DNA from: a virus
Strand: one strand, 5' to 3'
DNA: 31,797 nt
IMG/VR virus record: IMGVR_UViG_3300027983_000071
Location: 1 to 31,797 of that record
Shown: in pieces, positions 1-31,797 of the stretch
Numbering within the stretch: the stretch's first letter is position 1
Layout of the letters: every line of letters begins with the position of its first letter
The notes under the pieces: model-generated
The model's input: the letters and a program-made list of their open reading frames with translations, nothing else
What the model was told of the DNA's origin: nothing
Database searches by the model: none
Made by a program: the position numbers and the translations under genes

Positions 1-256
1 TTTGACCTATAGGGTTGGCGGATTGTCCGAAACCTATATTACCTGGTGTTGGACAACAATCTACATCACCATTAGGTGGTACATCACCATTAGGTGATAT
101 AAATCCTTTAGGGTAACAACCGTTACCTACCCACTCAACGTTAAAACCTAATACCGATTTAGTGCAACAGTCTATACCTAATGGGATACCATTAAATGTT
201 ATTTGACCTATAGGGTTGGTGGATTGTCCGAAACCTATATTACCTGGTGTTGGACA
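1..256 (-). repeat. Near-identical 55-bp repeat, 201-bp period
   Basis: Bases 1-55 and 202-256 are identical except at position 19 (c versus t at 220). The offset of 201 bases equals 67 codons, so the copies are in the same frame of the giant structural gene and encode CPTPGNIGFGQSxNPIGQ twice. The left copy touches the window edge, so more copies may lie outside. Confidence 0.9.
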
Positions 257-3200
257 CCTTTTTGTACCACCTATTGTACCTATAATAGCACTTTTACTAA
301 TATTCTCATTTTTTTCTGATTCCAACTCACCCATTTCTGATGTCAATGAAGATATCTTAGATTCATTTTTAACAAAAATAATATTTAATTGTATTTTTTG
401 TGAATCTGATAAAGATAGATTACCTTCACTATTAGTAATATTTTCCGTAGTTGTATTTAATAACTCTGCTGTTCTATTTATAGTATTAACAATATTATTA
501 GACTGTAATACGGATTTTTGTAATGAAGAATCTGGTTCAATGAATTCACTACCTCTTTGAGTTAATAGGTTAATCCTTGTTTGTGTTATAAATACTTCTT
601 TTTCTAATGTGGTTATTAAATTACCATCATTTTCAAATTTAGCTTTTACTAATTTTCCCTGTAAACCATTAGACGTTTGACAATTTTTTAATAAATCATT
701 ATAAATTATTTTTTCGTTTTCATTTTTTAATTTTTGTACACTAACACAATTATTAAATTCGTCATTTTTATTTAACTTTGTTGATGATATTGTCCCATAT
801 ACCTGTAATGTACAGAAATTATTATAATTAAAATTATCTAATTCTTTTATCTTAACGTCATATATAGTACAATCTAAATTAGTATTTATTTCAGTAGTAG
901 ATTTACTAATAACCTGATTATCACTTTCCTTTTCTTTAATTTTATCAGCTCTTTCATTTATTTTAACATCTAAACCAGCTCGTTTTACTAATAACCCACT
1001 AAGTTCATTTTTTAATTCTATTTTTAATGTATTTTCTTTTAGAATTATTGACAGTTCTTTAGTCGCAATTTCATTTTTATGATTAACTAATGTCTTATCA
1101 CCATCACTAATAGTTCCATCAAGGTTTGTAATAGTAGGGCGACCACAATTTTTATTAAATTCACTTATTATATTTTCTATAGCCCCAATCAATAGTCTAT
1201 AGTTTGATAACGTGTTTGTCCATAAACCACACTCTAGTGGTACATCTAATGAACAAATGTTTTGTGTTTGTATATACTCTGAATAGTTAATGTCACAGGA
1301 TCCAAACAGTGAAGTAGGGATACTATAACACCCATTTAATGTGGTAGTTAAACTATTGAATGTTGTATTTAAATTTGTTATATAATCAATTAACTGTACA
1401 GGTACCCCCCCTATTATCTCTCCATCAACAATTGATTGGTATTGATCGTATATAAAATTAACCCATGTTTGGTTATTTGATGCCCATTCATTAAGTGATA
1501 CTACATTTCCACCTATAGCGTTACAACAATCAGTAGAAGGTTCAATAATACAGTTATTATTTTGCCATATCACATATTCTTCGCTAGAACTTGTTTCACT
1601 ATTAAAATTATTTATTAATGAAAGTGGGTCAGTTGGATCCTCTTCGTTGGAAGTGAACGTAATGAAATTTCTACAATTTAAATTATTTAAAGAAACATCG
1701 CTAAATATAGAAGGGTTACAAGGATCCTTTTTAACACACTCCATTAGATTCTCTGCTGTATATTTTAACATATAGTCAAAAGAAAAGTCTATTGTACAAG
1801 AACAATCATCCAACTCAGGTAATCTAAAACCTTGCCATTTTTCACTTGCGAAGGTAACGGATACATTATTAATATCATCACAACCTATCCTAGTACTATC
1901 TACTGCCGCAGTGATAACATCAGGTGGTGTAATTATGAATGTACCAGAATTATAATAAGGTATTAAAATACCGTCACAATTAAAAGTAAATTGTCCGAAA
2001 GTATAATTATAAAAGTCTGCAACTTCTTTATATAATGTAGCTAATTGACCATTAGAATTCCAATCTAATATGAAATCATAAAAAGGGTCTTTAGGTGTGA
2101 AGGATATCCTACCATATTGATCAATGGTATTTACTTTCCATTCAGAAGGGATATTTAATGTGGTAGAAGAAAATAACGCGTTTGGTGTTATAAATAAGCT
2201 ATTACTATTAGTGTCAGGACCCAATAAAATTACAGACTCATCAAAACAATCTTTAAACATATTAGTAGAAAAATATGATACTATATCACCAGCAGGATTC
2301 TGATACTCATTATATATGGTATTCGCACTTATATTGACAATAGGGAATAGTGGGTTTAAAGAATTAATTACTAATTCTGGTGATTCTTGACCACCATTCT
2401 CAACACAAACAATATATTGTTTATCGTCAGAACTATTAATAACTTGATAATCATAACCATACCACGCACAACACTCAGGACTACTAATAATGGTGGTGGA
2501 AAGAGAATCAGATTCTGGACAATCAACAAAAGTAAATAATTCATAAAATAATCCAGTGAGGATTTGGTTTTCGTTAATTTGATCAATATATTCTTGAAAA
2601 GAATTAATATTGGGTATACCACTAAAATAAGATGATTCAGTTTGTGATACATCATTTATAGACTGTACACATTTTTGGTTAAATAATGTATAAATATTAG
2701 TGGGTATTGTATTATTCGCCATCTGAAATACTACAACACCATTTTCTAACTGAGATAATGGTGTTCCAACACAAGGTGCTAATTTAGAACAATATTCAGA
2801 TTTAATACCTGACTCGTTTATATATGGTACATGTGTATAACCTAATGTAGTACAACACGAACCAAATTCATCAAAAGTAACTTTAGTGCCAGTATCATCA
2901 ACATAGTATAAAAATGGTGAACAATCTGTCACCGCACTTAAAGTGTCACAATTAAATGGTTTTATATCAATATCTAATTCACTAATACAAATCTCTAAGG
3001 TATTATTACTATCACAATTTTCTGTAGATACTTCTAATAAACAATTATTTTGAGCAAGTTCATAATTATTTTTAATTACTTGCCACTCTGGTGAATATTG
3101 TAAATAACTATCTACCTCAATTTTCAATAAAAAATCTAAATATTCTTGGTTAGCAACTGCATATTGTTGTTGGAAAGTTGTTTTCCCGTCATTTTGTAAT

Positions 3201-5284
3201 GGAGACTCTATAATACTATAATTAACAACTACACAATCATCTATAGGTTGGTACCCATTTGTTATACTATTGTAAGTTAATTGTGTAGTATAAAAATCTG
3301 TGGTACCTGTAGGTATCCCATTAAATATACCATAATTATAATTAGTGAAATAGTTTTTAGTTATAGTATTTGCGGTAATCTTAACTGTGGGCTCCGAATT
3401 AAAGTTTGGGATGTAACACCTACTAAAGTAATTTAAATACTCGCTACCACCATCATACTCACCAACGTGAGGATTATTCCCATATAGTATTGTCGGTGAT
3501 CCTGACCCATAAGTTTCTCTATACCATCCACCACCTTTTTGGAAGTACATATCTGTTGTACCGTCTTCAACAAGTTCACCAGTTTCAGTGTCGATAAAAT
3601 CGGTTACCACTAATTGACCATCTATAGGTGGTAAAGGGTACCCATTTTCATCGTAAGGTATATTACTTAGAACATTTTCATTAACTTCACCTGTATAGAT
3701 ATATAATAATTTCTTAATTCCGTCCATATCTAATGGTTTATCCACCATTACAAGATATTCATTAAAATTAACTAAAGCTTCTGGAGCACCAATAAATCTA
3801 AATAAAAATTCTACTGCTTTTCTCGTTCCCTTACTTTTCCATAACCAACCTATATTAAGTATTAATCTTCTGTATAACTCAATATCTATTTGTTCTTGAG
3901 TGTAATTAACTGAAGTACCACTAAATTGTCCGGACCCATTACTAGGTAATAATAACTTATTAAATGTCGTACTTGTTACGAATGTAATAGGGTCCAAACC
4001 TAACATGTGAGATAAATCTTTCACTAAAGAATCTGGAACATTATCTTTTTTATTATAAGTTACTACATGTGCAAATTTAATACCATTAATATATTTTTTA
4101 ACTTCATCAAACTCAACACCATATATTCTAAGTAATTTAGTCGCCTTTTCACCGTTCAATGTTAAGTCATCACCATCACCTCTAGGGACAGTATCAAAAC
4201 TATTTATTGCTTCAGTAGTATATTTTCTTATAATAATATCAGTTTTAGTTTGATCTAAATTAATTCCAATATTATTAATTTTATCCAAATATGTTAAGTA
4301 AAAACTATCAAAGAAATTTAAATTATACCCATCTTCAAGTATTGGGAATAATAATGTTTCCGAACTAGTTAACATTACACCATCATCTGTAGCATTTGTA
4401 GAAATGATTATTGATTTATAAGGTGGGTTTGTCTCCCTAGTTAAGATATTAGTTTGAAAGTTATTAAGTGAACTAAAAAAACCTTCAATTTCAGTTTCAT
4501 TAGGTTTAATGAAATATGGTATAGAAGCATCCACATTTGTAAATAAAAACGATAGTGTCGGAATATATATTCCAGTTAATTCAGGAAAGGGGTTTCCATC
4601 AACAACTAACACTAAATCTGAATTAGTTGTTTGAGATGCTGGTGTTATATTTTTTATGTTTTTACTTATACCATTATGTTCTATAACATATGAACTATAA
4701 TTTACAGTAAAATTTCTAAGTTTGTTTGAAGTGTCTACACTAGGTGTATATTGGAAATCTAAAGTATATTTAATCCCATATGGGTTAACGAAAAACCTAC
4801 TATTAACAGTAAATGTGGACTCATCTCTGGAGATGTCATAAACATAATTAGTGATATTGTTACCAGTTACACTACCAACCTTATCATCTACGTAGATTGC
4901 TGCTGGCCATTTATCTTGTGCTTGTAGTAACGATGATCTAACCAACTCCTCAGCAGAACCATACCAAATATAACTCAGAGGATTTGTTAAATCTAAGTTC
5001 AATTTAGTTTTAATATTTTTTTGTATTGTTTGTTCTGTAGAATTCGTAACTATGTCATCCAAACAATATAGTTTTGACTTTGTACCTTGTTTAAATAGTA
5101 TGTTTGGTTTAGGGTCTAAATTAACATCTATCGAAAAGTTTCCGTTGGTAAAAAGCGTAGTACCACCTTCACTAGTAAGTTGTAAACCTACTAAATCAGG
5201 ACTAAAATTTCTGTATTCAATGTTGTCATTGAAAAATATCCTTTTTGCGTATCCCGCAATTTTTATTTTATTATTTTCAGCCAT
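1..5284 (-). CDS. Giant tail/adsorption structural protein, 3' end beyond window
   Basis: An open frame begins at ATG 5284 and reads without a stop to the left edge, about 1761 codons, so the C-terminus is missing. I checked the frame at both ends and in the middle. It starts 5 bases after the preceding gene's stop and lies last in the visible tail operon. Residues about 478-512 contain GTRKAVEFLFRFIGAPEAL, a pattern resembling the conserved segment of P2 gpI-like baseplate proteins (weak resemblance). From about residue 800 to the edge, vicinal-cysteine modules recur (SCCTTLGY, ECCAWYGY, DCCNAIGG, DCCTKSVLGF, DCCPTPGNIGF). Residues about 1380-1665 are charged and heptad-like, suggesting coiled coil. 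The last visible part is a glycine/proline-rich repeat. Size, repeats and position suggest a baseplate-attached fibre or host-contact protein; this is inference. The family was not recognised. Confidence 0.85.
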   Translation of the reverse strand, partial: MAENNKIKIAGYAKRIFFNDNIEYRNFSPDLVGLQLTSEGGTTLFTNGNFSIDVNLDPKPNILFKQGTKSKLYCLDDIVTNSTEQTIQKNIKTKLNLDLTNPLSYIWYGSAEELVRSSLLQAQDKWPAAIYVDDKVGSVTGNNITNYVYDISRDESTFTVNSRFFVNPYGIKYTLDFQYTPSVDTSNKLRNFTVNYSSYVIEHNGISKNIKNITPASQTTNSDLVLVVDGNPFPELTGIYIPTLSFLFTNVDASIPYFIKPNETEIEGFFSSLNNFQTNILTRETNPPYKSIIISTNATDDGVMLTSSETLLFPILEDGYNLNFFDSFYLTYLDKINNIGINLDQTKTDIIIRKYTTEAINSFDTVPRGDGDDLTLNGEKATKLLRIYGVEFDEVKKYINGIKFAHVVTYNKKDNVPDSLVKDLSHMLGLDPITFVTSTTFNKLLLPSNGSGQFSGTSVNYTQEQIDIELYRRLILNIGWLWKSKGTRKAVEFLFRFIGAPEALVNFNEYLVMVDKPLDMDGIKKLLYIYTGEVNENVLSNIPYDENGYPLPPIDGQLVVTDFIDTETGELVEDGTTDMYFQKGGGWYRETYGSGSPTILYGNNPHVGEYDGGSEYLNYFSRCYIPNFNSEPTVKITANTITKNYFTNYNYGIFNGIPTGTTDFYTTQLTYNSITNGYQPIDDCVVVNYSIIESPLQNDGKTTFQQQYAVANQEYLDFLLKIEVDSYLQYSPEWQVIKNNYELAQNNCLLEVSTENCDSNNTLEICISELDIDIKPFNCDTLSAVTDCSPFLYYVDDTGTKVTFDEFGSCCTTLGYTHVPYINESGIKSEYCSKLAPCVGTPLSQLENGVVVFQMANNTIPTNIYTLFNQKCVQSINDVSQTESSYFSGIPNINSFQEYIDQINENQILTGLFYELFTFVDCPESDSLSTTIISSPECCAWYGYDYQVINSSDDKQYIVCVENGGQESPELVINSLNPLFPIVNISANTIYNEYQNPAGDIVSYFSTNMFKDCFDESVILLGPDTNSNSLFITPNALFSSTTLNIPSEWKVNTIDQYGRISFTPKDPFYDFILDWNSNGQLATLYKEVADFYNYTFGQFTFNCDGILIPYYNSGTFIITPPDVITAAVDSTRIGCDDINNVSVTFASEKWQGFRLPELDDCSCTIDFSFDYMLKYTAENLMECVKKDPCNPSIFSDVSLNNLNCRNFITFTSNEEDPTDPLSLINNFNSETSSSEEYVIWQNNNCIIEPSTDCCNAIGGNVVSLNEWASNNQTWVNFIYDQYQSIVDGEIIGGVPVQLIDYITNLNTTFNSLTTTLNGCYSIPTSLFGSCDINYSEYIQTQNICSLDVPLECGLWTNTLSNYRLLIGAIENIISEFNKNCGRPTITNLDGTISDGDKTLVNHKNEIATKELSIILKENTLKIELKNELSGLLVKRAGLDVKINERADKIKEKESDNQVISKSTTEINTNLDCTIYDVKIKELDNFNYNNFCTLQVYGTISSTKLNKNDEFNNCVSVQKLKNENEKIIYNDLLKNCQTSNGLQGKLVKAKFENDGNLITTLEKEVFITQTRINLLTQRGSEFIEPDSSLQKSVLQSNNIVNTINRTAELLNTTTENITNSEGNLSLSDSQKIQLNIIFVKNESKISSLTSEMGELESEKNENISKSAIIGTIGGTKRCPTPGNIGFGQSTNPIGQITFNGIPLGIDCCTKSVLGFNVEWVGNGCYPKGFISPNGDVPPNGDVDCCPTPGNIGFGQSANPIGQ
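63..96 (-). repeat. Short tandem 18-bp repeat inside the giant gene
   Basis: The 16-base unit acatcaccattaggtg occurs at 63-78 and 81-96, a period of 18 bases or six codons. It encodes an SPNGDVPPNGDV-type run, a flexible proline/glycine linker between cysteine modules of the giant protein. Confidence 0.8.
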
Positions 5285-5289
5285 TTATA

Positions 5290-6192
5290 TTAAAAATCTG
5301 TTACGTCATCAAAGTCTTTAGTTGGGTCAATTGTGAATTTTTGTTCTCTAACTTCATATAGTGGTTTACCTGTAAACTGATCCTTAACCTCATATAAGTT
5401 ATATTGTTTATAAATTTGATTACCAAAGTTATATATAGTATAAATACCGTCTTCTAAAGATTTTGATTGATTTGAGTAAAGTGCGTATGCTAATGTTTCA
5501 TCATCATATTCAACCATTTCTATTTCTAACATAATAGGGTTAAAAAATGTATTAGTTATAATCACACCTTGCTGTGGGTTTCCGATAAATGGAACTGCGT
5601 TAGGTTTTACTGATGGTGCTGAAGAAGGTGTTAACGTACAAAAAACTGTTGTAGAGTTATCATTAAACGTATAAGCTTGTGATGCATTATCATTACCTTG
5701 ATTTTGTGTAATAGGTAATGCCCTATTATTTGATGTAATAATTCTAAATAAATTTTGTATTTTGTTTTGTCCTGTACCCGTATTCTCTTTTAAATATTCT
5801 ATTCTATACCCTACTAAGTTTCCATTTTCAAATCTACTTTGTAACTCTGTAGGTATCTGATTTATATCGAAAGCTAAACCTTTTACATCTTGATTATCGA
5901 TTAAAACCCCACAATCTTGTATAGTGGTTCTTATTTGTTTTGGTCTTATAATAATACTGTAAAATCCTTTACTACCAAAAACCGCTGTTGGTAATTTTAA
6001 TGTATACAATCCACCCAATATTTCATTAACATCATTTGGACTATTCGTTGGTATTAGAACTTCTGATGGGTCTAAATTCAACAAATCTACACTACTCACC
6101 AGTTCTCTGGAAGGTGTATAACTATATAATATTTCCACATCATCAACAGATACATCTGCTGGTCTTATTGTTCCGTAATTTCCTGTTGCCAT
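5290..6192 (-). CDS. Unrecognised structural protein, tail module (300 aa)
   Basis: A 300-residue soluble protein starting at ATG 6192, preceded by an A-rich leader without a Shine-Dalgarno motif. It has no signal peptide or membrane segment. The composition is rich in Asn, Thr, Ile and Val, with few cysteines (two), as expected for a beta-rich virion component. The N-terminus begins MATGNYGTIRP and the C-terminus is acidic (DPTKDFDDVTDF). It lies between two other tail-module genes with gaps of 5 and 11 bases, so it is very probably co-transcribed and part of the baseplate or tail. No family was recognised; the structural role is inferred from position only. Confidence 0.8.
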   Translation of the reverse strand: MATGNYGTIRPADVSVDDVEILYSYTPSRELVSSVDLLNLDPSEVLIPTNSPNDVNEILGGLYTLKLPTAVFGSKGFYSIIIRPKQIRTTIQDCGVLIDNQDVKGLAFDINQIPTELQSRFENGNLVGYRIEYLKENTGTGQNKIQNLFRIITSNNRALPITQNQGNDNASQAYTFNDNSTTVFCTLTPSSAPSVKPNAVPFIGNPQQGVIITNTFFNPIMLEIEMVEYDDETLAYALYSNQSKSLEDGIYTIYNFGNQIYKQYNLYEVKDQFTGKPLYEVREQKFTIDPTKDFDDVTDF

Positions 6193-6203
6193 AATTTATT
6201 TTT

Positions 6204-7109
6204 TTATACTCTTACAAATCCACCTCTATTTGTGTCAATGTCATTTGTTGTCTTCAATTCAGATAATATTGCGTGTCTTTCAAATATATCTGCAACCCCT
6301 CTATTAATAAATACTACACTATTAACTTCTGGTTTAAAAACTATACCTAAATACTCTTCTTTTTTTATTATTGCGTTTAAACTAGTGTTGTTTATATTCC
6401 AACCACCACTATTACTTTTAAAATTTGTTTTGAAAAAAGATAAATTCTTACCGTATTCATCTACACTTCTTACGTACTCATTTTTATATGTTATAAATTC
6501 GATACCCGAATTTATACTACTTATATTATTTTGTTGGTAATCGGATACTTCTATAGGGTTCGACCCTATACTATAAATAGTTTTATTTATATCTTCACTT
6601 ATAACACCATTAAAAACCTTTTTAGAGTTATCCGATGTATTTAAAAATGGTACATATATAGGGTTACCATTAACATCCAACCTATATGACCTTACTTGAT
6701 TAAGGTAACCATCATCAGTATTACCCGATAATGTATTTTCACCAGTTAAATAAAAATTTAATGGTGCCCCAGCTAATCTCCCATAAGTGAAAGAATTAAA
6801 ATTAGGTGGTGGTGCTGGTAATGTGGTATTTGAAGGGGTAAAAGTTTTATCTGAAAATATACCCATATCATCTACATCTTGAGTTAAAAATAAACTAACA
6901 TCTACCGTATTCTTAATTTTTTGACCTAAACTATCTAAAATATAATTACCATTAGAATCAACTATATAGTTAGGTATTTTACCGTAGAAATATTTCGGGT
7001 TGGTATCGTCAATAACTGTTTTACCTTCAGTGTTGGTAATTAAAACACTTTTAGGTATACTTCTAACAGTGTAACTTTCTAATCCTATTTTTTTTCTAAT
7101 GTATTCCAT
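6204..7109 (-). CDS. Unrecognised structural protein, tail module (301 aa)
   Basis: I chose ATG 7109 as the start (MEYIRKKIGLES). The frame extends upstream to a TTG at 7142, but that start would overlap the previous gene by 19 bases, while ATG 7109 leaves 14 bases after its stop and has an A/T-rich leader. The longer form (312 aa) cannot be excluded. The protein is soluble, Asn/Thr/Ser-rich, with no cysteines, no membrane segment and several short aromatic strands, suggesting a beta-structured virion protein. A proline run (PAPPPNF) breaks the N-terminal third from the rest. No family recognised; the role in the baseplate or tail is inferred from the neighbours. Confidence 0.75.
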   Translation of the reverse strand: MEYIRKKIGLESYTVRSIPKSVLITNTEGKTVIDDTNPKYFYGKIPNYIVDSNGNYILDSLGQKIKNTVDVSLFLTQDVDDMGIFSDKTFTPSNTTLPAPPPNFNSFTYGRLAGAPLNFYLTGENTLSGNTDDGYLNQVRSYRLDVNGNPIYVPFLNTSDNSKKVFNGVISEDINKTIYSIGSNPIEVSDYQQNNISSINSGIEFITYKNEYVRSVDEYGKNLSFFKTNFKSNSGGWNINNTSLNAIIKKEEYLGIVFKPEVNSVVFINRGVADIFERHAILSELKTTNDIDTNRGGFVRV

Positions 7110-7123
7110 ACTATATAAATACT

Positions 7124-8014
7124 CTAAGGTGTAATTTGCCAAAATGTTAATGTAGGTATCCCCCCTAATGGGAAAGGATTTAAATTAACACCTGGAGGTG
7201 GTTGTGATTGTTTAGTGTTAGGGGAAAACTTATATTTATATATCCCATTATCATTCTTTAAAATGACTTTTAAGTATAATATACCATCCACACCTTCTAA
7301 ATTAGTTATTGTTATATTATTTGGGTCAATATCATTAGACGATGCTAATTCATAAACCCTACCATTTAATGAGTTATTGTATTGTACGGTTGCGAACATT
7401 TCATACTCTTTATTTGGTGCGTTGTCCACTAAATCTTGAAACCAATATATCTGAAACCCTTCATGGATTTCACCTGGTTGTAAAACAGGATCACCTAACA
7501 CTAATGATATAGGCGACTCGTTCACACCTAATGGAAATCCATACGCGTTTTCTTGATCAACACCCACTTGAGTGTAAATATCTGAAAAAGATAGTAATTG
7601 ATTTTTACCACTATAAGGACTATCAAATAAAGATAACCTCATAAAACTATTTATAAACCTACTAGACCTACAAAAAACATCATCAAAGGTGAAACCTAAA
7701 TCAGAGTATACCCCCGGTTCTGCACCAACACCTCTATGATCAGGACTCCCTAAAGATATAGACTCGGGAGTATAAAAGTTTAAATTAATTTTAAACTTAT
7801 TTATAATATTCCAATTATTATCGGATGGTTTAAATATAATTTTTTTATAATCTGTTATAGGGTTTATAGATTTTTTTATCTCATCTTTTACAAACTTATC
7901 CATAATCAACTCAGAGTTATCTACAGGGAAAAAATTACTCCCTAAAGATATATCGATAGTTGTCCCACTACCTATATTTCCTATTAATATTTTTCTTTTA
8001 TCAACAAACATCAT
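7124..8014 (-). CDS. Unrecognised structural protein, tail module (about 296 aa)
   Basis: The start is one of two consecutive ATG codons at 8014 and 8011; a TTG at 8017 is also in frame. All overlap the end of the upstream gene, whose TGA is at 8003-8001, so translational coupling is likely. The protein is soluble and rich in Gly, Asn and Pro, with one cysteine. It has an N-terminal segment KILIGNIGSGTTIDISLGSN and a C-terminal proline-rich stretch (QSQPPPGVNLNPFPLGGIP). A WFQDLVDNAPNKEYEMFATVQ-like region suggests a beta-sandwich. It appears to be a virion component of the same baseplate/tail operon; no family was recognised. Confidence 0.78.
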   Translation of the reverse strand: MMFVDKRKILIGNIGSGTTIDISLGSNFFPVDNSELIMDKFVKDEIKKSINPITDYKKIIFKPSDNNWNIINKFKINLNFYTPESISLGSPDHRGVGAEPGVYSDLGFTFDDVFCRSSRFINSFMRLSLFDSPYSGKNQLLSFSDIYTQVGVDQENAYGFPLGVNESPISLVLGDPVLQPGEIHEGFQIYWFQDLVDNAPNKEYEMFATVQYNNSLNGRVYELASSNDIDPNNITITNLEGVDGILYLKVILKNDNGIYKYKFSPNTKQSQPPPGVNLNPFPLGGIPTLTFWQITP

Positions 8015-9989
8015 CAATATCTTTTTGTTTTAATAATGATAAATCTAAACATCCACCAGCAACGTCTCTTTTACCTAATTCATATTCACCAATGAAATCA
8101 CCTAAATTAACATCAATATCTAAAGTGGGTAAACCATTATAGTTAGTTAAATTATTAACACCCCCAGAAATAAATGTCGTTGGATCTTCAAAACTATAAT
8201 TTAAAAATGTGGGGTCCGTTAAATACGTTAAAAATCTTTCTTCATCACCTGATGGTGCCAAAGCACCTAAAGAGATTTCCTCATTAATTATTATAAAATC
8301 ACAAGGTGGGTCTTGTCTCTGTAAATAAAACCTTTTATCTAAGTTAATGTAATGTGCACCACTTTCGAATGGGTAATCTACACCGCCTCCAGTTATATCC
8401 ACTTCACCAATTTCTAATAAGTCTCTCCATTTAAAAACGTTTGTTGCTATTTCCGTTGCGTAATCGGGGATACCAAAAGAAGTTTTAAGTCCATTAATTT
8501 CTAATTGATTAGTAATATTATATTTTTCAATGACATACTGTAAATCCACTATGGGGTTTATATAATTAGAGAATTCTCTAATTTGTATTCGATTAAATGG
8601 TTTATATATATACCCCTCTTTTTTATCTTCCTTGTTACTATCAATACGATTTAAATATTCTCTATATATTGTATTAACTCTATGGTATGTTAATTCTAAC
8701 CTTCTTTCTATTAATTCATTCTCATTATATTCAACGATATCACCATCAAAGATTTCATTCGATTCATCAATATTTTGATACCATTCATTGTTATTATAAA
8801 CAGGGTCACCAAAAGACCTTATATTATAATTAATATTTTCATTATTTTCTATATCATACCCACCAGTAATAGTTGTCCAAAACCTATTTTTTAAGTTTGA
8901 TGGTAAACCACTTTGCTTATCTAACCAATATTGAGAATTAATGGTACTTATATCAGCATCTAAATCATTTTTAATAGTTGTAAAATATAATTCACTCAAA
9001 GGTCTACCTAAGTTGTCTGTTAAGTCTTTAACATCGATATCCTTTTTAAAGTTAAATGACGATATTTTATCATCATAATATGATACACCGAAAGAAGCTG
9101 GGTACATATCATAATCTTTATAATCTGAAGATGTTAAACTTTTAAACTCTCTAACATAGTATTGAGATGATTTATCTTGCACCACTCTCTTTATTGTTGA
9201 CACACCTATTGTAAAATTAATGTAACTTGGATCTAAATCAATAAGAAATGTTCTAAATTTTTTATCATTAGTTTGGTTACCTAATTTAAAAACTCTATAT
9301 GTCTTTTTTAAAAGAACTAATGTTTGGTTTGGGGTGTTATCAGTAAAATTTAATAAACTGATTTCGTCTTGATCAGCTAACCCATGATTTATAGCGGTTT
9401 TAAACCCAACATATAACCTACCATTTAATTTAACAGTGAATTTCTCGATTATAGGTATACCATCCTTTAAGGTTACTCCCGAATTATTTTTAACTAATGT
9501 AATATCTTTACTTCTAAAAGGGTATGTCACCTTAAAAAGATAATTAGGGATACCGTCACTATCTAACATTTTTAACCTATTAAAACTAGGGTCAAAAGGG
9601 ATAAATTCACATAAAGCACTTTTATTATCATTAAATTGTAAAGCGGATTCATCTAACTCATCATTATAATACCCTATCCACCCATTCTTTTCGAAAATAT
9701 CACTAGTAAATATTTTTTTAGACCCAAACGATGACGTGGTACCAGTAATTTTTATATTATCATTATATAGTGGGTTTGAAATTATAGGCGTTACATTACC
9801 ATAAAACCTATATATTGTACTCTCTTTTCTCTCCTTCTGAAATTGTGTGAACTGACTAACATTAGTACTAATATCATTTAATGGTATTGGTTTATTAGTG
9901 CTATCTATACCAAATTGTATCTGACTATCAACATTAACAGAGTTATATGTTCTAGTTTTATTTAGTAATATTTTATTTGTCTTATCCAT
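8001..9989 (-). CDS. Large unrecognised structural protein, tail module (662 aa)
   Basis: A 662-residue soluble protein starting at ATG 9989, 50 bases after the 1537-residue protein gene, with the leader ending ATTATAAATG and no Shine-Dalgarno motif. There is no membrane segment. The sequence is rich in Asn, Asp, Tyr and Ile. Residues about 515-560 contain WRDLLEIGEVDITGGGVDYP followed by an aromatic, basic stretch around FYLQRQDPP, the most structured-looking part. The C-terminus overlaps the start of the next gene by 14 bases. Its place between gp6-type wedge genes and the distal tail proteins suggests a baseplate or fibre-attachment role; this is inference, and no family was recognised. 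Confidence 0.82.
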   Translation of the reverse strand: MDKTNKILLNKTRTYNSVNVDSQIQFGIDSTNKPIPLNDISTNVSQFTQFQKERKESTIYRFYGNVTPIISNPLYNDNIKITGTTSSFGSKKIFTSDIFEKNGWIGYYNDELDESALQFNDNKSALCEFIPFDPSFNRLKMLDSDGIPNYLFKVTYPFRSKDITLVKNNSGVTLKDGIPIIEKFTVKLNGRLYVGFKTAINHGLADQDEISLLNFTDNTPNQTLVLLKKTYRVFKLGNQTNDKKFRTFLIDLDPSYINFTIGVSTIKRVVQDKSSQYYVREFKSLTSSDYKDYDMYPASFGVSYYDDKISSFNFKKDIDVKDLTDNLGRPLSELYFTTIKNDLDADISTINSQYWLDKQSGLPSNLKNRFWTTITGGYDIENNENINYNIRSFGDPVYNNNEWYQNIDESNEIFDGDIVEYNENELIERRLELTYHRVNTIYREYLNRIDSNKEDKKEGYIYKPFNRIQIREFSNYINPIVDLQYVIEKYNITNQLEINGLKTSFGIPDYATEIATNVFKWRDLLEIGEVDITGGGVDYPFESGAHYINLDKRFYLQRQDPPCDFIIINEEISLGALAPSGDEERFLTYLTDPTFLNYSFEDPTTFISGGVNNLTNYNGLPTLDIDVNLGDFIGEYELGKRDVAGGCLDLSLLKQKDIDDVC

Positions 9990-10039
9990 TTATAATAAAT
10001 ATTAAATATCGGTAATAATATACTCTATTAATTATATTA

Positions 10040-13000
10040 TTATCCTGCTGGTGGGTCAATCCCTATAGAACCACCAGTAGAAGGTCCACTACTCCCACCC
10101 CCTGTTGTGGGGTTACCACCAGGTCCTGTTGTTTGATTACTATCGGGTGTAACATTTTGTATTAGCGTCTCCCCCAAACAAGTTTTATAAACTGTAAATG
10201 GGTTATTTTCTGGGTTATTTAAATTAGGTGTGTTATTGATATTTTCCGATACACTATCGTTAGATGAACCAATACCTTCTAATGTTACCGCACTTATTTT
10301 ATCTGCGAAGAATTTACCCACTGTTTTTTGTAATGCTGTTTTTCCTGGTACCAAACCAAAATATAAATGATAAGGTGTTTGACTTCTATTAAACCTAATA
10401 CCGTTAATATTTGAAGCCCCATTATTAATATCATCTTCAAACGTAACTGGGTTGAATATCTCATCTATACCATCAGGGTGTGAAGTACCAAAATTAATTG
10501 TACCATTATCCCCACCACTAGTATCTGCGTTAGGGTAATTAATAAATGATGATGTTTGTCCCGGCGCTAAACCATAAAAATAATCAATACTTCCTTTGTC
10601 ACTATTATATCCACAAGCATCCCCAGGAATAAATGAGTCACCATCATTATATTCTGATTTTACTATTTCACCCGTTTCAGGCATTTCATAATAAAGGTTA
10701 AAACCATCAGATAAGGTTATTTCTGGGTATGTCTCATAACTATTATCAAACTCTATAGAACCTGGTCTAGTATGGTGAAATGATGAATTACCTTTAAACC
10801 CATTAAACCTTCTACAGAAATAGCTTCTAATGTCTGCATCATGATCAAACCTAACAAAACAATTACCGATTTCTACACCAATATCATTTTTATCTACCAT
10901 ATCAACCCCTATCTGAGACTGATTTACAGTTGCTAACGTATTTGTACAAATAACTGACGTACAACCAAATTCAACATAAGCCCTTAAATTTAATGATGAC
11001 TCTTTCTTATCATCAAATTTAGTAAATGTTCTTAACACACCGTCATCAGCGGTACTGGAAAAACCATCTGGTCCACTATATGTAGTGTTAGTTATGTTAG
11101 ATCGATATTTTGTATCTTCAAAACTAACATTAAATGTTGTTGGTTCTAATTGATCCATTATGAATGGTACATCATCAATATCACAATATACACTACTACC
11201 CAATTCCATTATTGTTGTAGGTAACAATAAATTACCCTTATACTCATCTTCATTAAATTTATCATCACCAACATTTGACATTATTCTAGGTGTATAATAA
11301 ATTTCTTGTTCATTCCAAGAAATAAGACCATGTGTGATAACATTGTCATTATAATTATTAATTTCACTTACGTTGGTTTTTTTACAAGGTGCAACACCAT
11401 TAGTACCACAATCATTATCACAATTCAAATTGGGACAAGTTCCACCATCACATTCACCAACAAACTCACCATCATCTTCAGATTCAACCTCAGAGGGTTG
11501 TCCAATACCATCTGAAGTTATACCCTCAAGGTCAGCTTCAGATGGTACACCCTCACAGTCTAATGTTGTTTTGAAGTACTCTTTTCTTTCAATTAACCTA
11601 GTGCTGTCACAGATATTTCTAATGTGACCATGACCACCTATATTTTTCCAAGAAGTATTACCATTAGAATCTTCTATTTCTATATATTCAGGTTTCCCAT
11701 GTTCCGTAAATACTTTATGGTCCTTTATGTTAAAGTTAATACCTAAATTATTAAATGTTGTTTGAAAATCTAAAAATGTGTTAAATTTAATATTACACCC
11801 ATCTCCATTTGAGTCTGTCCCATGAAAATTGAAATCATTCACAGCTAAGTCTAAATTAGGGGATTGTAAATCATTTTCTAATGTACCATACCAGTCGGTA
11901 ACTCTTTTACCCTTTAACTTAGAGGTGCACCCTTGAAATTCTATGGTTGGGTTAGAAAATGGAAAAGACGGTATTTTTATTCTCCATTGTTTATATGTAG
12001 GGTTACCTTGAAAATTATCATCTGAACCCCTTTCTCTACAATCAAAATCACAAAATTTATCCTTTTTAATTTGACCAAATTTTCTTTTACTCTTCTTTAA
12101 TTTATATTTTCTTTTAACTAAAGGGAAATATAATGTACCACCAACCCAATCATTATAAAAATCAAATTTTAACATTCTTAACCAAACTGCTAATGGTTCT
12201 AAAATACAAGATACCCAATCCTTCACCCCTGGAGTTTGTAACCCACCACAACTTTTACAACTATATGGTGCAACAAAATTACGATTACACTTACCTGGTG
12301 CGAATGGGGTGGGTATAAGTGTAGTAATTAACCACGTTTTATTTTCGTCAGCACATTTAAGGGGTATTAATGGAATTTTGATACAACAATCACAACAACA
12401 ACCGGAATCATTACCACATGAAGCAGAATTATCAGGACAACCATATTCATTTCCAGGACAACAACTATGTGGAACACCATCTGGACAAGATGGTCCACAA
12501 TTTTTACATAATAACCCACTAAATAAACATTTCTTTTTAAGTCTCCAACACGACCCCAAAAACTTTAATTCATCATCATCACATGTAGTACCTAAACTAC
12601 ATTTAGTACATGCGTTACTACCTGCCCTATCATTACCTAACACATTACTTTTAAATCTTACTCTCCTCGAAGATCCACTTAAATCGCCCCAGTTAGAACC
12701 AGGTGGCATATTATAAAGCCAAGCTGTCCTTGATATAAACCCAGTGGGGTTCTCAAATGTGGTACCATTCCATATAGTACTATGGGGTGCACCATTGAGC
12801 TGACTCATTAAAAAGTTCTGTGGAACGGTCATATTAAACAGAGGCGTGGGGTTTTCTAAAAATGCTGCACTATAACAATTTTCTAAATCGTTAAAACATG
12901 TAATGAGTTGGTCCACATCACCACAATTTCCTTTTGCATCATAACATTGGGGTGTAACAGCCCATGGAGGATCTATGTCTTCGTCTTGCCATACATTAAT

Positions 13001-14653
13001 ACCATCGTCCCACTCCCCACGAACGAATTCAAATCGAAATTTACCACCATTTAGGGATCGAGCACAAATACCAACAGGAAACTTAACACCACATAACATC
13101 GTAATCAACCCATTAATTATCATTATAATGGCGTTTATTACACCGACTATAAGTCCGAATATATTTAATATTAAACAAATTATTGAATATAAAATATTGA
13201 GGTTTGTATCCGTTCTATTTGATGGAAACTTATTAACACCTTCAGAATTAACAATATCTTTTATACCTATAAACCCTCTAGCTTCATCACTTTTAAGTTT
13301 TTGGAACCTACCGATATATTGTTTAACCGTATATACTTTCTTCCACCTAAATGAATAAAACTCCTCTAAGTAGTTATATTGGTTTGTAACATCATTTTCA
13401 TATGGGGTACCATTAGTTATAGAAGATAATTGATTATTAATGGTGAAATCTGTGGAATTTTTTAAGTCTTCTTGTGAATACTCACCAAAATTAAAATTAT
13501 TATTTATGTTAGGTACCAAAAATTTAGCTCTCTGTCGTAATCTTTTATCGTTACCTGTAGCATCCATAGATACCCTAAATCTATAATCACCTTCTGTTGC
13601 AACACCCTTTTTACCGTCAGGTGAAGGAATTAAATTACCAAATTCATCAGTAACAACTTTTCTAATATTCATAGGTACTAGTACTGACCAATTACCGTTT
13701 TCATCAATAGAGTTGTCGTTGAAGTTAAAAGTTTCTATTCCACCATCTACATTACGTCTTATCGCCTCAATAGCACCTTTACCTGTAATAACCTCGTTCA
13801 TTTTACCCATCTCACGACCAGCTTTACAATTTTTATTTAAGGAATCCTTTTCATCATCTGAAAAGATACTACCCATAAAGATTGCTGTAGGTGTCACTTC
13901 GTATGGTATTGAGATATCATGTCTATTAATACCCAATGGGCTTCCAACACTTAAACTATCACACCAAAAAGGTTCGATTATCACAGGAATGTTTTGAGAC
14001 ATTATTTGTGACAGACTATCTAAATTATTTGAACTTTTAAATTTAAATCTACTACCAAATAAATCATCACTATACCCCTGACTCATCATCTCATATGGTC
14101 TAGACGATATAAACCCGATATCACTTAAATCACAATCATAATGTAAAAAATGGTCACCAACAGGTATACCAAATAAAATATAATCACCAGATTCGTTAGT
14201 AGTTGTAGTGTATTTATAATATTTTTCGTATATTTCTAATGTAGTACTATCGTCCAATACCTCTCTCTTTTTTGGGAAGGTACCAACGGGTGTATGATCC
14301 AAAGTTTGTTTATTCTTTGGTAATAAATTATACCTAATCCCATTATCATTTTTCTCATCAGGAAATGGTGTTTGATATGGATACAATGAATGGATTACAT
14401 CGTTCTCTAAATCATTATCTTCTATAGGGACAAAAATAGATACCTTTACGTTTGGTACACCAAACCCATTATTAATATCTACTCTACCAGCAATTACACC
14501 ATATTCAGAGCAATAACTCTGATAGTCATCTAATTGTGAAATCTTAAGACTTAGTATCTCTAGTTGATCGTAATTTTGATTAAGATCAACATTAACCTTT
14601 AAATATCCATTATCTTCACCTGGTGTTGTCTTAATTCTATAAGATTTAGACAT
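10040..14653 (-). CDS. 1537-aa cysteine-rich structural protein with internal hydrophobic segment
   Basis: Starts at ATG 14653, 11 bases after the upstream gene. Residues about 51-175 look like a carboxypeptidase-regulatory/Cna-B-type beta-sandwich: YGVIAGRVDINNGFGVPNVK followed by NESGDYILFGIPVGDH. A second similar unit may lie at about 318-363. Residues 487-528 are almost entirely hydrophobic (LYSIICLILNIFGLIVG and onward), long enough for one or two membrane passes, which is unusual for a virion protein. Residues 682-802 hold 21 cysteines, including CCCDCC, in CxxC-like spacings. The last 30 residues are Gly/Pro/Ser-rich. Its position just after gp25 and gp6 suggests a large baseplate or fibre protein. 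The domain assignments are from pattern only; the overall family was not recognised. Confidence 0.85.
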   Translation of the reverse strand: MSKSYRIKTTPGEDNGYLKVNVDLNQNYDQLEILSLKISQLDDYQSYCSEYGVIAGRVDINNGFGVPNVKVSIFVPIEDNDLENDVIHSLYPYQTPFPDEKNDNGIRYNLLPKNKQTLDHTPVGTFPKKREVLDDSTTLEIYEKYYKYTTTTNESGDYILFGIPVGDHFLHYDCDLSDIGFISSRPYEMMSQGYSDDLFGSRFKFKSSNNLDSLSQIMSQNIPVIIEPFWCDSLSVGSPLGINRHDISIPYEVTPTAIFMGSIFSDDEKDSLNKNCKAGREMGKMNEVITGKGAIEAIRRNVDGGIETFNFNDNSIDENGNWSVLVPMNIRKVVTDEFGNLIPSPDGKKGVATEGDYRFRVSMDATGNDKRLRQRAKFLVPNINNNFNFGEYSQEDLKNSTDFTINNQLSSITNGTPYENDVTNQYNYLEEFYSFRWKKVYTVKQYIGRFQKLKSDEARGFIGIKDIVNSEGVNKFPSNRTDTNLNILYSIICLILNIFGLIVGVINAIIMIINGLITMLCGVKFPVGICARSLNGGKFRFEFVRGEWDDGINVWQDEDIDPPWAVTPQCYDAKGNCGDVDQLITCFNDLENCYSAAFLENPTPLFNMTVPQNFLMSQLNGAPHSTIWNGTTFENPTGFISRTAWLYNMPPGSNWGDLSGSSRRVRFKSNVLGNDRAGSNACTKCSLGTTCDDDELKFLGSCWRLKKKCLFSGLLCKNCGPSCPDGVPHSCCPGNEYGCPDNSASCGNDSGCCCDCCIKIPLIPLKCADENKTWLITTLIPTPFAPGKCNRNFVAPYSCKSCGGLQTPGVKDWVSCILEPLAVWLRMLKFDFYNDWVGGTLYFPLVKRKYKLKKSKRKFGQIKKDKFCDFDCRERGSDDNFQGNPTYKQWRIKIPSFPFSNPTIEFQGCTSKLKGKRVTDWYGTLENDLQSPNLDLAVNDFNFHGTDSNGDGCNIKFNTFLDFQTTFNNLGINFNIKDHKVFTEHGKPEYIEIEDSNGNTSWKNIGGHGHIRNICDSTRLIERKEYFKTTLDCEGVPSEADLEGITSDGIGQPSEVESEDDGEFVGECDGGTCPNLNCDNDCGTNGVAPCKKTNVSEINNYNDNVITHGLISWNEQEIYYTPRIMSNVGDDKFNEDEYKGNLLLPTTIMELGSSVYCDIDDVPFIMDQLEPTTFNVSFEDTKYRSNITNTTYSGPDGFSSTADDGVLRTFTKFDDKKESSLNLRAYVEFGCTSVICTNTLATVNQSQIGVDMVDKNDIGVEIGNCFVRFDHDADIRSYFCRRFNGFKGNSSFHHTRPGSIEFDNSYETYPEITLSDGFNLYYEMPETGEIVKSEYNDGDSFIPGDACGYNSDKGSIDYFYGLAPGQTSSFINYPNADTSGGDNGTINFGTSHPDGIDEIFNPVTFEDDINNGASNINGIRFNRSQTPYHLYFGLVPGKTALQKTVGKFFADKISAVTLEGIGSSNDSVSENINNTPNLNNPENNPFTVYKTCLGETLIQNVTPDSNQTTGPGGNPTTGGGSSGPSTGGSIGIDPPAG

Positions 14654-14664
14654 TAAATTTTTTT

Positions 14665-15081
14665 TTATTTACCTTTATTATTCTCATGTACATTTATATC
14701 ACTTAAATCTTCTATATCAATTAAATCACTACCTTCTTCATATCCCCTATTTTTATTAAATTGTTGTTCCCTTTTTTTAAGTATCTTTTTTGTTTTAAAA
14801 TCAGCGTACTTTTGAAACACGTACATAACCCCAGATTTAAGTTTTTTTGTTGCTTTAGGTAGTGATTTAGGTAGAAAAAATGTTAAGAACATTTGTCCAA
14901 CTAAAACTAATATAATAAAGGGTATTGCAATTAATACAACCCCAAAGGCGATAATTTTGAATAGTAAGTTATCACTAAACCCTCCACTCATAAAAGATTC
15001 CGGTAATAATGATATACTTGGTGTGTCACCTTCCGCTGAGGTGGAACTTTCATTATTTTGTTTACATGTACTACATCCCAT
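14665..15081 (-). CDS. Single-pass membrane protein with N-terminal CxxC (138 aa)
   Basis: Starts at ATG 15081 with MGCSTCKQ, so a CxxC pair sits directly at the N-terminus. Residues about 40-70 form one strong hydrophobic helix (LLFKIIAFGVVLIAIPFIIL and onward), followed by a Lys-rich stretch (KKLKSGV, KTKKILKKREQQ) and an acidic tail (DLIDIEDLSDINVHE). The positive-inside rule would put the C-terminal part in the cytoplasm. There is no lipobox-type signal peptide. It lies between the gp6-like gene and the large cysteine-rich structural protein, which also has a hydrophobic segment, so the two may act together at a membrane. Function unknown. Confidence 0.78.
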   Translation of the reverse strand: MGCSTCKQNNESSTSAEGDTPSISLLPESFMSGGFSDNLLFKIIAFGVVLIAIPFIILVLVGQMFLTFFLPKSLPKATKKLKSGVMYVFQKYADFKTKKILKKREQQFNKNRGYEEGSDLIDIEDLSDINVHENNKGK

Positions 15082-15129
15082 AATTTTAATTTTTATTTAA
15101 AAATAATCTGTTTTTCTGAAAAGTAACCA

Positions 15130-16962
15130 CTATGATGAAGAAATCGTAACTTTTATGTCTTTACTTGGGTATTTTATCTCTAACATTGAATTCGGTGCAC
15201 CAAATAAAGTGTACTTACTTAATAAATCTATTTGTCTAGTATCCTCATCAATATATGGTTGAGCTATTTCATTTAATGAATATTTTCCATTTTCATTAAC
15301 CTTATTATAAACCCTTAAATCTGTGACGTTTAAAACTCCAGCAACATTATTAATATTTTCAATTAATTGTGAAAGGTATATATTATCACCCATATCCCAC
15401 TTATTAATATCAAAATAAGTAGATATTGTACTAATTACATTATTTATCACCTCTCCTTTAGGTATTGTTTTTTCAATAAATAAATCAACTTCAAACCCTA
15501 TATTAATTACCCTACCATTTTTAATGGTGACGTAATCATTTATCATTCTAAAATCTGCCAAATATTCTGATATATTATTTTTTAATGTGTTAGTTGCTTC
15601 GGTAGTTAGTTTACCATCTGAATCTAAAGATAGGATAGTTACGTTTACTTTATTCCTTTCTTCCCAAACACCAGTTCTAAAGGGTGTGCCAAATTTACCA
15701 GGCATTAATGGTATTCTACTTTGATAGTCCTTTACTGTGACACATCTATTTTGTGAAGAGAAGTTATACCTTACTAAGTTTTTTATTTCATCCAATGAAG
15801 GTTCTTCTTTACCACCCAAAGCAGGTATTATATTATTAACTGTTATACTATTTCTAATAATGTTATTAGTGTTGGTGTTATCACCTAAAACTATTATATT
15901 ACCAATTCCTTTAGTTGTTAAGACATTAGGTCCGATATTTGAATCTTCTCCACCCCCTACTCTATATTTTACATACATAGTTTGACTTGGTTTTGGGATT
16001 TCACCTAAAGATTGATTATTAATCGTATTCCCTATTTGGTCAATTTGTCCTCTACAACCTACAAAGTCATTAAGTTCTGATATGTCTGATTGTCCACCAC
16101 CAAAGATTATTTTACAAAACCCATTGTCAGTATATTCCTTTATAAATCTTTTTGGACTATTTTTCCATTTACCAACTACTATACCTTCACGATCTGAAAC
16201 TTTATTTGAATCCTCTATATAAATTTCTGCTTGAGCCAATGCTGGTACCTCATAAAAATTCAAACCGAAGGTTGCAAATTCTTCGTCTGTAGGGGGGTTA
16301 ACTAAATTTGTGCCCTCCTTAAGTATAATATTTTCTATCGATAATACATTATCATCAGGTAAAACAATCTCTAAGAATGGTTTGAAGTCTTCTTGTGACA
16401 TTGTTCTCTTATATATTTTGGTGAAACCATTTAATACTATCTCACTTTTTATTAATGTGTAACTTTCTATTATACCACTACCATTAATTTGTGGAATTAT
16501 TTTTCTATTAGGGATACCACCAGTTGTAAATGGTGAAGCAAAATCACAATCCTCTAATAATTCAAATACCTTACCACCACCTGTTGCTTGAGTACCTTTA
16601 ACTAATCTAGGTGCATATTCGATATCGAAAGTATCCCCTTTAACTGGTATATTATTCGCAGACCATTCAACCACAGTTATACTGGGTCTTTTTCCTGGCA
16701 CATTTAAACCAAAAGTTCTAGCCAACTCTAATATAGATGATTTTTCTTGTGCATAATTAATCTGAGTCTCATTAAACATCCTATCAGTATGGAAAGATAA
16801 CATATCACCAACCGCAGCGTTTAACTCCAATAACATCATACCTACTGACGCATCATTAAAATCTGCAAAAGTTTCAGGGTAATATTGTTTTATATAACTT
16901 ATTAATTGTTGTCTTACTTCCGCAAAATTTCTAGCGTTATAATCAATCTTTTTTGTTACCAT
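15130..16962 (-). CDS. gp6: Baseplate wedge protein, gp6 / baseplate J-like (610 aa)
   Basis: The N-terminus (NFAEVRQQLISYIKQYYPET, then DFNDASVGMMLLELNAAVGD) has the typical opening of T4 gp6-like baseplate wedge proteins: a short arm, a conserved aspartate/asparagine turn and a helix ending in GD-L-F-TD. The 610 residues compare with 660 for T4 gp6. The middle has the beta-rich GGxG-type segments of the baseplate J family, and the C-terminal part (VNNVISTISTYFDINKWDMG, then LSQLIENINNVAGVLNV) matches the usual J-protein end, where a domain contacts the tail sheath/hub side. It follows gp25 after 3 bases, the usual wedge order. In contractile tails gp6 forms the inner baseplate ring with gp25 and gp53. 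Confidence 0.93.
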   Translation of the reverse strand: MVTKKIDYNARNFAEVRQQLISYIKQYYPETFADFNDASVGMMLLELNAAVGDMLSFHTDRMFNETQINYAQEKSSILELARTFGLNVPGKRPSITVVEWSANNIPVKGDTFDIEYAPRLVKGTQATGGGKVFELLEDCDFASPFTTGGIPNRKIIPQINGSGIIESYTLIKSEIVLNGFTKIYKRTMSQEDFKPFLEIVLPDDNVLSIENIILKEGTNLVNPPTDEEFATFGLNFYEVPALAQAEIYIEDSNKVSDREGIVVGKWKNSPKRFIKEYTDNGFCKIIFGGGQSDISELNDFVGCRGQIDQIGNTINNQSLGEIPKPSQTMYVKYRVGGGEDSNIGPNVLTTKGIGNIIVLGDNTNTNNIIRNSITVNNIIPALGGKEEPSLDEIKNLVRYNFSSQNRCVTVKDYQSRIPLMPGKFGTPFRTGVWEERNKVNVTILSLDSDGKLTTEATNTLKNNISEYLADFRMINDYVTIKNGRVINIGFEVDLFIEKTIPKGEVINNVISTISTYFDINKWDMGDNIYLSQLIENINNVAGVLNVTDLRVYNKVNENGKYSLNEIAQPYIDEDTRQIDLLSKYTLFGAPNSMLEIKYPSKDIKVTISSS

Positions 16963-16965
16963 ATC

Positions 16966-17349
16966 TTAAAATGTTAATGTAACCGTATCCGTACTATTAA
17001 AAGTACCATCAGTTACAGTATATGTTAGTTCTACTATTATTAATTCTTCAATGTCATCATTTTTAAAAGTTATATCATTTATTATAAGATTTGGCATATA
17101 TCTTTTAATGTTTTCATTTAGATTATCTTTAATTTGTTCATGTGTGATAGAATCATTAGGTTCAAAGATGTATTTTTTTAAATCACTTCCAAAATCTGGT
17201 AAATATAACCTTTCACCTTTATTTGTTAATAACAAATGTAATAGGTCGGACCTAATAGCATCCGTATCGGTTGAATTTAACTTAAAATAAAATCCTTCGG
17301 GACTATCTTTAAAAGGGAAGTCAATATTTATATATCTCTGTTTAGCCAT
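16966..17349 (-). CDS. gp25: Baseplate wedge protein gp25 (GPW_gp25 family, 127 aa)
   Basis: A 127-residue protein (T4 gp25 is 132) with the diagnostic features of the gp25/W family: FPFKDSPEGFYFKL near the start, RSDLLHLLLTNKGERLYLPD, then FGSDLKKYIFEPND with the conserved EPND motif. This lysozyme-like wedge protein starts sheath assembly on the baseplate. It is the first gene of the gp25-gp6 pair, with only 3 bases to gp6. The 66-base gap upstream is A/T-rich and holds a TATTTATA element 6 bases before the ATG on the coding strand, but no TTG/TAnnTTTG promoter. Confidence 0.95.
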   Translation of the reverse strand: MAKQRYINIDFPFKDSPEGFYFKLNSTDTDAIRSDLLHLLLTNKGERLYLPDFGSDLKKYIFEPNDSITHEQIKDNLNENIKRYMPNLIINDITFKNDDIEELIIVELTYTVTDGTFNSTDTVTLTF

Positions 17350-17415
17350 TTGTATATAAATATTCTACTATCTATTTTTTGTAAGGAAAGGTTAATAATA
17401 AAAAAAATAAGTTGT

Positions 17416-17604
17416 TTAATGAAAACTACTAATATACTTATCTCTTTGATCAATCATCACATATTCAACAGTGTCGTTCCTACCACAATGGGGGCAATTT
17501 AATTTATCTAACGTTTCAGCTTCGTTAATTTTCCATTCCCCTACACATTTTTTATCACCACACTTATAAATGTACGTGTGCCTTATAAATACTTTATGAC
17601 TCAT
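17416..17604 (-). CDS. Small zinc-ribbon protein (62 aa)
   Basis: A 62-residue protein starting at ATG 17604. It has two cysteine pairs, C15-x4-C20 and C37-x2-C40 (NCPHCGRN), spaced as in zinc ribbons, with aromatic residues around the first pair (HTYIYKC). This most likely makes a single zinc-stabilised beta-hairpin fold. Partner and role are unknown. It lies 15 bases after a small membrane/coiled-coil gene and 66 bases before gp25, in the same direction. Similar mini zinc ribbons in phages often bind nucleic acid or RNA polymerase, but nothing here decides that. Confidence 0.8.
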   Translation of the reverse strand: MSHKVFIRHTYIYKCGDKKCVGEWKINEAETLDKLNCPHCGRNDTVEYVMIDQRDKYISSFH

Positions 17605-17619
17605 ATTAATTTTTTGTTT

Positions 17620-17907
17620 TTATCGGTACTTTAATCTATCATTTTCTTTTTCAAGAAATTCTACTTTAACTTCTAATGCAGATAGTTTGATTTTCACATC
17701 CATTAGTGAATCTGTACACTCATCTTTATCGACTTCAAGTTTTTCTATTCTAGCCTTTAAATCATCTCTATATACAGTGGACTCTTTAAGTGTTTCCTTT
17801 TCCTTTTCACGTTTATTCTTAATGAGAAATTCATAGAACTTCCACCCACCAGCACCAAATAGAACAGTGAGGGTGGTGATTATTATGGGGGTTAGATTTT
17901 CATTCAT
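17620..17907 (-). CDS. Membrane-anchored coiled-coil protein, holin/spanin-like (95 aa)
   Basis: Starts at ATG 17907, overlapping the upstream gene's TGA by 4 bases (ATGA), so translation is probably coupled. One N-terminal hydrophobic helix at about residues 6-28 (LTPIIITTLTVLFGAGGWKF) is followed by about 65 highly charged residues with heptad-like leucines and valines (ARIEKLEVDKDECTDSLMDV, then SALEVKVEFLEKENDRL), a clear coiled coil. This layout is seen in inner-membrane spanins and in some small phage holin-like proteins. It lies in a group of three membrane-protein genes. A lysis role is a plausible inference, not shown, and no endolysin is visible in the window. Confidence 0.82.
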   Translation of the reverse strand: MNENLTPIIITTLTVLFGAGGWKFYEFLIKNKREKEKETLKESTVYRDDLKARIEKLEVDKDECTDSLMDVKIKLSALEVKVEFLEKENDRLKYR

Positions 17908-18332
17908 GGTTTTAGGGACTTATGTAATATTTCAATCTTTAATTTAAATAATATCCATGTCCACATAAATGTGTACCAACAGGTTATTATTAGATTTTTC
18001 GCATCTATAAGTGTAATGGGTTCTTCATCTACAGTTAAATACATACTTACAATATATCTAATAGTAGCAAATAAAGTTAAAATTAAATGATATAAAACAA
18101 ACCTGGATAACCATTTTATCTGATTTAGGGTTATTAACATACCGATACTACCTATAAGGTAAGCGAAATAAATCCAATAAGTGGAGGGTTGACCAACACT
18201 TTCCCAATATGATGGGGTAGTCCATAGTACTTGATTGTTTAGTAAATCACTTACAACCCAAAAGAATAATAGTGGATGGAAGTCAAAGTACAGTAGTATT
18301 TCTTTTATTCTATTGAAGTATTTCTTTACCAT
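17904..18332 (-). CDS. Multi-pass membrane protein (142 aa)
   Basis: A 142-residue protein, mostly hydrophobic, starting at ATG 18332, 4 bases after the stop of the upstream membrane-protein gene. Four likely membrane helices are seen: about residues 18-32 (HPLLFFWVVSDLL), 52-68 (YWIYFAYLIGSIGMLI), 76-98 (RFVLYHLILTLFATIRYIVS) and 110-132 (LIITCWYTFMWTWILFKLKI). The N-terminus is basic (MVKKYFNRIKE), favouring a cytoplasmic end. It overlaps the next gene by 4 bases. Not a recognised family; a holin or another membrane-remodelling role fits the context but is inference. Confidence 0.8.
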   Translation of the reverse strand: MVKKYFNRIKEILLYFDFHPLLFFWVVSDLLNNQVLWTTPSYWESVGQPSTYWIYFAYLIGSIGMLITLNQIKWLSRFVLYHLILTLFATIRYIVSMYLTVDEEPITLIDAKNLIITCWYTFMWTWILFKLKIEILHKSLKP

Positions 18333-18336
18333 AAAA

Positions 18337-18690
18337 TTATTTGTTTAATGGTATAATTCTAATACTATCACCTCTATATAAGGTTTCTGTACTTGATGGT
18401 GGTTTTCGAACTGTGGGAAATTGACTATTAGTTTCTTTAACACTGTTATGTGTTTTTATAATTTTTTGAATTCTGCTGTTTGTTGTTTTATCTTCACCAC
18501 TACCCATCATAGTTATTAATAATATAAACAATCCACCCATGAATAGGTATAATAAAGTTCTACCCTTTTTTAAGTCGGTAAAACACATACTTACTTTGAA
18601 AATTACTATTAATGTGAAATGATATATATAAAACCTTATTTGGGGTTTCTTATAAATGATTTCTTTAATTTTAGAAAATAATTTTATCAT
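18337..18690 (-). CDS. Small two-helix membrane protein (117 aa)
   Basis: Starts at ATG 18690, divergent from the rhomboid gene, with which it shares an 85-base intergenic region. Two hydrophobic stretches are seen: about residues 18-37 (IRFYIYHFTLIVIFKVSM) and 46-63 (LLYLFMGGLFILLITMMG). The rest of the C-terminus is polar and Ser/Thr-rich (KETNSQFPTVRKPPSSTETL) and may be exposed outside the membrane. First gene of a tight three-gene membrane cluster with spacings of 4 bases and a 4-base overlap. Function unknown; possible substrate or partner of the neighbouring rhomboid protease (inference). Confidence 0.75.
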   Translation of the reverse strand: MIKLFSKIKEIIYKKPQIRFYIYHFTLIVIFKVSMCFTDLKKGRTLLYLFMGGLFILLITMMGSGEDKTTNSRIQKIIKTHNSVKETNSQFPTVRKPPSSTETLYRGDSIRIIPLNK

Positions 18691-18725
18691 ATAAATATTG
18701 TTAATAATAAAATGTGATAAAAAGT

Positions 18726-18756
18726 TTGGTAGTTTAAAACATTTGCCGTATATTAG
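18726..18756 (+). promoter_or_regulatory. Bacteroidota-type promoter for the rhomboid gene
   Basis: TTG at 18726-18728, a 20-base spacer, then TATATTAG at 18749-18756. This matches the Bacteroidota consensus TTG-N19-21-TAnnTTTG at all but one defined position. The ATG of the rhomboid gene lies 19 bases after the box, leaving a short A-rich leader (ATAAAATTAAAAATT). It rules out the upstream in-frame ATG at 18698 as the start when this promoter is used. Confidence 0.65.
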
Positions 18757-18775
18757 TGTAATAAAATTAAAAATT

Positions 18776-19510
18776 ATGAAAAAGTTAATCTGTTCATTAC
18801 CAAAGGGTGTTAAATTAGTTATAACAATTAACCTTATAATTTACATAATTACCGTAATAATATTTAACCTAACAGAATATTCATTAAAGGATTTTTTAGG
18901 TACTTACCCAACATATTCAGAACATTTTAATACTGTTCAAGTATTAACATCAATGTTTGTTCATCAAAACTATCCATCACATTTTATTTTCAATATGATA
19001 ACGATTTTAATTTTTGCCCCTTTTGTTGAAAGGATTATTGGGTTTAATAAATTTATTCTAACCTATATTTTTTGTGGTTTGTGTGGTTTCCTTTTAGTTA
19101 ATTTCTCATATTATAAAAATAAGTCTACCATAGAAAAAGAAATAACAAAATTAGGGTTAAAAGTTAGTGATATAAAAATGGATGGTGATAGGGTATCTCA
19201 TGACTATATTTTATCTTTAAATGATAATAAACAAAAAAATGTTATTCGGAATTATGAATACGTTACCTCAAAAACTTATGGTTCTTCAACCGCCGCTTTT
19301 GGGTTTATTATATTGTATCTACTATTAACCCCCCTAACATTTAAAAAGATATTTTATATTGTTTTAGGTGTTTATTTTATATTAGATAATATTAATAGTG
19401 TATTTAATAACCAATCCATATTGAATGGAAGTACCTATACCCATTTAGGTGGGGTAGTAGGTGGGATAATAATATATTGCCATATAAAATTAAAAAAGGT
19501 CATCAATTAA
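18776..19510 (+). CDS. Rhomboid-family intramembrane serine protease (244 aa)
   Basis: The only plus-strand gene. I chose ATG 18776; an in-frame ATG at 18698 lies upstream of a good promoter. Rhomboid motifs appear in order: a first helix at about 13-31, SMFVHQNYPSHFIFN with H69 and N73 of the second helix, VERIIG at 84-89, the serine motif GSSTAAFG at 169-176 with candidate catalytic S171 (usually GxSG), and THLGGVVGG with catalytic H223. A soluble insert of about 55 residues (about 113-168) separates helices 3 and 4. Rhomboids cleave membrane helices within the bilayer. One is unusual on a phage; capture from a host is likely. Substrates could be phage membrane proteins encoded next door or host surface proteins (inference). 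All core residues are present, so it is probably active. Confidence 0.88.
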   Translation: MKKLICSLPKGVKLVITINLIIYIITVIIFNLTEYSLKDFLGTYPTYSEHFNTVQVLTSMFVHQNYPSHFIFNMITILIFAPFVERIIGFNKFILTYIFCGLCGFLLVNFSYYKNKSTIEKEITKLGLKVSDIKMDGDRVSHDYILSLNDNKQKNVIRNYEYVTSKTYGSSTAAFGFIILYLLLTPLTFKKIFYIVLGVYFILDNINSVFNNQSILNGSTYTHLGGVVGGIIIYCHIKLKKVIN

Positions 19511-19525
19511 TTGATGACCTTTTTT
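19492..19525. terminator. Perfect 34-bp palindrome, bidirectional terminator
   Basis: AAAAAAGGTCATCAATT is followed immediately by its exact reverse complement. The hairpin has a GC-containing core and a run of six T on either strand, so it can stop transcription both of the rhomboid gene and of the convergent gene at 19554-19970. The last rhomboid codons and its TAA (19508-19510) lie inside the left arm and centre. Confidence 0.9.
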
Positions 19526-19553
19526 ATATTCTATTTAAATACCCTTTATTTTT

Positions 19554-19970
19554 CTATATACATTGTTTAGACATCTTCACTGATATTTTTCTAACTTCAT
19601 CATTAAATTCCTCATCAGTGAGTCCTGTACCTAATTTCCTAAGTGGGTTTGTAATGTATCCTGCTTGATCTTTGTCGTATTCTGTTGTTTTTAATTTGGA
19701 GATAATCCATACACTAATATCATCGTCACCACTTTCTTTATTGACTAAAGTTAATAATCCATTATACTCATCACATGTTTTAATCTTTTTCAAAGTATCT
19801 AATATCTTTGATTTATTCCACCAATTAGTAATACCAGCATTCGCAATTAAATATTTAACTTCTTTAAATATTTTATCACCGTTTGTTTGTTCTGTTAATA
19901 CCCTCTTAACAATTCTTTTTAAATCTGATTCCGTCAGATTAACCACTTTACCATTTTTCTTAATTTTCAT
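19554..19970 (-). CDS. Small protein with conserved-looking LTESDLKRIVKRVL N-terminus (138 aa)
   Basis: A 138-residue soluble protein starting at ATG 19970. The N-terminus (NLTESDLKRIVKRVLTEQ) forms a basic amphipathic helix. From memory, a similar LTESDLxRIVKRV prefix is attached to diverse proteins of marine phages; this could not be checked here. It ends in LTE-Q, which resembles the (L/I)-x-E sites cut by T4-type prohead proteases, so it may be a capsid-targeting leader (inference). The remainder (ITNWWNKSKILDTLKKIKTC and onward) is alpha-helical with a short acidic loop (NKESGDDDIS) and looks like a small enzyme or packaged effector domain, not recognised. It converges on the rhomboid gene across the palindromic terminator. 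Confidence 0.75.
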   Translation of the reverse strand: MKIKKNGKVVNLTESDLKRIVKRVLTEQTNGDKIFKEVKYLIANAGITNWWNKSKILDTLKKIKTCDEYNGLLTLVNKESGDDDISVWIISKLKTTEYDKDQAGYITNPLRKLGTGLTDEEFNDEVRKISVKMSKQCI

Positions 19971-20023
19971 TTTAATGTTTTTTATAGTAATTTTATTAAT
20001 ACCTTTTATTATAAATATATTAA

Positions 20024-20080
20024 AACACCAAAAAGGATTAAAAAACCATTACTTTATTATTGTACTACCTCTTTGGTGTT
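20024..20080 (-). terminator. Possible hairpin terminator after the DUF5522-like gene
   Basis: On the minus strand AACACCAAAGAGG (20080-20068) can pair with CCTTTTTGGTGTT (20036-20024), 13 pairs including one G-U. The 31-base loop carries the gene's stop codon. The descending arm runs into TTTAATATATTT. The long loop makes this weaker than a classical terminator. Confidence 0.4.
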
Positions 20081-20225
20081 TTGGTGTGTATGGACAATAT
20101 AAACAACCATTACCACAACAACTACCTCTTACTATATGTTCTTCTTTAGTAATCGGTTTATTATTGTGGTTTATGATTTCTTTTACATATAACTCATATA
20201 TCCAGTCATCTGTTATGGTCTTCAT
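20049..20225 (-). CDS. DUF5522-like small cysteine protein (58 aa)
   Basis: A 58-codon gene from ATG 20225 to TAA 20051-20049, only 3 bases after the stop of the reductase C-terminal gene. It carries RGSCCGNGCLYCPY at about residues 33-46, close to the RGYCCxxGCRHCPY signature of DUF5522, a family of short Bacteroidota proteins. Four cysteines in a CC-x3-C-x2-C arrangement suggest binding of zinc or an iron-sulfur cluster. The N-terminal half is a helix (DDWIYELYVKEIINHNN). Because it is tightly linked to a cysteine-dependent reductase it may help with redox or metal supply, but that is inference. The Shine-Dalgarno motif is absent; the leader is TTAATTAAAAA. Confidence 0.75.
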   Translation of the reverse strand: MKTITDDWIYELYVKEIINHNNKPITKEEHIVRGSCCGNGCLYCPYTPKHQRGSTIIK

Positions 20226-20228
20226 TTT

Positions 20229-20906
20229 TTAATTAATTTCACAAGAACCCCCTGAACACGCTAATTCACCACTTAATGTTGTGTTATCATCTGATTCCAC
20301 AATTTGGGATAAGTCAATGTTATTTAAATGTTTCACCATTTCGTTATACACTTCTTCCGTAATATCTTCAAAAGGTGCTTGAGTATATGTCCCACCATTA
20401 TATGGTAATACAGATAAACCATTATAATGTTCTTTGTTAGTCCACATCCATTCACCAGATAAATCCCAATCTTCATCTTTTAAAGATATAGTTGCTGAAA
20501 CGTTATGTGTATTGGAACCATTTCTATGTCCACTCTTTACCCATTCCGTTGCTACCTTCTTAACTCTTTCCAAAAGGTCGAAAGGTGATTCAGTTCTTAA
20601 TATAGAACCTTTTGGTGATTTTTGTGGGATAGTGATAATTGCTGTATCATGAGCCCTAAAGTAATCATCCTCTAACAACTCAGGGTGATGAACAATTAAA
20701 TGTTTATATATTGATTCATTTTTCCCCACTCTAATTCTTCTTATGTAGTAGTCATTGTGCCACGCATGTATCCCTGAAGATGTACCTAATGTTAAAGATG
20801 TAGTATTATGTGACACAGTACCATTACCCATCTGATACACAGGGTTATTTTCAACTTCAATGTCTACAGTAAACGATTGTGTTAATTCTTTTTTCTTTAT
20901 TTTCAT
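20229..20906 (-). CDS. nrdJ: Class II ribonucleotide reductase, C-terminal fragment fused to a C-intein (225 aa)
   Basis: Residues 1-34 are the C-terminal half of a split intein: basic start MKIKKKEL, block F FTVDIEVENNPVYQM and block G NGTVSHN, then Thr+1. Residues 35-225 continue the reductase exactly where the upstream gene stops: TTSLTLGTSSGIHAWHNDYY and IRRIRVGKNESI are typical of the adenosylcobalamin-dependent RTPR family. The C-terminus carries C217-x4-C222 (ACSGGSCEIN), the swinging redox pair of this family with the same spacing as C731/C736 of the Lactobacillus leichmannii enzyme. The gene lies 43 bases after its partner and in another frame, so a working enzyme requires protein trans-splicing. 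The 191 extein residues cannot form an active site alone. Confidence 0.93.
   Translation of the reverse strand: MKIKKKELTQSFTVDIEVENNPVYQMGNGTVSHNTTSLTLGTSSGIHAWHNDYYIRRIRVGKNESIYKHLIVHHPELLEDDYFRAHDTAIITIPQKSPKGSILRTESPFDLLERVKKVATEWVKSGHRNGSNTHNVSATISLKDEDWDLSGEWMWTNKEHYNGLSVLPYNGGTYTQAPFEDITEEVYNEMVKHLNNIDLSQIVESDDNTTLSGELACSGGSCEIN
20805..20906 (-). other. C-intein half (34 aa) of the split intein
   Basis: Covers residues 1-34 of the C-terminal reductase gene. It ends in the canonical His-Asn pair and is followed by Thr as the +1 nucleophile. The first ten residues contain five lysines, complementary to the acidic end of the N-half. The 34-residue length is typical of natural C-inteins. 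Confidence 0.9.
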
Positions 20907-20949
20907 TTTATTATGTTTTTTAATTTACTTTTTATTTGTTTACCATTCA

Positions 20950-23685
20950 CTATACCATCTGATTTAATAAAATATTTTCTTCACAATATAACCATTCATC
21001 ATCTTCCGTTATATCAATAGCTTGTTTCCAATTACCATCAGACATCATAAATTTATGATGCGGTGTACATTCAATGATACTATCATCTTCCATTGTGAAT
21101 TTCACACTTTCCTCAAACCCATTCACGAATAACTTAGTTATTAAATTCTCATTACCATTTTCATCAAAAACTTTTATATCGGTTTTAACATCGTACCATT
21201 CCCTATACACATCTAAATGATTATCTAAATTAACACCATTTATCTTAAAAATATCAAATAAACTAATATTTCCATTATTAGTCCTAATAACCGTAGATGG
21301 TATCTGACAACCCGCAGGTTTTACAGTTGTACACCTAGCCGATTTATTAATATCTATAAGTTTAGCGACTCTACTATTTTCTCTCTTTACCACATCTGCT
21401 GATTTTTCTAAATCATAACCTAATACAACTCCACTTCCGATTCCCGTCATAGATACACCGATTAGAGCGTCTTTCTCTGTTGTTTCTTGCCAGATCTCTC
21501 TTAAGTAATGAAACCCTGTGTAACCAGCTTGTAACGTCCCTATGAAGGCTGCAGCTTTAACTCTTTCATTCAAATCTTCTTGTGATTCAATATTCGAAAC
21601 ATTAACTTCACATAGGTTACAGAATTGAAATGGTCTTAGTGCGATTTCACAACAATTTCCAGTAACTACTTTTGATAGTTGGAAACAATGTGTTTCATCT
21701 TGCACTGAAATATCCCAAACATCCTCATAAATATCTGTTTCTTCTACAGATATAACTTCAACCTGATTATTATCCTGTGTATTATTAAATTTGTAGTTAT
21801 CTAGTTCATCTTGTTTGTATTGTACTGACAATTTAAAAATATTTATAAATTGTTTTATTGATTGATTCTCGTTAATTCTTAAATCATATCTGTCAAATAT
21901 CTTATCATTTAACGTTGACGTACTGTGTCTAATGGTTGTTTTAATACCGTAGAACCCTAATAATTCAGACACATCACTAAGTAACGACCTGTGCTTGGAG
22001 GTTAATATTACCCTTTTTTTACTTTTTGATATATGACCATCTGATGAGAATAAACCATCAATAATACCCTTTCTATATTCTTCAGAACCATTCACCCACA
22101 CAGCCTTAGGTAACCCAACATTTTTATCGACAATACCAAATTGTTTTATATAATTGTCGACTTGTATGTTATTTATTGACACTTCTTTGGTTTTTGTTTC
22201 AATTAGAACTTGTGTCATAGTCTCTTCAAAGTCTTCAAAGGTTGGTTTTAACCTACGTCTAAAAGAACCATTAAAAGATGGTACATTTTCTTGGATTGTA
22301 CTTATTAGTAGTTCTGATATATTGGATTCATCATCCTTATCACTTACAATCATACCGTACTCCGAATGTTCCTTTCTATTAGATACCCAACCATCACCTA
22401 TAATCCAACCAGATAAAAACCCATCATTATACGTACCTAAATCACCGTCAAACATTTTTGTTTCTCTCAGGAATGGTAATTTACTACCAACTTTAATAGA
22501 TGGTGTATTAACTTTAGTATACTGTACTCCGTCCCACACAGGCCATTCATGTTCTTTTGTCGAAAAGTATTCAGTCTTATCTTTCAATGTTAACTTATAT
22601 AATTTTTGGTTTTTTCCAGATAACCAACATTTAGCGTTACTAATTTCACCATTTAAGTTTTTAACTTCAAATTCTTTACCATCAAGTTCTTCAATCGGGT
22701 ATACTCCGTTTGTGGTGATAACCTTAGTACCTTTTCTCAATGATGGATTCGTACCCCAGGACTTATCATTAGATAAATAAATTCCTGGTTCACCCGCTCC
22801 TGACAATTCAATTCTCTTCCATAACCCCATAAAAAATTCTTTAGTGATTTTATGTCTAATAAGAACTGCTGAATTATTAGCTCTACCTCTTTGTGGGTTA
22901 TTTTCCCACCAGTCACCAGATTTACAAGAAATCATTTCATCGTCATCAGCACTAAATAATGATATTAAGGCTGCTCTACGAATACCACCAGCTAATACTG
23001 CGTCTGCAATATAACATATAATATCATGAGTTTCTAATGTTGTTAATTTTTCACCATCAGTTTTATTTTCTAATACACCAGTAATTTTAATGATACACTC
23101 TTTCAATGGTTGTGGTCCTGGCGCTTTACCACCAGAAGTAACTAACCTAGCACCTTTTGCTCTAATGTCGGAAAAATCAAATTCAATTTTAGAACTTCTT
23201 TTTTCTCCGATGTAAGACTTCATAAGTACTTTTATTGAGTCTGACCAACCTTCGATTGAGTCTCCGATTAAAAACCTTCTCTTTCTTTTATTGTGTGGTT
23301 TGTTTACCGGTAGTAATTTATCTACATTATGTTTTTGTACTGAATATCCTACACCTGTACCACCAAGTAGTAAAAACATTGTCTCTGAGAACGCATCTAC
23401 ATCATCAATAGGTAAGAACGCACAGTTATACACTCTGTTCGGAGAGATATCAATGGGTTTACCCGCAAATTGCATTGACCTCATCGATGGTAACACTTTT
23501 TTATCATATACAAACTGATACTTTTCTTCTATCTCGTCTTTTAATTCAGGATACTTCCTAATGTGCATATTCATATTCCTTGTAACCAATTCATCCCAAG
23601 TTTCTCTCCTATTTAATTCTGGAATATACTTTGCGTATTTCATATAAACCGTTATATCTGATAATATTTTGTTTGAAATATCCAT
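20950..23685 (-). CDS. nrdJ: Class II ribonucleotide reductase, N-terminal part with one full intein and an N-intein (911 aa)
   Basis: Makes deoxyribonucleotides with adenosylcobalamin as radical source. Residues 1-314 are the first extein: RRETWDELVTRNMNMHIRKY, VLPSMRSMQFAG, YNCAFLPIDD with active-site C88, and LLLGGTGVGYSVQ, all typical of monomeric RTPR enzymes. Residues 315-677 are a complete intein. Residues 678-792 are the second extein, with NP-CCE joining N313-P314 to catalytic C678, and C689 eleven residues later (the spacing of C408/C419 in L. leichmannii). It ends TTVKPAG. Residues 793-911 are an N-intein followed by TAG. After splicing and joining to the 225-aa partner the enzyme would have about 620 residues (314+115+191). 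It starts at ATG 23685 after a 107-base leader with A-rich sequence and no Shine-Dalgarno motif. Confidence 0.94.
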   Translation of the reverse strand: MDISNKILSDITVYMKYAKYIPELNRRETWDELVTRNMNMHIRKYPELKDEIEEKYQFVYDKKVLPSMRSMQFAGKPIDISPNRVYNCAFLPIDDVDAFSETMFLLLGGTGVGYSVQKHNVDKLLPVNKPHNKRKRRFLIGDSIEGWSDSIKVLMKSYIGEKRSSKIEFDFSDIRAKGARLVTSGGKAPGPQPLKECIIKITGVLENKTDGEKLTTLETHDIICYIADAVLAGGIRRAALISLFSADDDEMISCKSGDWWENNPQRGRANNSAVLIRHKITKEFFMGLWKRIELSGAGEPGIYLSNDKSWGTNPSLRKGTKVITTNGVYPIEELDGKEFEVKNLNGEISNAKCWLSGKNQKLYKLTLKDKTEYFSTKEHEWPVWDGVQYTKVNTPSIKVGSKLPFLRETKMFDGDLGTYNDGFLSGWIIGDGWVSNRKEHSEYGMIVSDKDDESNISELLISTIQENVPSFNGSFRRRLKPTFEDFEETMTQVLIETKTKEVSINNIQVDNYIKQFGIVDKNVGLPKAVWVNGSEEYRKGIIDGLFSSDGHISKSKKRVILTSKHRSLLSDVSELLGFYGIKTTIRHSTSTLNDKIFDRYDLRINENQSIKQFINIFKLSVQYKQDELDNYKFNNTQDNNQVEVISVEETDIYEDVWDISVQDETHCFQLSKVVTGNCCEIALRPFQFCNLCEVNVSNIESQEDLNERVKAAAFIGTLQAGYTGFHYLREIWQETTEKDALIGVSMTGIGSGVVLGYDLEKSADVVKRENSRVAKLIDINKSARCTTVKPAGCQIPSTVIRTNNGNISLFDIFKINGVNLDNHLDVYREWYDVKTDIKVFDENGNENLITKLFVNGFEESVKFTMEDDSIIECTPHHKFMMSDGNWKQAIDITEDDEWLYCEENILLNQMV
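20953..21309 (-). other. N-intein half (119 aa) of the split intein
   Basis: Starts at Cys793 of the reductase, after KPAG. Block A is CQIPSTVIRTNNGNISLFDI; block B is DDSIIECTPHHKFMM with the T-x-x-H residues at 874 and 877. It ends ITEDDEWLYCEENILLNQMV, strongly acidic. The split falls between blocks B and F, where a homing endonuclease sits in full-length inteins. No endonuclease remains. Confidence 0.9.
21655..22743 (-). other. Contiguous intein with LAGLIDADG-type endonuclease (363 aa)
   Basis: Residues 315-677 of the reductase. It begins with Ser (SLRKGTKVITTNGVYPIEEL, block A) instead of the usual Cys. Block B is TEYFSTKEHEWPVW with T376 and H379. Two endonuclease motifs are seen: FLSGWIIGDGWVS at about 423-435 and GIIDGLFSSDGHIS at about 540-553, both with the acidic residue kept, so cleavage activity is plausible. 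Block F is EDVWDISVQDETHCFQL and block G SKVVTGN, where the penultimate His is replaced by Gly. The +1 residue is the reductase thiyl-radical Cys678. Confidence 0.9.
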
Positions 23686-23792
23686 TTTGTTCTTTTTTGT
23701 TTTTTTTTGTTTTTTTATTTAATTAGTTTTTAAGGTGAGTATTCCCTTAACGACATTACATATGTCTATTTATTTTGATAACTTTTATATTA
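23686..23792 (-). promoter_or_regulatory. 107-base leader before nrdJ with two small hairpins
   Basis: Between the helicase stop and the reductase ATG. On the coding strand GACAT-ATGTA-ATGTC (23766-23752) and TTAAGG-GAATACTCA-CCTTAA (23750-23730) can each fold. A purine-rich A/C tract of about 35 bases follows up to the ATG. No TTG/TAnnTTTG promoter and no U-run after the hairpins were seen. It is too short for a cobalamin riboswitch. It may be an RNA processing or translation-control leader; weakly supported. Confidence 0.3.
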
Positions 23793-25178
23793 TCACCCTC
23801 CTGAACTCTCTTTCTTTTTTTTCAATAATTCGGTTATATAGTTAGAATCTTTTTTCTTACTACCCTTTTCAAAGTCTAAGAAAGACACATCTCTAGAATC
23901 ATTAGTATCTATTACTAATGTACCGTTATTGAATACTATATCTTCAAAGATAACTCCATCTTTTCCGAATCTAGATTTTAGAATCGCCATTGTTGCTCTA
24001 CCCTCTTCTTTTTGTTCCAATGTTTTAGCAATTGAAACAATGAAGTGACCAATTTGACCTTTTTTAATTGAACCCCCAATCATATCTGCTTGAACGACTT
24101 CCGCACCAATAGAACTTCTATTACCTTGTATTGCTGTCCACCCAGCGATATCTAATTCTGATATCATAGTTTCGAATTGTCTCATCACATTACCTTCACC
24201 TGTCCACTCATCTTTAAATTGTTTACTTGGTGTAACACAGTCAATGTAATCAACAAAAACAATATCTGGTTTCATACCATTAGAAGTTAATTTCCTTAAG
24301 TATTGTTTAATATGTGGTATTGTTGTACCATCACTAGCCATTTTCTTAAGGATAAGATTACCTTCTTTACTTTTAAGTCTAGGTAACATCTCTGTTACGA
24401 CATCCCTATGTTCACTTAAATCATTTAATGGTATCTCAGTCCAACAAGTTAAATGTTTTCTCTGAATAACTTTTGGGTTATCTTCGAAAAAGATTTGTAC
24501 CACATTATACCCTAAGTTATAGGCGGTGTTAGCCATTCTAGTTACCAAAGTAGTTTTACCGACACCGAAGGGAGCGAGGATAACACCTAACTCACCTTTA
24601 GCGAGTCCACCACCCATAAGGTTGTCTAAACCAACTATACCAGTTAGTATTGGATCTCTAAAGTCATCATTCAATACATCTTCAATAGCGTGAAATACAT
24701 CAATCCCATTATCATTAGTATCGCCAATAGTTAAAGCTTGTTTTAAAATCTCTTCACACTCTTCATATCTATCAAAATCACCAGTATCTAAAATTTTACC
24801 AATCATCTGATTAGCCTTCTTAAGTTCTTGTTGTTTGCAGAACTTAATGGCAACTTCTTGGGTGTGTAAACAATCTTTACTATCCGATTCTTGAATTTCT
24901 TTAACCATTTCTAAAGCAGATTCTCTAGCAATTTCTCGTCTTACTTCTGATTTAATGATTTGACGTATGGTATCATAAGCTGGGATTGTTTCATAATTCT
25001 CTTTATAATCTTTAACGCTAGCTATAATCAATCTTATATACTCATTGTCAAAGTAATTAGGAGAGATGATATCAATGATACTTTCTGAAAACTTTCTATC
25101 CTCAACCATTTGTTTAACCAACTTGATCTGAAAACTATAACCTAAATATCCTAAGTTTTTAACTTCTTTTTTATCCAT
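23793..25178 (-). CDS. gp41: Replicative DNA helicase, gp41/DnaB-like (461 aa)
   Basis: A ring helicase of the DnaB/RecA-like superfamily. The N-terminal domain (1-150) is helical, as in T4 gp41. The ATPase domain has Walker A APFGVGKTT at 202-210, the catalytic acidic residue in IFFEDNP at about 229-235, Walker B DIVFVDYID at 305-313, and a sensor/arginine-finger region AIQGNRSS in place of the DnaB QLNR. The C-terminus is lysine-rich (KKKKESSGG). The 461 residues compare with 475 in T4 gp41. It drives fork unwinding on the lagging strand and normally pairs with a gp61-like primase, which is not in this window. It follows an unrecognised 168-residue gene after 13 bases and precedes the nrdJ leader. 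Confidence 0.93.
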   Translation of the reverse strand: MDKKEVKNLGYLGYSFQIKLVKQMVEDRKFSESIIDIISPNYFDNEYIRLIIASVKDYKENYETIPAYDTIRQIIKSEVRREIARESALEMVKEIQESDSKDCLHTQEVAIKFCKQQELKKANQMIGKILDTGDFDRYEECEEILKQALTIGDTNDNGIDVFHAIEDVLNDDFRDPILTGIVGLDNLMGGGLAKGELGVILAPFGVGKTTLVTRMANTAYNLGYNVVQIFFEDNPKVIQRKHLTCWTEIPLNDLSEHRDVVTEMLPRLKSKEGNLILKKMASDGTTIPHIKQYLRKLTSNGMKPDIVFVDYIDCVTPSKQFKDEWTGEGNVMRQFETMISELDIAGWTAIQGNRSSIGAEVVQADMIGGSIKKGQIGHFIVSIAKTLEQKEEGRATMAILKSRFGKDGVIFEDIVFNNGTLVIDTNDSRDVSFLDFEKGSKKKDSNYITELLKKKKESSGG

Positions 25179-25191
25179 AACTCTATTTAAT

Positions 25192-25698
25192 TTACTTATT
25201 AATAAATATACAGTCTAACTCATAATCACAGTAATTTTTTTCATATTCTTTTTGATTCATACCTTGTTGTATTTGATCGATGATTTTAGGTAAAATTTTT
25301 CTGACATCAACATCATATCTTACTTGTGGTGGGTAATCATTACCACTAAAAATCTTTTCTATCACTACTTTTTTATTAAATAATATTTGAAAGGTGAACA
25401 TATCTTCATCTTCGTAAATACTAATAGGTTTAGAGTTAGGTATAGGATTACTTTCTGTAGACACTTCTTCGTTTGTAGAATAAAAATAAGGGTTATAATA
25501 CTTATACATATAATCATATGTTTTACTTTTAAAGTGTTTCTGAAGTATATCTACACAATCATCAACTAACTCTTTCAATTCTATAGACGATAAAGAATCT
25601 TCATTAAAATTATAAATAGGGAAGTTTCTTCCTACTATTGGGTTTCCATTAATTAAAAATAGGAATTCATATGGGTACGTTTTATAAGCTTTTTTCAT
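25192..25698 (-). CDS. Unrecognised protein between exonuclease and helicase (168 aa)
   Basis: Starts at ATG 25698 and overlaps the end of the exonuclease gene by 17 bases, so translation is probably coupled. Soluble, rich in Tyr, Asp and Ile, with no membrane segment. The N-terminal YPYEFLFLINGNPIVGRNFP looks like a beta-hairpin; the C-terminal DVDVRKILPKIIDQIQQGMN is helical and ends ELDCIFINK. Its place inside the replication block, directly before the helicase, suggests a replisome accessory (for example a loader or clamp-linked factor). T4's helicase loader gp59 is larger and no similarity to it could be seen, so this is only context. Confidence 0.8.
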   Translation of the reverse strand: MKKAYKTYPYEFLFLINGNPIVGRNFPIYNFNEDSLSSIELKELVDDCVDILQKHFKSKTYDYMYKYYNPYFYSTNEEVSTESNPIPNSKPISIYEDEDMFTFQILFNKKVVIEKIFSGNDYPPQVRYDVDVRKILPKIIDQIQQGMNQKEYEKNYCDYELDCIFINK

Positions 25699-26746
25699 CT
25701 TTCTCTTTTTTTGTTTTTAAATAATAATTTTTTTCTTTTTTGATTATCCTTAAAAATGGTTGTAAGAAATTTATATAACCATCTCTTCCACCTGGTATCG
25801 CCATCATCACACCATCTTCTATCATCATATTGATGACATTTTTTGTTTCTCTACCTTCAGGGTCAATAGTGGTTTCAAATAAATAATCTAATTCCTCTTT
25901 TGATGTCTCTGTTAATAAAGGGTCACTTAAATTGACAATCTTTTCGTTAATATTAAAAATGTTCTTACCTTGTACACCGACAGTAACTTTATTTAATATA
26001 TTGTCCAAACTTTTCAACCTACTTTTCCTTTCGTTTTGTATAGTATCAATCTTACTAATTATATTTTCCAATGTCAAAGTTTTTTCAACAATTTCAGGGA
26101 AATATTTTATAAGTGTCTTTTCTTTAATACCTTGGATACCTTTAATATTATCACTACTATCACCAGAAATGATTTTAATAAGTTTAAGGTTAGTTAGATG
26201 ATGGTCGAAATACTTTGAATAGGTGTCTTTTGTGACGATAGTTCTTAAATTTAGAACATACATACCCACTCTATCACCAATCAGTTGACACAAGTCTCTA
26301 TCGTTAGATAGAATTACAGCTTTCTCATCTTCTTTTAGTTTTGAAATGTAGTACGCAATGGAATCATCAGCTTCAATGATTTCATCCTTATACTGTCGAA
26401 TGAATAGTTCTTCACAATAACCCATCACCCTTTCTTTTTGGAGGTATAACTCTGGATCGGAAGGTGGTGTTTCATTATAGAAGTCCTTACCTCTGTTAGA
26501 CTTATACTCCTTATATAAGTCATACCTTAATCTCCCACTAAATCTTCCATCCCAGAAGACATATACCCTATCAAAACGGTATTCTTTTATTACTTTACGT
26601 AACATTGTAAGAAATTGGAAAATACCGCCTATATGGACATCCTTATGATAAAGGTTCTTAGCACCAAAATAGGCGGTTTTTAATAACGAATCACCATCTA
26701 CTATTAAAGTATGGGTGTAAGTTTTTTTTCTATTGGGTATTTTCAC
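25682..26746 (-). CDS. rnh: 5'-3' exonuclease / RNase H (FEN family, T4 rnh-like, 354 aa)
   Basis: A flap endonuclease/5'-3' exonuclease that removes RNA primers. The acidic metal-binding residues appear in order: IVDGDS (D17, D19), VFWDGRFSGRLRYDLYKEYK (D66), IEADDS (E125, D127, D128), SNDRDLCQL (D149, D151), and ISGDSSDNIKG (D196, D199) leading into the helix-hairpin-helix IQGIKEKTLIKYF. T4 RNase H is 305 residues, so this one has a longer C-terminus ending in lysines. The start is probably GTG 26746, because no in-frame ATG lies between it and the upstream TAA. It follows the uvsX-like gene after 26 bases. Confidence 0.92.
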   Translation of the reverse strand: MKIPNRKKTYTHTLIVDGDSLLKTAYFGAKNLYHKDVHIGGIFQFLTMLRKVIKEYRFDRVYVFWDGRFSGRLRYDLYKEYKSNRGKDFYNETPPSDPELYLQKERVMGYCEELFIRQYKDEIIEADDSIAYYISKLKEDEKAVILSNDRDLCQLIGDRVGMYVLNLRTIVTKDTYSKYFDHHLTNLKLIKIISGDSSDNIKGIQGIKEKTLIKYFPEIVEKTLTLENIISKIDTIQNERKSRLKSLDNILNKVTVGVQGKNIFNINEKIVNLSDPLLTETSKEELDYLFETTIDPEGRETKNVINMMIEDGVMMAIPGGRDGYINFLQPFLRIIKKEKNYYLKTKKEKDEKSL

Positions 26747-26772
26747 TGAACATATCTTACTGGGTTAATAAA

Positions 26773-27828
26773 TCAATTATCAGAATAGTCTACAGGTGTT
26801 TCAATGAATGTTTCATCATCTTCAATCTCAAACTCCATAATACCATCTCCAACATTTTCGAATATCTCAGACCAATAATCTTTCTGTTCAGCTTTATATA
26901 AGTCAATATATTTTTTATCATCTTCAATGAACCCATGTGTAGTCGCCAATATTCTACAATCAGCATATCCCAATCCATTCATATGGTTTTTATGGATACC
27001 AACTTTAGTTCTAATAGCGAAATTCACTTTTCTACCTTTATTAGTGGCAGATAGTTTTGAAACTCCAGCACTTTTTTGATTCCCAAATAAGAATACTAAA
27101 GCACAGGATAAATATATTGATTGTCCACCTTTCGGTTGTATCTTGGGTTGTCCAAATGAATTATCTGGTAATTCCACCCATGGTTGGTTAACAAAAACCA
27201 TTGTATTAGTATATGGGGAAGATTCTTTCCTTGATGAAGTGATCCTTTGAGCTTGACCCATACCCCACTTTTCAGATATAGTCCTAGCAGTATGTTGATT
27301 ACCACCTTTCCCATCGAAACTCATTTTACAAGGTATTGTACCTACTGAATCCCAACAAAATAAGATATCATGAGGTATCTCCCCATTTTTTTGACCATCT
27401 AACACTTCTGTTACATATTCAAAGGCTTGTTCAATATAGTCGAAACCTAATTTATATAACAAAAATCCATCCCAATAACCAGTAACCTCACCAGTCTCTT
27501 CATCAACTCCTTCAACATAATCAGTTTTTAACCCCATTTGTTTGGCGTGTTCAAAACTGAATTTCTGTTCCGTAATAATGAAAATAGGTAAGATACCTTT
27601 TTTCTGTGCATCTACCGCAGCTTGTATTAGTGCGGTTGTTTTTCCTGTGTCCGAATGTCCTAACAACATATTGATTTGACCCAATGCTGGTCCAGGTATT
27701 CCTGTCGCCTTATGGAAGGCTTCCCCCAAATCCAAGTACTTTTGTTCTTTGTACTTTTCAGAGGAGGAAAACTTTTTCCTTATAGACGAAAAATCAGACG
27801 TTTTTTTCTTCAAAGGTTTCTTAGTCAT
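26773..27828 (-). CDS. uvsX: UvsX/RecA-like recombinase (351 aa)
   Basis: A RecA-family strand-exchange protein. The N-terminus is basic (KKPLKKKTSDFSSIRKKF). Walker A is GHSDTGKTT at 57-65, the catalytic glutamate lies in IITEQKF at about 84-90, and Walker B is ILFCWDSVG at about 155-163. The L2/MAW-like region is NTMVFVNQPWVELPDN, followed by KGGQSIYLSCALVFLF. The C-terminus is acidic (EFEIEDDETFIETPVDYSDN), as in many RecA proteins. T4 UvsX has 391 residues. It drives recombination-dependent replication together with the gp32-like protein, encoded 8 bases upstream in the same operon. Confidence 0.93.
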   Translation of the reverse strand: MTKKPLKKKTSDFSSIRKKFSSSEKYKEQKYLDLGEAFHKATGIPGPALGQINMLLGHSDTGKTTALIQAAVDAQKKGILPIFIITEQKFSFEHAKQMGLKTDYVEGVDEETGEVTGYWDGFLLYKLGFDYIEQAFEYVTEVLDGQKNGEIPHDILFCWDSVGTIPCKMSFDGKGGNQHTARTISEKWGMGQAQRITSSRKESSPYTNTMVFVNQPWVELPDNSFGQPKIQPKGGQSIYLSCALVFLFGNQKSAGVSKLSATNKGRKVNFAIRTKVGIHKNHMNGLGYADCRILATTHGFIEDDKKYIDLYKAEQKDYWSEIFENVGDGIMEFEIEDDETFIETPVDYSDN

Positions 27829-27836
27829 AATATTAA

Positions 27837-28715
27837 TTAAAAAGGAAGTTCATCTTCATCTGAATCATCAGAATCCAAACTTGTAACTACTACATCTTCT
27901 TTTTCTGTATCGTTTGATGTATTTGACATAAATGAAATTTCTTTTTCCAATGAAGCAGATTCAGCTTCTTCTTTATCTTCTTCAGCAACATAAATCTTTT
28001 GTTCTGAATCCCATATTGGTGTCTTATTGGTTGCAATGATTTCCAAATACTCCAACGACTTCTTAGCGTAAACATCTTTATATGTTTCTTGGTTTGATAA
28101 CCACTCTTTAGCGTTAGTAGTGTCTTCAGTAAGTAGTGTTACATCATCACACATAATAGAATTAACAACTGAATGTCCTTTATCGTTTCTACCTGATACA
28201 ATGATTACATCTCTACCTTCTCTGGGGTCAGTAATATCACCTTTAATTTTGAAAAGTGGGATTAGTTTATCCATAACACCATCACCAGTCCATTTGTGTT
28301 TAAATCTCCAGAATTTTACACCATCAGATTCATTATCCCTATCGATACCTTTTAATACGTACCATTTACGTGGATTCAATCCTTTAGCTAACTCCTTAGC
28401 TTTGTCTGAACCATCCTCTAATAAGGCTTCTCTAGCATCACACATAGGACAATGACCATCATCGTTCTTTTTAGGACAATATGTTTTAGGATATGTACCG
28501 TTTACTTCTTTTTCATGAAAGAAAGCTTCGGTGAATCCACCTTCACTTAAACTAGAAGGTAATATTCTAAAAGTTTTAGTTTGGTTTCTTACTCCTTTTT
28601 GGAGTTTTTCTGTGAAATACTTTTTAAGTCTTTCTTCACTAGAGACTTTTGGTTTTGACAAACTCTCACTATTCTTTTCGTACTGTGAAAGTATTGCGTC
28701 TAAATTTTTATTCAT
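27837..28715 (-). CDS. gp32: Single-stranded DNA-binding protein, gp32-like (292 aa)
   Basis: A T4 gp32-type ssDNA-binding protein. The zinc ligands H67, C80, C89 and C92 (CPKKNDDGHCPMC) match the T4 set H64-C77-C87-C90 closely. The N-terminal residues (LSQYEKN, RLKKYFTEKLQKGVR) would mediate cooperative binding. The OB-fold core follows (RKWYVLKGIDRDNES, KFWRFKHKW). The C-terminus is long and acidic and ends DSDEDELPF, resembling the DDDIPF tip of bacterial SSB. It coats unwound DNA and organises UvsX, helicase and polymerase. First gene of the replication block, with a host-type promoter 29 bases upstream of its ATG. Confidence 0.93.
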   Translation of the reverse strand: MNKNLDAILSQYEKNSESLSKPKVSSEERLKKYFTEKLQKGVRNQTKTFRILPSSLSEGGFTEAFFHEKEVNGTYPKTYCPKKNDDGHCPMCDAREALLEDGSDKAKELAKGLNPRKWYVLKGIDRDNESDGVKFWRFKHKWTGDGVMDKLIPLFKIKGDITDPREGRDVIIVSGRNDKGHSVVNSIMCDDVTLLTEDTTNAKEWLSNQETYKDVYAKKSLEYLEIIATNKTPIWDSEQKIYVAEEDKEEAESASLEKEISFMSNTSNDTEKEDVVVTSLDSDDSDEDELPF

Positions 28716-28743
28716 CTTTAATATTTTTTAAATGTTTATTAGA

Positions 28744-28774
28744 CAAATATACTAATAAAACTTTAAAAAGTCAA
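28744..28774 (-). promoter_or_regulatory. Bacteroidota-type promoter for the replication operon
   Basis: On the minus strand TTG (28774-28772), a 20-base spacer, then TATATTTG (28751-28744), a full match to the Bacteroidota housekeeping consensus TTG-N19-21-TAnnTTTG. The predicted transcript would start near 28737 and have an A-rich leader of about 22 bases before the gp32-like ATG at 28715. This predicts early transcription of the replication genes by host RNA polymerase. Confidence 0.75.
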
Positions 28775-28799
28775 TATCTATGTGTAAAAATTTTAATTA

Positions 28800-29489
28800 T
28801 TATTCACCATCTTCATCCTTTGGGTTAAATGATGATCGTATTTCCTTTTGATCAAAGTTATCAATGTCGCTTTGAGTTAAGACGAATTCCTCTTCTTCCT
28901 CTTCCGCTGCTTCATAACCTTCTTGTTCACTCCAAAAATCAGTTAATTTAACACTATATGGGAAAGAATTCATTGATCTCATCTCCAACCTTTCTACTGG
29001 GGTAGGGTTTCTTTTTTCAATTTCTTTTTCTAAGTCATCTATTTTACTAATTACTTGATCCATACCACCTATTTTTGACTCTAAATCAGATAGTTTAGAT
29101 AATAAATCATCCATTTTAGTACTTATACCATCAACGGAGTCTTTGGTTGCTTCAGTTTTATCAACTATATCTGTTACATCAACCTCTACAGTCTCTTCTC
29201 CAACCTCATCTTCAATTTCTACACCATCATCACCCTCAAATGGGTCAGTTACCATACCACCTTCTACATCTTCTACAGTATCATCGTCCAATGTTACTTC
29301 ACCTGATGGTGTTGTAGTATCATCAGCAAATGGATCTTCATCACCTTCTGGTGGATCTTGTTCGTTTAATATCCCATCAAACAATAAGTCCGCATCTTCG
29401 TCCTTAGTTTCTTCGGGTACATAAAAAGTATACTCCAATAATTGTAAGTGTCGTTTTAATTCTTCAGATATCAATTCTTTCTTATTCAT
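28800..29489 (-). CDS. Highly acidic protein with central coiled coil (229 aa)
   Basis: Starts at ATG 29489. The N-terminus (KELISEELKRHLQLLEYTFY) is a helix. Residues about 40-110 are extremely acidic (PPEGDEDPFADDTTTPSGE and similar). Residues about 118-160 form a coiled coil (KMDDLLSKLSDLESKIGGMD, then QVISKIDDLEKEIEKR). A conserved-looking block follows (VERLEMRSMNSFPYSVKLTD), and the C-terminus is again acidic (EEEEEEF). No cysteines and no membrane segment. The layout recalls scaffold or DNA-mimic proteins, but neither can be supported. It is the last gene before the replication promoter; neighbours are unrecognised. Confidence 0.8.
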   Translation of the reverse strand: MNKKELISEELKRHLQLLEYTFYVPEETKDEDADLLFDGILNEQDPPEGDEDPFADDTTTPSGEVTLDDDTVEDVEGGMVTDPFEGDDGVEIEDEVGEETVEVDVTDIVDKTEATKDSVDGISTKMDDLLSKLSDLESKIGGMDQVISKIDDLEKEIEKRNPTPVERLEMRSMNSFPYSVKLTDFWSEQEGYEAAEEEEEEFVLTQSDIDNFDQKEIRSSFNPKDEDGE

Positions 29490-29494
29490 TTCTA

Positions 29495-29677
29495 TTACAT
29501 TAATAATTGTCTACCATCATTTGTCTTGTAAACTTTATCTACTCTTTCAACAATTTCTTTTCCATCATTAATAAGGCATTCGTCACCAACACATTCTTTT
29601 TCAGTGTCTATACCTAAAAAAGAGTCCAAACCGTTTTCTAGCTTTTCTTTTTCTTTTGTATTTTCAGTTTTATCCAT
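29495..29677 (-). CDS. Small charged protein (60 aa)
   Basis: Starts at ATG 29677 and ends 5 bases before the acidic-protein gene, so both are probably co-transcribed. It is a 60-residue Lys/Glu-rich protein with two cysteines (ECVGDEC, C-x4-C) and a C-terminal VERVDKVYKTNDGRQLLM. Upstream is a 30-base gap with a TATTTATA element. No family recognised. Reality is supported by operon spacing and a proper ATG, not by homology. Confidence 0.65.
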   Translation of the reverse strand: MDKTENTKEKEKLENGLDSFLGIDTEKECVGDECLINDGKEIVERVDKVYKTNDGRQLLM

Positions 29678-29707
29678 ATTAATCGTTTAGTTATAAATAT
29701 CCTATAT

Positions 29708-30118
29708 TTAAGAAAAATCTCGTTTTATAGTCATTATTTTTAATTCTTTACGTTTAATTAGTATTATATTGTTTTGATATTCGTCCCAATCAATTTTAAA
29801 CTCCCTATAATTAATATTACCACTATCTGAATCACTTATTTTTTCTATAAGTGAATTAAGGGCGTTTATAGTGTAAAAACACTCCCCCTTTTTATGTACT
29901 ATGATTGTTGGTGGGTAGAAGGTTTGGATATCTATTTTCTCCTCTTGTTTAAGATATATCATAAAAGTTAATATCTTCTTATCTTCTTCTTCGTATTTGT
30001 ATTGAAATACTTTTTCATCGGTTATACCGTATTTATTAAACAAATACTTCTTAAAACTATCTACTTTATCATTGTAGACAAAGGACGCCAGTGTTATACT
30101 CTTACTCGTATTCTCCAT
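29708..30118 (-). CDS. Unrecognised protein (136 aa)
   Basis: Starts at ATG 30118 and overlaps the upstream gene by 17 bases, implying coupled translation. Soluble with mixed alpha/beta composition. It contains FYPPTIIVHKKGECFYTINA at about residues 67-86, then NSLIEKISDSDSG and NYREFKIDWDEYQNNIIL. The IDWDEYQNNIILIKRKEL ending looks like a two-strand C-terminal sheet. There is no membrane segment and one cysteine. Function and family were not recognised; it forms a small operon with the 199-residue gene upstream. Confidence 0.78.
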   Translation of the reverse strand: MENTSKSITLASFVYNDKVDSFKKYLFNKYGITDEKVFQYKYEEEDKKILTFMIYLKQEEKIDIQTFYPPTIIVHKKGECFYTINALNSLIEKISDSDSGNINYREFKIDWDEYQNNIILIKRKELKIMTIKRDFS

Positions 30119-30701
30119 TTTTATAAATGTAAGGGATTAATTTATTCTTAAATTTTATCTTGTATAATAAATCCTTACACTTATTAAATATCTCATCAGT
30201 TACCAAAACATTATTTCCTATGTTTTTTATTTTATTAACAATCTTTTCTTTATCTATGTTTATATATTGACTAACATTTAAATCAACACCAAAAATGATG
30301 TTTTCATCGTATAGATAAACCATATTTTTATCACTAAAATATATTATGGGTGTTTGTAAAGATAAAATTTTTCTTACTATTTTAATATTTACCTTTCTTT
30401 TTCCATGTATTAAATCTAAATATACATATGGGACATTATCACCAAATTGATTAAAACATATTTCTTTGAATTTTTCTAAATCTACTTCATAATCAACCTT
30501 ACGCTCTTTAGTCGTAAATGTCCAGTACAGTCTTTGATTTATTTTTTTATGGAGTATGGATATGTCACTGTTGTGGGATTTAACTTTATCCCACCCAATA
30601 ATTAAAGTAGGTAAATCGTTATTAATATCTTCGAATTTACTTACAATATTAAAATTTTCTTCCTCTATTTTTGAGGATGTTACTATATTTCCAACGTACA
30701 T
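30102..30701 (-). CDS. Unrecognised protein, possibly leaderless mRNA (199 aa)
   Basis: I chose ATG 30701 (MYVGNIVTSSKIEEE). The frame also opens at a TTG at 30737, but that TTG forms part of a consensus promoter. The 199 residues have no membrane segment from this start. Visible parts are LPTLIIGWDKVKSHNSDISI, then LYWTFTTKERKVDYEVDLEK, and a basic C-terminus (LLYKIKFKNKLIPYIYKNGE). No family was recognised. The promoter's TAnnTTTG box ends only 6 bases before the ATG, so the transcript may begin at or very near the start codon. Confidence 0.75.
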   Translation of the reverse strand: MYVGNIVTSSKIEEENFNIVSKFEDINNDLPTLIIGWDKVKSHNSDISILHKKINQRLYWTFTTKERKVDYEVDLEKFKEICFNQFGDNVPYVYLDLIHGKRKVNIKIVRKILSLQTPIIYFSDKNMVYLYDENIIFGVDLNVSQYINIDKEKIVNKIKNIGNNVLVTDEIFNKCKDLLYKIKFKNKLIPYIYKNGEYE

Positions 30702-30706
30702 AACTA

Positions 30707-30737
30707 CAAAGATAATAAACTTTTTAATAAAAAACAA
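30707..30737 (-). promoter_or_regulatory. Bacteroidota-type promoter abutting a start codon
   Basis: On the minus strand TTG (30737-30735), a 20-base spacer, then TATCTTTG (30714-30707), a full consensus match. It begins directly after the TAA (30740-30738) of the upstream tail gene. The distance to ATG 30701 predicts a leaderless or nearly leaderless message. In AT-rich DNA chance matches occur, so confidence is moderate. Confidence 0.55.
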
Positions 30738-31797
30738 TTAATTTAACTGAAATTCATCTTTTAAATCAAAAATATTTAAAACCTTTTCGAAAACCTCAAA
30801 CGATTTTATAATATCGTTTGCGTTACCAACTATCTCTACAGTTCTACTATATATGTTTGCACCACCCTTACCGACTTCACACACACTGAAAGCTGTTTCA
30901 CCTTTTTCCTTTTCTTTTTTCATCCAAACATCCACAGCAATTGAAAAAGCTGTTACTGGTGTAAGTGATATAACCCATGGTGTGGTGAATTTCGATTTAG
31001 TTGTATCGTAAGTAAAATATTCTTTTCTACCTGTTACATATAAATACCCTCTAGGTCTAAATAAATAACCATCACCTTCATATTCATTACCTTTATAATT
31101 GTCAAAGGGTGTTTTTATTACAATACTATCATTAGTACCACCTGTAAATGTTGGGGTTATTCCAGATATTCCATCACCCGCATCTTTATATATTTCATAA
31201 AATGGGTTTGACGGATCTGGTGGGTTGGTACCGAAATACTTAGTTTTACCACTATAAATAGTCTCATCATCAAACACATCTACCTTATCTTTATCGAAAT
31301 CGACAGATATTTCTTTTTCTAAATTAGTCATGTTATTAGAAGTTAACATAATGTTAGATAATAACATACAAACTTGTTTATTTGTTGTCATAGATACCCC
31401 CGTTGATTTTAATATTGTCTTAAACGCTGTTATATTTTCTACAGTCGCAACACTTGATGGGACACCCATTCTTATGAAATTCCCAACTGTAAATTTTTCA
31501 AATTTAAATTCTTCATCTGGGGTTTCTACACCAATGGTAAATAACTTATCAGTTACAAAATTATTAGTAAAATCTAACACCCCAGAAGTATCAGTGGATT
31601 CGTTTAAGTTTAATCGTAAATCAGCCGTAATTTCTGTAGGTGGTGGCGCAATAAATTTTGATTGTCTTACACCTTGAAAACTTGTTGTCATATGATTAGG
31701 TGTGATATTATGAGTCACATTAGTGATTAAATAAGCCCCCTTGAAAAATGGGACGTTCTGTAAGTCAAAATACATTAACGGTTGGATATTCATACAC
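30738..31797 (-). CDS. Tail or baseplate-hub protein, 5' end beyond window
   Basis: The frame is open to the right edge. The first Met visible (31793) is probably internal, because the sequence there (IQPLMYFDLQNVPFFKGAYL) enters directly into a folded domain. At least 351 residues are present. The early segment YLITNVTHNITPNHMTTSFQ, then GVRQSKF, resembles the repeated strand pattern F-G-Y-V-H-I-PN-M-T-FKGVR of phage hub/late-control-type proteins (weak resemblance). The middle holds a Gly/Pro-rich stretch (GTNPPDPSNP) and the end has two helices (DVWMKKEKEKGE and DIIKSFEVFEKVLNIFDL). No membrane segment. It would be an additional tail gene separated from the main tail module by the replication block. 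Confidence 0.7.
   Translation of the reverse strand, partial: CMNIQPLMYFDLQNVPFFKGAYLITNVTHNITPNHMTTSFQGVRQSKFIAPPPTEITADLRLNLNESTDTSGVLDFTNNFVTDKLFTIGVETPDEEFKFEKFTVGNFIRMGVPSSVATVENITAFKTILKSTGVSMTTNKQVCMLLSNIMLTSNNMTNLEKEISVDFDKDKVDVFDDETIYSGKTKYFGTNPPDPSNPFYEIYKDAGDGISGITPTFTGGTNDSIVIKTPFDNYKGNEYEGDGYLFRPRGYLYVTGRKEYFTYDTTKSKFTTPWVISLTPVTAFSIAVDVWMKKEKEKGETAFSVCEVGKGGANIYSRTVEIVGNANDIIKSFEVFEKVLNIFDLKDEFQLN

Follow-up and report, generated by a model that had tools for sequence, protein, structure and literature searches.

A phage-borne rhomboid protease gene facing a gene with a capsid-targeting-like tag appears to represent a separate clade of phage rhomboids

Rhomboid proteases are rare in phages, as the initial annotation of the DNA studied here had remarked, without being unprecedented: they occur in the Stenotrophomonas phages DLP3 and DLP5, in huge phages and in phage entries of BFVD. 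According to the accessible parts of the genome reports, DLP3 and DLP5 encode a 'rhomboid membrane protein', which is counted among the morons in DLP5 (PMC5834331, PMC7326821). A different known system, that of the internal proteins of phage T4, is equally relevant to the locus described below. Its prohead protease gp21 cleaves after L/I-x-E, and ten residues are enough for the packaging of IPIII, as stated in a published account (PMC9026906). Our searches of the open-access literature retrieved no work on what phage rhomboids do or on the pairing of a rhomboid with a tag gene, and queries on annexin and phage capsid, on GlpG G202 and on the rhomboid substrates of Bacteroidetes had the same outcome.

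The window, by which we mean the whole stretch of DNA analysed, is a complete IMG/VR record of 31,797 bases that is itself likely a fragment of a phage genome. Its rhomboid resembles those of DLP3 and DLP5 in being phage-borne (and, in the accessible description of DLP5, moron-listed), and differs in that the DLP3 protein has 175 aa and belongs to another phage and host, a comparison made by description rather than by alignment; the accessible descriptions of DLP3 and DLP5 make no mention of a tagged partner gene. The rhomboids of the huge phages LR745206 and LR756502 and the viral entries of BFVD are likewise phage-borne, and the catalytic dyad is kept in the two huge-phage proteins; these have, however, a loop of 21 residues between TM3 and TM4 instead of the 70 of the window protein, and they lie elsewhere in the tree. 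With GlpG and the rhomboids of Bacteroidota (PF01694) the window protein shares the six-helix fold, the Ser-His dyad, the His and Asn of TM2 and the GxS and HxxGG motifs, and with those of Bacteroidota also the long TM3-TM4 loop, whereas it departs from bacterial rhomboids by falling in a separate, phage-only clade, in one subclade of which, its own, the glycine following the catalytic serine is replaced.

The features of the locus are collected in table 1. The initial annotation had assigned the rhomboid gene to the correct strand and given its correct end, 19510, but had set its start at 18726, about 50 bp too early and out of frame; the ATG at 18776 is supported by homologues. In the register then used, H69, N73, S171 (within GSSTAAFG) and H223 (within THLGG) are all confirmed. 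The gene is indeed the only plausible one on the plus strand, every remaining ORF of that strand being opposed by larger genes on the minus strand; an ORF of 186 aa at 19672-20232 opposes both the minus-strand gene of 138 aa and an ORF of 58 aa at 20049-20225.

Table 1. Features of the rhomboid locus in the window (positions are those of the window)
Feature	Position	Strand	Remarks
Variable slot holding the rhomboid/partner pair	17350..20228		Between gp25-like gene and RNR C-terminal ORF
Candidate promoter TTTG-20-TATATTAG	18725..18756	+	Weak; not convincingly over background
Rhomboid intramembrane serine protease gene	18776..19510	+	244 aa; H69, N73 (TM2), G169-x-S171 (TM4), H223 (TM6)
Two-way intrinsic terminator, 16-pair stem	19491..19526		Covers end of rhomboid gene; common to convergent pair
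Convergent partner gene, 138 aa	19554..19970	-	N-terminal tag, then small predicted helical domain
Tag LTESDLKRIVKRVLTE, partner residues 12-27	19890..19937	-	Ends L-x-E (LTE); putatively capsid-targeting-like

The Pfam profile Rhomboid (PF01694), whose cut-off is 22.6 bits, matches the window protein at 50.4 bits (E 3.4e-13); the protein falls far below the NCBIfam equivalog cut-offs for GlpG (16.2 vs 250 bits) and rhombosortase (17.8 vs 84). Its AlphaFold2 model, predicted from 74 sequences (the window protein plus those of 73 of 88 usable loci), has a pLDDT of 93.6 and a pTM of 0.88. Among solved structures it is closest to GlpG (Z 19.7, rmsd 2.9 over 167 residues), followed by iRhom (Z 15.9) and an ERAD component (Z 13.4), and Foldseek gave a probability of 1.00, yet E-values of only 5e-3 and weaker. 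The modelled protein thus has the six-helix, GlpG-like rhomboid fold. The TM3-TM4 loop, which is ordered in the model, spans 62-70 residues in the phage clade, with a median of 67 in 83 bacterial rhomboids and a range of 19-22 in seven other viral ones; in its length along the sequence, the loop of the window protein is Bacteroidota-like.

The residues H69, N73, G169, S171, H223, G225 and G226 are identical in all 95 aligned rhomboids and are kept in each of the ten members of the phage clade, so that the plausible Ser-His dyad of the initial annotation (S171/H223) is sustained, and the kept catalytic serine and histidine set the clade apart from inactive pseudorhomboids. The position following the serine is less constant: it is Gly in 92 of the 95 sequences, for which reason we treated the glycine of GxSG as usual and not as family-defining, and it is replaced by Thr172 in the window, by Ala in L260 and L318 and by Ser in L261. 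Loss of this glycine could mean a weaker or altered activity. The open frame is full-length in all ten clade members, and dN/dS is 0.23-0.29 in four clade pairs (dS 1.1-1.5 in three of these), which argues against decay of the gene; two further pairs are uninformative, one being near-identical, with a dN/dS of 0.79 on very few changes, and the other showing no changes. From its sequence and predicted structure, the window rhomboid is likely an active protease.

A scan of viral contigs with the window protein as single query recovered no relatives, because the exact 8-residue patterns used were too narrow; three alignment-based scans of IMG/VR then found its clade. The closest relatives are L260 and L261 (49% and 46%), followed by L348, on the same contig as L318 (42%), by L166-L168 and L352 (35%) and by L349-L351 (27-28%), of which L351 lies on a contig of 296 kb. 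The best cellular match has about 27%, GenBank phages gave only two weak matches, both in huge phages, and plasmids gave only distant bacterial rhomboids. A rapidly computed maximum-likelihood tree of 95 sequences groups the five phage members known at that stage in one clade (SH-aLRT 98) apart from 83 bacterial and seven other viral rhomboids; as the root is arbitrary, the branch of the clade long and its amino-acid composition unusual, the tree does not place the original source of the gene. Neither the tree nor the residue counts include frameshifted L174 or the duplicates L168, L170 and L172, and L318, L324, L271 and L350-L352, found after the tree was built, are also outside the tree. Since the nearest kin are phages and form a single clade, the rhomboid has long been present in phages, with no recent uptake from a sampled host, contrary to the host acquisition previously proposed.

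One phage contig (L352) has two rhomboid copies, at 6400-6987 and 7956-8726, each opposite a tag gene; the smaller copy keeps a GxS and a histidine and has a short TM3-TM4 loop. A second phage lineage carries a ClpB-like AAA+ ATPase and an M20-like peptidase near the rhomboid (L260:3229-6180 and L166:3522-6387), the ATPase having 57-58% identity to that of huge phages with another type of rhomboid. No homologue of the window-type UvsX was found in nine records, which are fragments, with rhomboids of this clade or of other types.

Phage genes flank the rhomboid on both sides, so the region is not stray host DNA, an eventuality that the initial annotation had raised. One flank encodes a UvsX-like recombinase, an exonuclease, a DnaB-like helicase and the ribonucleotide reductase (RNR); the opposite flank encodes baseplate proteins of gp25-like and gp6-like type. 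Among 50,697 phage records, the UvsX-like protein matches only the four of Flavobacterium phage immuto, with about 40% identity, and it has 83-100% identity to proteins of 80 uncultured contigs. These matches point to a host among the Bacteroidota, probably of flavobacterial kind; the host is probably also marine.

Two side features of this backbone deserve mention. The RNR (20229-23685, minus) is split over two ORFs, the first with a LAGLIDADG-type intein at about residues 340-673; by eye, the end of this first ORF reads like the N-part of an intein and the start of the second like a C-part (..VSHN/T), an arrangement suggestive of a second intein, this one naturally split. The 58-aa minus-strand ORF that follows the RNR contains the motif CCGNGC; in L097, an ORF of similar appearance belongs to DUF5522 (61.8 bits vs 25), and such ORFs are present at the same place in many relatives.

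The interval between the RNR and gp25-like genes ranges from 106 to 3005 bp in relatives of the window. Tblastn detected the window rhomboid in none of 159 related loci, and a Pfam Rhomboid match is found in none of 50 whole records of backbone relatives (drawn from about 160 loci). As to placement, then, the reading of the gene as a moron stands, with a variable slot that lacks rhomboid in 50/50 backbone relatives, while an acquisition from a host is not supported as a recent event. A secreted protein bearing an HExxHxxG motif and encoded on the opposite strand occupies the slot in 8 of the 15 intervals shown. Examples of about 200 aa are L097:4411-4995, L020:16196-16789, L053:10785-11396 and L111:7241-7822; among the four proteins tested, DUF2927 exceeds its cut-off in two (L097 and L053), Peptidase_M10 matches are weak, and none passes the cut-off of a named metzincin family. 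In close backbone relatives (L027:6607-7500, also L026 and L084) the slot of the window pair contains a tag gene and a convergent protein of 157 aa, secreted-looking and matching no known family.

With respect to expression, the terminator that the initial annotation had given to the rhomboid gene is present, but it works on both strands and is shared with the partner gene, and similar hairpins are found in the convergent gap of L260, L261, L166 and L167. The host-type promoter also claimed is not borne out: sigma-70-like sites between 17300 and 20300 number 17, against 22.0 in shuffled sequences, and the Bacteroidota-like candidate TTTG-20-TATATTAG is near background, its score of 9/10 being equalled in 70 of 2000 random 100-bp stretches. 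The same pattern reaches only 7-8 in five of six upstream regions of relatives, and 9 in L260. In L260 and L166, the rhomboid is preceded, roughly 60-140 bp ahead of position 7992, by DNA that resembles the 3' portion of a tRNA gene with a terminator after it.

The interpretation that we tentatively prefer, giving it as a whole slightly less than an even chance, is that the window phage is large and contractile-tailed and that its rhomboid would be an accessory, catalytically competent protease of the inner membrane, cutting membrane proteins of the host or of a rival phage to the advantage of the phage. The rhomboid would have a transcript of its own, running counter to the phage operons around it, and during infection the protein would insert into the inner membrane. 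Its S171-H223 dyad could there cut at least one membrane-anchored protein belonging to the host or to the entry route of a competing phage, and the altered envelope may then favour the phage, either by blocking superinfection or by disarming a membrane-bound defence. It is the accessory status by itself that points to superinfection exclusion or counter-defence; PADLOC gave no match for the window rhomboid, a result that says little on counter-defence. As a rhomboid is already present in 14/14 well-known control genomes, it is more likely that the phage copy brings a different target or timing than that it supplies an activity which the host lacks.

A narrower and rather unlikely possibility is that the rhomboid and its tagged neighbour constitute one unit, in which the neighbour would be packed via its tag and injected while the rhomboid acts in the membrane on the same envelope process or, in a variant to which the same doubt applies, protects against or processes the action of the packaged protein. 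It is favoured by the arrangement of the two genes. The rhomboid had been said to stand alone on the opposite strand; it is the sole plausible plus-strand gene, but its conserved convergent neighbour had been overlooked. In the rhomboid-query scan, the 3' end of the rhomboid lies opposite a tag gene, at a gap of 17-43 bp, in all ten clade loci as well as in the window, the second rhomboid of L352 included, even if most of these loci belong to one phage lineage and are not independent. The pair is found on two phage backbones, that of the window and the one with the ClpB-like ATPase and M20-like peptidase. Moreover, several clade partners have a domain in common, to which the window partner belongs: stripped of its tag, it matches the profile of this domain by hhalign with a probability of 91.8 (E 7.5e-7, 34% over 67 columns), and single-sequence BLAST with the same domain gave no match. 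Against the unit, the partner domain occurs without rhomboid in L327 and L328 and no similarity could be detected between that of L318 and the rest, so that the tag and its position are better conserved than the domain.

The model of the partner is helical and of low confidence (pLDDT 73). Its Foldseek list consists mostly of annexins, none significant (best E 0.41), Pfam gave no annexin-type match, and GxGT-38-D/E, which we take to be the annexin calcium-site pattern, is absent from 8/8 partners, a looser form being present in only one of the eight. An annexin assignment was accordingly rejected, leaving a faint likeness of the predicted fold to a single annexin repeat. A reading by eye of the secreted proteins of L300 and L327 as CAP domains was also without Pfam support.

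The tag is comparable to the capsid targeting sequences of T4 internal proteins, since it is short, N-terminal and ends in (L/I)xE, and since a gp21-type protease is encoded in the other rhomboid-bearing phage records searched; it differs in its sequence. Just past the tag core, [LIV]xE is present in 114 of 121 distinct tag ORFs from 256 viral loci, at one offset in 104 of them, against a mean of 15 in shuffles; similarity to the window tag, through which the majority of the ORFs were collected, favours this ending, and among those collected otherwise it is found in 7/9. A gene for a gp21-like prohead protease (Peptidase_S77) is present in 4/4 plus 6/6 rhomboid-bearing records, that is 8/8 distinct ones, the window record lying outside this count, and in 2/11 backbone relatives of the window, most of which are fragments. 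The regular expression used gave no tag genes in Flavobacterium phage immuto, so not every phage with this backbone has the tag. That the partner is packed in the phage head through its tag is a reasonable inference from these sequence features and from the analogy with T4.

Tag genes are also paired with unrelated envelope-type genes, which weakens the notion of a dedicated unit because the pairing may then reflect only shared accessory islands. A convergent gene lies within 150 bp of 28 of 111 tag genes and of 199 of 1530 other genes, and a close convergent gene of envelope-like type follows 21/111 and 36/1530, respectively; the latter excess persists once the eight rhomboid rows are removed (13/103 vs 36/1530). 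These figures depend on crude ORF calling, which loses the window's own tag gene, on a hydropathy threshold for 'envelope-like' that we set ourselves and on loci that are partly related. They suggest that, in such phages, genes directed at the envelope tend to be placed facing tag genes, whether the two form functional pairs or belong to accessory islands. A wider and still less probable extension would be that large Bacteroidota phages carry interchangeable convergent two-gene cassettes, each combining a tag-packed, injected protein with a facing envelope protein (a rhomboid or another secreted or membrane protein), which would jointly take over or protect the envelope of the host; the rhomboid and its partner might then represent the membrane-protease version of these cassettes, which we consider equally unlikely.

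The initial annotation had also proposed that the rhomboid regulates lysis or matures phage membrane proteins; with lysis proteins encoded next to it as possible substrates, this we regard as improbable. Upstream of the rhomboid, on the minus strand, lie four small genes (17416-18690; 62, 95, 142 and 117 aa) that are unique to the record among 159 related loci. Those at 17620-18690, just upstream, include the 117- and 142-aa proteins, which have hydrophobic segments by hydropathy, and the 95-aa protein is weakly similar to hol-like (E 0.003) and Rz-like (E 0.015) families, as would suit substrates for maturation. However, a comparison with 50,697 phage records gave no match for the 142- and 95-aa proteins, transcription of the rhomboid leads away from the small membrane genes, and these do not stand beside the rhomboid in the other clade loci; since they do not travel with it, a role in lysis or maturation is not supported. 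Least probable of all is an inactive or passenger gene, either a decayed copy or a pseudo-rhomboid binding membrane proteins without cutting them, as might be imagined from the lost post-serine glycine of the window's subclade and from the very AT-rich gene (GC 25% vs 30% for the window), given the full open frames, the dyad and TM2 residues of all clade members and the low dN/dS values reported above.

As far as the literature searched shows, a separate clade of phage rhomboids with a constant tagged partner appears to be new, and a rhomboid facing a capsid-tag-like gene hints at a hitherto unexplored means by which such phages may influence the envelope of their hosts. Intramembrane proteases sit where the phage meets the cell, at entry, at membrane-anchored defences and at lysis. 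A phage-only clade with kept catalytic residues provides concrete candidates for a function that, in the accessible parts of phage genome papers, is given in name only, and the conserved facing gene offers a testable partner for the rhomboid. If the tag is a capsid-targeting signal, it would furthermore provide a sequence-based list of the proteins that a large group of uncultured phages of Bacteroidota may pack and inject.

What the first reader, a model, noticed from the sequence alone, without database searches (positions are those of the whole stretch)
20805..21309. Naturally split intein in a phage class II ribonucleotide reductase
The nrdJ product is broken inside an intein. The N-half (119 aa, starting C793 after KPAG) ends one gene; the C-half (34 aa, ending HN) begins the next, in another frame, and is followed by Thr and the rest of the reductase. 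Blocks A, B, F and G are all present and the break lies where the endonuclease normally sits. The N-half ends acidic (TEDDEWLYCEE) and the C-half starts basic (MKIKKKE), as in fast natural split inteins. Known split inteins from environmental phage-like reads include NrdJ-1, gp41-1 and IMPDH-1; NrdJ-1 is, as far as I recall, at a different reductase site. This PAG/T pair with Thr+1 may be new.
Basis: partly seen in the sequence, partly recalled or inferred. Interest (0 to 1): 0.88.

Follow-up and report, generated by a model that had tools for sequence, protein, structure and literature searches.

The report
Split intein in phage ribonucleotide reductase
A phage gene for making DNA building blocks is cut in two inside a self-splicing protein element, so the two protein halves must be joined after translation; relatives show that the cut was made around a selfish DNA-cutting gene that has since been deleted here, leaving only its tail.

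Summary
The class II ribonucleotide reductase (nrdJ) is encoded by two minus-strand ORFs (23685-20950 and 20906-20229). A 505-bp insert (21309-20805) separates the exteins at KPAG/T. It encodes a 119-aa intein N-half, a 43-nt gap and a 34-aa intein C-half in another frame. The split is not an assembly error: it recurs in at least nine distinct alleles with inserts of 467-1626 nt, while 75 of 80 close relatives have a scarless empty site. The intein evolves under purifying selection (dN/dS 0-0.1 in the closest comparisons).

This is a "fractured gene" (Dassa et al. 2009) that has lost its endonuclease. Close relatives carry an EDxHD/Vsr-type homing endonuclease gene in the gap. This window and its nearest relatives keep only its 3' tail, whose stop codon overlaps the C-half ATG (ATGA). 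One relative has its N-half fused in frame to that tail. The endonuclease-free intein is more alike between two phages than their flanking exteins are, which suggests it spread after losing its endonuclease.

It is a new member of a known kind. Splicing itself is inferred. Whether KPAG/T was already listed in 2009 could not be checked.

The parts
20950..23685 (-). nrdJ gene part A (911 aa): N-exteins, a contiguous intein and the N-half of the split intein
   Evidence: TIGR02505 RTPR E=2e-54, PF21995; 1l1l hit E=7e-23
21310..21654 (-). extein segment between the two inteins (aa 678-792), ends TTVKPAG
   Evidence: matches empty-site relatives without a gap
20953..21309 (-). N-half of the split intein (aa 793-911, 119 aa), C1, TxxH block B
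   Evidence: TIGR01445 E=4e-10; 84% identical in L002, 95% in L083, 100% in L082
20907..20949 (-). 43-nt gap between N-half stop and C-half start
20903..20950 (-). remnant of the homing endonuclease 3' end in the third frame (GTG...VNGKQIKSKLKNIIK*; TGA overlaps the C-half ATG as ATGA)
   Evidence: 48-nt identity to L083 36/48 and to intact-endonuclease L010 28/48, shuffle p<=0.0022; L083 links to the HMM-significant relic in L028 (E=3e-7)
20805..20906 (-). C-half of the split intein (34 aa), blocks F and G, ends SHN, followed by T+1
   Evidence: dN/dS 0.03 against L002
20229..20906 (-). nrdJ gene part B (225 aa): C-half intein plus 191-aa C-extein ending ACSGGSCEIN
   Evidence: TIGR02505 positions 518-723, E=3e-13
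21655..22743 (-). second, contiguous intein in the same gene (363 aa, Ser1, LAGLIDADG endonuclease) at NP/CCEI
   Evidence: PF14528 E=2.8e-15, PF14890; boundaries

Best explanation
The two ORFs are translated separately. The intein halves (119 and 34 aa) find each other, fold into one Hint domain and join KPAG to TTSL by trans-splicing (class 1 chemistry: C1, TxxH, HN, Thr+1), giving an intact class II RNR. The contiguous LAGLIDADG intein upstream splices out in cis. The split arose as a fractured gene: a free-standing EDxHD/Vsr-type homing endonuclease gene sat between the halves and overlapped the start of the C-half. In this lineage the endonuclease was deleted, leaving its 3' tail and the ATGA overlap. 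Shown here: anatomy, conservation, purifying selection, empty sites, endonuclease-bearing relatives and relic homology. Inferred: trans-splicing itself, the working enzyme, and translational coupling.
For: Anatomy. Same split in other contigs L082/L083/L002/L010/L028/L087/L091/L092/L029/L104/L110. Scarless empty site in 75 of 80 relatives. dN/dS 0.08-0.09 (N-half) and 0-0.03 (C-half) against L083 and L002, with C-extein 0.05-0.06. Endonuclease ORF in the gap of L010, L085, L091, L092, L029, L103, L104 and L110. Relics: L028 tail hits the endonuclease HMM at E=3e-7; WIN-L083-L028/L087-L010 nucleotide chain; L087 N-half fused in frame to the tail. Endonuclease fold: Vsr and I-Bth0305I are the top three PDB hits; Vsr by sequence profile, E=0.006. 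N-half AF2 model (pLDDT 82): best PDB match Npu DnaE split intein.
Against: No splicing experiment exists. The WIN relic alone (about 15 codons) is not significant against the endonuclease HMM (E=1.3); its identity rests on intermediates. The block F His is replaced by Pro. The N-half Foldseek match has low TM (0.36), partly because the C-half is missing. Descent of all relic copies from one loss event is not supported (65/48).
Confidence: 0.88

Rival explanations
1. The intein is contiguous and the break is an assembly or sequencing error.
For: Metagenomic contig; reads could not be inspected. L083 does show a 1-nt frameshift elsewhere in nrdJ.
Against: The two frames do not meet (25-nt gap), so at least two errors would be needed. 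L082 is identical over 5,153 nt, and L083, L002, L087 and L028 show their own different gaps; relatives hold a whole endonuclease gene there.
Confidence: 0.02
2. The nrdJ gene is dead or dying: the halves no longer splice and the phage lives without this RNR.
For: Split genes can decay; the endonuclease is lost and the N-half carries an unconserved tail (NILLNQMV). Phage nrdA pseudogenes are known (PMC3653736).
Against: N-half, C-half and both exteins all show purifying selection. Splicing residues and the C-terminal Cys pair are kept, and the joined exteins align with empty-site NrdJ without a gap.
Confidence: 0.06
3. The split arose by a simple gene break without any endonuclease, and endonucleases invaded other copies later.
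For: Relic clade monophyly is weak and the WIN relic is short. HEN-free split inteins such as cyanobacterial DnaE exist (known families).
Against: Outgroup inteins at this site (L091, L092, L103, L029, L104, L110) carry the endonuclease. The L028 relic is significant, L087 is an in-frame fusion to the tail, and the ATGA overlap is kept.
Confidence: 0.08
4. The two halves work as separate subunits without splicing, like a phage RNR that an endonuclease insertion cut into two working peptides.
For: Genes-in-pieces RNRs that work as two peptides are published (reference 8 of PMC10448857).
Against: Both halves keep conserved intein domains under purifying selection, with C1, TxxH and HN intact; subunits would not need them.
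Confidence: 0.03

Closest known systems
Fractured genes with split inteins and free-standing EDxHD/Vsr homing endonuclease (Dassa et al. 2009 NAR 37:2560, cited in PMC3653736 and PMC12350094)
   Same: Host enzyme (including 2 nrdJ) broken by a split intein; relatives here carry the free-standing Vsr-like endonuclease in the gap
   Different: In the window the endonuclease is gone except for its 3' tail; site is KPAG/T. The 2009 paper itself could not be read
NrdJ-1 split intein (PDB 8ubs)
   Same: Split intein from a class II RNR; profile hit E=7e-7
   Different: Remembered site is NPC/SEI (memory); here KPAG/T with Thr+1. Only distant sequence similarity
Npu/Ssp DnaE split inteins
   Same: About 119/34 split at the canonical endonuclease position; best PDB sequence and fold match
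   Different: Cellular DnaE, distant genes (known family); this one sits in a phage with adjacent ORFs and an endonuclease remnant
Aeromonas phage Aes123 split polB with putative VSR endonuclease (JN377899)
   Same: N-intein half, Vsr endonuclease homologous to that of the relatives (26% identity), C-intein half, ORFs overlapping
   Different: DNA polymerase host gene; endonuclease still present

Membership tests
Class 1 split intein | C1, TxxH in block B, C-terminal HN, C/S/T at +1 | tested here: met
   C1, T82xxH85 and HN conserved in relatives; +1 is T
Class 1 split intein | Intein sequence/fold similarity on both halves | tested here: met
   TIGR01445 E=4e-10; N+C profile to DnaE E=5e-9, NrdJ-1 E=7e-7, gp41-1 E=2e-5; N-half fold to Npu DnaE E=9e-4
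Class 1 split intein | Two separate ORFs that cannot be read as one | tested here: met
   Frame gap; repeated in many contigs
Class 1 split intein | Trans-splicing activity | not testable with these tools
   needs protein experiments
Fractured gene (split intein plus free-standing endonuclease) | Conserved enzyme broken by the split intein at an otherwise empty site | tested here: met
   75 of 80 relatives empty
Fractured gene (split intein plus free-standing endonuclease) | Free-standing endonuclease ORF between the halves | tested here: not met
   Only a 3' relic in the window, so it is filed as a derivative of a fractured gene, not as one; intact ORF in L010, L091, L092, L029, L104, L110
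EDxHD/Vsr homing endonuclease (relatives only) | Vsr-like catalytic domain | tested here: met
   Vsr by profile E=0.006; Foldseek top hits Vsr and I-Bth0305I, probability 0.91-1.0 but E=0.06-1.2
NrdJ-1 allele | Same insertion site | tested here: inconclusive
   This insert is at KPAG/T. The NPC/SEI site of NrdJ-1 is recalled, not looked up, so the difference rests on memory
Class II RNR (NrdJ) | Similarity to AdoCbl-dependent RTPR in both ORFs | tested here: met
   TIGR02505 in both ORFs, below the curated whole-protein cut-off, probably because the gene is interrupted and divergent

The most novel reading that the evidence does not exclude
The site shows a full decay series of a fractured gene into an endonuclease-free split intein (intact endonuclease, long tail relic, short tail relic, tail fused in frame to the N-half with ATGA coupling), reached more than once. 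The endonuclease-free split intein is still passed between phages as a unit, so loss of the endonuclease did not end its mobility.
Probability: 0.5. Interest if true: 0.62.

Novelty: new member of a known kind. Interest (0 to 1): 0.5.

Why it matters
It offers a set of alleles at one site that show how permanent natural split inteins can form: an endonuclease gene opens the intein, then is deleted, leaving two adjacent genes. It also supplies a family of natural N/C pairs at a Thr+1 site for protein ligation tests, and a case for asking whether a split intein can spread without its own endonuclease.

Tried and rejected
A genome collection scan with the N-half alignment found no relatives among bacterial and archaeal genomes. 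The Thermus phage G20c hit is a different intein at the NP/C site, not one at KPxG/T. A direct HMM test of the WIN relic was not significant, so the relic claim was rested on nucleotide identity through L083, L087 and L028. phmmer with one endonuclease found nothing in the PDB; the profile did. The endonuclease AF2 model is only fair (pLDDT 65). Assembly error, single frameshift and pseudogene were considered and set aside. Dassa 2009 and Carvajal-Vallejos 2012 are not held.

Full report
Observation. The minus strand holds two consecutive ORFs, 23685-20950 (911 aa) and 20906-20229 (225 aa). Both match the adenosylcobalamin-dependent ribonucleoside-triphosphate reductase model TIGR02505 (E=2e-54; E=3e-13 for positions 518-723). 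Part A ends with an intein N-terminal region (TIGR01445, aa 795-880, E=4e-10). Part B begins with a 34-aa intein C-terminal region ending SHN, then Thr. The insert is exactly 505 bp (21309-20805). The N frame stops at 20950-20952 and the C frame opens only 25 nt later, so no single indel or single ribosomal frameshift can join them.

Not an artefact. In IMG/VR, 75 of the 80 nearest relatives of part B have KPAGTTSL or its like uninterrupted. The insert is found at the same codon in L082 (identical over 5,153 nt), L083, L002, L028, L087/L088, L010/L085/L086, L091, L092, L029, L103, L104, L106 and L110. Measured insert lengths run from 467 to 1626 nt, and the halves are separate ORFs in every complete case. 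C1, TxxH and HN are conserved. The intein N+C profile finds the DnaE, NrdJ-1 and gp41-1 split inteins among solved structures. An AlphaFold2 model of the N-half (pLDDT 82) has the Npu DnaE split intein as best PDB match, with a low TM-score, as may be expected for a half domain.

Selection. Against L083 and L002 the N-half shows dN/dS 0.08-0.09, the C-half 0-0.03 and the C-extein 0.05-0.06; the N-extein shows 0.04 (L083) and 0.17 (L002). The joined exteins align with empty-site NrdJ without a gap at the split-intein junction, and the C-terminal Cys pair (ACSGGSC) is present. This argues for a working, spliced reductase.

What sits in the gap. In L010, L085, L091, L092, L029, L103, L104, L106 and L110 the gap holds an endonuclease ORF (330-376 aa in those aligned) whose end overlaps or abuts the start of the C-half (L010: stop TGA within ATGA). 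Its C-terminal domain resembles Vsr by profile (E=0.006), and its fair-quality model has Vsr and the EDxHD homing endonuclease I-Bth0305I as the three best folds (weak E-values, high Foldseek probability). A scan with this protein returned many loci in which it lies between intein halves in helicase-like, DNA-polymerase-like and RNR genes (host genes other than RNR named by eye). In Aeromonas phage Aes123 a homologue is annotated as a putative VSR endonuclease between polB parts with N- and C-intein halves. This is the fractured-gene arrangement of Dassa et al. 2009, which reported 2 nrdJ and 7 nrdA cases (as cited in PMC3653736); an outgroup of the EDxHD/Vsr endonucleases is described in PMC12350094.

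The relic. In L028 the gap encodes QKNRGYIVITIWDTDWYSSKDRVKNKLKE, which hits the endonuclease HMM at E=3e-7 while the best of 600 shuffled frames gives 0.2. In L087 the N-half runs in frame into the same tail (DDDWHSNKDELKNKLKEQIQ*), and its stop overlaps the C-half ATG by ATGA. L083 has YFNKDEIKSKLKNIIK* and the window VNGKQIKSKLKNIIK*, both ending in the same ATGA overlap. Ungapped 48-nt identities are WIN-L083 36, L083-L087 35, L083-L028 34 and WIN-L010 28, shuffle p<=0.0022. The window relic alone is too short for the HMM (E=1.3). I conclude that the endonuclease was deleted. On the intein tree the endonuclease-bearing copies surround the relic copies, so loss is the simpler direction, but a single loss is not supported. 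Differing scars (L002, L028, L087, WIN/L083) suggest several deletions, or one followed by different erosion.

Spread. Between WIN and L083 the intein differs at 10 of 136 third positions in codons for the same residue, and the exteins at 56 of 175 (Fisher p=6e-8; fourfold sites only, p=0.002). Identity steps up at the insert boundaries. On the C-extein tree, WIN and L083 lie among empty alleles (L003-L009), far from L002, whose intein groups with theirs. Simplest reading: the intein, already without its endonuclease, moved between related phages by recombination or by an endonuclease acting in trans. The C-extein segment of L083 is short (73 codons), so this is a moderate inference.

Mechanism. 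Inferred: translation of part A, re-initiation or coupled start of part B, association of an acidic N-half (net -14) with a C-half whose first 12 residues are +3, then N-S shift at C1, transfer to Thr+1, Asn cyclisation and ligation. The block F His found in deeper relatives is Pro in this clade, so the speed cannot be foretold from fast split inteins.

Known or new. Kind: known. Member: new to the collections searched here; the KPxG/T site is used by a whole family of split inteins in phage NrdJ. I could not read the 2009 and 2012 papers, so I do not claim the site as new.

Noticed in passing
window 21655-22743 (-): The same nrdJ carries a second, contiguous 363-aa intein with a LAGLIDADG domain at NP/CCEI (Ser1). 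L083 and L004 instead have an unrelated intein, HNH-like by eye, one codon further (NPC/C).
   Followed up: partly
L029 ~3788-3847, L104 ~3325-3372, L110 ~3345-3402: Inverted repeats directly before the endonuclease start codon, with changed but still pairing stems; in L110 a TATAAATA sequence lies in the loop, like the late-expression control known for T4 homing endonucleases.
   Followed up: no
L167 and L175 (contigs of L028 and L087): These two phages lost the endonuclease in nrdJ but carry a homologue in a second fractured gene, apparently a DnaB-type helicase; it might act in trans.
   Followed up: no
L083 ~3898: A 1-nt frameshift interrupts the nrdJ N-extein; may be an assembly error.
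   Followed up: no
L110 1-3333: One nrdJ with at least two contiguous inteins plus the split one.
   Followed up: no
L098 316-1437: A contiguous mini-intein at the same KPSG/T site in another NrdJ lineage; a possible unsplit relative.
   Followed up: partly

What the first reader, a model, noticed from the sequence alone, without database searches (positions are those of the whole stretch)
21655..22743. Ser1 intein placed exactly before the radical cysteine, with non-canonical penultimate Gly
The contiguous intein splits NP from CCE. In the RTPR family this Cys (C408 in L. leichmannii) carries the thiyl radical, so the splicing +1 nucleophile and the catalytic residue are the same atom. The intein starts with Ser, not Cys, and the penultimate His is Gly (VVTGN). 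Both changes usually slow splicing, which could delay reductase activity. Two LAGLIDADG-like motifs with intact acids suggest an active homing endonuclease.
Basis: partly seen in the sequence, partly recalled or inferred. Interest (0 to 1): 0.7.

Follow-up and report, generated by a model that had tools for sequence, protein, structure and literature searches.

The report
Phage reductase intein before radical cysteine
A phage gene for making DNA building blocks carries a self-splicing protein insert (an intein) placed exactly before the amino acid the enzyme uses for catalysis; it belongs to a widespread, conserved phage family at an already known insertion site, and its odd end residues are a fixed family trait rather than damage.

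Summary
Window 22743..21655 (- strand) is a 363-residue intein, SLRKGT...VVTGN, inserted NP|CCE in a phage class II ribonucleotide reductase (nrdJ). Empty relatives read GTNPCCEIALRP, and the +1 Cys aligns with C408 of L. leichmannii RTPR. Splicing motifs and both LAGLIDADG acids are intact; the model (pLDDT 91.7) matches whole inteins (best PI-PfuI, Z 30).

Ser1, T-G-N and +1 Cys are invariant in every relative with that end in view (35 loci, down to about 36% identity): an ancestral trait, not decay. Insertion before the radical Cys with penultimate Gly is not new: the annotated Bacillus phage SPbeta bnrdE intein (SNL|C...TGN|C) and Thermus phage G20c (NP|C...SGN|C) show both. In the one tested phage intein with native Gly, Gly-to-His slowed splicing, so 'Gly slows and delays the reductase' is unsupported.

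New member of a known kind.

The parts
21655..22743 (-). contiguous intein, 363 aa, S1...VVTGN; inserted NP|CCE before the radical cysteine of NrdJ
   Evidence: empty-site alleles
22541..22743 (-). N-terminal splicing region: block A (Ser1) and block B (T62, H65, W67)
   Evidence: alignment, coordinates
21811..22443 (-). LAGLIDADG endonuclease domain (approximate limits, residues about 101-311); acids D117 (22395-22393) and D235 (22041-22039)
   Evidence: Pfam PF14528; I-DmoI-like matches; coordinates
21655..21720 (-). C-terminal splicing region: block F (V342-W343-D344, H352) and block G (T361-G362-N363)
   Evidence: alignment, coordinates
22744..23685 (-). N-extein of NrdJ, residues 1-314 (ends GTNP)
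   Evidence: TIGR02505
21310..21654 (-). middle extein of NrdJ, 115 aa; begins with radical Cys315, contains Cys326 (C419 equivalent), ends KPAG
20950..21309 (-). N-half of a split intein (CQIPST..., 119 aa plus stop) at KPAG|TTS
   Evidence: TIGR01445
20805..20906 (-). C-half of the split intein (MKIKKK...TVSHN, 34 aa), with its own start codon
   Evidence: TIGR01443 just below cut-off
20229..20804 (-). C-extein of NrdJ (191 aa plus stop) ending ACSGGSCEIN, with the C-terminal cysteine pair

Best explanation
The stretch is a mobile, cis-splicing class 1 intein with a LAGLIDADG homing endonuclease, lodged at the radical-cysteine codon of a phage class II ribonucleotide reductase. Ser1 makes an oxyester with Pro-1, Cys+1 (the future radical cysteine) takes over the N-extein, Asn363 cyclises with help from block F His352 in place of a penultimate His, and an S-to-N shift restores NPCCE. 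The endonuclease cuts intein-free nrdJ alleles across this codon, which RNR catalysis keeps almost unchanged. A second, split intein must trans-splice before the enzyme is whole. Shown here: boundary, homology, conservation, empty and filled alleles, predicted fold. Inferred: the chemistry, splicing activity, endonuclease activity.
For: Empty and filled alleles; radical Cys mapping; Ser1, H and W of block B, DVWD, block F His and TGN|C conserved in a 25-member alignment and junctions in 35 loci; dN/dS about 0.05-0.23 for the splicing part and 0.09-0.27 for the endonuclease part where dS could be estimated; AlphaFold model pLDDT 91.7 matching whole inteins, PI-PfuI Z 30, TliVMA Z 26; patchy presence on the host tree, 7 changes, at least 3 forced by well supported branches; intein more alike than extein in distant hosts (L091 45% vs 35%, L080 47% vs 42%).
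Against: Pro at -1 is described as incompatible with the first step for well-studied inteins (PMC13123727), and here it is invariant, so the first step may differ from the textbook. dS is near saturation, so dN/dS values are rough. Intein and extein distances are correlated (Mantel r 0.63), so much inheritance is vertical. No activity was measured.
Confidence: 0.85

Rival explanations
1. The intein is slowed by Ser1 and the penultimate Gly and acts as a timer that delays reductase activity.
For: Ser1 and Gly depart from the commonest residues; the penultimate residue has been proposed to tune splicing in phages (PMC5050341).
Against: The traits are invariant family-wide; the tested phage intein with native Gly splices fast and is slowed by Gly-to-His; a Ser1 split intein has been reported as ultra-fast after engineering (PMC11923092, title and abstract). 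Many related phages have no insert at this site or another one, so no regulatory need is evident.
Confidence: 0.06
2. The intein splices by a non-canonical first step because of Pro-1: direct attack by Cys+1 (class 2-like), or a path related to class 3 inteins, with Ser1 kept for another reason.
For: Pro-1 invariant; [quoted passage not shown] a WCT intein with Cys1 and the same TGN|C end occupies another site of the same gene in relatives.
Against: Block F position 4 is Asp, not Cys, in all 25, so the class 3 nucleophile is missing; Ser1 is invariant; gp41-1, a class 1 intein, also has Thr at that position (PMC7664689).
Confidence: 0.1
3. A decaying intein that no longer splices, leaving a dead reductase.
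For: Non-canonical residues at both junctions.
Against: Purifying selection on splicing and endonuclease parts; no stops in any of the 37 copies examined; exteins keep the catalytic cysteines.
Confidence: 0.03

Closest known systems
Bacillus phage SPbeta bnrdE intein (NC_001884, annotated intein; Lazarevic et al. 1998)
   Same: phage RNR intein directly before the Cys that aligns with residue 382 of B. subtilis NrdE (the radical Cys, from general knowledge), ending IVTGN|C; related in sequence (24% over 370 aa, E 9e-16)
   Different: Cys1, Leu at -1, class Ib reductase
Thermus phage G20c NrdJ intein (KX987127; called a likely intein in PMC6459318)
   Same: same reductase class, same NP|C site, penultimate Gly (QSGN|C)
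   Different: Cys1, Cys at F:4, Phe at B:12; more distant sequence
Nodularia phage kac65v151 'intein-containing RnR' (MK605242)
   Same: same NP|C site, Trp at B:12
   Different: Cys1 and canonical penultimate His
Podoviridae sp. ctwe8250 NrdJ (MW202615; intein not annotated)
   Same: member of the same Ser1/TGN family at the same site, 36% identity
   Different: different phage type; endonuclease part diverged
PI-PfuI intein endonuclease (1dq3; from the Pyrococcus furiosus RNR, general knowledge)
   Same: closest solved structure, whole-length fold match Z 30
   Different: 18% identity; archaeal host; insertion site not compared here
NrdJ-1 split intein (8ubs; native exteins NPC/SEI, PMC13123727)
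   Same: same reductase region
   Different: inserted one residue later, after the NPC Cys; split; Ser+1

Membership tests
class 1 intein | nucleophile at residue 1 (Cys, Ser or Thr) | tested here: met
   Ser1 in the window and in all 35 loci with that end in view
class 1 intein | block B T and H, block F Asp, C-terminal Asn, +1 Cys/Ser/Thr | tested here: met
   T62, H65, D344, N363, Cys+1
class 1 intein | penultimate His (usual, not obligatory, so no bar to membership) | tested here: not met
   Gly362; Gly, Lys and Ser also occur in mycobacteriophage class 1 inteins (PMC5050341)
class 1 intein | linear ester at Ser1 as first step | not testable with these tools
   needs a splicing assay with S1A; Pro-1 makes this worth testing
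class 3 intein (WCT) | Trp at B:12 | tested here: met
   W67, invariant in 25 of 25
class 3 intein (WCT) | Cys at F:4 (obligate nucleophile) | tested here: not met
   Asp344, invariant in 25 of 25
class 3 intein (WCT) | Thr at G:5 | tested here: met
   T361, invariant in 25 of 25
LAGLIDADG homing endonuclease | two LAGLIDADG motifs each with a catalytic acid | tested here: met
   D117 and D235; Pfam PF14528 above cut-off; I-DmoI fold match Z 17
LAGLIDADG homing endonuclease | cuts the intein-free allele | not testable with these tools
   intein-free alleles exist, cleavage not assayed
monomeric class II RNR (RTPR, NrdJ) | similarity to RTPR, and the catalytic cysteines | tested here: met
   TIGR02505 E 2.1e-54, below its cut-off for this interrupted and split gene; aligns to 1l1l with C408 and C419, C-terminal Cys pair

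The most novel reading that the evidence does not exclude
The Ser1/Trp B:12/Asp F:4/Thr G:5/Gly-Asn family splices across a Pro-Ser junction that studied inteins handle badly, using an altered first step, and is a natural mosaic between class 1 and class 3 inteins, one substitution from the full WCT motif; a full WCT intein with Cys1 and the same TGN|C end sits at another site in the same gene of relatives.
Probability: 0.12. Interest if true: 0.6.

Novelty: new member of a known kind. Interest (0 to 1): 0.33.

Why it matters
It shows one intein lineage holding the most constrained codon of ribonucleotide reductase across phage NrdJ types, where the splicing nucleophile and the catalytic radical residue are one atom. 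The invariant Pro-1/Ser1 junction offers a ready test of how inteins splice after proline, which could also extend intein tools. The neighbouring sites (NP|C, NPC|C, YN|C, KPAG|T) make these phage nrdJ genes a good natural system for intein competition.

Tried and rejected
Different boundary or sequencing error: rejected by empty alleles and more than 30 relatives. Class 3 membership: rejected, F:4 is Asp in all members. Pseudo-intein: rejected by selection and absence of stops. Rfam found nothing in the window. The papers on SPbeta (PMC19153) and on fractured genes (PMC2677866) are not held. I recalled that the Mth RIR1 intein has Pro-1 and Cys+1; the paper search did not confirm it, so it is not used as evidence. 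The query held some residues that I had filled in from memory (one was wrong); one search repeats it with the actual SPbeta sequence and is the one relied on.

Full report
What was checked. The window is a 31.8 kb virus record with a T4-like set of genes on the minus strand: DnaB/gp41-like helicase, exonuclease, UvsX-like recombinase, baseplate wedge proteins. nrdJ lies in two ORFs, 23685-20950 and 20906-20229.

Boundary and radical cysteine. Five related loci without the insert read GTNPCCEIALRP. The spliced sequence finds L. leichmannii RTPR 1l1l (E 2.5e-41); in the printed alignment the Cys after NP falls on residue 408 and the next catalytic Cys on 419. C408 as thiyl-radical cysteine is established knowledge; that all RNRs use an active-site thiyl radical is also stated in PMC8463856.

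The odd residues are a family trait. Three scans of IMG/VR and one of genome contigs gave relatives of the intein from 100% down to about 36% identity. In all 35 loci with the relevant end in view (some are near copies, and one is the window's own or a near-identical record) the junctions are NP|S and TGN|C. In a 25-member alignment Ser1, H65, W67, D344, H352, T361, G362, N363, Cys+1 and the -1 Pro are invariant, and T62 nearly so. dN is far below dS in splicing and endonuclease parts, with dS near saturation. So Ser1 and Gly are neither errors nor decay.

Does Gly slow splicing? The best direct evidence points the other way: the Bethlehem RDF phage intein, natively Gly, was fully spliced at time zero, whereas G316H needed more than 5 h for about half (PMC5050341). 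The same paper reports that penultimate His is poorly conserved in mycobacteriophage class 1 inteins and that other inteins respond differently to restoring His. A block F His can take over, and that His is invariant here. I therefore reject the delay as an inference from sequence; the rate is unknown.

(1) The -1 residue is Pro, fixed by the RNR motif NPC. For studied inteins Pro-1 is described as incompatible because it disrupts the first acyl shift (PMC13123727). This is chemically the strangest thing at the junction. (2) W67 (B:12) and T361 (G:5) are two of the three class 3 WCT residues (positions defined in PMC5050341); F:4 is Asp, so this is not class 3. (3) A second intein in the same gene: a split intein at KPAG|TTS, N-half 21309-20950, C-half 20906-20805 (TIGR01445). 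Relatives have the same split intein (L016, L021, L027) or no insert there (L018, L019). (4) L016, whose N-extein is 88% identical, carries a different intein one codon later (NPC|CEI), with an HNH-like stretch by eye.

Known precedents. Bacillus phage SPbeta bnrdE, annotated as intein-bearing, reads FSNL|CVTGE...IVTGN|CSEV; its +1 Cys aligns with residue 382 of B. subtilis NrdE (counted from the alignment), the radical Cys from general knowledge. It is related to the window intein (E 9e-16). Thermus phage G20c reads NP|CLTG...QSGN|CAE and Nodularia phage NP|CFTG...IAHN|CGE. Position before the radical Cys and penultimate Gly are thus both known in phage RNR inteins. The Ser1/Pro-1 family itself I did not find described in the papers I could read; that is not proof of novelty.

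Fold and mobility. The AlphaFold model (pLDDT 91.7, pTM 0.90) matches complete inteins with LAGLIDADG endonucleases: PI-PfuI Z 30.0 over 326 residues, TliVMA Z 26.4 (Foldseek). On an extein tree of 31 rows the filled/empty state changes 7 times, at least 3 of them forced by well supported branches. Intein and extein distances correlate (Mantel r 0.63), yet two distant hosts have inteins more alike than their exteins. This fits a mobile intein with long vertical stretches and some transfers.

Mechanism and limits. Best reading: class 1 splicing, Ser1 oxyester, transfer to Cys+1, Asn363 cyclisation assisted by H352, S-to-N shift; plus homing into empty alleles. Homology, boundary, conservation and predicted fold are shown; chemistry and activities are inferred. 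Verdict: a sound observation, ordinary in kind, with an interesting Pro-1 junction.

Noticed in passing
window 21309-20805: Second intein in the same nrdJ gene: a split intein at KPAG|TTS (N-half 119 aa, C-half 34 aa, 43 bases between the ORFs). Mature NrdJ would need cis-splicing and trans-splicing.
   Followed up: partly
L007 7192-8217: In L007 the two halves of the same split intein are separated by a free-standing ORF with a weak Vsr match (Pfam E 0.00057, below cut-off), like the 'fractured gene' arrangement.
   Followed up: partly
L007 3762-4685, L011 3762-4700, also L014: Further intein inserted YN|C, before the Cys of YNCAF (spliced Cys88, probably the C119 equivalent), with Cys1, full WCT triplet (HRW, VWC, T) and TGN|C end: a mixed class 1/class 3 signature. 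L007 nrdJ thus holds three inteins.
   Followed up: partly
L016 about 4446-5378: Different intein one codon further on (NPC|CFVGD...FVHN|CEI), with an HNH-like stretch (HIHHIDGNGLNDLPENLESINAKEHNRNH), in the closest relative of the window's nrdJ.
   Followed up: partly
L085: In this family member both LAGLIDADG acids are Asn (GNGW, SSNG): endonuclease probably inactive while the splicing residues are kept. Other intein-like inserts lie in the same gene.
   Followed up: no
window 18698-19510, + strand: Plus-strand gene among minus-strand phage genes, encoding a rhomboid-family membrane protein (Pfam PF01694, E 3.7e-13).
   Followed up: no
L093 (Thermus phage TSP4): The record's nrdJ is broken into two ORFs within an NP|C intein (NPCLAGDT... 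and ...CHSGN|CAE), by a stop in the record; the record is marked UNVERIFIED.
   Followed up: no
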